Shown here piece by piece: positions 1 to 64,000 of a stretch of 64,000 nucleotides of DNA (the stretch's first letter is position 1; each line of letters starts with the position of its first letter). The notes beneath the pieces are model-generated. The model did not search any database, was not told the origin of the DNA, and saw only the letters and a list, made by a program, of their open reading frames with translations. Source of the stretch: Flavobacterium sp. (GTDB lineage: Bacteria > Bacteroidota > Bacteroidia > Flavobacteriales > Flavobacteriaceae). The stretch spans positions 62,001-126,000 of the forward strand of contig NZ_JANJUQ010000045.1 of NCBI RefSeq assembly GCF_024710485.1. The letters are read 5' to 3'. Both the position numbers and the translations under genes were made by a program.

Positions 1-1
1 A

Positions 2-292
2 GTACAATATAAAAAAATGGCCAATTCCGGTTTAGAAAGTTATTTTAAAACCGTAACCAATTCGGAAATGGCAGGCGTAAAAAAACCGCATCGCAACATA
101 TTTGAATTTGCCTTATCTTTGGCTAAAGTTGATAAAAAAAATGCCATAATGATTGGTGATTGTATTGATGCCGATGTACGCGGAGCCATCGAATTCGGCA
201 TGGAAGCCATTTTATTCGATGAGAAAAAATTACATGCGGGAGCAACCTTTAAAACAATCCATCATCTAACAGAATTAAAAAACATACTCTAA
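2..292 (+). CDS. HAD family hydrolase, C-terminal fragment (5' end outside window)
   Basis: Frame is open from base 2; C-terminal HAD motif 'KKPHRNIFEFAL...AIMIGDCIDADVRGAIEFGMEAILFD'. Confidence 0.8.
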   Translation, partial: VQYKKMANSGLESYFKTVTNSEMAGVKKPHRNIFEFALSLAKVDKKNAIMIGDCIDADVRGAIEFGMEAILFDEKKLHAGATFKTIHHLTELKNIL

Positions 293-1071
293 TGAAAAAA
301 ATAGCACTCTTGTTACTGTTTGTGTCTTTTATGTCTTACTCTCAGGGAGTTAATTATTACCAATACGTAATTGTACCCAAAAAGTTTGACAGTTTTAAAT
401 CAGATGACCGGTTTGGACTAAATACCGCTGTAAAGTTGTTGCTTCAAAAATATGGTTTCAAAGCGTATTTCAGTGATGAATCTTTTGCAGATGATACGGT
501 TAATCGCTGTGATTTTTTAACGGCTGATCTCATCAATGAAAGCGGTATAATGGTTACCAAAGTCAGAGTGGCTTTAAAGGATTGCAAGGGCAATATCGTT
601 TACAAAACCGAACTCGGAACCAGTCGCGAGAAACAATATTCTATAGCGTACAATCAAGCCTTGAGAGCTGCAGCCAAGTCTTTTGAAACACTTGGTTATC
701 GCTATGAAGGCAAAGTCTCAAGTTCAGAACCAACAGTTGAAAAACCAGTTGTTAGGGTTTCCGAAACCAGAATTGAATCGGTTTCCACGCCTAATTCAAA
801 TGAAAAACCTACAGTAAGAGTAATAGACAACAAAATAGAATCTAAACCCAATACTCCTTTCTTTTTCGCACAACCAACAGCAAATGGTTATCAGGTAGTT
901 GACAATGAGCCGAAAGTCATCATGCGCTTGTACAACACTTCCCAAAAGAATGTGTTTATGGCCGATAAAAATGGGGTAAACGGAACCGTATTACTCAAAG
1001 ACGGACAATGGGTGTTTGAATATTACAACAACGGAAATTTGGTGTCAGAACCGATTAATTTGAAGTTTTAA
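292..1071 (+). CDS. Hypothetical exported protein
   Basis: ORF with N-terminal signal peptide (MKKIALLLLFVSFMSYSQG); ATG overlaps the stop of the preceding gene (TAATG). Confidence 0.7.
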   Translation: MKKIALLLLFVSFMSYSQGVNYYQYVIVPKKFDSFKSDDRFGLNTAVKLLLQKYGFKAYFSDESFADDTVNRCDFLTADLINESGIMVTKVRVALKDCKGNIVYKTELGTSREKQYSIAYNQALRAAAKSFETLGYRYEGKVSSSEPTVEKPVVRVSETRIESVSTPNSNEKPTVRVIDNKIESKPNTPFFFAQPTANGYQVVDNEPKVIMRLYNTSQKNVFMADKNGVNGTVLLKDGQWVFEYYNNGNLVSEPINLKF

Positions 1072-1080
1072 CAACCAAAA

Positions 1081-2358
1081 CTAATACCCGTACTTATCTT
1101 TCCAACGATTTTTCAAAAAGGTACGCATTTCGTTTTCTCGAGCATTATTTCCCGGTTTGTAGAAATCTGTATTCCTGATTTCATCGGGTAAATATTCCTG
1201 TTCCGAGAAATTATTGGTGTAGTTGTGCGAATATTGGTATGCTTCGCCATAACCCAATTCCTTCATCAGTTTGGTTGGCGCGTTGCGCAAATGAATCGGT
1301 ACCGATAAATCGCCGGTTTGCTTCACCAAAGCTTGCGCTTCGCCTATAGCCATGTAACTCGCATTGCTTTTGGGCGATGTGGCTAAATAAATCGCACACT
1401 GACTCAATATAATTCGGCTCTCCGGGTAGCCAATGGTGGAAACGGCTTGGAAGGTATTGTTCGCCATAATAAACGCCGTCGGATTGGCATTGCCGATATC
1501 TTCACTGGATAAAATTAACATTCTACGGGCGATGAATTTCACATCTTCGCCACCTTCAATCATGCGCGCCAGCCAATAAACAGCGCCATTCGGGTCACTA
1601 CCGCGGATGGATTTGATAAAAGCCGAAACAATGTCGTAATGTTGTTCTCCGGTTTTGTCGTACAACACAGTGTTTTGCTGCACCAATTCCAATACTTTGT
1701 CGTTGGTAATTGTAATTTGACCTTCAGGGCTGGCGTTGACCACGAGTTCAAAAATATTCAATAGTTTGCGTCCGTCACCGCCCGAAAGTCGCAGTAAGGC
1801 TTCGGTTTCTTTTAATTTGATTTTTTTAGCGGAAATGATTTTGTCTTCCTTCATCGCGCGGTGCAACAAAGCCAATAAGTCTTCCTTGGAAAACGGATTC
1901 AAAATATACACCTGACAACGTGACAACAAAGCGGGAATCACCTCAAAACTTGGGTTCTCAGTCGTAGCACCTATGAGCGTTACCCAACCTTTTTCCACGG
2001 CTGCCAGCAAAGAATCTTGTTGTGATTTGCTGAAACGATGGATCTCGTCTATAAACAAAATCGGGTTTTTGGCGGTAAACAAGCCGCCGCTTTGTTTCGC
2101 TTTTTCAATCACGTCGCGGATGTCTTTCACACCACTGTTAATGGCGCTTAACTCGTAAAACGGACGGTTGCTTTGCTTGGCTATAATCTGCGCCAAAGTG
2201 GTTTTGCCCGTGCCCGGTGAACCCCAAAAAATCATCGACGGAATAACGCCGCGAGCAATTTGCTGGGTTAACGAACCGTTTTCGCCTACCAAGTGTAACT
2301 GACTGATGTAGTCTTCCAGTCGCTGTGGTCTGATGCGTTCTGCCAAAGGTGCTTCCAT
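1081..2358 (-). CDS. rarA: Replication-associated recombination protein A (AAA+ ATPase, RarA/MgsA/WRNIP1 family)
   Basis: 'PSMIFWGSPGTGKTTLA' Walker A, 'ILFIDEIHRFSKSQQDSLL' Walker B; start set at MEAPLAERIRP rather than the longer ORF. Confidence 0.92.
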   Translation of the reverse strand: MEAPLAERIRPQRLEDYISQLHLVGENGSLTQQIARGVIPSMIFWGSPGTGKTTLAQIIAKQSNRPFYELSAINSGVKDIRDVIEKAKQSGGLFTAKNPILFIDEIHRFSKSQQDSLLAAVEKGWVTLIGATTENPSFEVIPALLSRCQVYILNPFSKEDLLALLHRAMKEDKIISAKKIKLKETEALLRLSGGDGRKLLNIFELVVNASPEGQITITNDKVLELVQQNTVLYDKTGEQHYDIVSAFIKSIRGSDPNGAVYWLARMIEGGEDVKFIARRMLILSSEDIGNANPTAFIMANNTFQAVSTIGYPESRIILSQCAIYLATSPKSNASYMAIGEAQALVKQTGDLSVPIHLRNAPTKLMKELGYGEAYQYSHNYTNNFSEQEYLPDEIRNTDFYKPGNNARENEMRTFLKNRWKDKYGY

Positions 2359-2390
2359 GCGGTAAAAATACAATTTTTATGAAGTTTAGG

Positions 2391-2467
2391 AGCCAAACGT
2401 TCGGGCATTTTTTGCACCGTGTTCCCGCTGTCCGAGTTACACGGTAACTTCTCCCATCGGGGCTAAA
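2391..2467 (-). repeat. Dispersed intergenic repeat, copy C (related to 29860-29936)
   Basis: Reverse complement TTAGCCCCGATGGGAGAAGTTACCGTGTAACTCGGACAGCGGGAACACGG...TGCCCGAACG resembles copy D. Confidence 0.7.
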
Positions 2468-2579
2468 CACAAACGAAAGGCTTCTTTTAAACTTTTTAAA
2501 AAATACCTTAAACTGACAAATTAGCACTATTTTTATCTTGGCGGTGTTTTTGACAAGTCAAATGCGTTATTTTAAGTCT

Positions 2580-3344
2580 ATGAACGATCAGCATCATTTT
2601 AAGTTTACGCCTTCGGTATGGATAGTGCCGTTTTTTTTGGTATTGGTGTTATGGAGCGTTTTCTTAGCGGAAGATCGCTTCAATCTCGATTGGACCACAC
2701 ACGGCATTTATCCTCGAACTTTGGAAGGTTTGCACGGCGTAGTGTTGAGTCCGTTTTTGCACGGCGATTTGAATCACATAGCCAACAATACGTTTCCGTT
2801 GTTTATTTTAACAGCGGCGCTGATCTATTTTTACCGCGATATCTCACTCAAGGTGTTGGTTTACGGTATTTTATTTTCCGGATTGATCACTTGGGTTATT
2901 GGTCGCGAATCCTATCACATTGGTGCCAGCGGTTTGATTTATGTGTTGGTGTCTTTTATTTTCTTTAAAGGCATGATGACACAGTATTACCGACTCATGG
3001 CGTTATCGCTTACGGTGGTGATGTTGTACGGCGGCATGATTTGGTATGTGTTTCCTGAGGTTGACCGACAAATTTCCTGGGAAGGCCATTTGGCCGGATT
3101 CCTGACCGGTTTTGTTTTTGCGGCTATCTTTAAAACACCCGATTATAAAAAAGCGATACAGTACGAGTGGGAGCAACCCGATTTTAATCCGGAGGACGAT
3201 ATGTTTATGAAGCATTTTGATGAGAACGGCAACTTTGTCAATACGCCGGAACCGGAGGAAATTGAAGCAGAAACTCCTGCAACTACAATACATTACGTTT
3301 ACACCTACAAAGCAGCGACAGACGATAACAAGTCGGCCGAATAG
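2580..3344 (+). CDS. Rhomboid family intramembrane serine protease
   Basis: GASG motif (HIGASGLIYVLVSF) and GHLAGFLTGF histidine motif, multiple TM segments; start chosen at MNDQHHFK (alternatives 2538, 2562). Confidence 0.88.
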   Translation: MNDQHHFKFTPSVWIVPFFLVLVLWSVFLAEDRFNLDWTTHGIYPRTLEGLHGVVLSPFLHGDLNHIANNTFPLFILTAALIYFYRDISLKVLVYGILFSGLITWVIGRESYHIGASGLIYVLVSFIFFKGMMTQYYRLMALSLTVVMLYGGMIWYVFPEVDRQISWEGHLAGFLTGFVFAAIFKTPDYKKAIQYEWEQPDFNPEDDMFMKHFDENGNFVNTPEPEEIEAETPATTIHYVYTYKAATDDNKSAE

Positions 3345-3352
3345 GTAGTTCT

Positions 3353-3449
3353 TTAGCCCCGATTCCTTCGGCAGTTCGCTACGCTCGTGTGGAGCAGCTA
3401 CCATGTAGCGCGTAAAGCGGGAACAAGGATTTGGGATAAATCCCGAGCC
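3353..3449 (+). repeat. Dispersed intergenic repeat, copy B
   Basis: TTAGCCCCGATTCCTTCGGCAGTTCGCTACGCTCGTGTG...GCGGGAA...ATCCCGAGCC; ends match reverse complement of 28433-28584. Confidence 0.7.
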
Positions 3450-3503
3450 TTTCGCTTTTAATATTAAATTTTAGATATTAAATATTAAATATAAGAGAGG
3501 TGA

Positions 3504-4238
3504 TTATTGTCTTTGACGAACTGTTTCGTAAAGAAAGGCGCCGCAGGCTACAGAAACATTTAAGGAACCGATAGTACCGAACATAGGCAATTTGGCTTTT
3601 TCATCTACAATTTTCAACACCGACGGGTTGATGCCGCGGTCTTCGCTACCCATGATGATGGCAACAGGTTCATTGAGGTTTAGACTGTATAGGCTGTCTT
3701 CGGTTTTTTCGGTGGCGGCTACGGTTTTGATGCCGCTGCCTTGCAGGTAAAAAATGGCGTCTTTGATGTGATCAACTTTGCAAATCGGCACATTGAAAAC
3801 GGCTCCGGCAGAGGTTTTTACGGTGTCGCCGTTTACAGGAGCGGAACCGGTTTTTTGGACAATGATACCATCGACGCCTGTACATTCGGCAGTTCTGATA
3901 ATGGCGCCGAAATTTCGGGCATCGCTGAGTTGGTCGAGGATTAAGAATAAAGGTGTTTTGCCGCTTTCCACAACGCTATCCACTAGGGTTTCTAAGTTGA
4001 CAAATGAGATAGGAGCAATGGTTGCCACAGCCCCTTGGTGGTTGTTAGCGGTTAAACGATTGAGTTTTTCTACGGGAACGTATGAGAAATTGATGCTGTT
4101 TTTTTTTAGGGTTTTGAGCAGTTCTTGCATCAATTCGCCTTGCGCATCGGTTTGAATAAAGACTTTGTCTATTTCTTTGTTAGCGTTAACGGCTTCAATA
4201 ATCGCTCTGATACCGAAGATTTGATTTTCTTTTTCCAT
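3504..4238 (-). CDS. rlmB: 23S rRNA (guanosine-2'-O-)-methyltransferase RlmB (SpoU/TrmH family)
   Basis: 'LILDQLSDARNFGAIIRTAECTGVDGIIV', 'IIMGSEDRGINPSVLKIVDEKAKLPMFGTIGSLNVSVACGAFLYE'; start at MEKENQIFG. Confidence 0.9.
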   Translation of the reverse strand: MEKENQIFGIRAIIEAVNANKEIDKVFIQTDAQGELMQELLKTLKKNSINFSYVPVEKLNRLTANNHQGAVATIAPISFVNLETLVDSVVESGKTPLFLILDQLSDARNFGAIIRTAECTGVDGIIVQKTGSAPVNGDTVKTSAGAVFNVPICKVDHIKDAIFYLQGSGIKTVAATEKTEDSLYSLNLNEPVAIIMGSEDRGINPSVLKIVDEKAKLPMFGTIGSLNVSVACGAFLYETVRQRQ

Positions 4239-4242
4239 GGTG

Positions 4243-4250
4243 CAAAGATA
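4243..4250 (-). promoter_or_regulatory. Bacteroidota -7 box (TATCTTTG) for rlmB
   Basis: Minus strand TATCTTTGCACCATG matches TAnnTTTG, 4 nt before ATG. Confidence 0.6.
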
Positions 4251-4251
4251 T

Positions 4252-4282
4252 AAAAAAACCACCAGTGAAAACTGGTGGTTTA
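4252..4282 (-). terminator. Intrinsic terminator downstream of the SusD-like gene
   Basis: Minus strand AACCACCAGTTTTCACTGGTGGTTTTTTTA: perfect stem with T-run. Confidence 0.8.
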
Positions 4283-4305
4283 ATTTCGTTTGAGTGGTTT
4301 CGGAA

Positions 4306-5742
4306 TTATCTTCTTGCCATTCTGGCACCACCTCCGTTATTGACATCCCAGAATACCGGAGTATCTAGTTCGTCACCTCCGATAGCGGCAGCAGCGGCAG
4401 CATGGTTAGTGCCATTAAGAGTTTGCTCGCGTAACGGATAAGTGTATCTTTTTGGAACTGGTAATTCAGAAATAGCGGCCAAGTTCATCACAGGGGCGTC
4501 GTATTTTCTGTAAACACACCATCCTTCAAATCCACGGTTGTACATAGCAATCCAGAATTGAAGACCAATTTTTTGTCTCCATGTTCCGGCAGCAGTGCTG
4601 TAAGCAACACTTGGATTAGCTAAATAAGCAGCAGCATCAACAGATGATACGCCCCAGTCTTCCATTGAAGCGGTGATAGCAGCATTGTAGTGTGATTCGG
4701 CAGTACCGCCAACGCTGTATCCTCTTTCAGAAGCTTCAGCCAACAAGAATTCTACTTCAGCGTAATCTAACAAAACACCACGGAACGTTGGATCATGCAT
4801 CACGTCACCAATGTGTGTGTATTGTGAGAATGAGTTGTTTTCACCGTAAGGTCCACCTAGATAGCCCGGGATATTATCATCAAAGAATATCGCTCTTCTT
4901 GGGTCAGAAAGGTTGTTCATGTAATCAACAATAGTGTTAGCTACTACGAAGTCACTTCTTCCTGATTGTACTAAATCAACCCACAATGGATTTGTGTTCG
5001 GAGTAGAGCCTAGGTATTGTATGATTGCATTGTCTGCATTTGAAGTAAACACTCCGCTAGTAACCGCTTGTTGTGCCGCTTGTTGCGCTGATGTATTGTT
5101 AACATCGGCCATTCTCATGGCTAATTTCAATTTTACGGTATTGGCAAATTTTTCCCATTGGCTGATATTACCGCCATAGATTACATCAGAAGAAACGAAA
5201 CCGGCTTCGCCACTTGCGTCAAACATGGCAATAGCCGCATTGATTCTAACCAATAAATCGGCATAGATGTCGGTATCATTGTCATAAGCAGGTGTAGGTT
5301 CAGCAGAACCTTGTAAAGCAGCAGAATATGGAATATCTCCAAAAGTATCTACCAATTGTTGCCAAGTATATACTTCTAATACTTCAATCATCGCCTTTTT
5401 GTTATCGGTATCGGCCATTGATTTAGCATCTTTTAAGTCATAAAGAACATTGGAATACATTTCAGTCCAATGATTGGATGGAATGTTACGTGTTACTAAA
5501 TCGTAGTTACTTTCGTCAACATACGTTGTTTCTGTCCAATATTGTGCAAACAAGCGGAATACATTAGTATTCACGTTTGTGCTTTCCATTTGGTCAAACA
5601 AACTCTTGGTTGCAGATGTGAATAAGGCATCAGCAGATACTTGAGTCGGATTGTTAGGATCTCGGTTGATATCCTCATATTTATCATCATTCGCACAGCT
5701 AACAAGCAGTACAGATGTAAATAAAAACAAATATTTTTTCAT
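4306..5742 (-). CDS. SusD/RagB-type nutrient-binding outer-membrane lipoprotein
   Basis: Lipobox LLVSC, 'CANDDKYEDINRDPNNPTQVSADALFTSA' and downstream SusD-like sequence; directly downstream of the SusC homologue. Confidence 0.9.
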   Translation of the reverse strand: MKKYLFLFTSVLLVSCANDDKYEDINRDPNNPTQVSADALFTSATKSLFDQMESTNVNTNVFRLFAQYWTETTYVDESNYDLVTRNIPSNHWTEMYSNVLYDLKDAKSMADTDNKKAMIEVLEVYTWQQLVDTFGDIPYSAALQGSAEPTPAYDNDTDIYADLLVRINAAIAMFDASGEAGFVSSDVIYGGNISQWEKFANTVKLKLAMRMADVNNTSAQQAAQQAVTSGVFTSNADNAIIQYLGSTPNTNPLWVDLVQSGRSDFVVANTIVDYMNNLSDPRRAIFFDDNIPGYLGGPYGENNSFSQYTHIGDVMHDPTFRGVLLDYAEVEFLLAEASERGYSVGGTAESHYNAAITASMEDWGVSSVDAAAYLANPSVAYSTAAGTWRQKIGLQFWIAMYNRGFEGWCVYRKYDAPVMNLAAISELPVPKRYTYPLREQTLNGTNHAAAAAAIGGDELDTPVFWDVNNGGGARMARR

Positions 5743-5753
5743 ATCATTTTTTT

Positions 5754-8700
5754 TTAAAATTCAAATTTAAGGCTAGCTCCAATTTCTTTAATGGCAGGGT
5801 AACTTCCAGATTGGTATCCTTGAATGTTACCGGCGCTTAAACCAGCTTCAGGGTCGGCATAAGGAACGTTTTTGTGGATAATCCATAGGTTTCTACCAAT
5901 TACAGATAAAGAAAGGTTTTGCATGAACAAGCGTTTGGCTATTTTGTCTGAGAAGTTGTAAGTAAGACTTACTTCTCTCAATTTAACAAATGAAGCATCG
6001 TACACATGAGATGCTTGTGGCGTTCTTACATATCCCCACGGGTTAGCATAGGTTGTTGCATCAGCTACTACTGTATTTTGGGTGCCATCAAATAATACAC
6101 CTGGTAAAATTACACCTCCACCATCGGCTACAGCATCACGAACAGGATTTCCAAGGTGATTAGTGCCAGCTGTAAAATCATACAGACCAGTGGCATAACC
6201 ATAATAGGTGTCAAGTGAAAATACATCACCACCTTTTTGAATATCAATCAAGAAGCCTAAACTAATATTTTTGTATTTGAAAGTATTCTTAATTCCTCCA
6301 GTCCAATCCGGATTGATGTTTCCGATAACTTCATTACTTGAAGAAGTTCTTTTATACATACCTATCCAGCCTGCAGAAGGTAAGTCTGGATCGTTTGGAC
6401 TCCAAACCATTGGTTGCCCGTTATCACCATATATAAAATCTCTACCTCTGATAACACCGAAAGGCTCGCCTAAAGCAGCACCTAAGGTTACACCTCCTTG
6501 AACTGAAGCCAATTGGATGAATTCAACACCTTCAGCTAAACGAGTAACTTCACTTCTGTTTTTAGCGTAGTTGATTTTAATGTCCCAAGAGAAATCTTCT
6601 GTTTTGATTGGTTTTCCGTTTAAAACCAATTCAATCCCTTTGTTTTCCATATCAGCACCGTTTAACCATAAGTTTGTGGCTCCAGTTCCTGATGAAACTG
6701 CTATTGGAGTAATCAAATCAACTGTTTTTCTGCTGTAGTAGGAAAAGTCTAAGCCTAAACGATTTTTGAATAATTGTAATTCTAAACCTAACTCGATATC
6801 TTGACTTTCTTCAGATCTTAAATTTGGATTGTTGAAGAAAGATGGGTTACTAGCTGTAGCAGCACCGTTGAAAGAAGCACCTACACCATAAGTATTGAAT
6901 ACTTGATAAGGGTCAGTGTCGTTACCTACAACAGCGTAATTTGCTCTGAATTTACCAAAAGTTAACCAATCTTGTTTGAGTAAATTGGAGAAAATAATAC
7001 TTGTAGAAACTGATGGGTAGAAATAAGTATTATTCTTAACCGGTAAAGAGGAAGATCTATCTCTTCTTCCTGTTACATCTAAATAATAAGTTCCTTTATA
7101 TCCTAAGCCTACCTTAGCAAATACACCATCTACTTTTTTAGTGTAATCTATCTTATTATAGTCTTCAGATGTTAGTGGGTTAACAGAGTTTGATAATGTA
7201 AACAATCCTTGTGTTACTAAACCTCCATTGGTTTCCGCTTCTAAAGAGTTTAATTTATTTACTCTTAAGTTGAAACCAACTAAACCGTTTATATTTAAAT
7301 CGCTGTTAATATCGTAATTCATATTAGCCATTAAATCGTAGTTTAGCTCAGAGGCTTTTCTGTTTACCACATTGTATCGAGAAACATTAGCTGAACCTAC
7401 GTCGGTTCTCTCTTCTCTGATTTCACTGAAGGAGTCAAAAGTAAATCTTCCCATTAAACTCAACCAATTGTTGATTTTTTGATCTAATTTGAAGTTTCCG
7501 GTGTAGCGGTCTCTACTGTCAGATTGGTAGTTTCTGTAGAGTACCCAGTAAACGTTGTCTGTATAGATTGGAGACAAATCTGAAACTGAATTTACATTCC
7601 AAGTAATGTTTTCTCCTGTACTGAAGAAAGCGTCTTTTTGTTGGCCAAGGTCAACGTTAGTTTGCCACCATTGTCTGAAAGCTTGCATTGGGTTGTTACC
7701 GTCATAACCGGTCCCGTTTCTTCCTTTTCCTATGTTGTTGGTGTATGAGAAGTCAACTGAAGCACTTAGTTTATCAGTTAAGTTTTGAGAACCAGCAAAG
7801 GTAATAGTGTTTCTTTTAATTTCACTATTAGGCATAACTCCCTCTTGGATTTTATTAGTGAATCCCATACGGAAACTACCTTTGTCTGTACTTTTTCCGA
7901 ATGAAACGGAATTGGTTTTAGTCAAAGCTGTTTCGAATACTGAGTTAGGGTTGTTTTTCCCGGCAACCCATGGAGTAGGTTGAAGATAACCTGGTAATTG
8001 CGGGAAGATAGAAGTCCATTGGTATACTAATAAATTCGGATCAAATGCAGCTCCATAAGAAGCGTCTTCAGTAAAAGGAACCACTAAGTCGTTGGTAGCA
8101 TCTCCGTTGATATCGAAGTAACTGAAGTATCCGCTTGGGTCATCATAATAAGGTCCGTAACCGGCTCCGTATTTGTTTTGATATCTTGGTAAGGTTTTAC
8201 TGTCTACAGTTCCTGCTGTAATTGAACTTGTAAAACTAACTCCGATTCCTTCCCCTTTTTTGCCTTTTTTGGTGGTAATAATTAAGGCACCATTGGAGGC
8301 TCTTGAACCATATAATGCGGTAGCCGCTGCTCCTTTCAATACGTTAATGCTTTCAATGTCGTCAGGATTGATGTCCATTGCGGCATTCCCATAGTCATAC
8401 CCCCCGCGACCTGTTCTTTGGTCCGCAGAGTTGTTGGTGTCATTCAATACCGGAGTTCCGTCAATAATAACTAGTGCTTGGTTAGAACCTGAAATCGAAT
8501 TGTAACCTCTGATGATGATGTTTGAGGAACCTCCTAGTGTTCCTGTGGATTGAACATCTAAACCAGCGATTTCTCCGGATAAAGCATCCGCGAAGTTGGT
8601 GATAGGTGTGTCAGATACATCAGATCCTTTTACTTCTTGAGTGGAGTATCCGAGAGATTTTTTCTCTCTTTTGATCCCCAAAGCAGTTACTACAACACCT

Positions 8701-9005
8701 TCCAATTCAACTGCATCATCTTTCATTTTTACATTAATTGTTGTTGATGAGGCTACAATTTCTTGCGACTTCATACCAACATAATTAAAAATAAGAGTTT
8801 GCGTTGGAGAGGCGCTGATGGAAAACTTACCGTCGAAATCGGTTTGAGTTCCCAGTTTAGTTCCTTTAACAAGAACATTAACTCCCGGAATTGGTAAGCC
8901 GCTGTTGTCGGTAACAACACCGGTTACAATCCTTTCTTGTGCAAAAGAAATTTGCACCAATAACGCTATGAATAGCGTCAAGAATCCATTTAACTTTGTT
9001 TTCAT
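5754..9005 (-). CDS. SusC/RagA family TonB-linked outer-membrane protein
   Basis: Signal peptide, carboxypeptidase-regulatory-like N-domain (VTGVVTDNSGLPIPGVNVLVKGT), TonB plug ('GSRASNGALIITTKKGKKGEG'), terminal aromatic F. Confidence 0.95.
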   Translation of the reverse strand: MKTKLNGFLTLFIALLVQISFAQERIVTGVVTDNSGLPIPGVNVLVKGTKLGTQTDFDGKFSISASPTQTLIFNYVGMKSQEIVASSTTINVKMKDDAVELEGVVVTALGIKREKKSLGYSTQEVKGSDVSDTPITNFADALSGEIAGLDVQSTGTLGGSSNIIIRGYNSISGSNQALVIIDGTPVLNDTNNSADQRTGRGGYDYGNAAMDINPDDIESINVLKGAAATALYGSRASNGALIITTKKGKKGEGIGVSFTSSITAGTVDSKTLPRYQNKYGAGYGPYYDDPSGYFSYFDINGDATNDLVVPFTEDASYGAAFDPNLLVYQWTSIFPQLPGYLQPTPWVAGKNNPNSVFETALTKTNSVSFGKSTDKGSFRMGFTNKIQEGVMPNSEIKRNTITFAGSQNLTDKLSASVDFSYTNNIGKGRNGTGYDGNNPMQAFRQWWQTNVDLGQQKDAFFSTGENITWNVNSVSDLSPIYTDNVYWVLYRNYQSDSRDRYTGNFKLDQKINNWLSLMGRFTFDSFSEIREERTDVGSANVSRYNVVNRKASELNYDLMANMNYDINSDLNINGLVGFNLRVNKLNSLEAETNGGLVTQGLFTLSNSVNPLTSEDYNKIDYTKKVDGVFAKVGLGYKGTYYLDVTGRRDRSSSLPVKNNTYFYPSVSTSIIFSNLLKQDWLTFGKFRANYAVVGNDTDPYQVFNTYGVGASFNGAATASNPSFFNNPNLRSEESQDIELGLELQLFKNRLGLDFSYYSRKTVDLITPIAVSSGTGATNLWLNGADMENKGIELVLNGKPIKTEDFSWDIKINYAKNRSEVTRLAEGVEFIQLASVQGGVTLGAALGEPFGVIRGRDFIYGDNGQPMVWSPNDPDLPSAGWIGMYKRTSSSNEVIGNINPDWTGGIKNTFKYKNISLGFLIDIQKGGDVFSLDTYYGYATGLYDFTAGTNHLGNPVRDAVADGGGVILPGVLFDGTQNTVVADATTYANPWGYVRTPQASHVYDASFVKLREVSLTYNFSDKIAKRLFMQNLSLSVIGRNLWIIHKNVPYADPEAGLSAGNIQGYQSGSYPAIKEIGASLKFEF

Positions 9006-9012
9006 TATTTAA

Positions 9013-9036
9013 TTTGGTTATAATTAGTTAACCAAA
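9013..9036. promoter_or_regulatory. Perfect inverted repeat TTTGGTTA-N8-TAACCAAA upstream of susC (possible operator)
   Basis: 8-bp arms read directly from sequence, just upstream of the susC ATG. Confidence 0.45.
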
Positions 9037-9100
9037 AGTCTTAAAAAAATCTTAAAAATCCTAAAGAATTCTTAAAATTTATTCTTAAAATTTTAAACTT

Positions 9101-10768
9101 TTAGAAATTGGCCTTAAAGCTGATATGTACAATGGAATTGGAGAGTTTTGCGGTTTGGTTTTTGGTGCTTCCATTGGCGTAAATAATGTTAAAAAGACCG
9201 TTTTGAGTTAAAAGTCCAAATCCTAAGCCTAAGCCCAGTAAATTTTCTTTAACATTAGATACATTGTCTGCCATATAGCCGTAATCAATTATGGTGTGTA
9301 CGTAAAGATTAGAAGTTGCCAAATAGCGATACTCGGTTAGTAAGGATGTAAAAGTATTGGCTTGCAGGCTGTTTTCATTAAAGCCTCTAACGGAGTTGAT
9401 TCCGCCAAAACGATAAAGTTCATTGATGATGTAATCACCGCTACGCAAATAGAAGTTTTGTGATTTGATGTTGATAATGTTCTTGGGATTCAAGTAAAAA
9501 TTATGTTTAATAAGTAGACTGCTGAAAAATTGCTCGTTACTGTTGAGTTTTGAGTCCCTCTTTCCAGTGCCGATTTTTAGATGCAGATTGGTTTTTTCAG
9601 GAAATAAAAAATCTTGGTTTGAAAAGGCGGCGAATTCAAATGAAGCAGTAACAAACGAGTTTTCGTAATCACTAATAGATGTTGAGTTGGTGTTTTGTAT
9701 ATCGCTTGATTCGGTAGATTGATATCCCAGATAAGCGCGTGTGTTGTAATTAAAAAAGTATCCCAATTCTATGTTGGTTCTGGTGTTTTGGAAGGTGCTG
9801 TCTTGCTTGAAGATGTTTAATTCTGCTTTCAAGCCAAGAGGACTTTTGAAAATGTAGGGCAGCTCCAATCCTAGGTTGAAAGTTTTTTGGTCTTGACCGT
9901 CGCTTTTCCAATAGAGTGCAATTTTTTCTCCGGAATTTAAGATATTGCTCAAGACTAAATCTAAGTAGCCACTTACTACTAGTTTCTCTTTGTCGTCATT
10001 GGTGAATCCCAAGTAGCCATCGAAGGTATTGGGTTTGGCTTTTTCCGGATAAATGTAAATTTTGGTGGAGTCTTTGGTGAATAAAATCTCAGGGTATTTG
10101 GATTGTTTTATAAAGCGGTACTTTTCAAAGTCGGCATAAATTTTTTCTACACTTTTTTGGTTGAAAGTTTTATTTCGATAAAGGCGTAAAATATTTTTTT
10201 TGTGGCTAACCGGAAATTTTGGGTAGCCATTGATGACAATATCGTTGATGGTTCTTTGGGTTTCTTTATTTAAGTTCAGGTCGGCGGTGATTATATCGTC
10301 TTTTTTGATGACATTAATCAGGGTTGCTTTAGCCATAGAAAAACCCGAAGTTTCTAATTTCGTAATGATTTCTGAAAGGAATGTTTCTGTTTGGTCAAAT
10401 GGAAGCGTCAGAGTGTCTTTTTTTGCAAGGTAATTTTTGGGTATGAAATCTTGAAAATTTATACCTATATATATGCGTGCATACTTTATTCTTGTTCCGA
10501 GGCTGTATTTGAATTGTAAAACAGAGTCGTTGGGTTTGTAGGTTTCGATGATTTGACTGTCTAAGTATCCTGTTTTGTTTAATTTTTCCAGTAGTAAAAC
10601 ATTGGTGTTGTTAACCGATTTGATGTTTTTATGTTTTCTTTCGTAACCGATGCTGTCAATGATTTTGTTTTCTGCTTCATTTTGACCTAAGATTTTTAAA
10701 TGCAAGCTTTGGGCAGAGATATTTCCGCTAATAATGAAGAAGGCAAAAAGAAAAAAAAACTTTTTCAA
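9101..10768 (-). CDS. BamA/TamA-like outer-membrane beta-barrel protein with POTRA-like N-terminus
   Basis: Signal peptide, POTRA-like region, 'FGGINSVRGFNENSLQANTFTSLLTEYRYL', terminal F; surface antigen (D15)-like C-terminus. Confidence 0.75.
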   Translation of the reverse strand: MKKFFFLFAFFIISGNISAQSLHLKILGQNEAENKIIDSIGYERKHKNIKSVNNTNVLLLEKLNKTGYLDSQIIETYKPNDSVLQFKYSLGTRIKYARIYIGINFQDFIPKNYLAKKDTLTLPFDQTETFLSEIITKLETSGFSMAKATLINVIKKDDIITADLNLNKETQRTINDIVINGYPKFPVSHKKNILRLYRNKTFNQKSVEKIYADFEKYRFIKQSKYPEILFTKDSTKIYIYPEKAKPNTFDGYLGFTNDDKEKLVVSGYLDLVLSNILNSGEKIALYWKSDGQDQKTFNLGLELPYIFKSPLGLKAELNIFKQDSTFQNTRTNIELGYFFNYNTRAYLGYQSTESSDIQNTNSTSISDYENSFVTASFEFAAFSNQDFLFPEKTNLHLKIGTGKRDSKLNSNEQFFSSLLIKHNFYLNPKNIINIKSQNFYLRSGDYIINELYRFGGINSVRGFNENSLQANTFTSLLTEYRYLATSNLYVHTIIDYGYMADNVSNVKENLLGLGLGFGLLTQNGLFNIIYANGSTKNQTAKLSNSIVHISFKANF

Positions 10769-10864
10769 GCGATTGGACTTTGCTTCAAAATAACGTAAAA
10801 AATATCTTTTTATTGCGGTTAATTGAATCGAAAAAGAATCTATTTGAAAATTAATTAATTATGA

Positions 10865-10895
10865 TTTGTTTCGATAAAAATAATTACTACATTTG
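10865..10895 (+). promoter_or_regulatory. Promoter for rpsL operon: TTTG-N19-TACATTTG
   Basis: -33 TTTG at 10865-10868, -7 TACATTTG at 10888-10895, 19-bp spacer. Confidence 0.8.
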
Positions 10896-10947
10896 CAACC
10901 CCTAAAAAAAGGGAATTTAATAAATAAAGAAATTTTAGTATTTAATT

Positions 10948-11331
10948 ATGCCAACAATTCAACAATTAGTAAGAACAGGAAGAACTCAAATCACTAAGAA
11001 GAGTAAATCGGTTGCTTTAGATTCTTGTCCTCAAAGAAGAGGTGTTTGTACGCGTGTTTACACTACTACTCCTAAAAAGCCAAACTCTGCGATGCGTAAA
11101 GTTGCGCGTGTACGTTTGACTAACGGGAATGAGGTGAATGCTTACATCCCTGGAGAAGGACACAATTTACAAGAGCACTCGATAGTATTAGTGAGAGGCG
11201 GAAGGGTAAAAGATTTACCGGGAGTTAGATACCACATTGTGCGTGGTGCGCTTGATACCTCAGGTGTAGCAGGAAGAACACAAAGAAGATCTAAGTACGG
11301 TGCTAAACGCCCAAAAGAAGCTAAAAAGTAA
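10948..11331 (+). CDS. rpsL: 30S ribosomal protein S12
   Basis: [12 protein letters not shown]...[18 protein letters not shown]. Confidence 0.98.
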
Positions 11332-11355
11332 TTTAAAAACTTTTAAAGAAAAGAC

Positions 11356-11832
11356 ATGAGAAAAAGACAGGCCAAAAAAAGACCTCTTTTACCAGATCCA
11401 AGGTTTAATGATCAATTGGTTACCCGTTTTGTGAACAACTTAATGTGGGATGGTAAGAAATCAACAGCTTTTAAAGTGTTTTACGATGCTATTGATATCG
11501 TAGAAACGAAAAAGAACAATGATGAGAAAACTTCATTAGAAGTATGGAAAGATGCATTAACCAATGTTATGCCGCACGTAGAGGTTCGTTCTCGTCGTGT
11601 AGGTGGGGCGACTTTCCAAATTCCGATGCAGATCAGACCGGACAGAAAAATTTCAATGGCGATGAAATGGATGATCCTTTACGCTCGCAAAAGAAATGAA
11701 AAGTCAATGGCTGCAAAATTAGCTTCTGAAATCTTAGCCGCGGCTAAAGAAGAAGGTGCTGCTGTTAAAAAGAGAATGGATACTCACAAAATGGCAGAAG
11801 CAAACAAAGCATTCTCTCACTTTAGATTTTAA
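11356..11832 (+). CDS. rpsG: 30S ribosomal protein S7
   Basis: [17 protein letters not shown]...[16 protein letters not shown]. Confidence 0.98.
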
Positions 11833-11842
11833 TATTTAAGAA

Positions 11843-13999
11843 ATGGCTAGAGATTTAAAATATACTAGAAATATAGGTATTGCAGCTCACATTGATGCTG
11901 GTAAAACAACAACAACAGAGCGTATCTTATTTTATACAGGTAAAACCCATAAGATTGGAGAAGTTCATGACGGAGCTTCAACTATGGACTGGATGGAACA
12001 AGAAGCGGAAAGAGGTATTACAATTACTTCTGCCGCTACTACTTGTGAGTGGAATTTCCCAACTGTTCAAGGAAAAGCTATTCCTGAATCTAAGGCTTAC
12101 CACTTCAATATTATCGATACTCCGGGACACGTAGATTTTACCGTAGAGGTGAACCGTTCCCTTCGTGTATTAGATGGTTTAGTGTTCTTGTTTAGTGCGG
12201 TTGACGGTGTTGAGCCTCAATCTGAAACCAACTGGAGATTAGCAGATCAGTACAGAGTTCCTCGTATGGGATTTGTAAACAAAATGGACCGTCAAGGTTC
12301 TAACTTCTTGGGTGTTTGTCAACAAGTAAAAGACATGTTGAAATCAAATGCAGTAGCTATTACTTTGCCGATTGGTGAGGAGCAAGATTTCAAAGGGGTG
12401 GTTGACTTAGTGAAAAATCAAGCTATCATTTGGCATGATGATACACAGGGAGCTACTTTTGATGTTGTTGATATTCCTGCTGATATGGTTGATGAAGTGA
12501 AAGAATATCGCTCAAAACTTATCGAGGAAATTGCTACTTATGATGAGAACTTGTTAGACAAGTACATGGAAGATGAGAATTCTATTACTGAAGAAGAAAT
12601 CAATAAGGCTTTACGTGCGGCTACTATCGATATGGCTATCATTCCTATGTTATGTGGATCTTCATTCAAAAACAAAGGAGTTCAGTTCATGTTGGATGCT
12701 GTTTGTAAATATTTGCCATCTCCATTAGATAAAGAAGGTATTGAAGGTATTCACCCTGATGATAAAGATTTATTAGAAGAAGATCAAAAGAAAGTTATTC
12801 GTCGTCCTGATGTAAAAGAGCCGTTTGCTGCTTTGGCATTTAAGATTGCAACAGACCCTTATGTTGGTCGTTTGGCTTTCTTCCGTGCTTACTCAGGTCG
12901 TTTAGATGCTGGGTCGTATATTTTGAACACTCGTTCAGGAAACAAAGAAAGAATTTCTCGTATCTACCAAATGCACGCTAACAAGCAAAATCCAATCGAG
13001 TACATCGAGGCAGGAGATATTGGTGCGGCAGTTGGATTTAAAGACATCAAAACAGGAGATACGATGTGTGATGAGAAGCATCCGATTATCCTTGAGTCAA
13101 TGAAATTCCCAGATCCGGTAATCGGTATCGCTATTGAGCCTAAAACTAAAGCTGACGTTGATAAAATGGGTATGGCTTTGGCTAAATTGGCCGAAGAGGA
13201 TCCAACGTTTACTGTTAGAACTGATGAAGCTTCAGGTCAAACGATTATCTCAGGTATGGGTGAGTTACACTTAGATATCCTTGTTGATCGTATGAAACGT
13301 GAATTCAAAGTTGAAGTGAACCAAGGTGAACCTCAAGTTGAGTACAAAGAAGCATTCACTAAATCTGCACAACATAGAGAAGTTTACAAAAAACAATCGG
13401 GTGGACGTGGTAAATTTGGTGATATCGTATTCCGTTTGGAGCCTGCTGATTTAGTTGACGGTAAGCCTTTTGTAGGATTACAATTCGTTAACGAGGTAAA
13501 AGGAGGTAACGTACCTAAGGAATTTATCCCGGCTGTTGAAAAAGGATTCAGAGAAGCTATGAAAACAGGTCCTTTAGCTGGTTACACTGTGGATAGTTTG
13601 AAGGTAACTTTATTGGATGGTTCTTACCACCCGGTAGATTCTGATGCGCTTTCTTTCGAGTTGGCTGCTAAAATGGGTTACAAAGAAGTGGCTAAGGCTG
13701 CCGGAGCTGTAATTCTTGAGCCAATCATGAAAATCGAAGTGATTACTCCTGAAGAAAATATGGGAGATATCGTGGGAGATTTGAATAGAAGAAGAGGTCA
13801 AGTAAATGATATGGGTGACAGAGCAGGTGCTAAAACAATTAAGGCACACGTTCCGTTATCAGAGATGTTCGGTTATGTAACTACATTAAGAACATTATCT
13901 TCTGGTAGAGCAACCTCTACTATGGAGTTCTCTCACTACGAACAAACTCCTTCTAACATTTCTGAAGAAGTAATTAAAAAAGCAAAAGGTAACGCTTAA
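11843..13999 (+). CDS. fusA: Elongation factor G
   Basis: [24 protein letters not shown], full-length 718 aa. Confidence 0.98.
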
Positions 14000-14010
14000 T
14001 TTTTATCAAG

Positions 14011-14316
14011 ATGAGTCAAAAAATTAGAATAAAATTAAAGTCTTACGATCACATGTTGGTGGATAAATCAGCTGAGAAAATCGTAAAAACTGTGAAAAGC
14101 ACAGGTGCTGTTGTAACAGGTCCAATTCCGTTACCTACGCACAAAAAAATATTTACTGTATTGCGTTCTCCACACGTGAATAAAAAAGCGAGAGAGCAGT
14201 TCGAAGTAAGTTCATACAAAAGATTATTGGATATCTACAGTTCTTCATCAAAAACAATTGATGCTTTAATGAAGCTTGAATTGCCTAGTGGTGTAGAAGT
14301 GGAAATCAAAGTCTGA
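14011..14316 (+). CDS. rpsJ: 30S ribosomal protein S10
   Basis: [21 protein letters not shown]...GPIPLPT. Confidence 0.98.
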
Positions 14317-14340
14317 TTCTAGTATGATCTAAAATTAAAT

Positions 14341-14374
14341 CCGTCTCGTTTAGTGAACGAGGCGGTTTTTTTAT
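14341..14374 (+). terminator. Intrinsic terminator after rpsJ
   Basis: CCGTCTCGTT-TAGTG-AACGAGGCGG followed by TTTTTTTATTT. Confidence 0.85.
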
Positions 14375-14472
14375 TTGAGTGTTTCGGTGTATTGTTTTTT
14401 TAGTCTGTTTTAACCGGTTTTAGTGGTTTTGGGATTAGTTTAAAAAAATCTTAAAAAAAGGATAATCAATAG

Positions 14473-14503
14473 TTTGCATTCTAAAATAATTATTATACTT
14501 TTG
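14473..14503 (+). promoter_or_regulatory. Promoter for rplC operon: TTTG-N19-TACTTTTG
   Basis: -33 TTTG 14473-14476, -7 TACTTTTG 14496-14503. Confidence 0.8.
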
Positions 14504-14563
14504 CACGCTCGATTGGGGTAGTATGCCCTTTTCAAAAAATTAGTAATTTAAAATAAGTTTAAT

Positions 14564-15181
14564 ATGTCTGGGTTAATTGGAAAAAAAATCGGCATGACAA
14601 GCATCTTTGATGAAAACGGGAAAAACATTCCTTGTACAGTAATCGAAGCTGGTCCATGTGTCGTTACCCAAGTCAGAACCAAAGAGGTTGACGGGTATGA
14701 GGCTCTTCAACTTGGTTTCGATGACAAATCAGAAAAACACGCTACAAAAGCTGATTTAGGTCACTTTAAAAAAGCGGGTACTTCTGCTAAGAAAAAAGTC
14801 GTTGAATTCCAAGGATTTGAAGAAAACTACAAATTAGGTGATAATATCACTGTGGAAGTATTCAGCGAAGGAGAATTTGTTGATGTACAGGGTGTATCAA
14901 AAGGTAAAGGTTTCCAAGGGGTTGTAAAACGTCACGGTTTTGGTGGGGTTGGACAATCCACACATGGTCAACACAACCGTTTAAGAGCGCCGGGATCTGT
15001 CGGGGCATCTTCTTATCCATCACGTGTATTCAAAGGGATGCGTATGGCTGGAAGAATGGGAGGAGATAATGTAAAAGTACAAAATCTTAGAGTTTTGAAA
15101 GTAGTGGCTGAAAAGAACCTACTTGTGGTTAAAGGTGCTATTCCTGGACACAAAAACTCTTATGTAATCATTCAGAAGTAA
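14564..15181 (+). CDS. rplC: 50S ribosomal protein L3
   Basis: [20 protein letters not shown]. Confidence 0.98.
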
Positions 15182-15810
15182 TGGAAGTAAAAGTTTTAGA
15201 TATCAACGGAAAAGATACTGGAAGAAAAGTTGAACTTTCTGATTCAGTATTCGGCATTGAGCCAAATAATCACGCAGTATATCTTGATGTTAAGCAATAC
15301 TTAGCCAATCAAAGACAAGGTAACCACAAAGCTAAAGAAAGAGCTGAAGTTGCCGGAAGTACTCGTAAGATTAAAAAGCAAAAAGGTACAGGTACTGCTC
15401 GTGCAGGATCTAAAAAGAGTCCATTGTTCAAAGGTGGAGGAACAGTTTTCGGTCCAAGACCAAGAAGCTACTCTTTCAAATTGAACAAAACTTTAAAAAG
15501 ATTGGCTCGTAAATCAGCTTTGTCTTTAAAAGTAAAAGAGTCAAATTTAGTTGTTGTGGAAGACTTCAATTTTGAAACACCAAACACTAAAAATTTCATT
15601 AACGTTTTGAAAGCTTTAGGGTTAGAGAACAAAAAATCATTGTTCGTGTTGGGTGATTTAAATAAAAATGTATATTTGTCGTCACGCAATTTAAAAGCCT
15701 CTAGTGTTGTAACTAATTCAGAATTAAGCACTTATGCTATATTAAACGCTAATAATTTAGTGTTATCTGAGGGTTCATTAGAAGGAATTGTTGAAAACTT
15801 AAGTAAATAA
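15181..15810 (+). CDS. rplD: 50S ribosomal protein L4
   Basis: [31 protein letters not shown]. Confidence 0.98.
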
Positions 15811-15816
15811 CAGGCC

Positions 15817-16107
15817 ATGAGTATCATTATTAAACCTATCATTACTGAAAAAATCACCAAAGAAGGTGAGGTTTTTAATCGTTTTGGTTTTGTTGTTGAC
15901 AAAAAAGCCAACAAAGTTCAAATTAAGAAAGCTGTAGAGGCTGCTTATGGAATTACTGTTGTAGATGTGAACACGATGAACTACAGAGCTGACAGAACCG
16001 TAAAATATACAAAAAGCGGATTGATCAGCGGTAAAACAAATGCTTATAAAAAAGCAGTTGTTCAAGTAAAAGAAGGAGAAACAATAGATTTTTATAATAA
16101 TATCTAA
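15817..16107 (+). CDS. rplW: 50S ribosomal protein L23
   Basis: IIKPIITEKITKEGE...FVVDKKANKVQIKKAVE. Confidence 0.97.
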   Translation: MSIIIKPIITEKITKEGEVFNRFGFVVDKKANKVQIKKAVEAAYGITVVDVNTMNYRADRTVKYTKSGLISGKTNAYKKAVVQVKEGETIDFYNNI

Positions 16108-16113
16108 TAGAAA

Positions 16114-16938
16114 ATGTCAGTTAGAAAATTAAAACCTATTACCCCGGGTCAGCGTTTTAGAGTTGTGAATGGTTTTGACGCCATTACAACTGATAAGCCG
16201 GAGCGCTCTTTGTTAGCACCGATAAAAAACTCAGGAGGTAGAAATAGTCAAGGAAAAATGACCATGCGTTATACAGGCGGTGGTCACAAACAGAGGTATC
16301 GTATCATTGATTTCAAAAGAACTAAAGTGGGAATCCCTGCTACAGTGAAATCTATCGAGTACGATCCAAACAGAACAGCTTTTATCGCGTTATTGTGGTA
16401 TGCAGATGGGGAGAAAACCTATATTGTTGCTCAAAACGGATTACAAGTAGGACAAACAGTTGTGTCTGGTGAAGGTGCAGCTCCTGAAATCGGAAATACT
16501 TTGCCTTTGAGCAAAATTCCATTGGGAACTGTTATTTCTTGTATTGAATTGCGTCCTGGACAAGGAGCGGTTATTGCTCGTTCTGCAGGTACATTTGCTC
16601 AATTAATGGCAAGAGACGGAAAATATGCTACTATTAAAATGCCTTCAGGTGAAACAAGATTAATCTTGTTGACTTGTTCAGCAACTATTGGAGCTGTTTC
16701 TAACTCTGATCACCAATTAATCGTATCTGGTAAAGCAGGTAGAAGCAGATGGTTAGGTAGAAGACCAAGAACAAGACCGGTAGCAATGAACCCAGTAGAT
16801 CACCCAATGGGAGGTGGTGAAGGACGTTCATCTGGAGGTCACCCACGTTCTAGAAAAGGTTTACCGGCTAAAGGTTACAGAACTCGTTCTAAAGTTAACC
16901 CGAGCAACAAGTATATTGTAGAACGCAGAAAGAAATAA
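16114..16938 (+). CDS. rplB: 50S ribosomal protein L2
   Basis: [27 protein letters not shown]. Confidence 0.98.
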
Positions 16939-16948
16939 TTAGATAGAC

Positions 16949-17227
16949 ATGGCACGTTCATTAAAAAAAGGACCATTTGTTCACTATAAATTAGATAAAA
17001 AAGTTCAGGAAAATATTGCCGGAGGTAATAAAGGAGTAGTTAAGACTTGGTCTAGAGCTTCAATGATTACACCGGACTTCGTAGGACAAACTATCGCAGT
17101 TCACAATGGTCGTCAATTTGTTCCGGTTTATGTAACTGAGAACATGGTAGGACATAAATTAGGAGAGTTTTCACCAACAAGATCTTTTAGAGGTCATGCT
17201 GGAGCAAAAAATAAAGGTAAAAAATAA
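16949..17227 (+). CDS. rpsS: 30S ribosomal protein S19
   Basis: [19 protein letters not shown]. Confidence 0.98.
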
Positions 17228-17233
17228 GAAGCA

Positions 17234-17644
17234 ATGGGAGTTCGTAAAAGAGAAACTGCAGACGCAAGAAAAGAGGCTAACAAGTCTATTGCCTTTGCTA
17301 AATTAAATAACTGCCCTACTTCACCTAGAAAAATGCGCTTAGTAGCAGACTTGGTAAGAGGTCAGAAAGTGGAAAGAGCTTTAAATATTTTAAGATTTAG
17401 CTCAAAAGAAGCTTCACGCAAATTAGAAAAACTATTATTATCAGCTATCAACAACTGGGAACAGAAAAATGCTGAAGGTAATGTAGCGGAAGCAGGCTTA
17501 TTTGTTAAAGAAATCCGTGTAGACGGCGGGATGATGTTGAAAAGACTTCGTCCGGCTCCACAAGGAAGAGCACACAGAATTAGAAAACGTTCTAACCACG
17601 TAACTATCGTGTTGGGACAATTAGATAACACACAAAGTAATTAA
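17234..17644 (+). CDS. rplV: 50S ribosomal protein L22
   Basis: [27 protein letters not shown]. Confidence 0.97.
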
Positions 17645-17652
17645 TAAACAGT

Positions 17653-18399
17653 ATGGGACAAAAGACAAATCCAATTGGAAATCGCCTTGGTATCATCAGA
17701 GGATGGGATTCAAACTGGTATGGTGGAAATGATTACGGTGATAAAATCGCCGAAGATTATAAAATCAGAAAGTACATCCACGCTCGTTTATCAAAAGCTA
17801 GTGTGTCAAAAGTAATTATCGAGAGAACTTTGAAACTTGTAACCGTTACTATCACTACGGCTCGTCCAGGTATCATTATTGGTAAAGGCGGTCAAGAGGT
17901 AGACAAGTTAAAAGAAGAACTTAAGAAAGTTACTGACAAAGAGGTTCAAATTAACATCTTTGAAATTAAAAGACCAGAGTTAGATGCTTATTTAGTTGCA
18001 ACAAGTATCGCTCGTCAAATCGAGAGCCGTATTTCATACAGAAGAGCTATTAAAATGGCTATCGCTGCAGCAATGCGTATGAATGCAGAAGGTATCAAAG
18101 TTTTGATCTCTGGTCGTTTGAATGGAGCTGAAATGGCACGTTCTGAGCAATTCAAAGAAGGAAGAATTCCTCTATCAACTTTCAGAGCCGATATTGATTA
18201 TGCTTTAGGTGAAGCTCATACTACTTATGGTAGAATGGGTATCAAAGTATGGATCATGAAAGGTGAGGTTTACGGAAAAAGAGATCTATCTCCATTAGTA
18301 GGCATGGACAAAAAACAAGCCGGTCAAGGTGGTGGAAAAAATGATGCTCCACGTGGTGGAAAATCAAACGGAAAACCAGGAGCTCGTAAAAGAAAGTAA
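17653..18399 (+). CDS. rpsC: 30S ribosomal protein S3
   Basis: [25 protein letters not shown]. Confidence 0.98.
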
Positions 18400-18416
18400 T
18401 TTTAAACTAAAGAAAG

Positions 18417-18842
18417 ATGTTACAACCTAAAAGAACAAAATACCGTAAGGTACAGAAGGGTAGAATGAAAGGTGTTTCTCAAAGAGGACACGAGCTTTCT
18501 AATGGAATGTTTGGAATTAAATCAGTACATGAAACCGGAATGTTCTTAACTTCACGTCAAATCGAGGCTGCGCGTATCGCTGCAACTCGTTTCATGAAGA
18601 GAGAAGGACAATTATGGATTAAAATTTTCCCGGATAAACCAATTACCAAAAAACCTCTAGAGGTTCGTATGGGTAAAGGAAAAGGAGCTGTTGAATATTG
18701 GGCAGCTGTAGTTAAACCAGGAAAAATCATGTTTGAAGTAGGTGGCGTGCCACTATCAGTTGCTAAAGAAGCTTTGCGTTTAGCTGCTCAAAAACTTCCA
18801 GTTAAAACTAAGTTTGTAGTTGCTAGAGATTTCGAAGCATAA
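18417..18842 (+). CDS. rplP: 50S ribosomal protein L16
   Basis: [19 protein letters not shown]. Confidence 0.98.
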
Positions 18843-18855
18843 TCAAAAAAATATT

Positions 18856-19047
18856 ATGAAACAATCAGAAATTATCAATCTGTCTGCAGCTGAGTTGCAA
18901 GTGAAACTTACTGAGTTGAGAAAAGTTTATATGGATTTAAAATCTACACATGCTATTTCTCCAATCGCCAATCCACTTCAAATCAGAAGTGCCCGAAGAG
19001 CTGTTGCTAGAGTAGCAACTGAGCTAACTAAAAGAGAGTTACAATAA
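18856..19047 (+). CDS. rpmC: 50S ribosomal protein L29
   Basis: [21 protein letters not shown]; start trimmed from ORF-track 18820. Confidence 0.95.
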
Positions 19048-19066
19048 TTGTATGCTAGCTGAAAAG

Positions 19067-19324
19067 ATGGAAAAAAGAAATTTAAGAAAAGAAAGAATTG
19101 GTGTTGTTACGTCAAACAAAATGGACAAGTCTATTGTTGTGGCACAAGTAACCAGAGTAAAACACCCGTTATATGGTAAGTTCGTATTGAAAACTAAAAA
19201 GTTTCATGCACACGACGAAACAAATGACTGTAACATTGGTGATACCGTAAAGATCATGGAAACAAGACCTTTATCAAAAACCAAATGTTGGAGATTAGTT
19301 GAAATCATTGAAAGAGCGAAGTAA
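19067..19324 (+). CDS. rpsQ: 30S ribosomal protein S17
   Basis: [25 protein letters not shown]; alternative start 19052. Confidence 0.95.
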
Positions 19325-19326
19325 TT

Positions 19327-19695
19327 ATGGTACAACAGGAATCAAGATTAAAAGTAGCAGATAACACAGGAGCCAAAGAAGTTTTGACTATCCGTGTTTT
19401 AGGAGGAACGAAACGTCGTTATGCCTCTGTTGGAGATAAAATTGTAGTGTCAATTAAAGATGCAACACCAAACGGAAACGTAAAAAAAGGTGCTGTTTCT
19501 ACTGCAGTTGTTGTGCGTACCAAAAAAGAAGTGAGAAGAGCCGATGGTTCTTACATCCGTTTCGACGATAATGCTTGTGTTCTTTTGAATGCAGCAGGAG
19601 AAATGAGAGGAACTCGTGTTTTTGGTCCGGTTGCAAGAGAACTTCGTGAAAAACAATTCATGAAAATTGTATCATTAGCACCAGAAGTGCTTTAA
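19327..19695 (+). CDS. rplN: 50S ribosomal protein L14
   Basis: [27 protein letters not shown]. Confidence 0.98.
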
Positions 19696-19707
19696 TTCGT
19701 TAGTAAG

Positions 19708-20022
19708 ATGATAAAGCTAAAAATAAAATCAGGAGATGTAGTAAAAGTTATCGCAGGTGACCACAAAGGTGCTGAAGGTAAAGTTTTACGCGTTGACCGT
19801 GAAAAAAACAAAGCCATCGTTGAAGGGGTAAATATGGTGTCTAAACACACTAAGCCGAGTGCTAAAAACCCTCAAGGAGGCATTGTTAAGAAAGAAGCTC
19901 CTATTCATATTTCCAATATTGCCTTAATTGATCCAAAATCAAAAAGCGCAACTAAGGTTGGAATCAAGGTTGAAGGAGATAAGAAAGTGAGATTTTCAAA
20001 AAAATCTAATCAAGTATTATAG
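19708..20022 (+). CDS. rplX: 50S ribosomal protein L24
   Basis: [29 protein letters not shown]. Confidence 0.97.
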
Positions 20023-20024
20023 TT

Positions 20025-20576
20025 ATGGCTTATACACCTAGACTTAAACAAGAATATAAGGACAGAGTAATTGCTGCCCTTAAAGAAGAATTCGGTTATA
20101 AAAACGTGATGCAAGTTCCAAAATTGGAAAAAATCGTTTTAAGCCGTGGCGTTGGTGCTGCAGTGTCTGATAAAAAATTAGTAGATTATGCAGTAGAAGA
20201 GTTAACTAAAGTTACCGGTCAAAAAGCAGTAGCTACTATTTCCAAAAAAGACGTTGCGTCTTTCAAATTGAGAAAAGGCATGCCAATCGGTGCTAAAGTA
20301 ACCCTTAGAGGTGAAAGAATGTATGAGTTCTTAGACAGATTGATTACATCTTCTTTACCACGTGTAAGAGATTTTAACGGTATCAAAGCTACAGGTTTTG
20401 ACGGAAGAGGTAACTACAACTTAGGGGTAACTGAGCAAATCATTTTCCCTGAGATTGATATCGACAAAGTAAACAAAATCTCCGGATTGGATATAACTTT
20501 CGTAACTTCTGCAAAAACAGATAAAGAAGCAAAGTCATTATTGGCTGAATTAGGTTTACCTTTTAAAAAGAATTAA
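20025..20576 (+). CDS. rplE: 50S ribosomal protein L5
   Basis: [36 protein letters not shown]. Confidence 0.98.
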
Positions 20577-20579
20577 GAC

Positions 20580-20849
20580 ATGGCTAAAGAATCAATGAAA
20601 GCCCGTGAGGTTAAAAGAGCTAATACGGTAGCAAAGTACGCTGAAAAAAGAAAGGCTTTATTAGAAGCCGGAGATTATGAAGGTTTACAAAAATTACCAA
20701 AAAATGCTTCACCGGTTCGTATGCACAATCGTTGCAAATTAACAGGTAGACCAAGAGGATATATGAGACAATTTGGTATTTCGCGTGTTACTTTCCGTGA
20801 AATGGCAAACCAAGGATTGATCCCGGGAGTAAAAAAAGCCAGCTGGTAA
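20580..20849 (+). CDS. rpsN: 30S ribosomal protein S14 (zinc-independent long form)
   Basis: [13 protein letters not shown]...[39 protein letters not shown]. Confidence 0.97.
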
Positions 20850-20862
20850 TAGTTGGAATTTC

Positions 20863-20916
20863 AGCAGATAATTGTACATTTGCCGGATTTTTGCCGGTAA
20901 CGTGCAATTATCTGCT
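20863..20916 (+). ncRNA. Long intra-operon hairpin between rpsN and rpsH (candidate cis-regulatory or processing RNA)
   Basis: AGCAGATAATTG ... CAATTATCTGCT perfect 12-bp arms, extended by TAC/GTG, TTG/TAA and CCGG/CCGG pairs around a 7-nt loop. Confidence 0.55.
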
Positions 20917-20991
20917 TTAAAAATTGAGTTTAATGGCTTCAGGTTCAGGGGAATAGTTTCTTTTGAAAACCGTTGCCGAATTTTAATAAAT

Positions 20992-21390
20992 ATGTATACA
21001 GATCCAATTGCAGATTATCTTACGAGAGTTAGAAATGCAGTGATGGCTAACCACAAAGTGGTAGAAATCCCGGCTTCTAACTTGAAAAAAGAAATCACGA
21101 AGATTTTATTCGATCAAGGATATATCTTGAGCTACAAGTTTGATGACAGTACTGTACAAGGTACCATCAAAATCGCTTTGAAGTATGATAAAGATACTAA
21201 AGAGCCGGTAATTAAAGATATCCAAAGAATTAGTAAACCAGGTTTACGTAAATATGCAGGTGCTGCAAAACTACCTAGAATCCTTAACGGATTAGGAATT
21301 GCTATCGTTTCCACTTCAAAAGGTTTGATGACCGGTAAACAAGCTAAGCAATTAAATGTTGGTGGAGAAGTAATTTGTTACGTATACTAA
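20992..21390 (+). CDS. rpsH: 30S ribosomal protein S8
   Basis: [32 protein letters not shown]-track start 20872 runs through the upstream hairpin. Confidence 0.97.
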
Positions 21391-21404
21391 AAAACAGTTA
21401 AACA

Positions 21405-21947
21405 ATGTCAAGAATAGGTAAAAATCCAATTTCGATTCCTGCAGGTGTAACTGTTGATGTAAACGCTACTACAGTTACTGTAAAAGGAAAATTAGGTCAA
21501 CTTTCACAAGAGTACTCAGATGTAACAGTAAAAGTTGAAGAAGGTCAAGTAATCGTTGAAAGATCTTCTGATAATAAAGAACACAGAGCAAAACACGGAT
21601 TATACAGAGCCTTAATCAACAATATGATTGTAGGAGTATCTGATGGTTTTACAAAAGAATTAGAATTGGTTGGAGTAGGTTACAGAGCTTCTAATCAAGG
21701 TCAAAAATTAGACTTAGCCTTAGGTTTTTCACATAATATCGTTTTAGAAGTAGCTCCTGAAGTAAAATTGGAAACGATTTCTGAAAAAGGGAAAAACCCA
21801 ATCGTTAAGTTGACGTCTCACGATAAACAACTTTTAGGATTAATTTCTGCCAAAATCAGAGGTTTCCGTAAGCCTGAACCTTACAAAGGAAAAGGAGTTA
21901 AGTTTGTTGGTGAAGTATTAAGAAGAAAAGCAGGTAAATCAGCGTAA
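21405..21947 (+). CDS. rplF: 50S ribosomal protein L6
   Basis: [15 protein letters not shown]...[21 protein letters not shown]. Confidence 0.98.
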
Positions 21948-21958
21948 AAATTAGCATT

Positions 21959-22312
21959 ATGTCATTAACAAAAACTGAAAGAAGACAAAGAATTAAATTC
22001 AGAATCAGAAAGATTGTTAGCGGTACTGCTGCTAAACCAAGATTATCTGTGTTCAGAAGTAATAAAGAAATCTATGCGCAACTCATTGATGATGTGAATG
22101 GAGTTACTTTATTAGCTGCTTCATCAAAAGATAAAGGAGTTGATCTAAAAGGTACTAACGTTGAAATCGCTGCTGCTGTTGGAAAACTTGCTGCCGAAAA
22201 AGCGTTAAAAGCCGGTATTACAGAAGTAACTTTCGACAGAGGAGGTTATTTGTACCACGGTCGTATTAAATCATTAGCTGAAGGCGCAAGAGCCGCTGGA
22301 CTTAAATTCTAA
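21959..22312 (+). CDS. rplR: 50S ribosomal protein L18
   Basis: [29 protein letters not shown]. Confidence 0.97.
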
Positions 22313-22318
22313 TATATT

Positions 22319-22840
22319 ATGTCTAAATACAAAAATGTAGAATTAGTAAAACCTAGCGGTCTTGAATTAAAAGATCGTTTGGTAAGTGTAAATCGTGTTA
22401 CCAAAGTAACCAAAGGAGGTAGAGCTTTCGGGTTTTCTGCTATCGTGGTTGTAGGTGATGAGAATGGTGTAGTTGGTCACGGATTAGGAAAATCTAAAGA
22501 TGTTTCTGAAGCTATTGCTAAAGCAGTAGAAGATGCAAAGAAAAACTTAGTTAGAATTCCGTTAAGTGGTCAATCTGTACCTCACGAACAAAAAGGAAAA
22601 TTTGGTGGAGCTGCTGTATATTTAATGCCTGCGTCTCACGGTACCGGAGTTATTGCCGGTGGTGCTGTACGTGCGGTATTGGAGTCAGTTGGGGTTCACG
22701 ACGTATTGTCAAAATCTCAAGGTTCATCAAACCCTCATAACGTAGTTAAAGCAACTTTTGATGCTTTATTGCAAATGAGAAGTGCCGTTACTGTTGCCAA
22801 ACAGAGAGGTATTTCTTTAGAGAAAGTTTTTAAAGGTTAA
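22319..22840 (+). CDS. rpsE: 30S ribosomal protein S5
   Basis: [34 protein letters not shown]. Confidence 0.98.
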
Positions 22841-22852
22841 TTCAAGGAAATT

Positions 22853-23035
22853 ATGGCTAAATTATTAGTAAAACAAGTTAGAAGCAAAATCAACTGTCCT
22901 CTTACCCAAAAAAGAGGATTGGAAGCTTTAGGTCTTCGTAGAATGGGACAAGTTGTGGAGCATGATTCAAATCCGGCTATCCTTGGAATGATAAATAAAG
23001 TTAAACACTTAGTTTCCGTTGAGGAAGTTAAATAA
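22853..23035 (+). CDS. rpmD: 50S ribosomal protein L30
   Basis: 60 aa, 'KQVRSKINCPLTQKRGLEALGLRRMGQVVEHD'. Confidence 0.96.
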   Translation: MAKLLVKQVRSKINCPLTQKRGLEALGLRRMGQVVEHDSNPAILGMINKVKHLVSVEEVK

Positions 23036-23050
23036 TAAATCATCATAGTT

Positions 23051-23503
23051 ATGAATTTAAGTAACTTACAACCGGCTGAAGGTTCAACACACAATCAAAA
23101 TAAAAGAGTAGGTAGAGGAGAAGGTTCTGGAAAAGGTGGTACTGCTGCACGTGGACACAAAGGAGCTAAATCTCGTTCAGGTTACTCTAAAAAGATTGGT
23201 TTTGAAGGAGGTCAAATGCCACTTCAAAGACGTGTGCCTAAGTTTGGTTTCAAGAACATTAACAGAGTAGAATATCAAGGAGTAAATCTTGATACACTTC
23301 AAGCTTTAGTAGATAACGGAATCGTAACAGATACTGTAGATTTTGCAGTGTTGGTTGAAAATCGTTTAGCTACCAAAACTGAAGTTGTTAAGATTTTAGG
23401 CAGAGGAGAATTAAAAGCAAAATTAAAAGTAACTGCTCACAAGTTTACTGCTACTGCAAAAGCGGCTATTGAAGCTGCCGGTGGTGAAGCTGTAACCTTA
23501 TAA
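23051..23503 (+). CDS. rplO: 50S ribosomal protein L15
   Basis: MNLSNLQPAEGSTHNQNKRVGRGEGSGKGGTAARGHKGAKSRSG. Confidence 0.98.
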   Translation: MNLSNLQPAEGSTHNQNKRVGRGEGSGKGGTAARGHKGAKSRSGYSKKIGFEGGQMPLQRRVPKFGFKNINRVEYQGVNLDTLQALVDNGIVTDTVDFAVLVENRLATKTEVVKILGRGELKAKLKVTAHKFTATAKAAIEAAGGEAVTL

Positions 23504-23514
23504 TTGATATTACA

Positions 23515-24858
23515 ATGAAGAAATTTTTTGAATCATTAAATAATGTTTGGAAAATAGAAGAACTAAGAAACAGAATCGTGTTTACGCTCGGTTTGTTATT
23601 GGTTTATCGATTTGGTGCGCATGTAACTTTGCCGGGCATTGATGCAACTCAGTTGGAAAACTTAGCCGATCAAACAGAAAATGGTATTGGTTCAATACTG
23701 GATATGTTTACCGGAGGAGCTTTCTCTAAAGCATCAGTTTTTGCTTTAGGTATCATGCCTTACATCTCAGCTTCAATTGTTGTTCAATTAATGGGTATCG
23801 CTATCCCTTACCTGCAAAAATTGCAAAAAGACGGAGAAAGCGGTAGAAAGAAATTGAATCAGATCACCAGATGGTTAACTATAGCCATTACATTAGTACA
23901 AGGACCTGGTTATTTATATAACTTGCATTCAACCCTTCCGGGCAATGCTTTCCTTTTGCCAATTGATTCATTCCAATTTCTTTTCTCGTCAGTATTAATT
24001 TTAACTACGGGTACTATTTTCTCCATGTGGTTAGGTGAAAAAATTACTGATAAAGGTATAGGTAACGGTATTTCCTTGTTAATCATGGTAGGTATCTTAG
24101 CCAGATTACCGCAAGCATTAATTCAAGAATTCACCTCTAAGGTTACTAATAACAATGGTGGACCAATGGTGTTGGTTTTCGAAATAGTAGTATGGTTGTT
24201 AGTAATCATCGCTTGTGTATTATTAGTAATGGCAGTTAGAAAAATTCCGGTACAATACGCTCGTCGTACAACCACCGGAGATTTCGAACAAGACATGATG
24301 GGTGGAAACAGACAATGGATTCCGTTAAAATTGAATTCTGCAGGAGTTATGCCAATCATCTTCGCACAAGCTATTATGTTTATTCCGGCTGCTTTAGCAG
24401 GTCTTTCAAATTCTGAAACTTCCCAGTCTATTGCCGGTACATTCAGTAATATGTTCGGATTTTGGTACAACTTTGTTTTTGCTTTGTTGATTTTGATTTT
24501 CACCTTCTTCTACACGGCAATTACAGTTCCGACCAATAAAATGGCAGATGATTTAAAAAGAAGCGGTGGTTTTATTCCTGGTGTTAAACCTGGTGTAGAA
24601 ACGGCAGATTTCTTAGATAAGATCATGTCTCTTATAACATTCCCGGGCTCATTATTTTTAGCATTAATCGCTGTGTTCCCAGCTATTGTTGTTAGTCTTG
24701 ATGTGCAACAATCTTGGGCAATGTTCTATGGTGGTACTTCACTAATTATTATGGTGGGAGTTGCTATTGACACTATTCAACAAATAAATTCTTATTTATT
24801 GAATAAACACTATGACGGATTGATGAAAAGTGGTAAAAATAGAAAAGCAGTAGCTTAA
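23515..24858 (+). CDS. secY: Preprotein translocase subunit SecY
   Basis: [34 protein letters not shown], multi-TM. Confidence 0.98.
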
Positions 24859-24863
24859 TTTTT

Positions 24864-25079
24864 ATGGCAAAACAATCAGCAATAGAACAAGACGGAACCA
24901 TCATTGAAGCATTATCCAATGCGATGTTTCGTGTAGAATTAGAAAACGGACACGTTGTAATTGCTCATATTTCCGGAAAAATGCGTATGCATTACATCAA
25001 ATTGTTACCAGGTGACAAAGTGAAATTGGAAATGAGCCCTTACGATTTATCCAAAGCAAGAATTACTTATAGATACTAA
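24864..25079 (+). CDS. infA: Translation initiation factor IF-1
   Basis: [71 protein letters not shown]. Confidence 0.98.
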
Positions 25080-25090
25080 AGCTAACTAAT

Positions 25091-25207
25091 ATGAAAGTAA
25101 GAGCATCAGTTAAAAAAAGAAGTGCCGAGTGCATTATCGTACGTCGCAAAGGCAGATTGTACGTGATTAATAAAAAGAATCCTAGATTTAAACAAAGACA
25201 AGGATAA
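25091..25207 (+). CDS. rpmJ: 50S ribosomal protein L36 (below ORF-track size cutoff)
   Basis: Own translation: [38 protein letters not shown] (38 aa). Confidence 0.97.
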
Positions 25208-25210
25208 GTT

Positions 25211-25585
25211 ATGGCAAGAATAGCAGGGGTAGACATCCCAAAAAACAAAAGAGGAGTTATCGCTTTGACCTACATCTTCGGAATTGGTAAAAGCAGAGCT
25301 ATTGAGATTTTAGAAAAAGCTCAAGTTAGCCAAGATAAAAAAGTTCAAGAGTGGAATGACGACGAAATCGGAGCAATCCGTGATGCCGTTTCATACTACA
25401 AAATTGAAGGTGAGCTTCGTTCAGAAGTGTCATTGCACATCAAACGTTTGATGGATATCGGATGTTACAGAGGAATCCGTCACAGATCTGGTCTTCCTTT
25501 AAGAGGACAAAGAACTAAGAACAACTCTAGAACAAGAAAAGGTAAAAGAAAAACTGTTGCTAACAAGAAAAAAGCAACTAAATAA
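25211..25585 (+). CDS. rpsM: 30S ribosomal protein S13
   Basis: [26 protein letters not shown]. Confidence 0.98.
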
Positions 25586-25593
25586 TAAATAGT

Positions 25594-25977
25594 ATGGCTA
25601 AAACGACTGCAAAAAAACGTAAAGTTATCGTTGAATCAACGGGTGAGGCTCATATTAATGCAACCTTCAACAACATCATCATTTCGTTAACTAACAAAAA
25701 AGGTGAAGTTATTTCTTGGTCTTCAGCCGGTAAAATGGGCTTCAGAGGTTCTAAAAAGAACACTCCGTACGCAGCTCAAATGGCTGCCGAAGATTGTGGA
25801 AAAGTTGCTTTAGAAGCTGGTCTTAAAAAAGTAAAAGTATATGTTAAAGGACCTGGTAACGGACGTGAGTCTGCTATCAGATCTATTCATAACTCAGGTA
25901 TTGAAGTAACCGAAATCATCGACGTTACACCAATGCCGCACAACGGATGTCGTCCTCCTAAAAGACGTAGAGTATAA
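25594..25977 (+). CDS. rpsK: 30S ribosomal protein S11
   Basis: [16 protein letters not shown]...[18 protein letters not shown]. Confidence 0.98.
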
Positions 25978-25990
25978 TTATAGTATAATC

Positions 25991-26044
25991 AAGGCAGAAC
26001 CAAGGTTATCGAAGGATTCGACCTGAATTCATAACCTCTGTCTT
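25991..26044 (+). ncRNA. Structured element upstream of rpsD (candidate S4 autoregulatory leader)
   Basis: AAGGCAG/CTGTCTT outer stem (one G-U), AGGTTAT/ATAACCT middle stem, CGAA-GGA-TTCG apical hairpin in the rpsK-rpsD gap. Confidence 0.5.
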
Positions 26045-26057
26045 AAAACAATTTAAA

Positions 26058-26663
26058 ATGGCAAGATATACTGGTCCAAGTACAAAAATCGCCCGTAAAT
26101 TCGGCGAAGCAATTTTCGGAGAAGACAAAGCCTTCGAAAAAAGAAATTACCCTCCGGGACAACACGGAATGGCAAAAAAACGCGGTAAAAAATCCGAGTA
26201 TGCTGTTCAGTTAATGGAGAAACAAAAAGCAAAATACACTTACGGTATTTTGGAAAAACAATTCAGAAACTTGTTCGAAAAAGCGGCTGCTTCTAAAGGA
26301 GTAACCGGTGAAATTCTTTTACAATTATGTGAAGCTCGTTTAGACAACGTAGTATACAGAATGGGAATTGCACCTTCAAGAAGAGCTGCAAGACAAATCG
26401 TTTCTCACCGTCACATCACAGTTAACGGTGAATTGGTAAACATCCCGTCTTACCACTTGAAAGCCGGTGATAAAGTAGCTGTTCGTGAAAAATCTAAATC
26501 TGTTGAAGCTATCGAGCGTTCATTAGCCAACTCTTCTCACGTATACGAGTGGATTACATGGAATAACGATACTAAAGAAGGAACTTTTGTTTCTGTTCCT
26601 CAAAGACTTCAAATTCCAGAAAACATCAAAGAACAATTAATCGTAGAGTTGTACAACAAATAA
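26058..26663 (+). CDS. rpsD: 30S ribosomal protein S4
   Basis: [20 protein letters not shown]...YPPGQHG...[10 protein letters not shown]. Confidence 0.98.
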
Positions 26664-26684
26664 TAATTGACATTCGTCTAAATT

Positions 26685-27677
26685 ATGGCAATATTTAATT
26701 TTCAGAAGCCCGATAAAGTTATCATGATCGATTCTACCGATTTTGAAGGTAAATTTGAATTCAGACCTTTAGAACCGGGATACGGATTGACCGTAGGTAA
26801 TGCCCTTAGAAGAGTTTTACTTTCTGCTTTAGAGGGATATGCCATCACTTCGGTTCGTATCGAAGGCGTTGAGCATGAGTTCTCTACTATTTCAGGAGTG
26901 GTAGAAGATGTAACCGAAATTATCCTTAACCTTAAACAAGTACGTTTCAAACGTCAAATTGAAGAGGTTGATAACGAAACGGTTTCTATCTCTATCTCCG
27001 GAAAAGACCAAATTACAGCAGGTGACTTCCAAAAGTTCATCTCTGGATTCCAAGTGTTAAACCCGGAATTGGTAATTTGTAATCTTGACAGCAAAGTAAA
27101 TCTTAACATGGAATTGACTATCGAGAAAGGTCGTGGTTATGTTCCTGCTGAGGAGAACAAAAAACAAAATGCAGCTATCGGTACCATTTTCATCGATTCT
27201 ATTTTTACTCCGGTAAAAAATGTGAAATACGCGATTGAAAACTTCCGTGTGGAGCAAAAAACAGATTACGAAAAATTGGTTTTTGAAATCAAAACTGATG
27301 GTTCAATCAATCCGAAAGATGCCCTAACAGAAGCTGCTAAAGTTTTGATTCACCACTTTATGTTGTTCTCCGATGAGAGAATCACATTGGAAGCTGATGA
27401 AATTGCTCAAACAGAATCTTACGACGAAGAATCATTACACATGAGACAACTGTTGAAAACCAAATTGGTTGATATGGACTTGTCTGTAAGAGCCTTGAAC
27501 TGTTTGAAAGCAGCCGAAGTTGACACCTTAGGAGATCTTGTATCTTTCAATAAAAACGACTTAATGAAGTTCCGCAATTTTGGTAAAAAATCATTAACTG
27601 AGTTAGATGAGTTGGTAGCCAACAAAAATTTGACTTTCGGAATGGACTTAAGCAAATATAAACTAGATAAAGAATAA
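26685..27677 (+). CDS. rpoA: DNA-directed RNA polymerase subunit alpha
   Basis: [28 protein letters not shown]-terminal alpha-CTD. Confidence 0.98.
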
Positions 27678-27740
27678 ATTACTTCATATTTTGCTCTCCA
27701 AAGCGGATTGTAGCAAGATGAAGGTTAAAAAAAGTACGTC

Positions 27741-28340
27741 ATGAGACACGGAAAAAAAGTAAATCACTTAAGCAGACAAACCGGACACAGAAAGTCTATG
27801 TTGGCTAATATGGCTTGTTCTCTTATCGAGCACAAACGCATTATTACCACTGTTGCTAAAGCCAAAGCGCTTAAACAATTTGTTGAGCCGTTAGTAACCA
27901 AATCAAAAGAAGATACTACGCACAACAGACGTATTGTTTTCGCTTACATCAGAAACAAATATGCAGTAACTGAATTGTTCAGAGAAGTAGCTGCTAAAGT
28001 TGGTGACCGTCCGGGAGGATACACTCGTATCATCAAGTTAGGGAACCGTTTGGGAGATAACGCTGATATGGCCATGATCGAGTTGGTAGACTTCAACGAA
28101 CTATACAACGGAGGTAAAAAAGAGGAGAAAAAAGGTAGAACACGTCGTGCTAAAAAATCGACTTCAACCGAGAAAGCTCCTGTAGCAGCTGCACCTAAAG
28201 CAGAAGCTCCTGCACAGGTTGTAGAAGATGTAGTGGAAGAAACTCCGGCTGTTGAAGAAACTCCGGTAGCAGAAGCTCCTGCCGCAGACCAAACGCCTGA
28301 AGCTCCGGCTGACGAAGAATCTAAAGAAGAGCAAGCCTAA
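27741..28340 (+). CDS. rplQ: 50S ribosomal protein L17 with extended Ala/Pro/Glu-rich C-terminal tail
   Basis: [34 protein letters not shown]...; tail '[38 protein letters not shown]'. Confidence 0.97.
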
Positions 28341-28361
28341 TGGTTGCCCACTCTTAAATAT

Positions 28362-28395
28362 AAAGGATAAACAGTTTTGTTTATCCTTTTTTTTT
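28362..28395 (+). terminator. Intrinsic terminator of the ribosomal cluster
   Basis: AGGATAAACA-GTTT-TGTTTATCCT followed by a T run. Confidence 0.85.
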
Positions 28396-28432
28396 GCACT
28401 ATTCTGAACATTGTAGAGGTTTAGAATCGAAT

Positions 28433-28584
28433 GGCTCGGGATTTACCGGCATACCATTTTCCCGCTTTGCGTTACAATCTTTACTGTTTGTCACCCTGAG
28501 CGCAGTCGAAGGGCTTTTTCCAAAAACAGTAAAGGATTTCCACTTCACACGAGTGTAGCGAATTGCCGAAGGAATCGGGGCTAA
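28433..28584 (-). repeat. Dispersed intergenic repeat, copy A, with a nested insert
   Basis: GGCTCGGGATTTA...TTCCCGCTTTGCG...CACACGAGTGTAGCGAATTGCCGAAGGAATCGGGGCTAA matches reverse complement of copy B apart from the insert. Confidence 0.65.
28479..28534. repeat. Nested element: 11-bp perfect inverted repeats flanking CACCCTGAGCGCAGTCGAAGGG
   Basis: CTTTACTGTTT (28479-28489) and AAACAGTAAAG (28524-28534). Confidence 0.65.
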
Positions 28585-28648
28585 AAGGAATCTTAAGGAA
28601 TGTTTATAAACTTTAATAATTCCGTTTTATAATCACAACACAATAAAG

Positions 28649-28656
28649 TAATTTTG
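28649..28656 (+). promoter_or_regulatory. -7 box TAATTTTG for carA
   Basis: TAnnTTTG match upstream of carA. Confidence 0.5.
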
Positions 28657-28677
28657 CCTATAGCTAACTAAAACTGT

Positions 28678-28698
28678 CACCCTGAGCTTGTCGAAGGG
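28678..28698. repeat. CACCCTGAGCTTGTCGAAGGG repeat motif in the presumed carA 5' leader
   Basis: Variant of the motif at 28492-28513. Confidence 0.6.
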
Positions 28699-28727
28699 CA
28701 ACAACTAACACACACACAGCACAACAA

Positions 28728-29849
28728 ATGAAGTACACTACAAGACCACAAGCCTTACTACTACTATCCGACGGTACTATTTTCTATGGTAAATCCATCG
28801 GTATCTCAGGGAAAACCTTCGGAGAAGTTTGTTTCAACACCGGAATGACCGGTTACCAGGAAATCTTCACTGATCCATCCTATTTCGGACAAATCATGGT
28901 TGCCACCAATCCGCACATCGGTAACTACGGTGTTAACGCCAACGAAGTCGAAGCCGATAAAATCATGATTTCAGGATTGGTGTGTAAAAATTTCAGTTTT
29001 ACCCATTCGCGCCCCGACTCAGAAAGCAACTTATACGACTATTTCGAAAAGCAAAATCTTATCTGTATTTCCGATGTCGATACCCGCGCTTTAGTGAGTT
29101 ACATCCGAGACAACGGCGCCCAAAACGCCGTAATTTGCACCGATGGTACTCCGATAGAAGAATTAAAAACCTTACTGGCTCAAGTACCGGATATGAAAGG
29201 TTTAGAGTTAGCCTCCAAAGTATCGGTAACCGAACCGTACTTTTTCGGTGACGAAAACGCTACTTATAAAATTGCCGCTCTCGACTTAGGCATCAAAAGA
29301 AACATCTTGAGAAACCTAGCCAAACGCGATTGCTACATTAAAGTGTTTCCGTACAACACGCCGTTTGAAGATTTAAAATCCTTTAATCCAGATGGTTATT
29401 TCTTGTCCAACGGTCCCGGCGATCCGGAGCCGTTAACTGAAGTAATTGAAACGGCTAAACAAATGATTGCATCTGACAAACCGGTTTTCGGAATTTGTCT
29501 CGGTCACCAAATCATTGGTTTAGCTAACGGTGTTTCAACTTATAAAATGTTCAACGGTCACCGAGGAATAAATCATCCTGTCATGAACGTGCTAACTGGA
29601 AAAGGAGAAATAACTTCGCAAAACCACGGATTTGCTGTCAACAGAGAAGAACTGGAAAAACATCCCGATTTGGAAATTACACACTATCACATCAACGACA
29701 ATACCGTAGCCGGAATGCGCATGAAATCTAAAAATTGTTTCTCGGTGCAATACCATCCGGAAGCCAGTCCGGGACCACACGACGCCGAGTATTTGTTTGA
29801 CGAGTTTGTAGCCAATATCGAGAAAGCCAAAACCTTACAAACGGTTTAA
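28728..29849 (+). CDS. carA: Carbamoyl-phosphate synthase small subunit
   Basis: GLCGH-type amidotransferase 'PVFGICLGHQIIGLANG', N-terminal CPSase_sm. Confidence 0.96.
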   Translation: MKYTTRPQALLLLSDGTIFYGKSIGISGKTFGEVCFNTGMTGYQEIFTDPSYFGQIMVATNPHIGNYGVNANEVEADKIMISGLVCKNFSFTHSRPDSESNLYDYFEKQNLICISDVDTRALVSYIRDNGAQNAVICTDGTPIEELKTLLAQVPDMKGLELASKVSVTEPYFFGDENATYKIAALDLGIKRNILRNLAKRDCYIKVFPYNTPFEDLKSFNPDGYFLSNGPGDPEPLTEVIETAKQMIASDKPVFGICLGHQIIGLANGVSTYKMFNGHRGINHPVMNVLTGKGEITSQNHGFAVNREELEKHPDLEITHYHINDNTVAGMRMKSKNCFSVQYHPEASPGPHDAEYLFDEFVANIEKAKTLQTV

Positions 29850-29859
29850 GGCTGCTTCA

Positions 29860-29936
29860 TTAGCCCCGATGGGAAGCGTTACCGCGTAACTCGGACAGCG
29901 GGAATATGGACAACAAAAAAGCCCGAATCATTCGCT
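29860..29936 (+). repeat. Dispersed intergenic repeat, copy D
   Basis: TTAGCCCCGATGGGAAGCGTTACCGCGTAACTCGGACAGCGGGAATATGG...GCCCGAATCATTCGCT. Confidence 0.7.
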
Positions 29937-30041
29937 ACTGAAAATTCGACAATACTAAATCGTTTGCGTTAATAACATTCGGCTCAATTGTCAAATTCTT
30001 AAATAAAGATGGAATATATTTGTGATATAGCTAAAATCTAA

Positions 30042-31358
<1,317 letters not shown>

Positions 31359-31377
31359 TCGTATTTACTATAATTCA

Positions 31378-31410
31378 AAAAGCATCTCTCAAAGGGATGC
31401 TTTTTTATTT
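31378..31410 (+). terminator. Intrinsic terminator after eno
   Basis: AAAAAGCATCTCTCAAAGGGATGCTTTTTT. Confidence 0.8.
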
Positions 31411-31454
31411 GGCTAAATGTCGGTTTTCGATTTTTTATTTTCAACTGAGAGTGC

Positions 31455-31462
31455 TACTTTTG
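31455..31462 (+). promoter_or_regulatory. -7 box TACTTTTG for guaA
   Basis: TACTTTTGCACATG: 3 nt between the box and the likely start ATG. Confidence 0.6.
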
Positions 31463-31465
31463 CAC

Positions 31466-32995
31466 ATGCAACACAACGTACTTATTTTAGATTTCGGTTC
31501 GCAATACACACAACTTATTGCACGCCGCGTTCGCGAATTAAACATATTCTGCGAAATTTTCCCTTACAATCATTTTCCGGATGATTTATCGACCTACAAA
31601 GCAGTTATCCTTTCGGGTAGCCCTTATTCTGTGAGAGCTGAAGACGCTCCTCATCCTGATTTATCTCAAATTCGAGGCAAAATGCCTTTGTTAGCCGTGT
31701 GCTACGGAGCGCAATATTTAGCACATTTTAATGGTGGTGAAGTAGCGCCGAGTAACATTCGTGAATACGGTCGCGCCAATTTGTCTTTCATCAAAGATGA
31801 TGAAGCCTTTTTTGACGAAATCGCCTTAAACAGTCAGGTTTGGATGAGTCATAGCGACACCATCAAACAATTGCCAACTAACGGTGTTTTATTGGCCAGT
31901 ACCAAAGACGTGGCCAATGCAGCCTATCGCATTGAAGGGGAAAAAACCTATGCGATTCAATTCCATCCCGAAGTATACCATTCTACCGACGGAAAACAGC
32001 TCTTAGAAAATTTCTTAGTCAAAATAGCGGAAGTACCACAAAACTTTACGCCAAACGCTTTTGTAGAAGATTGCGTTAAAGAATTGCAAGAAAAATTACA
32101 AAACGACAGAGTAGTCCTTGGTTTGTCCGGCGGTGTAGATTCTACCGTAGCAGCCGTTTTATTGAACAAAGCTATCGGTAAAAACTTGTACTGTATTTTT
32201 GTGAATAACGGTTTATTGCGCAAAAACGAATTCGAAAACGTCTTGCACCAATACAAAGACATGGGCTTGAACGTAAAAGGCGTAGATGCCACCGATCGTT
32301 TTATGGAAGCTTTAGCAGGAGTGGAAGACCCGGAGGCCAAACGCAAAGCTATTGGTCGTGTATTTATCGAAGTGTTTGACGATGAAGCCCATCGCATCGA
32401 AGATGTGAAATGGTTGGCACAAGGCACGATTTACCCTGATGTGATCGAGTCTGTTTCGGTGAAAGGACCAAGCGCAACCATCAAGTCACACCACAATGTA
32501 GGCGGTTTGCCCGATTACATGAAACTACAAATCGTTGAACCATTGCGCATGTTATTCAAAGATGAAGTGCGTCGCGTTGGTAAAACATTAGGTATTGATC
32601 CGGAGCTTTTAGGCAGACATCCATTCCCGGGACCGGGCTTGTCCATCCGAATTTTGGGGGCGATTACACCGGAGAAAGTTAGAATACTACAGGAAGTGGA
32701 TGCTGTTTTTATCAACGGTTTGAAAGAGCACGGCTTATACGATAAAGTTTGGCAGGCAGGCGCCATCTTGTTGCCGGTGAATAGTGTAGGCGTTATGGGA
32801 GATGAACGAACTTACGAAAAAGTTGTAGCCTTGCGTGCTGTAGAATCTACAGACGGAATGACCGCCGATTGGGTACATTTGCCTTACGAATTCCTGATGA
32901 AAATCTCCAATGAAATTATCAATAAAGTAAAAGGAGTAAACCGAGTAGTGTATGATATCAGCTCAAAACCGCCCGCCACAATTGAATGGGAATAG
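31466..32995 (+). CDS. guaA: GMP synthase (glutamine-hydrolysing)
   Basis: [25 protein letters not shown]...[16 protein letters not shown]; start trimmed from 31397. Confidence 0.96.
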
Positions 32996-33090
32996 TTTTT
33001 GTTAACCAAAAATAGTTAATGAAAAAGAAGGCAATTCCTATTGCGTTTCAAAAGATTTGTTAACTTTAACGTTAAATAAAGTATCTGTTT

Positions 33091-35109
33091 ATGAAAAACC
33101 GAATTATTTTCTCAATGCTATTTGTACTGAGTGTCACGTTTAATACGTCGGCAAAGCAGGATAAATACGTGAAGCATACTGTAGCTCAAGGGGAAACAAT
33201 TACGATGATTGCGCAAAAATACAAGGTTACACCTTATGATATTTACAAACTCAATCCCGACTCTCAGAATGGGATTGAACTCAACAGCGTATTGTTAATT
33301 CCGCCTACTGTAGCAACATCGACTTTTTCAGCAGAAGAGAAACAAACTACTCCCAAGGCCAAAGGGAATTCGACCACTCATTTGGTACAGCCTAAAGAGA
33401 CTTTGTTCAGTTTGTCCAGACAATACGGTGTTAGTGTTGATGCTATAAAATCCGCCAATGCAGAGTTGTTAAAAGACGGATTGAAAATCGGTCAAACCAT
33501 CAGAATTCCATCTGCAGTTGCACATCAGGAAACTTATGAGAAGCCTGTAACAGCGCCGAAAGAAACTCCAAAGCCAGTAGTAAAATCGGAATCTAAACCT
33601 GAAGTGACAAAGGCAAATGTTACTTATCACACTATCGAACCTAAAGAAACCAAATACGGTATTTCTAAAAAATACGGAATGACCATACAGGAATTGGAGC
33701 GATTGAATCCGGCTATTGTTAACGATTTTCCGGTTGGCTTAAAGTTGGTGATTTCCGGTAACCCTGAAAGTAAAACGGGAGCTGAAAGCAGTAGAACTAA
33801 AGAAGAAACACCAAAAGCACCTACAGTGAGTACCAAAAAATACTTGGAAGAATATGTAGTGCGTCCAAAAGAAACCATCTCCAGCATTGCTAACGATTAC
33901 GGGATGACCGAACAAGAATTAATAGCTTTGAATCCCGAATTGAAAAAAGGCGTTAAGTTGGGTATGATTCTCCGAGTTCCCAAAGGGCAACGCAAAGAGC
34001 CTATCAAAAAAGAACAAGGCAATTTAATGAAGAAAATAAATACTAATGCGAGAAAACAACTCGCATTACTTTTACCGTTTAATATCAGCAAAATTGAAAG
34101 TGATACGGTGAATTCAACCCAAGCGCGTTTGAAGAAAGACAAGTTTCTCAACATGACCTTGGATTTTTATTCAGGTGCTTTAATGGCCATCGATTCGGCT
34201 CGGGTATTGGGAATGAATGTCGATATCAAAATTTTAGATTCTCAGGAAACCAAGAATACGTTTGATGCTGCTTCATTAGTAACCGAAAATAATCTTAGTG
34301 CTATGGATGCGGTAATCGGACCATTCTATCAAGCGAATGTAGAAAAACTGGCTGAAATGTTGCAGTCAACCAATACGCCGGTAATTTCTCCCTTATCCAA
34401 AGAATCAGGGAAGAAGTTCAGCAACCTTTACCAATCCATGCCTTCGTTAGAGCAAATGCGGGCCTCCATTTTCGAGTTTATGAATGCGAAAGCTGGTAAT
34501 GTTGTAGCTGTAGTCGATCCGAAAAAAGGGAGTGTGAAACAGTACTTGCAAGAAAATCAAGCCAGTGCCAGAATCGTCGGATTGTCGGCTAAGAATACTT
34601 TTTCGGCGGATAGTTTGAGAGTTTGCCTGAAAAAAGACAAGATGAATTATGTTGTATTAGCTTCAGAAAGCACCGGGATGATTTTGGCTACTACCAATGC
34701 TATGTTAGCGGCCCAAAAGGACTATCAAGTGCAATTGGTAATTATGGAGCCGAACGAAACCTTAGATTTTGAAGAAATTTCCTTGACGCGATTGACCAAA
34801 TTAAAATTGTTATATCCATCGTTGACCCGTCCGAATGAAAGTGTTGAAGCCAATCAGTTTGATGTCAAATACAAAAAGCTAAACAAGATTATTCCTAATG
34901 CTTTTGCTATTCGAGGTTTCGATGTGACTTTCGATACGTTATTGCGCTTATCTCAGGAGAAAACATTCGAACAAACAATTCAATTCGATGACTCGGAGCA
35001 AATAGAAAGCAAATTCAATTACAATCCTAACAGTACTCACGGCTATTCCAATAGCGGAATTTACATCCTGTACTACGATACTGATTTATCCATCAAAGAA
35101 GCCTCATAA
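33091..35109 (+). CDS. LysM-repeat protein fused to a periplasmic-binding-protein (type 1)-like domain
   Basis: Four LysM-like units (e.g. KHTVAQGETITMIAQKYKVTPYDIYKLNP) then 'KQLALLLPFNISK...FYSGALMAIDSARVLGMNVDIKILDSQ...DAVIGPFYQANVEKLAEML'. Confidence 0.85.
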   Translation: MKNRIIFSMLFVLSVTFNTSAKQDKYVKHTVAQGETITMIAQKYKVTPYDIYKLNPDSQNGIELNSVLLIPPTVATSTFSAEEKQTTPKAKGNSTTHLVQPKETLFSLSRQYGVSVDAIKSANAELLKDGLKIGQTIRIPSAVAHQETYEKPVTAPKETPKPVVKSESKPEVTKANVTYHTIEPKETKYGISKKYGMTIQELERLNPAIVNDFPVGLKLVISGNPESKTGAESSRTKEETPKAPTVSTKKYLEEYVVRPKETISSIANDYGMTEQELIALNPELKKGVKLGMILRVPKGQRKEPIKKEQGNLMKKINTNARKQLALLLPFNISKIESDTVNSTQARLKKDKFLNMTLDFYSGALMAIDSARVLGMNVDIKILDSQETKNTFDAASLVTENNLSAMDAVIGPFYQANVEKLAEMLQSTNTPVISPLSKESGKKFSNLYQSMPSLEQMRASIFEFMNAKAGNVVAVVDPKKGSVKQYLQENQASARIVGLSAKNTFSADSLRVCLKKDKMNYVVLASESTGMILATTNAMLAAQKDYQVQLVIMEPNETLDFEEISLTRLTKLKLLYPSLTRPNESVEANQFDVKYKKLNKIIPNAFAIRGFDVTFDTLLRLSQEKTFEQTIQFDDSEQIESKFNYNPNSTHGYSNSGIYILYYDTDLSIKEAS

Positions 35110-35513
35110 TGCCTACTTCAAAAGTTACTTATTTGGGAGAATTAAGAACCTCTTCCGTTCATTTACAATCCGGTAGCGAAATCATCTCCGATGCGCCCAT
35201 CGACAACAACGGTAAAGGAGAAGCTTTTTCACCAACCGATACCGTGGCTAATGGTTTAGCCAGTTGTATGTTTACTGTTATGGGTATCAAAGCCCGAGAA
35301 ATGGGTGTTGATTTTTCAGGCTCAACAGCCGAAGTGACTAAAGTGATGGCAGCCGATCCGAGAAGGATTTCAGAAATTCACGTGACTTTCAATATGAGTA
35401 TCGAAGCCGACGAGAAGACTAAAACCATTTTAGAAAGAACGGCTTTGACTTGTCCGGTTCACTACAGTTTACATCCGGATATTAAACGTGAAATCGTGTT
35501 TAATTGGAAGTAA
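35109..35513 (+). CDS. OsmC family protein
   Basis: 'PTDTVANGLASCMFTVMGIKAREMG...CPVHYSLHPDI'. Confidence 0.88.
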   Translation: MPTSKVTYLGELRTSSVHLQSGSEIISDAPIDNNGKGEAFSPTDTVANGLASCMFTVMGIKAREMGVDFSGSTAEVTKVMAADPRRISEIHVTFNMSIEADEKTKTILERTALTCPVHYSLHPDIKREIVFNWK

Positions 35514-35752
35514 TTTTGAACGACCAACAAAAACTCCTCATCAAACTCGCCCATACCAAAATGCCCTTCGGTAAATACGAAGGCTATTATCTTATTGACT
35601 TACCCGAACATTATGTGGTTTGGTATTCTCAAAAAGGATTTCCTAAAGGCGCTTTGGGTGAACAATTAAAGTTGGTTTATGAGTTGAAATTAAACGGTTT
35701 AGAAGCCTTGGTGCGCAACATCAAAAAACAGTATCCTAAGAAAGATTTTTAG
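35504..35752 (+). CDS. DUF3820-like small protein (TTG start; exact start uncertain, possibly 35516)
   Basis: 'KMPFGKYEGYYLIDLPEHYVVWYSQKGFPKGALGEQL'. Confidence 0.75.
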   Translation: MEVILNDQQKLLIKLAHTKMPFGKYEGYYLIDLPEHYVVWYSQKGFPKGALGEQLKLVYELKLNGLEALVRNIKKQYPKKDF

Positions 35753-35805
35753 AATGTTAGACTGCTTAGACAGCTCAGATTATTGGATTCTCTTTTTTCT
35801 AAAAA

Positions 35806-37507
<1,702 letters not shown>

Positions 37508-37552
37508 GCAACTAAGTGGTCTTTGTTGCTTCTTACGACTAATAATTAAAAA

Positions 37553-39448
37553 ATGGAACAAAAGAAATTTGATTTTAATTCGATTATCGGTTTTGCCTTA
37601 ATCTTTATCATTATCCTATGGATGATGTATAACAACCGTCAAGACGAAATTAAGGAGGAAGCCAAAGCCAAAACAGAAAAAGCAATTCAAGCCAAAAGCA
37701 ACAAAGAAAATACCAAAGCAGTTGCCCAAACTATCACTGATACTACAGTAGGTGATTCGGTTAAAATACAACAATTGCAAGGCAAATTAGGTAGCTTTGC
37801 TTACTCAGCAACTTTGCCATCTGCTAAAGAAGCCTTTACTACTCTTGAAAACGATTTGGTGATTTTAAAAATTGCCAACAAAGGGGGGTACATTGCAGAA
37901 GCCACTTTAAAAAACTTTAAGAAGTTCGATAAAAATTCGAAAGAGTTGGTTGAGTTGATCAAAGACAACAATGCCTATTTCAATTTACAATTGCAAACCA
38001 AAGACAATCGAATACTTAATACAAAAGATTTATTTTTCGAGCCAACATTAACTACTGTAGACGGCAATCAGGTTTTGTCGATGAAGCTAAAATCTAGCGA
38101 TAACGCTTTCTTGGAATACAAATATGTGTTAAAGCCAAAAGACTATATGTTGGATTTCGATATCCGTACTCAAGGATTGAATTCGGTATTGAATACTTCA
38201 AAACCTGTCGATTTCCAATGGGATATGAAAACGTATCGCAATGAGAAAAGTATCTCTTATGAAAATCGTTATGCGGAAATTGTATTTGAATACGAAGAAG
38301 GAAAAGATGATTATGTAAGTCAAGGCAGAGATCAAGAAGAAACGCCGGAAAAAGTGACTTACATCGCATACAAACAACATTTCTTTACTTCAGTATTATT
38401 AACCAAAACACCATTTGAAAAAGCAAGTTTAAAATCGCATGATTTGGTGCAGGATGAAGAGAAGGACACTATTTTTACTAAAGAGTTTAAAACTACCTCT
38501 GCTTTGGCGTTTAACAATGGCGAGTTAGATTATAAAATGAATTGGTTTTACGGACCTGCCGATTATACCTTGTTAAATAACTACGATAGAAATTTAGATG
38601 AAATTATTCCGTTAGGTTGGGGTATTTTCGGTTGGATTAACAAATTCATTTTTGTGCCTTTGTTTGGTTTCTTGAGTACCTTTATGGGATTGGGTATCGC
38701 CATTATAGTATTTACTATTTTGATTAAGATTGCCATGTCGCCAATTACTTTTAAGTCGTTTTTATCGCAAGCCAAAATGAAAGTGTTGCGTCCTGAGATT
38801 ATGGAAATCGGTGAAAAATTCAGTAAAGATCCGATGAAAAAACAACAGGAAACGATGAAGTTGTATAACAAAGCCGGTGTGAATCCTATGGCGGGTTGTA
38901 TTCCGGCCTTAATTCAGATTCCGTTTATGTATGCTTCCTTCCAGTTCTTCCCGTCAGCCATCGAGTTAAGACAAAAAGGATTCTTATGGGCAGAGGATTT
39001 ATCTTCTTTTGATGAGATTGCGAAATTGCCTTTCCGTATTCCGGTTTATGGAGATCATATCAGTTTGTTCCCGATTTTAGCTTCTATCGCTATTTTCTTC
39101 TATATGAAAATGACTTCGGGTGATCAGGTGATGTCACAACCACCACAAGAAGGTATGCCGGATATGGGGAAAATCATGAAAATTATGATTTATTTATCAC
39201 CGGTAATGATGTTGTTGTTCTTCAATAACTACGGTTCAGGTTTGAGTTTGTATAACTTTATTTCCAACTTAATTACTATCGGTATCATGTTGGTTATTAA
39301 GAAATACTTTATCGACAGCGATAAAATTCACGCTCAAATTCAAGAGAATAAAGCCAAGCCAAAAACAGAAAGCAAGTTCCAAAGAAAGATGAGAGAAATG
39401 ATGGAGCAAGCTGAAGAGCAAAAGAGACTTCAAGGCAAAAAAAAATAA
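37553..39448 (+). CDS. yidC: Membrane protein insertase YidC
   Basis: FNSIIGFALIFIIILWMMYNN...; 60KD_IMP region 'PLFGFLSTFMGLGIAIIVFTILIKIAMSPITFKSFLSQAKMKVLRPEI'. Confidence 0.97.
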   Translation: MEQKKFDFNSIIGFALIFIIILWMMYNNRQDEIKEEAKAKTEKAIQAKSNKENTKAVAQTITDTTVGDSVKIQQLQGKLGSFAYSATLPSAKEAFTTLENDLVILKIANKGGYIAEATLKNFKKFDKNSKELVELIKDNNAYFNLQLQTKDNRILNTKDLFFEPTLTTVDGNQVLSMKLKSSDNAFLEYKYVLKPKDYMLDFDIRTQGLNSVLNTSKPVDFQWDMKTYRNEKSISYENRYAEIVFEYEEGKDDYVSQGRDQEETPEKVTYIAYKQHFFTSVLLTKTPFEKASLKSHDLVQDEEKDTIFTKEFKTTSALAFNNGELDYKMNWFYGPADYTLLNNYDRNLDEIIPLGWGIFGWINKFIFVPLFGFLSTFMGLGIAIIVFTILIKIAMSPITFKSFLSQAKMKVLRPEIMEIGEKFSKDPMKKQQETMKLYNKAGVNPMAGCIPALIQIPFMYASFQFFPSAIELRQKGFLWAEDLSSFDEIAKLPFRIPVYGDHISLFPILASIAIFFYMKMTSGDQVMSQPPQEGMPDMGKIMKIMIYLSPVMMLLFFNNYGSGLSLYNFISNLITIGIMLVIKKYFIDSDKIHAQIQENKAKPKTESKFQRKMREMMEQAEEQKRLQGKKK

Positions 39449-39470
39449 TCTAACAGATTATTCTAAAATA

Positions 39471-39505
39471 AAAAAGGCGCAGTTTTAAACTGCGCCTTTT
39501 CTTTT
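39471..39505. terminator. Bidirectional intrinsic terminator between yidC and the FAS1 gene
   Basis: AAAAAAGGCGCAGTTTTAAACTGCGCCTTTTCTTTT between convergent genes. Confidence 0.85.
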
Positions 39506-39520
39506 CCATAGCAAAGAAAA

Positions 39521-40540
39521 TTATAAGGCAGGTAATAATACTTTATCTAATACGTGAATTACACCGTTGCTTCCTTGAATATCTGTAGTAATGATATTGC
39601 TTGCAGGTCTGGCAGGAGTGAAAGCACCTGTAATTTTAGCACCACCAGTTAATGAGAAAGTAATGTTCTGACCGTTTAAAGTAGGTACTACACCGGCAGA
39701 GGAACCTGATACAATTCCCGATAAAGCTGATGAGCGAACATTACCGGCAACAGCGTGGTACTGTAATACACTTGAAAATTGAGCTCCGGTTGGAGAGATT
39801 CCGGCAGTGCTAAGCTCAGAAAGCAAACTGGTAAAAGCAGCATTGTTAGGTGCAAATAGAGTAGCCGGAGAAGCAGGGGTTAATCCGCTCAAAGCACTTA
39901 AAACAGCGCTCTGATCACCAAAAGCACCACCAGTACTAGTTACCACAGTTTGTAAAGTGTCAAATTCAGGATTGTCAACTACGTGGTCTACTAAAGTTGG
40001 AATTTGTATCACTCTGTTTACAATGTGGATTACACCATTGCTGGCATCAACGTCAGCAGTTGAAACAACTGCCCCTTTGCTGTCAGCACCACCATTGATA
40101 GTAACAGTCGCACCTGATTTTTGCACAAACATGCTTATAGTAGGTGCATTAGCTGCCGTAGTGATTGGTGATAAAGTAGAAACGTAAACTGAAGCAGGAA
40201 TATCTGAGCTTTTGATTTCAGTAGCTACTACATGGTTCAATAAAATGTTTCTCAATACATTCACATCAACATTGTCAACAGTTACTCCGGAACCTAGCGA
40301 ACTGAAGAATGTTTGAAATGCCGCATTAGTTGGAGCAAATACGGTAAACTGGCCAGAACCGTTAAGGGTTGCAGTTAGACCTGTACGGTTCAAAGCTGTC
40401 ACTAATGTTGAAAAGTCAGCATTACCGCTAGCAATTTCAGCAATAGTTTGTTGTTGTGGAGTGTTGTTGTCATCATCGCTGCAAGACAACATCGTTAAAG
40501 CAATACATGCTAAAGACAATTTTTTGATTAGATTTTTCAT
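39521..40540 (-). CDS. Fasciclin (FAS1) domain lipoprotein, two FAS1 domains
   Basis: Lipobox LTMLSC; 'LTVFAPTNAAF' and 'ATLFAPNNAAF', 'GVIHIVNRVI' / 'GVIHVLDKVLLP'. Confidence 0.92.
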   Translation of the reverse strand: MKNLIKKLSLACIALTMLSCSDDDNNTPQQQTIAEIASGNADFSTLVTALNRTGLTATLNGSGQFTVFAPTNAAFQTFFSSLGSGVTVDNVDVNVLRNILLNHVVATEIKSSDIPASVYVSTLSPITTAANAPTISMFVQKSGATVTINGGADSKGAVVSTADVDASNGVIHIVNRVIQIPTLVDHVVDNPEFDTLQTVVTSTGGAFGDQSAVLSALSGLTPASPATLFAPNNAAFTSLLSELSTAGISPTGAQFSSVLQYHAVAGNVRSSALSGIVSGSSAGVVPTLNGQNITFSLTGGAKITGAFTPARPASNIITTDIQGSNGVIHVLDKVLLPAL

Positions 40541-40570
40541 AATAATTTTTTGTTTAATGTTTTGGCTAAA

Positions 40571-40592
40571 TTAGTAAACATTGTTTAACTAA
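40571..40592. promoter_or_regulatory. Near-palindrome TTAGTAAACA-TTGTTTAACTAA upstream of the FAS1 gene
   Basis: 10/11-nt arms with a single-nucleotide bulge. Confidence 0.35.
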
Positions 40593-40866
40593 TTTTGTTA
40601 AAAGATAAACAAAACTTAAATTTATAAATACTTTAACAGTTTTGTTTGACTTTTGAAACACTTTGCTTTTGAGGGTGTTATGTGTTTTTCTTCTATTTTT
40701 CCTTGATTTTTCTTATTTTATCAGTGTCAGAAAAGTTAAACAAATCGAAGAACTTTTTTTAAAATAAATTTAACAGTTGCAGTTGTAATAAAACCCGATG
40801 TTTTTCCGTTACAAGAATTAGTATAAATTTGTACCGAATAAAGCGCTGAAATAAAACCTCACATTT

Positions 40867-41571
40867 ATGAAATATATCTTTCTTTTTTTGTTCTCAAGTG
40901 TTTTTGCCTTGGCGCAGGATTATAATAAATTAGACGAAAACGGTAAAAAGCACGGACTTTGGAAAGGTTTTTATGAAGAGTCTAAACGTCCGCGTTATGA
41001 AGGGACATTCGATCATGGTAAAGAAGTCGGCTTATTTAAGTTTTTTGACGATACCAAAGCCGGAACAGTCATAGCAACGCGTGAGTTCAATCCGAAAGAC
41101 AATTCTTGTTACACCATTTTTTACAATCAAAAAAGCAACAAAGTCAGCGAGGGAAAAGTAGTGAACAAGCAATTTGAAGGCGAATGGAAGTATTATCATG
41201 AAAATTCTCCGGCTATCATGACTTTAGAATTTTATGTGAATGGAAAACTTAATGGTGTTCGCAAAGTGTTTTACAAAAGTGGTGTTTTGGCAGAAGAGAC
41301 TACTTATAAGAATGGAGTGAAAGACGGCGTGTATAAAAGCTATACTGAAAACGGTATTGTACTTGAAGAAACTAATTATAAGAACGGACAATACGAAGGT
41401 AAAGCAACTTTCAGAACAGCCGATAACAATTTGGCAGCTGAAGGTATTTATAAAAACGGAAAAAAAGTAGGCCTGTGGAAAGTGCTGGAGAAAGGTAAGC
41501 TCAAAGACGTTAACATGGACAAGCAAGGGCGCAAATTCCAAAAAAGAGTTAAACCTCTACAAGAAAACTAA
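40867..41571 (+). CDS. Secreted MORN/YwqK-like repeat protein
   Basis: Signal peptide; repeats 'YKNGVKDGVYKSYTENG', 'NYKNGQYEGKATF', 'YKNGKKVGLWKVLEKG'. Confidence 0.8.
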   Translation: MKYIFLFLFSSVFALAQDYNKLDENGKKHGLWKGFYEESKRPRYEGTFDHGKEVGLFKFFDDTKAGTVIATREFNPKDNSCYTIFYNQKSNKVSEGKVVNKQFEGEWKYYHENSPAIMTLEFYVNGKLNGVRKVFYKSGVLAEETTYKNGVKDGVYKSYTENGIVLEETNYKNGQYEGKATFRTADNNLAAEGIYKNGKKVGLWKVLEKGKLKDVNMDKQGRKFQKRVKPLQEN

Positions 41572-41580
41572 ATATTAGCC

Positions 41581-41588
41581 TAATTTTG
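41581..41588 (+). promoter_or_regulatory. -7 box TAATTTTG for mnmA
   Basis: TAnnTTTG match upstream of ATG 41609. Confidence 0.45.
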
Positions 41589-41608
41589 CAACAAATTTTT
41601 TAAATCAA

Positions 41609-42796
41609 ATGAAAAGAGTTGTTGTCGGATTGTCAGGCGGTGTTGATTCCAGTGTTGCTGCCTATTTACTAAAAGAGCAAGGTTACGAAGTGATTGGGCT
41701 TTTTATGAAAAATTGGCACGATGATTCGGTAACTATTTCCAATGAGTGTCCGTGGTTGGAAGACAGTAACGATGCGCTTCTGGTAGCCGAAAAACTCGGT
41801 ATTCCTTTTCAAACAGTTGATTTAAGCGAACAGTACAAAGAGAAAATCGTCGACTATATGTTCAAGGAATACGAACAAGGTCGTACACCTAATCCCGATG
41901 TATTGTGTAATCGAGAAATTAAGTTCGATGTTTTCATGAACATTGCCTTAAGTTTAGGTGCCGATTATGTGGCTACAGGTCATTATTGTCGCAAAGCCGA
42001 AACAGTAGTCAATGGTCAATCGGTATACCAATTACTCGCCGGTAAGGACGGAAACAAAGACCAATCTTATTTTCTTTGTCAGTTATCCCAAGAACAATTG
42101 TCCAAAGCACTTTTCCCAATTGGCGAGCTGACCAAACCGGAAGTGCGTGAAATAGCAATGCAATTAGATTTAGTAACCGCTGAGAAAAAAGATTCCCAAG
42201 GATTGTGCTTTATCGGAAAAGTACGCCTGCCTGAATTTTTACAACAGCAATTGCAACCTAAGGAAGGCTTGATTTATGAGATAGCCGCTGACAGCAAAAT
42301 TTACCGTAAAGAAAAGCCGGTTTTTCATTCTTTAGAAGAGCAATTAGCCTATGAATCCAAAGGAATAACCTATACTCCGGAAGATGGTAAAGTGGTAGGA
42401 AAACATCAAGGTGCGCATTATTTTACGATTGGACAACGAAAAGGACTGAATGTTGGCGGAACCAAAGAAGCGCTATTCATCATTGCTACAGACGTTAAAA
42501 CCAACGCGATTTATACTGGTCAAGGGCAAAATCATCCGGGTTTGTTTAGAAGAGTACTTCGAGTACAGCCTTCTGAAATTCATTGGATTCGAGAAGATTT
42601 AGCACTGAAAAACGGAGAAACCATGCAAGTCATGGCCCGAATTCGTTACCGACAAGCCTTGCAAAAAGCCACTTTATATCAATTCGAAAGCGGATTGTAT
42701 GTAGCTTTTGAGGAACCGCAGTCAGCTATAACCGAAGGCCAGTTTGTAGCTTGGAATATAGGCGATGAATTAGTTGGATCGGGAGTAATTTCATAA
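41609..42796 (+). CDS. mnmA: tRNA-specific 2-thiouridylase MnmA
   Basis: [57 protein letters not shown]. Confidence 0.97.
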
Positions 42797-42824
42797 ATTA
42801 GCACTTTACAAATGGTAAGGCGCT

Positions 42825-44447
42825 ATGAAAAAATGGTATTATTTTACTTTTTTATTGCTGACAGCTGTCAGTTTTGCGCAAGAAGATGCTTGGGTATACT
42901 TCAATAACAAACCTAATGCGCAATATTACTTAGACAATCCTTTGGCAATGCTTTCACAAAGAGCCTTGGATAGAAGAACAAATCAAAATATTGCTATCAA
43001 TATTCAAGATGTGCCTATCCATCAGTCTTATGTAGATCAAATCGAGGCAATTCCCGCAATAGAAGTAAAGGCCAAATCCAAATGGATGAATGCGATACAC
43101 GTTAGAGGAAGTTTGGAAGTTATTAATGGCTTAGCCGAAATTGAATTTGTTCATCATATTGAATATGCCAACAAAAGCCTCAATATCTCAGGAAGAAACC
43201 AAGCCTCAGCTCAGAATAATTCTTCCAATAGTATCAATAAAGTCTTAGAAACTCAGATTGATTTCGCTTATGGCAACTCCGGAAATCAAGCACAAATGCT
43301 TAACTTACATCAGTTACACCAACAGAATTTCACGGGAAGCGGAAAGATTATAGCAGTCATGGATGCCGGTTTTCCCGGTGTGGATACGGCGAATCCTTTT
43401 CAACGTTTAAGAGATAATAATTTAATTCTTGGCGGCTATAATTTTGTGGGACAATCCAGCGAGTTTTACACTTCGAATTCACACGGAACCTTGGTGCTTT
43501 CCACTATGGGTGGTTATGTAGAAAATCAGTTGATTGGAACTGCTCCCGATGCACAGTATTATCTATTCATTACAGAAGATGCAGCATCTGAGAATCCGTT
43601 GGAAGAAAGTTATTGGGTCGAAGCTGCTGAAATGGCGGATTATTTGGGCGCAGATATTATCAATACTTCTTTGGGTTACTTTCAGTATGACAATCCCAAC
43701 TACAATTACACTTACGCCAATATGGACGGTGCTACCTCATTTATCTCCAGAGGTACTAACATCGCTTTTAGCAAAGGAATGATTTGTGTTTCGAGTGCCG
43801 GGAATTCAGGTTCAGGACCAAATCCATACGTGGCTGTTCCGGCAGATGCTTTACACGGATTTGCTGTTGGAGCCGTAAAGGCCGATGAAACCTATGCTAC
43901 TTTTAGTTCTATTGGTCCAACGTTTGACCAAAGGATAAAACCCGATGTTATGGCGCAAGGGCAAGGTGCCGTTGTGTCGAGTGTCACCGGAACCATAGGT
44001 GTGGCCAACGGGACTTCGTTTTCCGGACCAATCATGGCGGGCGCTATTGCGAGTTTCTGGCAAGCTATTCCTTGGGCTACTAATCAACAAGTATTGGATT
44101 TTATCCGACAATCAGCCGATAGATATGCGAATCCGACTTCACAGTTTGGGTATGGAATCCCCGATTTTCAAACGGCTTTGAATTTGGCACAACTGTCAGT
44201 CAATGATGCTACTCTTGGTAGGTTTTTAGTCTATCCAAATCCGGTTGCAGAAAACTTAAAAGTATCTTTCCCTAATCATTTTGATTCAGCCACGATTTCC
44301 ATATTTAATAATTTAGGACAATTAGTGTTGGCGCAAAACATCCAATCCGGTTTCGATATAGATTTAGAGTCTTTTTCCTCCGGGATTTATCTCTATACAA
44401 TCAAGAGTCGCGATTTTGTACAAACCGGGAAGTTAATCAAGAAATAA
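42825..44447 (+). CDS. S8 (subtilisin-like) serine peptidase with T9SS type A sorting domain
   Basis: Catalytic D (AVMDAGFPGVD), H (NSHGTLVLSTMGG), S (NGTSFSGPIMAGA); C-terminal 'VYPNPVAENLKVSF...IFNNLGQLVL...GIYLYTIKS...GKLIKK'. Confidence 0.92.
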   Translation: MKKWYYFTFLLLTAVSFAQEDAWVYFNNKPNAQYYLDNPLAMLSQRALDRRTNQNIAINIQDVPIHQSYVDQIEAIPAIEVKAKSKWMNAIHVRGSLEVINGLAEIEFVHHIEYANKSLNISGRNQASAQNNSSNSINKVLETQIDFAYGNSGNQAQMLNLHQLHQQNFTGSGKIIAVMDAGFPGVDTANPFQRLRDNNLILGGYNFVGQSSEFYTSNSHGTLVLSTMGGYVENQLIGTAPDAQYYLFITEDAASENPLEESYWVEAAEMADYLGADIINTSLGYFQYDNPNYNYTYANMDGATSFISRGTNIAFSKGMICVSSAGNSGSGPNPYVAVPADALHGFAVGAVKADETYATFSSIGPTFDQRIKPDVMAQGQGAVVSSVTGTIGVANGTSFSGPIMAGAIASFWQAIPWATNQQVLDFIRQSADRYANPTSQFGYGIPDFQTALNLAQLSVNDATLGRFLVYPNPVAENLKVSFPNHFDSATISIFNNLGQLVLAQNIQSGFDIDLESFSSGIYLYTIKSRDFVQTGKLIKK

Positions 44448-44468
44448 ACTTAACCCTTTCTTATAATA

Positions 44469-45413
44469 ATGAATAAAATTACCCAGCTTTTTAATATCAA
44501 ATATCCCATAATTCAAGGAGGAATGATTTGGAACAGCGGTTATAAATTAGCTAGTGCTGTTAGTAATGCCGGTGGATTAGGATTAATCGGCGCTGGATCG
44601 ATGTATCCCGATGTACTCAGAGAACACATTCAAAAATGTAAGGCAGCTACGGACAAGCCTTTTGGAGTCAATGTGCCAATGCTTTATCCCAATATTGAAG
44701 AAATCATTCAAATTATTATTGAAGAAGGCGTGAAGGTGGTGTTCACTTCTGCAGGAAATCCCAAAACATGGACAAGTCATTTGAAAGCTCACGGAATTAC
44801 CGTAGTTCATGTGGTGAGCAGTTCTAAATTTGCTTTAAAAGCGCAAGAAGCAGGGGTAGATGCTGTTGTGGCAGAAGGTTTTGAAGCAGGAGGACATAAT
44901 GGTAGAGAAGAGACAACAACTTTAACCTTAATTCCTATGGTGAAAGAAAAAATTTCAATTCCGTTAATTGCGGCAGGAGGAATAGCCACCGGAAGAGGAA
45001 TGTTGGCTGCTATGGTTTTAGGTGCAGATGGTGTGCAAATGGGATCAAGATTTGTAGCTTCGTTTGAAAGTTCTGCCCATGAAAATTTCAAAAAAACTGT
45101 CCTTTTAGTGAAAGAAGGGGATACCCAAGTCACTTTAAAAGAGTTGGCGCCGGTTAGGCTAATCAAAAATAAATTTTATGAAGATTTACAAGAGTTGTAT
45201 GCTAAATGTCCTTCAATTGAAGAGTTGAAAGCGCTTCTAGGTCGTGCCAGAGCTAAAAGAGGAATGTTCGAAGGGGATTTAACTGATGGCGAATTGGAAA
45301 TAGGGCAGATAGCCGGATTAATTCACGAAGTTATGTCTGTTGAGGATATTATCAATGAAGTTATCGCTGAGTTTAATGAGGTGAAGCATTCTTTGAGTCA
45401 GCCTCTTTTTTAA
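44469..45413 (+). CDS. Nitronate monooxygenase / 2-nitropropane dioxygenase family flavoprotein (FabK-like)
   Basis: 'YPIIQGGMIWNSGYKLASAVSNAGGLGLIGAGSM', 'EAGGHNGREETTTLTLIPMV', 'GADGVQMGSRFVAS'. Confidence 0.88.
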   Translation: MNKITQLFNIKYPIIQGGMIWNSGYKLASAVSNAGGLGLIGAGSMYPDVLREHIQKCKAATDKPFGVNVPMLYPNIEEIIQIIIEEGVKVVFTSAGNPKTWTSHLKAHGITVVHVVSSSKFALKAQEAGVDAVVAEGFEAGGHNGREETTTLTLIPMVKEKISIPLIAAGGIATGRGMLAAMVLGADGVQMGSRFVASFESSAHENFKKTVLLVKEGDTQVTLKELAPVRLIKNKFYEDLQELYAKCPSIEELKALLGRARAKRGMFEGDLTDGELEIGQIAGLIHEVMSVEDIINEVIAEFNEVKHSLSQPLF

Positions 45414-45435
45414 AGAAGTAAGATTTTTACAATTA

Positions 45436-45486
45436 ATTGTTGATAGGTTTTCTTTTAGCTAAACTTATCAACAATTTTTATTTTTA
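45436..45486 (+). terminator. Intrinsic terminator with 15-nt arms
   Basis: ATTGTTGATAGGTTT-TCTTTTAGCT-AAACTTATCAACAAT then TTTTTATTTTT. Confidence 0.75.
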
Positions 45487-45776
45487 AACACATTCATTTT
45501 TTATTGATAACTTCATTTTTGTTTTAAGTTTTTTCATTTAAATAATTGATTAGCATTTTCTTGTGTTTAAAAGTCATGTCGCAATCATTGTTAATAATGT
45601 TGATTATTTTGTTTATAATATTTTAACAAGTCAAAATCTGTGTTGAAAATTATAAGTAATATAGTATCGGGAATTTCATCTTAATATTTTACAATGCCAA
45701 AAGATATTGCATGCTGTTAATTTTAGATAACAGTGTTGTGTTCTTTATGTAAATATGGCTTGAGGTATTAGGTAAA

Positions 45777-48700
45777 ATGTATTTAATCAAACTGCTTATG
45801 AGAATTACTACTCTCGCCAAAAAATATTTTTTTAATTGTGTTTTATTGCTGACACTATTTGGGCAGAATAGTTTGTTGTATTCTCAATGTCCTACAATAA
45901 CCAATGCTAACCAGTCCTTTTGTGATATACAGTCGCCAACTATTGCCAGTTTACAAGCTGTTGATAATGGCGGTGGTGTCAGATGGTATGCTACAGCTAC
46001 TTCTACAACCGCTTTATCATCTTCTACGGTTTTGGTCAATGGCGAAGACTATTTTGCCGACGACAATTCCGGTTCTTGTGGGGTTCGACAGAGTGTTACC
46101 GTTACTATTTATTCGGCCCCAACGGGGGCAAATTTTCAAGGGGTTTGTGTAACTAATTTGAGTCAGGCAACTCCTTCCAATCCTCAGTTTGTTATTAATG
46201 GTAATGATTTACAATGGTACACGGTTCCTGTAGGAGGAGTTGCTATTTCTCCGACAACCATCTTGAATGATAATACAATCTATTACATAAGTCAAGTTAA
46301 TCCTGATACCGGCTGTCAAACATCAAGGTTGTCTGTATTTGTTAATGTAGGCTTAGTGCCGCCTCCAACAGGAAATTCCGTTCAAGAATTTTGTAATATT
46401 CCTGGAAGTCCTCCCACAGTAGCCGATTTGGTAGCTACCGGAAATAATAATTGGTATTTAACTTCTGCATTTGGGATTCCTTTGGATCCTGCTACACCTT
46501 TGGTTAATGGGCAATTTTATTATGCTTCTACGGTCGATCCTCCTTGTGAAAGTAGTGACAGATTTGAAGTTTTGGTTAATATTTATGAATTAAATGATGC
46601 CGGAAATGATGGGGTCAGAAGTATATGTATTGATCAAGTTCCAACTACAGTACCTTTTGATTTATTTAATTTATTAGGGGGAACTCCTGATAACACCGGA
46701 GTCTGGTCGGGTCCATTGTCAACCACAAACGGTTCTCAAGGGACTCTTGATGTTTCATCAATGAACCTAAATGGGAGTCCTTATATTTTTACATATACTG
46801 TCTCATCGGCTTTGTGTGTACCGGATACAGCTACTGTAACCATAACAATCTTACCACTGCCAACGGCGAGTGTATCGGTGAGTCCGACTACGATTTGTGC
46901 CAACAGCACTGCTACGTTTACTTTCACCGGAACGCCAAATGCCACGGTGACTTATAACATCAACGGTGGAGCAAATCAAACCATTACGTTGAATGCTTCC
47001 GGTACAGCGACTATCAGCGGCACCTATACCGCCAACACTACAATCAACATTATCAGTGTGGCCAGCGCAGGCACACCGAGTTGTATCAACCCGCAAACCA
47101 GCAGTACTACCTTAACGATATTACCACTGCCAACGGCGAGTGTATCGGTGAGTCCGACTACGATTTGTGCCAACAGCACTGCTACGTTTACTTTCACCGG
47201 AACGCCAAATGCCACGGTGACTTATAACATCAACGGCGGAGCAAACCAAACCATTACGTTGAATGCTTCCGGTACAGCGACTATCAGTGGCACCTATACT
47301 GCCAACACTACAATCAACATTATCAGTGTGGCCAGCGCAGGTACGCCAAGTTGTATCAACCCGCAAAGCGATACCATAACACTCACCGTAACTCAACCTC
47401 CTATAGCGGGAGTTAATGCATCAACTACACTATGTGTGTTAAGTCCTCCAATTGATTTATTTACCTTATTAGGTCCAACAGCACAAGCTGGAGGGTCATG
47501 GTCTCCAACTTTAACCAGTGGCACCGGAGTATTCAATCCGGCAGTTGATTTAGCCGGAACTTATACTTATACAATTACCGGGGTAGCTCCTTGTCCGGAT
47601 TCAAGTGCTAGTGTGCAAGTAACGGTTAACCCCGTGCCAGATGCTGGGAACGATGGTATTTTAGCTATATGTTCAAACCAAAATTCAGTTGATTTATTTG
47701 CTTCATTATCCGGGACTCCTCAATCTGGAGGAACTTGGTCACCCGCGCTTGCGAGTGGTTCGGGTATCTTTAATCCGGCTTTAGATACTTCAGGAGTTTA
47801 TACTTATACTATTTCCGGAGTTTTGCCTTGTACTGATGATACGGCCACCGTAACTGTAACGGTAACACCGGGTCCGGAGGCCGGAAATGACAATACAATT
47901 ACATTGTGCGTTAATAGTTCGTCACAAGATTTAGCATTATTGCTTGGTCCTAACTCACAGTCCGGGGGAACATGGTCCCCTGCATTAGCCAGCGGAACCG
48001 GTATATTTAACCCTGCAGTAGATGTTGCGGGAAGCTATACTTATACTTTGTCAGGTTCACAACCTTGTGATAACGATAGTGCTGTGATAACAGTTATTGT
48101 TAATCCGGTTCCAAATGCAGGAGATGATAATACGATTACACTTTGTGAGAACAATCCTCCTCAAGATCTCTTTGGTTTACTAGGTCCAAATGCGCAATCA
48201 GGAGGAACATGGTCGCCAACATTAACAAGTGGGACAGGTTTGTTTAATCCGACCATTGATGCAGCAGGGACTTATACCTATACTGTAGGGGGAGGCTTGT
48301 GTGATTCAGATTCAGCAACTGTTGTTGTAAATATTATTCAAGAGCCTAACTCTGGCGGAGTTGGTCAAACATTGAATGTTTGCGTAAGCGAGATATCAGT
48401 AGATTTATTAAGTGGATTAGACGGAACTCAGGAATCCGGATTGTGGAGTGATGATGATAACACCGGTGCCTTGACGGGAAGTATTTTTAATCCATCAGCA
48501 GTAGGTGTTGGATCCTATAATTTTACTTATACTGTAACCGGAAATTCACCATGTGCTAATGCAACCTCCACTGTGACTGTTATAGTTAATCCGTTACCAA
48601 TAGCAGGAACTGATAACACCTTAGTAGTGTGTTCTACAGACGGGCCTCAAGATTTATTTGGATTACTTGGTTCAACTGCACAAATTGGAGGAACATGGTC

Positions 48701-50795
48701 ACCGCCTTTGGCCAGTGCATCCGGGATATTTAATCCGGCTGTTGACAACCAAGGGGCATTTACCTATACTGTTAGTTCTCCATTTTGTTCTCCTGTTTCG
48801 GCATCAGTTACTGTTACGGTTGTTCCGGCAGCAAATTCAGGAGGCATTGGTCAAACAATATCAACTTGTACCAATGTAACCTCATTGGATTTGACAACGG
48901 GACTAGACGGAACACAAGGGCTAGGAACATGGAACGACGATAATAACACCGGCGCTTTATCCGGAAATATCTTTAATCCTTCTTTAGTTGGTGTAGGAAC
49001 TTATACTTTTACTTATAATGTTACAGGAACGACACCATGTGCCAATTCGGCATCAACGGTCACTGTAGTCGTTAATCCGCTGCCAAATGCAGGAACTTTT
49101 AGCGGAATAGTAACACTTTGTCCAAGTGTTGGGGTTTTAGATTTGACTTCCCTGTTAAATGGAGAAGACACCGGTGGTGTTTGGACTGATGCAGCATCAC
49201 AAACTGTGACGTCGCCTTTAACCATTTTCAGTTTTGCTGCCGGAACTTATTCTTATACTTATACTGTTACAAATTCTTGTTCGACAGATACAGAAACTGT
49301 TCAGTTTACCATTTTACCTAATCCGCAAATAGCTAGTTTTAATATAACTATTTCTCCGTCTTGTTTGGGTTCAAATGTAGTGGTTAGTTTGAATGGGATG
49401 GTCGACGGAACTTACACTCTTAATTATGATTTGGTAGGAGCTAATACAGTATCTGGACAAACGGTTACAGTTACAATAGCCGGTGGAATAGGGAATTTCA
49501 ATATTCCGGCTTCTTTGCTGCCAAACATCGGAACAACAGTGGTTAATTTTAACACCATCTTAAATACAATCACCAATTGTTCTACAACGTTAATTGGTGT
49601 GGCTGCTCAAATTATTGTCCGACCTTTAGCAGACATTGACAGTACTAATTTAAGTTCAACAGCTGTTTGTTATGGTACCGATTTAGTTGTCTATATTTCG
49701 GGAGCCACTAACTTACCCGATGGTGTGTATCAGTTCAATTATTCCATTCCGGGTACTAATCCAACTTCCAACAACTCAGGCAATGTTACCATAACCGGTG
49801 GTGCAGGACAATTTACAGTTCCGGCAACCATTTTTAGTTTGGCCGGCAATTACACAATGACTATTTTCGGAATAATTGCTACTACAGGTTGTACCAATAC
49901 TACTGAGAGCGCTTCTGTTTCTTTAGTAATTAATGCGTTGCCAAGTTTTCAAAATGCAATAGTTACAGTACAAGATACTTGTGCCAACTTTGCCAGTTTG
50001 GTTACTATTACCGGAGCCGGCAACTTAGCCGATGGCGATTATACTTTAACCTACCAACTGTCAGGTGCTAATACCGCTACTACGACGATTACCATCACTA
50101 TTAGTGGTGGGAATGGAAGTTTCACTATTGCGACCTCAGAATTGGTAAATAACGGAACAACTACGTTAACAATCGTTCAACTCGATTCGGTAACCACAAC
50201 TTGTGGTGTCACCGGAACTATTATTCCTCCAATCGATTTCAATGTTACGCAGTTGGGTACGCCGCAACTCATCCAAGACGGTAATCTTTTCTGCGAAGAT
50301 GATAGTCCGACTATTGCTAATCTATCGGGCAATTTGGTTGGCTTCCCAACAGTAATTTGGTACAACGCATCAACGGGAGGAACGGCTTATAGTGCTTCGG
50401 ATTTATTGGTTCAGGGAACTACGTATTACGCTGCTTTAACTACAGCGAGCGGCTGTGAAGGTTCGGTTCGTCTGGAAGTTACAGTTGATTTGACCGTATG
50501 TGACGACATACTTATTCCGGATGGTTATTCGCCTAATAATGACGGTATCAACGATACTTTTGAAATTGAAAACTTGGCTATCATTTATCCGAATTTTAAA
50601 TTAGAAGTGTACAATAGATACGGTAACCTGATTTATACCGGAAACAGAAATACGCCAAATTGGGATGGAACCACAACCGTGAGCGGACTCAATTTAGGCA
50701 ACAACATATTGCCAAACGGGGTTTATTTCTATATTCTCTATTTTAATGACGGTGTCAGAAAGCCGATTCAAGGAAGAGTTTATCTAAACCGATAA
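45777..50795 (+). CDS. Large secreted repeat protein with gliding-motility-associated (T9SS type B) C-terminal domain
   Basis: 1672 aa; signal peptide; Ig-like and ~80-aa repeat units; C-term 'IPDGYSPNNDGINDTFEIENLAIIYPNFKLEVYNRYGNLIYTG...PNGVYFYILYFNDG...QGRVYLNR'. Confidence 0.93.
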   Translation: MYLIKLLMRITTLAKKYFFNCVLLLTLFGQNSLLYSQCPTITNANQSFCDIQSPTIASLQAVDNGGGVRWYATATSTTALSSSTVLVNGEDYFADDNSGSCGVRQSVTVTIYSAPTGANFQGVCVTNLSQATPSNPQFVINGNDLQWYTVPVGGVAISPTTILNDNTIYYISQVNPDTGCQTSRLSVFVNVGLVPPPTGNSVQEFCNIPGSPPTVADLVATGNNNWYLTSAFGIPLDPATPLVNGQFYYASTVDPPCESSDRFEVLVNIYELNDAGNDGVRSICIDQVPTTVPFDLFNLLGGTPDNTGVWSGPLSTTNGSQGTLDVSSMNLNGSPYIFTYTVSSALCVPDTATVTITILPLPTASVSVSPTTICANSTATFTFTGTPNATVTYNINGGANQTITLNASGTATISGTYTANTTINIISVASAGTPSCINPQTSSTTLTILPLPTASVSVSPTTICANSTATFTFTGTPNATVTYNINGGANQTITLNASGTATISGTYTANTTINIISVASAGTPSCINPQSDTITLTVTQPPIAGVNASTTLCVLSPPIDLFTLLGPTAQAGGSWSPTLTSGTGVFNPAVDLAGTYTYTITGVAPCPDSSASVQVTVNPVPDAGNDGILAICSNQNSVDLFASLSGTPQSGGTWSPALASGSGIFNPALDTSGVYTYTISGVLPCTDDTATVTVTVTPGPEAGNDNTITLCVNSSSQDLALLLGPNSQSGGTWSPALASGTGIFNPAVDVAGSYTYTLSGSQPCDNDSAVITVIVNPVPNAGDDNTITLCENNPPQDLFGLLGPNAQSGGTWSPTLTSGTGLFNPTIDAAGTYTYTVGGGLCDSDSATVVVNIIQEPNSGGVGQTLNVCVSEISVDLLSGLDGTQESGLWSDDDNTGALTGSIFNPSAVGVGSYNFTYTVTGNSPCANATSTVTVIVNPLPIAGTDNTLVVCSTDGPQDLFGLLGSTAQIGGTWSPPLASASGIFNPAVDNQGAFTYTVSSPFCSPVSASVTVTVVPAANSGGIGQTISTCTNVTSLDLTTGLDGTQGLGTWNDDNNTGALSGNIFNPSLVGVGTYTFTYNVTGTTPCANSASTVTVVVNPLPNAGTFSGIVTLCPSVGVLDLTSLLNGEDTGGVWTDAASQTVTSPLTIFSFAAGTYSYTYTVTNSCSTDTETVQFTILPNPQIASFNITISPSCLGSNVVVSLNGMVDGTYTLNYDLVGANTVSGQTVTVTIAGGIGNFNIPASLLPNIGTTVVNFNTILNTITNCSTTLIGVAAQIIVRPLADIDSTNLSSTAVCYGTDLVVYISGATNLPDGVYQFNYSIPGTNPTSNNSGNVTITGGAGQFTVPATIFSLAGNYTMTIFGIIATTGCTNTTESASVSLVINALPSFQNAIVTVQDTCANFASLVTITGAGNLADGDYTLTYQLSGANTATTTITITISGGNGSFTIATSELVNNGTTTLTIVQLDSVTTTCGVTGTIIPPIDFNVTQLGTPQLIQDGNLFCEDDSPTIANLSGNLVGFPTVIWYNASTGGTAYSASDLLVQGTTYYAALTTASGCEGSVRLEVTVDLTVCDDILIPDGYSPNNDGINDTFEIENLAIIYPNFKLEVYNRYGNLIYTGNRNTPNWDGTTTVSGLNLGNNILPNGVYFYILYFNDGVRKPIQGRVYLNR
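46851..47367 (+). repeat. Tandem direct repeat: copy 1 46851-47097, copy 2 47121-47367, period 270 bp
   Basis: 247-bp copies with 7 mismatches, all at third codon positions; translations identical (LPLPTASVSVSPTTICANST...TPSCINPQ). Confidence 0.95.
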
Positions 50796-51769
50796 TGAAG
50801 ATGAGTACTACTAAAAAATATATGATCCGATACTGCTTTGTAAGCTTACTTTTGGCAATGTGCTCCTCCAAGTTGTTTGCCCAACAAGACCCGCAATTTA
50901 CCCATTACATGTACAACATGAGTGTGATTAATCCGGCTTATGCTACCGAGGATAAAGACATCATCAAAATGGGTGGTATCTATCGTGCGCAATGGGTTGG
51001 TATTGATGGCGCGCCTACCACACAATCTTTTTTTGTACATAAACCTATTTCTAAAAAAATCGAGTTAGGTTTATCCGTAGTGCATGATGAAATTGGAGAT
51101 GTGGTAAACGAAAGCAATATTTTTGCCGACTTTGCCTATGTCTTATCCTTGTCCGAAAGTACTCGATTGTCTTTTGGGGTGAAAGCGGGTGTAACGTTAT
51201 TCAGTACCAATTTTAATGGTTTCCAATACACCGATCCATTACCGGATCCTGCTTTTCAGAACAATTTGAGCCAAACCTTTCCTAATATTGGTGCCGGAAC
51301 TTACTTGTTTGGCAACAATTATTACCTAGGATTTTCAGCACCAAATTTATTAACTACCAAACATCTCGAAAATACCAACGGTATTACAACGACCGGAGTA
51401 GAAGCAGTTCATTATTTTTTGACGGGAGGTTATGTATTTACTTTTAACGGCAACGACAATTTCAAAGTGAAGCCTGCATTCATGGCTAAAGGTGTAGCCG
51501 GAGCACCGCTTTCAGTTGATTTGACTACCAATGTTTTGATTAACAATAAATTCGAAGCAGGTGTTGGCTATCGCCTAGACGATTCGGTGAGCGGACTCGC
51601 CAGTTTTTATATTACACCAACCCTCAGAATTGGGTATTCATACGATTATACACTCACGAACTTGAGAAAATTTAACACCGGTTCACATGAGGTTTTTGTG
51701 TTGTTTGACCTCGATTTAGGTCGAATGTCATCCGGAAAAGGGTATGATAAATCACCAAGATTCTTCTAA
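50795..51769 (+). CDS. PorP/SprF family type IX secretion-associated outer-membrane protein
   Basis: 'AQQDPQFTHYMYNMSVINPAYA...GIYRAQWVGIDGAPTTQSFFVHKPIS'. Confidence 0.93.
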   Translation: MKMSTTKKYMIRYCFVSLLLAMCSSKLFAQQDPQFTHYMYNMSVINPAYATEDKDIIKMGGIYRAQWVGIDGAPTTQSFFVHKPISKKIELGLSVVHDEIGDVVNESNIFADFAYVLSLSESTRLSFGVKAGVTLFSTNFNGFQYTDPLPDPAFQNNLSQTFPNIGAGTYLFGNNYYLGFSAPNLLTTKHLENTNGITTTGVEAVHYFLTGGYVFTFNGNDNFKVKPAFMAKGVAGAPLSVDLTTNVLINNKFEAGVGYRLDDSVSGLASFYITPTLRIGYSYDYTLTNLRKFNTGSHEVFVLFDLDLGRMSSGKGYDKSPRFF

Positions 51770-51779
51770 AACGGATACG

Positions 51780-53663
51780 ATGAAAAAAATCATTTACATA
51801 TTTATAATTTTTTGCAGTATCACCACTCTTTTTGCCCAAAAGAAAGGCAGTGCCAAGCAAGCGAATGCTTTATTCAAACGTAAAGCTTACATTAAAGCCG
51901 CGGCTGCATATGAGCAATTGCCTCAATCTCGTGAAGTATTACAAAATTTAGGCGATTGTTACTATTATAATTTTCAAATGAACAATGCGGTTAGAGCCTA
52001 CGGACAACTGTTTTTTACTTTTAAAGACAGTGTAAAGAAAGATGTCTATTTCCGTTATGCTAACGCTCTTAAAGGAATCAAAGATTTTGACAAAGGCGAT
52101 GCCATCATGTCGGAGTATTTAGGTTATCAGCAAAATACGCCCAAGTTCATGAAGAATGCTACTCGAAATACACCTAACAGTTACAAGCTCGAAATGATGT
52201 CGAAAAATAAGACCAATGGTGATTTTGGTATTGCTTTTTTTGGAGATAAAGTCACTTTTGCCTCGCTTCGAAATGCCGATGGTGACAAGGCGTATGGTTG
52301 GAACGACCGGCCGTATTTGGATTTATTTATGGCTTCTGTAAACGATAAAGGGCAGTTGGTACAAGTGGAACCTTTTCCGGAAATTATTAATACCAAAAAG
52401 CACGAAAGTAATGCAACCTTCAGCGCGGACGGGAAGATTATGTATTTCAATCGCACGGGTGACAGACAAGTCGAAATCAATAATGAAAGAGTGGCTACCG
52501 TTAAAATTTACAAAGCAGAATTCGTTGACGGCAAATGGACCAATGTCAAAATGTGTTCGTTCTCCAGTGATGAATATTCTGTACAGCATCCTTTCTTAAC
52601 CAAAGACGGCAAGAAATTATATTTTGCCAGTGACATGAAAGGAACCATTGGTTCGATGGATCTTTTTGTGGTCGATATTTTACAAGACGGCACTTTCAGT
52701 CAGCCCCGTAATTTGGGCGAAACTATCAATACCATTCACCGTGAACAGTTCCCTTTTGTAACCGAAGACGGAACGCTCTATTTTGCTTCCGATGGTCACC
52801 AGGGCAATGGGAATCTTGATATTTTTATGAGTTATAAAATATCGGATACCGAATTCGACAAACCACTTAATTTGGGTTCTACCATCAATAGCGAAATGGA
52901 CGACTTCAATTTTATTTTAGACGAAGTGAACGATAAAGGCTATTTTGCTTCTAACAGAACCGGAGATGATAATTTGTACACTTTTGTTCGCGAAGAAAAT
53001 AAACTGCAATATTTGGTGGAAGGAGAAGTGCGAGACCTGAAATCTCTCGAGCTTTTACCGGGCGCTACCGTTAAATTGTACAATGACAAAGGCGAATTAT
53101 TAGAGGAAGTTATAGTGGGCAAAGATGGCGATTTTACCTTCAATACCGAGCCTAATAAGAAATACAAAATCATGGCTTTCAAAGATTTTTACATTCCTGC
53201 CGAAGCCGAATTTGATACAAGTCAGAAAGGAAAAGTATACCTCGATTTACAAATGAAAGTTGAGTCGTATTACGATGCTGAAGATATCATCAACAAAAAA
53301 GACGATGGTACCGTATTAATCGAACTCGAGAACATTTACTTCGACTTAGACAAATGGAACATCAAACCGCAAGCCGCTCAAGTGTTAGATGTGTTGGTGG
53401 GCTTGTTGAAAAAATACCCATACATGGAAATTCAAATCGGTTCGCACACCGATTCCAGAGCTTCGGAAATGTACAACCTCAGATTGTCCAACCGAAGAGC
53501 TGCTGCGGCCTTAGAGTATTTGGTGCAAAACGGTATCGAAAGGCGTCGTTTAAAATCGGTGGGTTACGGCGAAAGCAAACCGCTTATCATTTGCCCGAAA
53601 AACGATTGTACCGAAGCCGAACATGCCATCAACCGTAGATGTACGTTTATGATTCTAAAATAA
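51780..53663 (+). CDS. OmpA family protein with PD40-like repeats and carboxypeptidase-regulatory-like domain
   Basis: 'KKLYFASDMKGTIGSMDLFVV', 'TLYFASDGHQGNGNLDIFMS'; C-term OmpA 'IQIGSHTDSRASEMYNLRLSNRRAAAALEYLVQNGIERRRLKSVGYGESKPL'; start trimmed from 51744. Confidence 0.92.
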   Translation: MKKIIYIFIIFCSITTLFAQKKGSAKQANALFKRKAYIKAAAAYEQLPQSREVLQNLGDCYYYNFQMNNAVRAYGQLFFTFKDSVKKDVYFRYANALKGIKDFDKGDAIMSEYLGYQQNTPKFMKNATRNTPNSYKLEMMSKNKTNGDFGIAFFGDKVTFASLRNADGDKAYGWNDRPYLDLFMASVNDKGQLVQVEPFPEIINTKKHESNATFSADGKIMYFNRTGDRQVEINNERVATVKIYKAEFVDGKWTNVKMCSFSSDEYSVQHPFLTKDGKKLYFASDMKGTIGSMDLFVVDILQDGTFSQPRNLGETINTIHREQFPFVTEDGTLYFASDGHQGNGNLDIFMSYKISDTEFDKPLNLGSTINSEMDDFNFILDEVNDKGYFASNRTGDDNLYTFVREENKLQYLVEGEVRDLKSLELLPGATVKLYNDKGELLEEVIVGKDGDFTFNTEPNKKYKIMAFKDFYIPAEAEFDTSQKGKVYLDLQMKVESYYDAEDIINKKDDGTVLIELENIYFDLDKWNIKPQAAQVLDVLVGLLKKYPYMEIQIGSHTDSRASEMYNLRLSNRRAAAALEYLVQNGIERRRLKSVGYGESKPLIICPKNDCTEAEHAINRRCTFMILK

Positions 53664-53793
53664 AGTTAGTTGTTTTAATGTTGTTTTTAAAATTGGGAAT
53701 TTTGTCAAATGCATGCTTTAACGAGTGTGCATTTGTTTTTATGTCCTAACTTTAGATTAACACAAATATTGGGGCGTATTGCGATGTAATTCC

Positions 53794-53801
53794 TATTTTT
53801 G
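53794..53801 (+). promoter_or_regulatory. -7 box TATTTTTG upstream of the PafA-like gene
   Basis: TAnnTTTG match upstream of ATG 53819. Confidence 0.4.
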
Positions 53802-53818
53802 TCATTCAATTTAATGTC

Positions 53819-55429
53819 ATGAAGAAAGTAGTTTCACTCTTGTTTTTTGTTGCCGTTGCCAATTTGTATGCCCAACAAAAACCCAAATTAGTGGTCGGAA
53901 TCGTTATCGATCAAATGAAAACCGAATACTTGTATCGTTTTCAAAACGACTTTTCCGAAAATGGTTTTAAACGATTAACGCGAGAAGGTTTTACGTTCTA
54001 CAACATGCATTATAATTATATGCCAACCTATACGGCACCTGGTCACGCTTCCATTTATACAGGAACAACACCGGCTTTGCACGGTATAGTGAGCAACGAA
54101 TGGTTCCATCGTACGTTAAAAAAAGAAGTGTATTGTACCGATGACGACAGTGTGACCACTTTGGTTCCGGGTACCGAAAAAGAAGGCAAGATGTCGCCTA
54201 AAAACCTGCAAGCCACTACCATTACCGACGAATTGAAATTGGCTACCAACTTTAAAGGCAAAGTAATCGGGATGAGTATCAAAGACCGCGGTGCTATACT
54301 TCCGGCCGGACATTTTGCCGATTGGGCATTTTGGTATACCAAAACAGGCGAGTTTATTTCTAGCTCTTTTTACGGTAAAACCATGCCACAATGGGTGACC
54401 GAATTCAATCAAGAGAAACAATACCTGCCCTACATTAATAGCGGTTGGAATTTGCTGAAGCCAGTTGAAACTTACAACGAAAGTTTGGCAGACAACAACA
54501 ATTACGAAGGCAAACTCTACAAAAAGCTACCGGTTTTTCCGTACAATTTAAAAGAAATGTACGATAGCAACGATGCCGGTGTGTTGCGCGTAACGCCTTT
54601 CGGGAATGATGTACTGGCCAATTTGGCCAAACGCGCCATCGAGAAAGAAGCATTAGGGAAAGATGACGTAACCGATTTTCTCGCGGTGAGTTTTTCTTCT
54701 ACCGATTATATCGGACATACTTTCGGACCGCGTTCCATAGAAATTCAGGACACCTATCTGCGCTTGGATTTGACTATAGCTGATTTCCTGAATTATTTGG
54801 ATAAAACAGTTGGGAAAGGCAACTATTTGGTTTTTTTAACGGCCGACCATGCTTGTGCCGAAAACTCCACCCATTTAAAAGAACACAAATACCAAGTTGA
54901 TAACATTAGTTATAAAGAGGTCACTAAAGATTTAATTGCGTTTTCCGAGCAAACTTTCGAGGCGAATTTGTTGTTGAAATACGATAGCTATAATGTACAT
55001 TTCGACAAAGACATCATCAAAAGCAAAGGATTAGATTTGGCCAAAGTGAAGCAAAGCTTTAAAGATTTCTTGTATACTAAAAACTATGTAAAGCGCGTGT
55101 ACACCGAAGAAGAGATCTTGACTTCAGGAGCTAATGACATGCTGTTAAGTTTTGTATTTAAAGGATACGATCCAACGCAAAACGGCGATTTGTATTTTGT
55201 ATACAAACCCGGCTATGTAGAATATTCTGCTACCGGAGCCACGCATGGTTCTCCTTATGCTTATGATACCAATGTACCATTAATTTTTTACGGCTGGAAC
55301 ATCAAAAGCGGCGAATCTTACAACAAAAAAGTCATTACGCAAATTGCGCCAACCTTGGCTAAAAAACTCAAAATAACCTTGCCTAATGCAACGGAGAGTG
55401 AAGTGCTGGAGGAAGTGTTAGGGAAATAA
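53819..55429 (+). CDS. PafA-like alkaline phosphatase (type I phosphodiesterase/nucleotide pyrophosphatase superfamily)
   Basis: 'KLVVGIVIDQMKTEYLYRF', 'PTYTAPGHASIYTGTTPALHGIVSNEWF', 'SIKDRGAILPAGHFADWAFWY'. Confidence 0.88.
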   Translation: MKKVVSLLFFVAVANLYAQQKPKLVVGIVIDQMKTEYLYRFQNDFSENGFKRLTREGFTFYNMHYNYMPTYTAPGHASIYTGTTPALHGIVSNEWFHRTLKKEVYCTDDDSVTTLVPGTEKEGKMSPKNLQATTITDELKLATNFKGKVIGMSIKDRGAILPAGHFADWAFWYTKTGEFISSSFYGKTMPQWVTEFNQEKQYLPYINSGWNLLKPVETYNESLADNNNYEGKLYKKLPVFPYNLKEMYDSNDAGVLRVTPFGNDVLANLAKRAIEKEALGKDDVTDFLAVSFSSTDYIGHTFGPRSIEIQDTYLRLDLTIADFLNYLDKTVGKGNYLVFLTADHACAENSTHLKEHKYQVDNISYKEVTKDLIAFSEQTFEANLLLKYDSYNVHFDKDIIKSKGLDLAKVKQSFKDFLYTKNYVKRVYTEEEILTSGANDMLLSFVFKGYDPTQNGDLYFVYKPGYVEYSATGATHGSPYAYDTNVPLIFYGWNIKSGESYNKKVITQIAPTLAKKLKITLPNATESEVLEEVLGK

Positions 55430-55451
55430 ATAAAGAGCAACACTAATAATG

Positions 55452-55484
55452 AAAAACCCCGAATATTAATTCGGGGTTTTCTTT
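55452..55484. terminator. Bidirectional intrinsic terminator between the PafA-like gene and lysA
   Basis: AAAAACCCCGAATATTAATTCGGGGTTTTCTTTT between convergent genes. Confidence 0.85.
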
Positions 55485-56692
55485 TATACTTCAACCATAA
55501 TTTGGTTTTGCAATAAATCTTCAAAAGTTTCTCTTTGTCGGATGAGATGGCCTTTGCCGTCTTTCCACAACACTTCAGCCGGTTTGTAGCGCGAGTTGTA
55601 ATTGGATGCCATTGAAAAACAATATGCACCGGCATTTCTAAAACACAAGGTGTCGCCCTCATGAATTTCGGCTATGCGACGGTTACTGGCAAATGTATCG
55701 GTTTCGCAAATGTAGCCTACTACGGTGTAAAAACGCTCTTTGCCTTTAGGGTTGGAAATGTTTTCAATACTGTGTTGCGAACCATAAAACATCGGACGGA
55801 TTAAATGGTTGAATCCAGTGTCAATTCCTGCAAAAACCGTAGAGGTGGTTTGTTTGATCACATTAACAGTCGCTAAAAAATAACCGGCCTCGCTCACCAG
55901 AAACTTACCTGGTTCAAAAGCCAAAGTCAGTTCTCTGCCGTATTCTTTTTCGAAAGCTAAGAAGCGTTTGGTTAATTTTTTTCCTAATTCTTCGATATTG
56001 GTTTCGATATCGCCTTTTTTGTAAGGCACTTTAAATCCGGAACCGAAATCCAAGAAGTCCAATTGTTGAAATTGTTTCGCGGCATCAAACAAAATTTCAG
56101 CGGCATATAAAAACACTTCAATATCTAAAATATCTGAACCCGTGTGCATGTGAATTCCGTTGATATGCATCTTAGTGTTTTCTACAATGCGCAAAATATG
56201 CGGAATTTGGTAAATGGAAATCCCGAATTTACTGTCGATATGCCCAACAGAAATATTCTCATTGCCGCCGGCCATAACGTGTGGATTGATTCGGATACAT
56301 ACCGGAACAGTTGGGTATTTAGTGCCGAAATGTTCCAAAACCGATAAGTTATCAATATTAATTTGAACGCCTAGTTTTGCTACAGCTTCAATTTCTTCAA
56401 AAGACACACCGTTTGGGGTAAAGATGATTTTATCCGGGGTAAAACCGGCATGTAATCCAAGTTGTACTTCTTGCAAAGAAACGGTGTCCAAGCCGGAACC
56501 CAAATTCTTCAATAGCTTTAAAACAGAAATATTAGACAAGGCCTTCATAGCGTAGTTGATGCTTAGCTTCTCGACCTTGGAAAAAGCATTTGTCAAGCGT
56601 TTGTACTGAAATTCGATTTTTTCAGCGTCATACACATACAAAGGATTCCCGAATTCTTGGGAAAGGGCTACTAAATCTGTTGTTTGTATCAT
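55484..56692 (-). CDS. lysA: Diaminopimelate decarboxylase
   Basis: 'PLYVYDAEKIEFQYKRL', 'INYAMKALSN', 'IHMHTGSDI', 'FEPGKFLVSEAG'; start trimmed from 56761. Confidence 0.93.
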   Translation of the reverse strand: MIQTTDLVALSQEFGNPLYVYDAEKIEFQYKRLTNAFSKVEKLSINYAMKALSNISVLKLLKNLGSGLDTVSLQEVQLGLHAGFTPDKIIFTPNGVSFEEIEAVAKLGVQINIDNLSVLEHFGTKYPTVPVCIRINPHVMAGGNENISVGHIDSKFGISIYQIPHILRIVENTKMHINGIHMHTGSDILDIEVFLYAAEILFDAAKQFQQLDFLDFGSGFKVPYKKGDIETNIEELGKKLTKRFLAFEKEYGRELTLAFEPGKFLVSEAGYFLATVNVIKQTTSTVFAGIDTGFNHLIRPMFYGSQHSIENISNPKGKERFYTVVGYICETDTFASNRRIAEIHEGDTLCFRNAGAYCFSMASNYNSRYKPAEVLWKDGKGHLIRQRETFEDLLQNQIMVEV

Positions 56693-56709
56693 AGAATTTA
56701 AATTTTGTG

Positions 56710-56717
56710 CAAAACTA
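56710..56717 (-). promoter_or_regulatory. -7 box TAGTTTTG for lysA
   Basis: Minus strand TTAGTTTTGCACAAAATTTAAATTCTATG. Confidence 0.5.
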
Positions 56718-56770
56718 AGTTGCTCAATGCTTAAATCCAAAGAAAAACACCATGTTAACAACTCTTTAGG

Positions 56771-57178
56771 TTATCGGACTAAAGTAACTTTAATACCGTC
56801 GTCTATTGATTGGTCGATAATTAGGTTTTGGTTGTTAATGGAAAAGCAACCTAATTCGATGTTGTTCACAAGAAGACTTTCACCACATGGAAGTTCTGGA
56901 TTGGTGTTCACTTGAAAATTATAAACTCCGGTTTCCAAAACATCGTAAAGAGCATTATCGGTGTTGTTATTAACAACAGTGACGGTTTGTGTAATCGGAT
57001 TGATGTCCCAAATAATTTCTCCTAAAGGGAAATTATGGTTAATACCTGCAATGGTTCCTTTAACATTAACCAACTTCCATTGGCCGCGAATGTTGTTGTT
57101 TTCACTGCTGTTATCTTCGCTGCAACTTGTCAAACACAAAGAAATAAGGAGTGAAAATAAGTAGAGTAACTTTTTCAT
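56771..57178 (-). CDS. Hypothetical lipocalin-like lipoprotein
   Basis: Lipobox LCLTSCSEDNSSE; 'IRGQWKLVNVKGTIAG'. Confidence 0.65.
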   Translation of the reverse strand: MKKLLYLFSLLISLCLTSCSEDNSSENNNIRGQWKLVNVKGTIAGINHNFPLGEIIWDINPITQTVTVVNNNTDNALYDVLETGVYNFQVNTNPELPCGESLLVNNIELGCFSINNQNLIIDQSIDDGIKVTLVR

Positions 57179-57298
57179 ATTTTTGATTTTTTACTTGGAT
57201 GCGATTCGAACAAAGGGGTTGCGCTTGAAGGGATTAAAATTTTACCATTAAATCTACTAAATTGGTATACATTTCTTTTTCGTTTGAGACTAATTAAT

Positions 57299-57306
57299 TA
57301 CTTTTG
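57299..57306 (+). promoter_or_regulatory. -7 box TACTTTTG for sucC
   Basis: TAnnTTTG match upstream of ATG 57362. Confidence 0.45.
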
Positions 57307-57361
57307 TCACACATTTGCTGTAATTCATTTTCAGCGGTGCAACACAAATAAAATCTTCAAT

Positions 57362-58555
57362 ATGAACATTCACGAATATCAAGGAAAAGAAATTTTAGCC
57401 AGTTACGGTGTAAGAGTGCAACGCGGCATTGTGGCTAACAGTCCGGTTGAAGCAGTCGCAGCTGCCAAACAATTAACAGCAGAAACCGGAACAGGATGGC
57501 ACGTTATTAAAGCGCAAATTCATGCCGGAGGTAGAGGAAAAGGCGGCGGCGTAAAATTGGCCAAAAACTTGCAACAAGTAGAAGAGTTGTCAGAGCAAAT
57601 CATCGGGATGATGCTGAAAACACCTCAAACACCGCCGGAAGGTAAAAAAGTACACAAAGTATTGGTAGCTGAAGATGTTTACTATCCCGGAGAAAGTGAA
57701 ACCCAAGAGTTCTACATGTCGGTTTTATTGAATAGAGCCAAAGGAAGAAACATGATTATGTATTCAACCGAAGGCGGAATGGACATTGAAGAAGTAGCCG
57801 AACACACACCACATTTAATTTTTACTGAAGAAATTGATCCTGCTGTAGGATTGCAAGGTTTCCAAGCCAGAAGAATTGCTTTCAATTTAGGGCTTTCAGG
57901 AAATGCGTTCAAAGAAATGGTGAAGTTCGTTGAGTCTTTGTACAACGCTTACATTGGTTCTGATGCTTCTATGTTTGAAATCAATCCGGTTTTAAAAACT
58001 TCTGACAACAAAATTATGGCTGTTGATGCCAAGGTGAATATTGATGATAACGCTTTGTTCAGACAACCTAAATATGCTGACATGCGCGACATTCGTGAGG
58101 AAAATCCAATCGAAGTGGAAGCGAAAGAAGTTGGATTAAACTACGTTGACCTTGACGGAACGGTAGGTTGTATGGTAAACGGTGCCGGATTGGCTATGGC
58201 TACCATGGACTTAATCAAATACGCAGGTTTCGAGCCGGCTAACTTCTTAGACGTTGGAGGAACTGCAGATGCTAAACGTGTTGAAACAGCTTTCCGTATC
58301 ATCTTAAAAGATCCTAATGTAAAAGCTATTTTGATTAACATCTTCGGTGGTATCGTACGTTGTGACCGTGTAGCTCAAGGTGTTGTTGATGCTTACAAAA
58401 ACATGGGCGATGCGATTAAAGTGCCGATTATTGTTCGTTTACAAGGAACCAATGCGGAAATTGCTAAAGAATTAATCGACAATTCCGGTATGCCAATTTT
58501 ATCTGCGGTACAATTCCAAGAAGCAGCCGACCAAGTGAAAGCAGCTTTATCTTAA
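57362..58555 (+). CDS. sucC: Succinate-CoA ligase (ADP-forming) subunit beta
   Basis: [22 protein letters not shown]...[21 protein letters not shown]. Confidence 0.97.
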
Positions 58556-58581
58556 TATTGTTTTAAACCAATACAAATAAT

Positions 58582-58607
58582 CCCGAGTTTTGGCTCGGGT
58601 TTTTTTT
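58582..58607 (+). terminator. Intrinsic terminator after sucC
   Basis: CCCGAGTTTTGGCTCGGG followed by T8. Confidence 0.85.
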
Positions 58608-58670
58608 GTCAAATTCTCAACTAAAGTCGGTAAATACTCATTTGCTGTTTTTCCCTCCGAATGGAAATCT

Positions 58671-58678
58671 TACATTTG
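58671..58678 (+). promoter_or_regulatory. -7 box TACATTTG upstream of the TPR histidine kinase
   Basis: TAnnTTTG match; supports start at 58703 rather than 58661. Confidence 0.45.
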
Positions 58679-58702
58679 TTATATAGCATTGACTTTATTA
58701 TC

Positions 58703-60664
58703 ATGAGAAAATTTTACCCTTTCATAGTGGCTTTGTGGTGTTCAGCCGTTTTTTCGGTTGCAGCCCAAAAGACCAAAGCCGACAGCTTGATAACAGTGCT
58801 TGGCAAAACCAAAAATGACATCGACAAAGCCCAATTACTCAATGCTATAGCTGATGCCTACAAGACTTCGGATCCTAAAGCTATGAAGGTTTATGCCCAA
58901 AAAGCTTTCGATTTGGCTCAGAAAACAGACTACCAATTGGCCAAAGGGAATGCGATGTTGAATTTAGGAAACGCTAATATTATCTTAGGCGACTATCCGA
59001 AAGCATTACGCTATTTTACTGATGCCCAGCATGTATTTGAAAATGCCGCGGCAGCTACTGATATAGAGCAGCAAAAAGGACTGGCCAAAGCCCTGGGTAG
59101 TATCGGGATTGTCTTTTCGGAACAGAGTAATTATGCCAAAGCATTGCAGTATTATCTTAAATCGGTCAAGATTTACGAGCAACTTCGGGATGAAGAAAAA
59201 TGCGCCAAGTTGTATAATAATATCGGTATCGTATATAAATCATTGGCTTCCGATTTTAAAGCCTTGGCTTATTTCGTTAAAGCGCAAAAAATACAAGAGC
59301 AATTAGCTGATCCGAATATAGGAATTACGTACACCAACATTGCCAATGCTTATTTAAAGCAAAACAATCCGGAGAAAGCTTTTGAATACTACACCAAAGC
59401 CAAATCGGCTTTAGACCAACACCCGAATCCTCGTGCTTTGGGCGAATGGTACAACAATGTCGGTTTGTATTTCAAAATGACTAAACAATCTGAGAAAGCG
59501 ATTCTTCATTGGAATAATGCCATTCAAACTTTTGATAGCATAGAAGATAAATTTGGGGTAGGCGATACGTATTTGTTGTTGGGACAATTGTATATGGAAC
59601 AAAACAAAGCACAACAAGCTATTTTTTTTGCTGAAAAAGCTTTGGTGCTGGCTAAATCGATTAAAGTATTAGAACAACAAGTGATTGCTGAAAAATTGTT
59701 GAGTGACATTTATGCCAAACAAAACAATTCGGCTCAAGCCTTGTTGCACTTTAAAGCGTACAGTATTGCTAAAGACAGTTTAACCAACGAAGAAAACATC
59801 CGCCGAACGGTAGAAGAAGAAATGGCTTTCGATTTTGAAAAACGCGAGGCTATCCATCAAAAAGAAATCGAAAAACGCGATTTACTGTTACAAGAAGAAT
59901 CCAAACGCAATGTGCTGCAACTGATATTTGCGGCGGTTTTCGGTTTGCTGCTTTTTGGTATTGCGTTTCTGATTTACAATAGAATTCAGCTGAAAAAGAA
60001 TTTAACGTTGCAAAAAGAATTGGCCGAGTACGAACAAAAAGCCTTGCATTTGCAAATGAATCCGCATTTTGTGTTCAATTGTTTGGGTTCGATATCAAGT
60101 TTTATCGTTCAAAACGGAACCGATTCGGCCATCAAGTATTTGTCGAAATTCTCCAAATTAATGCGATTGACGCTTGAATATTCAAAAGAATCTCTCATTC
60201 CTATCGACAAAGAAATTGAGAGTTTGCAAAACTATTTGGAACTCGAGCAATTGCGCTTCAATAACAAGTTTACCTTTTCCATTTTCAAAAGTGATGCTAT
60301 TGAAGACGATATGGCTATTCCCCCTTTATTGTTACAACCTTTTGTGGAAAATGCCATCATTCACGGTGTCATTCCCAAAAAAGAAATCGGCAGTATAGCG
60401 GTTCGGTTTACTTTAGAAAAAGATAGCTTGCTTTGCACCGTAGAAGACAATGGTATAGGGTTCAACGAGTCAAAATCGCAAAAACAATATTCGGTAGTAG
60501 CGCACAAATCGATGGCGTTGGATATTACCAAGAAGCGTTTGGAAATGATAGAATCGACTACCAAACAAAAAACAGAATTCAGCATAAAAGAAATCAAAAA
60601 TACCAACGGTGAAGCAACAGGAACTAAAGTGATTTTGCATTTACCTATTCAATATATCAAATGA
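58703..60664 (+). CDS. TPR-containing sensor histidine kinase (LytS/YpdA-type)
   Basis: Signal peptide, TPR units, one TM, 'LHLQMNPHFVFNCLGSISSFI' His_kinase motif, 'VEDNGIGFNES' HATPase. Confidence 0.92.
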   Translation: MRKFYPFIVALWCSAVFSVAAQKTKADSLITVLGKTKNDIDKAQLLNAIADAYKTSDPKAMKVYAQKAFDLAQKTDYQLAKGNAMLNLGNANIILGDYPKALRYFTDAQHVFENAAAATDIEQQKGLAKALGSIGIVFSEQSNYAKALQYYLKSVKIYEQLRDEEKCAKLYNNIGIVYKSLASDFKALAYFVKAQKIQEQLADPNIGITYTNIANAYLKQNNPEKAFEYYTKAKSALDQHPNPRALGEWYNNVGLYFKMTKQSEKAILHWNNAIQTFDSIEDKFGVGDTYLLLGQLYMEQNKAQQAIFFAEKALVLAKSIKVLEQQVIAEKLLSDIYAKQNNSAQALLHFKAYSIAKDSLTNEENIRRTVEEEMAFDFEKREAIHQKEIEKRDLLLQEESKRNVLQLIFAAVFGLLLFGIAFLIYNRIQLKKNLTLQKELAEYEQKALHLQMNPHFVFNCLGSISSFIVQNGTDSAIKYLSKFSKLMRLTLEYSKESLIPIDKEIESLQNYLELEQLRFNNKFTFSIFKSDAIEDDMAIPPLLLQPFVENAIIHGVIPKKEIGSIAVRFTLEKDSLLCTVEDNGIGFNESKSQKQYSVVAHKSMALDITKKRLEMIESTTKQKTEFSIKEIKNTNGEATGTKVILHLPIQYIK

Positions 60665-61419
60665 TTACAGCTTTATTAATTGACGACGACAGCAATTTGA
60701 GGAACGGTATGAAAAGCCTATTGGCTCGTTATGCACCTGAAATTAGAATTATTGGAGAAGCCGACAGCGTGGAAACCGGCGTAACATTATTGTTGCAAAA
60801 TCAGCCGCAAGTAGTGTTTCTCGACATTCATTTGGGTGACGGTTCCGGTTTTGATTTGTTGGAAGCCGTTAACCAACGCGGCAAACTCAATTCGCAGATA
60901 GTGTTCATCACGGCCCACGAGCAATATGCTATCAAGGCATTTAGATTCAGTGCCTTGGATTTTTTATTGAAACCCGTTGATCCTGAAGAGTTGCAAAAAG
61001 TCATCGAAAAGCTCAAGCAAGTCATCGACAAAAACGACAATGTAGCGCACATCGATTTGTTATTGGAGAACATTCGGAAGAAAGTCGATAATTTCAAGCG
61101 CATTGCGTTGTCGAATTCCGATGGGATTCATTTGTTTGAAGTCAGCGATATTATCCGCTGCGAAAGCGAAGACAATTACACCAAGTTTTACATCAAAAAC
61201 AGCAAACCGATACTGATTTCTAAAACGTTGAAAGAATACGAAGAATTGTTAACCGAACATGGATTTGAAAGAATTCACCAAAGTCACTTGATTAATTTGG
61301 CCTATTTGAAATCGTATATTAAAAAAGACGGCGGTTATGTGGTAATGGCAGATAATACACATTTGCCGATTTCGCAGCGTAAAAAAGAACGGTTGAATGA
61401 ATTTTTGAAGATGTTGTAG
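60661..61419 (+). CDS. LytTR-type response regulator
   Basis: REC 'ALLIDDDSNLRNGMKSLL...VVFLDIHLGDGSGFDLLE' plus LytTR 'CESEDNYTKFYIKNSKPILISKTLKEYEELL...IHQSHLINLAYLK'. Confidence 0.94.
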   Translation: MITALLIDDDSNLRNGMKSLLARYAPEIRIIGEADSVETGVTLLLQNQPQVVFLDIHLGDGSGFDLLEAVNQRGKLNSQIVFITAHEQYAIKAFRFSALDFLLKPVDPEELQKVIEKLKQVIDKNDNVAHIDLLLENIRKKVDNFKRIALSNSDGIHLFEVSDIIRCESEDNYTKFYIKNSKPILISKTLKEYEELLTEHGFERIHQSHLINLAYLKSYIKKDGGYVVMADNTHLPISQRKKERLNEFLKML

Positions 61420-61529
61420 CAAATTCTAATTCAAACGAAGTCGTTACTCATTTAACAAACAGCAACCAAAAAACGGACAGTATCTTTATAAGGTAAAACC
61501 AAAAATCAATCATAACGAATCTCTATATT

Positions 61530-64000
61530 ATGAAAAAATTATACTTTTTATTGTTTCTCATTTCCGGATTAGCCAGTGCGCAGATTATTAATATTCCGGA
61601 TGCGAATTTTAAAGCCAAGTTGTTAATGGCTAGTCCTGACAATCAAATAGCATATAGCACTAATGTCAATGGACATATAAAAATCGATTCAAATAATGAT
61701 GGGGAAATACAAGTAAGCGAAGCCGCTCAAGTGACATATTTAGATGTACAGTTCTCTAACATAAATAGTGTTGTTGGAATTGAATCCTTTACTAATTTAA
61801 TTCAATTTTACTGTACCAATAATAATTTAAGTACTATTGATGTGAGTGGTCTAGTGAATTTGAATTATCTCTACCTAAGAGAAAATAATTTAACGCAAAT
61901 AGATGTTAGCGCTTTAGTGAATTTAAAAACGTTAGATTGCGAAGGCAATAATTTAACCTCTTTGGATTTAAGTAGTCTAACCAACCTTGAAAATTTATTT
62001 GTTAATTACAATCAGCTTACTACTATTACGTTCAATGCTTCCGGTGTTTTTAAAAAAATACACTGTACCGGTAATGTTTTGACCAGTCTTGATTTGAGTA
62101 TGTTTCCCACTCTAACCGAAATTCATTGTAATAATAATTTATTGACTAGTCTTAATGTTGCTAATTTGGTAAATCTCAAGACGTTATTTTGTGGTTACAA
62201 TCAATTGACCTCTATTGATGTGAGTGATTTGATTGCGCTAACCTCTCTTCAATGTTTCAATAACCTGCTCACCTCTCTTGATTTGACGGGACTTACGTCT
62301 GTTCTTTATTTTGGGTGTCAAAACAATTTACTCACTACAATAGATTTCAGCTCGCTTAATTCTGTGAGAAATATTTCTTTGGGGAATGAAGGTTTTGGAA
62401 CGGTTGATTTCAGTACATTGAACAATCCGGACTTAGTTGTTGGATTTGATTTTTGGGGAGGTAATCAAACCGTTTTAGATTTGAGTGTATTGCCTAATTT
62501 GTTAAAGACTAGTTATTATTATACTAATTTGACCAGTGTTGATATCTCTCAGAACCACAATGTGGATGAAGTTTTCTTTACAAATAATTTTGATTTGACC
62601 TACGTAAATATGAAAAATGGGAAGTTAAACTCGTCTTTTTTTAGCGTGTGCCCGTTGTTGGAATTTGTTTGTACAGATGATGTTGAAACGGTTAATGTTC
62701 AAAATCAGTTAAATAATTATGGTTTGGCATCAGTAGTTTGTAATTCTTATTGCACTTTTGTGCCTGGTGGCAATCACAATACTATCTCAGGAACTTTAAC
62801 CTTAGACAGTAACAATAACGGTTGTGATGCAGCGGATGGGTTTAATCCTAATATCCGATTGAACATAGTGAATGGTCTTTCTTCGGGTTCAACATTTACT
62901 AATGCTGACGGACAATACACTTTTTACACATTGGCGGGTAATTTTACAGTAAGTCCGAATATCGAAAATCCGTCTTGGTTTACTATTTCTCCCAACAATG
63001 CTAATTTTAATTTTGCAAATACGAATAATAATAGTGCAACACAAAATTTCTGTATTACACCTAACGGTATTCATCCTGATTTGGAAATTGTTGTTGCTCC
63101 TGTAATTCCGTCGCGTCCCGGCTTTGATGCAGTGTATAAAATTGTTTATCGCAACAAAGGAAACCAAACCTTGTCACAAGCTTACGGTATCAACTTTTTC
63201 TATAACAACAACCTGATGGATTTGGTGTCCACCAGTATAGTGCCAACTTCTGTAGTTAGTGGTGGCCTCTCTTGGGATTATGCCAACTTGCAGCCTTTTG
63301 AAAGTCGGGAGATTTTAGTGACTTTCAATATCAACGCACCAACTGATACTAATCCTGTCAATATAGATGATGTCTTAACCTTTACCGCTTCTATCTTACC
63401 ACAAGCCGGTGATGAAAATACAACGGATAATTTATACGCTTACAACGAAATAGTGGTTGGTTCTTACGATCCGAATGATATTACGTGTTTAGAAGGTGAT
63501 GTGGTTTCTCCCACTGAAATAGGGGATTACTTGCACTATATGATTCGTTTTGAAAACACCGGAACAGCTGAAGCGGAAAACATAGTGGTTCGAACAGAAG
63601 TCAATCCTGCTGATTTTGATATCAATTCTTTACAACTTTTAAATACTTCTCACTCTGTAAACGCTAAGATTACGGGGAATGTAGTAGAGTTTATTTTTCA
63701 GAATATATTATTAGAGTCAGGCGGACACGGAAACGTATTGCTAAAAGTCAAGTCGAAAAATACTTTACAACAAGGCGATGCCGTAAACAAAAGAGCTGAT
63801 ATCTATTTTGATTATAATTATCCGGTAGCTACCAATGAGGCCGAAACTACTTTCCAAGCCCTGAGTAATACCGATTTTGAGCAAGACCAGTCCATCTCGC
63901 TTTACCCTAATCCAACTAAGGATAAAGTAAATATTTCAGGCGATTTTAATTTGCAGTCAGTACAATTGTATGATGTGCAAGGAAGACTATTGCAAACGCA
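61530..64000 (+). CDS. Leucine-rich-repeat surface protein with DUF7619-like region and T9SS type A sorting domain, truncated at window end
   Basis: Own translation from ATG 61530: MKKLYFLLFLISGLASAQIINIPDANFKAKLL..., LRRs, '...FEQDQSISLYPNPTKDKVNISGDFNLQSVQLYDVQGRLLQT'; no in-frame stop, so absent from ORF track. Confidence 0.88.
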   Translation, partial: MKKLYFLLFLISGLASAQIINIPDANFKAKLLMASPDNQIAYSTNVNGHIKIDSNNDGEIQVSEAAQVTYLDVQFSNINSVVGIESFTNLIQFYCTNNNLSTIDVSGLVNLNYLYLRENNLTQIDVSALVNLKTLDCEGNNLTSLDLSSLTNLENLFVNYNQLTTITFNASGVFKKIHCTGNVLTSLDLSMFPTLTEIHCNNNLLTSLNVANLVNLKTLFCGYNQLTSIDVSDLIALTSLQCFNNLLTSLDLTGLTSVLYFGCQNNLLTTIDFSSLNSVRNISLGNEGFGTVDFSTLNNPDLVVGFDFWGGNQTVLDLSVLPNLLKTSYYYTNLTSVDISQNHNVDEVFFTNNFDLTYVNMKNGKLNSSFFSVCPLLEFVCTDDVETVNVQNQLNNYGLASVVCNSYCTFVPGGNHNTISGTLTLDSNNNGCDAADGFNPNIRLNIVNGLSSGSTFTNADGQYTFYTLAGNFTVSPNIENPSWFTISPNNANFNFANTNNNSATQNFCITPNGIHPDLEIVVAPVIPSRPGFDAVYKIVYRNKGNQTLSQAYGINFFYNNNLMDLVSTSIVPTSVVSGGLSWDYANLQPFESREILVTFNINAPTDTNPVNIDDVLTFTASILPQAGDENTTDNLYAYNEIVVGSYDPNDITCLEGDVVSPTEIGDYLHYMIRFENTGTAEAENIVVRTEVNPADFDINSLQLLNTSHSVNAKITGNVVEFIFQNILLESGGHGNVLLKVKSKNTLQQGDAVNKRADIYFDYNYPVATNEAETTFQALSNTDFEQDQSISLYPNPTKDKVNISGDFNLQSVQLYDVQGRLLQT

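Follow-up and report, generated by a model that had tools for sequence, protein, structure and literature searches.

A candidate S8 leader RNA and a co-varying hairpin over a predicted promoter in the rpsN–rpsH spacer of Flavobacterium

The way in which ribosomal protein S8 controls the spc operon is a textbook example of ribosome feedback. In Escherichia coli, where S8 is a known regulator of this operon (PMC10931766), the S8 operator lies at the start of rplE in the spc mRNA and is a stem with an asymmetric internal loop like that of helix 21 of the 16S rRNA (Olins, Nomura; 1S03). According to a 2024 review, it is not known how spc is regulated in Bacillus subtilis and other species outside the gammaproteobacteria (PMC10931766). 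Among the 20 new ribosomal leaders of one survey, those in Flavobacteria are for S4, S15 and S16, and none is for S8 (PMC7247131). In the open-access literature we found no earlier description of an S8 leader in these bacteria; a report that we did not see is possible.

Here we describe the spacer between rpsN and rpsH in the ribosomal protein operon of a Flavobacterium sp., within a stretch of 64,000 nucleotides that we refer to as the window. In agreement with a preliminary description of this DNA, the spacer is 142 nt long (20850–20991), extending from the rpsN stop at 20849 to the rpsH ATG at 20992; a TTG at 20872 is the mechanical open reading frame start for rpsH, the true gene start being at 20992. 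The following features are relevant here, all on the + strand:

20580–20849, + strand: rpsN (S14) coding sequence, the upstream neighbour, from open reading frame and translation.
20863–20916, + strand: hairpin of 22 pairs in 54 nt, clade-restricted and co-varying, from folding, an inverted-repeat scan and relatives.
20932–20980, + strand: candidate S8 leader RNA, a 17-pair stem-loop (covariance model R1, 51.4 bits, one per genome).
20941–20946, + strand: 5′ strand of the S8-like core, A (595), GG (596, 597), UU (598, 599) and C, invariant in alignment A1.
20965–20971, + strand: 3′ strand of the S8-like core, GAA (639 and 640 paired), AA bulge (641, 642) and CC (643, 644), from the alignment.
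20992–21390, + strand: rpsH (S8), whose translation contains the A642-contacting S-T-S motif.
26004–26036, + strand: S4-Flavobacteria ribosomal leader (RF03141) in the rpsK–rpsD gap, 45.9 bits.

The preliminary description had noticed the hairpin and had considered that it might be an S8 leader ahead of rpsH. The proposal of such a leader is well supported; the structure concerned, however, is a separate one, located 16 nt downstream of the hairpin and right before rpsH. The hairpin itself was rejected for this role, being found in only ~37 of 400 Flavobacterium genomes and showing no S8-like core anywhere in the alignment of hairpin sequences. By contrast, a leader-type structure precedes rpsH in 151 of 165 distinct spacers, drawn from ~190 rpsN–rpsH loci. 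Among 71 diverse sequences, double-sided changes occur at 14 of its 17 pairs, and its covariation score of 0.401 compares with 0.162 ± 0.010 in shuffles, none of 500 being as high, and with 0.06–0.14 in slid versions. Model R1 has a single significant place in the window and in the genome, and it gives hits in 258 of 400 Flavobacteriaceae genomes, which represent 125 of 187 genera, with one match per listed genome; all 34 leader loci inspected in this family lie 5′ of rpsH. Two weak off-locus matches outside Flavobacteriaceae, obtained in a class-wide search, were discarded as false. We are almost certain that this leader is a functional RNA.

In 129 of 151 leaders, 20 nt separate the core from the rpsH ATG, and the stem ends ~11 nt before the start codon; this fixed arrangement would fit a block of translation initiation. 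Flavobacteria are not known to use Shine-Dalgarno sequences, and an S8 leader would here represent translational repression without one. In some Flavobacteriaceae, among them Myroides and a few Flavobacterium, the rpsN–rpsH gap is ~20 nt long and holds no leader (L026, L054, L095, L156, L174, L195, L202); in three of these loci (L026, L054, L095), R1 found no match at another position either.

The internal part of the leader can be compared with the asymmetric core of 16S helix 21 that S8 recognises. In this core, A595 lies by the A596–U644 pair, G597–C643 is associated with U641 in a (G–C)–U triple, and A642, which is invariant, and A640 also take part (PMC4176348). The corresponding core in 16S rRNA of Flavobacterium relatives, which we used since the source assembly contains no 16S, is UAAGUC/GAUACU. 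In this site, U598 pairs with A640. The leader core reads A-GG-UU / AA-[A/U]A-CC, and the elements it has in common with helix 21, namely the bulged A595, G597–C643, U598–A640 and A642, are invariant or nearly so. A642, G597–C643, U598–A640 and an A595 next to 596–644 are thus all present in the chosen register, which requires a two-base bulge beside G–C pairs; RNAalifold chose a neighbouring register that the sequence allows equally. The leader differs from helix 21 in that 596–644 is G–C rather than A–U and in that position 641, U in the rRNA consensus, is mostly A (141 of the 151 leaders have A and 10 have U). The S-T-S motif of S8, which stacks on A642 (PMC4176348), is present in the S8 encoded in the window. 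Judged from this similarity, and from rpsH being the next gene and S8 a known regulator of this operon in E. coli, the ligand of the leader is very probably S8. If so, S8 would be sensed here in a previously undescribed way.

Like the E. coli operator, the candidate leader is a stem with an asymmetric internal loop resembling helix 21, is located upstream of or within an operon encoding S8 and would, as we presume, act in translational feedback. Unlike that operator, it is intergenic and directly ahead of rpsH, has a different outer structure and belongs to a different phylum. R1 found no site at the start of rplE, nor a second one elsewhere in the window or genome, so the arrangement is not that of the E. 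coli-type spc operator. The S4-Flavobacteria leader RF03141 is likewise intergenic, ahead of a ribosomal protein gene and in the same operon; it differs from our candidate in sequence and structure, and its ligand is S4. A search of Rfam 15, recommended in the preliminary description, returned no family for the hairpin or the leader at the gathering score (best chance match rdlD, E 3.9). Such an absence says little by itself, because the E. coli S8 operator has no matching Rfam 15 family either.

The upstream hairpin was reproduced as first described, in its coordinates as well as in its 22 pairs, with arms AGCAGATAATTG/CAATTATCTGCT, an AT/C internal loop and a 7-nt loop. It is the sole inverted repeat of at least 14 nt with separate arms in the ribosomal protein operon (14500–28000) and occurs once in the genome. 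The 81-nt segment that contains it folds at −31 kcal/mol, compared with −13.4 ± 2.65 in 200 dinucleotide shuffles, none of which was as low (z −6.65). When 400 Flavobacterium genomes were searched at the DNA level, the segment was matched in 38, at a single place each, of which ~37 are genuine, since the weakest is a 21-nt match at another place. In every locus that was read, the hairpin lies between rpsN and rpsH, and all 52 spacers bearing it (52/52) represent this same locus. Covariation in relatives had been proposed as a check, and Flavobacterium sequences indeed show paired changes in excess of shuffles: in an alignment of 29 distinct sequences, standard pairs occupy 92.3% of the pair cells, 5 of the 22 pairs have double-sided changes, and the covariation score is 0.198 versus 0.126 ± 0.008 (0/500 shuffles as high), a signal that is destroyed when the partner is slid. 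These paired changes imply that the paired structure is under selection and that the element is not mobile. Its distribution within the genus is patchy, and a tree built from rpsN and rpsH DNA is too short for a good count of gains and losses. The hairpin is absent from most relatives and so cannot have a general role, and the leader would explain control of rpsH without it. A switch between the two structures was tested and not supported, as leader formation is 0.65 with and 0.64 without the hairpin in the 29 sequences; a 7-bp complementarity between GGTAACG in the hairpin 3′ arm and CGTTGCC, seen in the window, is not kept in relatives.

The hairpin also coincides with a promoter motif, and three further features are needed at this point:

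14496–14503, + strand: TACTTTTG, candidate −7 box of the main operon promoter ahead of rplC (match to TAHHTTTG).
20853–20855, + strand: TTG, possible −33 element that precedes the −7 box by 19 nt, read from the sequence and present in some but not all hairpin-bearing relatives.
20875–20882, + strand: TACATTTG, sigma-A −7 box in the hairpin 5′ arm (invariant TA..TTTGC, match to TAHHTTTG).

The sigma-A −7 box of Bacteroidota, TAnnTTTG, spans −12 to −5 (PMC9723704; PMC6847099). In the 29 distinct hairpin sequences, TA and TTTGC (alignment columns 15–16 and 19–23) never change, whereas columns 17–18 are free (CA, AG, TG). Of 102 distinct Flavobacteriaceae spacers in which the leader is preceded by 30 nt or more, 82 contain the motif, a count inflated by related species, versus 7.8 ± 2.7 in shuffles; none of the 63 spacers shorter than this contains it. 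In the operon region, intergenic matches to TAHHTTTG on the + strand are limited to 14496 and 20875. The window has the exact −7 box of a Bacteroidota sigma-A promoter (TTTG / TAnnTTTG) and a TTG with a 19-nt spacer; it departs from the usual promoter in that a long inverted repeat holds the box in one of its arms and the predicted start in its loop, at ~20887, 5 nt past the box. The invariant TAnnTTTGC suggests that transcription from an internal promoter probably starts in the hairpin loop, and on the strength of the motif we regard a promoter in this spacer as likely. Counting against it, the hairpins of clade A2 carry TAAGTTTG, with a G at −9, a base almost never found there in F. johnsoniae promoters (PMC6847099). 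The box in the 5′ arm had been missed in the preliminary description.

On balance, we lean towards a two-layer control region in the rpsN–rpsH spacer, composed of an S8 leader and a hairpin over an internal promoter. Free S8 would bind the helix-21-like core of the leader and, once bound, would keep ribosomes from the rpsH start codon, which lies 20 nt downstream, so that less S8 and less of the products of the genes after rpsH would be made. The hairpin would overlap the internal sigma-A promoter, such that transcripts begun there would start in its loop and carry the S8 leader only, whereas read-through transcripts would carry the whole hairpin. In the latter, it may form a decay barrier or a processing site between the mRNA of rpsN and upstream genes and the S8-controlled part; we put this RNA role forward tentatively, with somewhat less than even confidence. 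Rather unlikely, in our estimation, is the more elaborate idea that the fate of the mRNA depends on its start point, with internally started RNA free of the hairpin and governed by the S8 leader only, with read-through RNA cut or capped at the hairpin so that the two halves of the operon are uncoupled, and with this layout having been reached by unrelated sequences in Flavobacterium and Polaribacter.

Other lineages have unrelated hairpins at the same spot, with or without the promoter motif and including double hairpins. In Polaribacter-type spacers (L064, L080, L091, L092, L112, L117), for instance, an unrelated hairpin, AAAAATAGAATGTG-TATCTTTG-CACGCTCTATTTTT, has a −7 box in its loop, in a layout like that of the window.

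The main rival to an RNA barrier or processing site is a DNA operator, where a regulator bound to the inverted repeat that covers the −7 box would control the internal promoter and the hairpin would have no role in RNA. Such an operator would account for the −7 box in the 5′ arm of two unrelated hairpin types and for the strong conservation of this arm (mean entropy 0.28, against 0.51 in the 3′ arm). Yet, even with up to 2 mismatches allowed, no other promoter of the genome carries the half-site, and the arms, 22 nt long with G–U pairs and internal loops, also count against an operator. Moreover, folding is more stable for the + strand (mean −27.9) than for the − strand (−24.6; Wilcoxon p 0.003), because departures from standard pairing are more often G–U than A–C; this bias speaks for RNA, although the sequences are related and the clade of the window itself is mixed. 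We consider a purely DNA-level role unlikely, and an RNA barrier or processing site continues to be our preferred, if tentative, reading of the hairpin.

As for the leader, its ligand might be another ribosomal protein of the operon (L6, L18 or S5), or it might be a simple translational damper that needs no protein. The nearest gene often does not encode the ligand of a ribosomal leader (PMC7247131), and position 641 is off the rRNA consensus in most leaders. Still, the agreement of the invariant core with the S8 site goes beyond that of any generic hairpin, and an independent-looking leader has a core that is closer still: in the rpsN–rpsH spacer of a sister family of the same order (f2), we found a longer, different leader with the outer core AAGUU/AA[U/A]ACU, in which A596–U644 is as in rRNA and half of the sequences have U641. 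The f2 leaders escape detection by R1, so their kinship with the Flavobacteriaceae leader rests on core and position, not on overall structure; they too have no match in Rfam 15. A ligand other than S8, or none, therefore seems improbable to us. If S8 is indeed the ligand, its feedback would extend to another phylum and to a new position. Most Flavobacteriaceae have the leader ahead of rpsH, f2 has a different one, and the idea is directly testable in a cultivable Flavobacterium.

Many f2 leaders contain a second S8-like core with swapped strands (5′ GATACT ... 3′ AAGTC), whose letters are those of the 16S helix 21 core; it is seen in L254, L255, L258, L270–L272, L274–L281, L284 and L285 and lost in L263, L273, L282 and L283.

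Some lineages have an unrelated T-run hairpin at the same spot (L058, L073), from which one could suspect an attenuator or terminator of transcription between the two genes. We deem it very improbable for the window, where no T run lies 3′ of the hairpin stem and a search for terminator-like sites gave no match, in line with the initial judgement that this is not a classical terminator. In F. taihuense-type spacers (L058, L073, L159, L166), the hairpin position is taken by CAGACGTGAGTAATCACGTCTG followed by TTTTT, an intrinsic-terminator-like arrangement ahead of the S8 leader.

A mobile palindrome, initially listed among the options, or a chance inverted repeat would suit the patchy occurrence in the genus but has next to no probability, given a single copy with no others at unrelated loci, the same locus in all relatives, the co-varying arms and the folding energy far below that of shuffles. 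The window also contains a Flavo-1 RNA (RF01705), a family of unknown function, at 28454–28560 on the − strand (48.8 bits).
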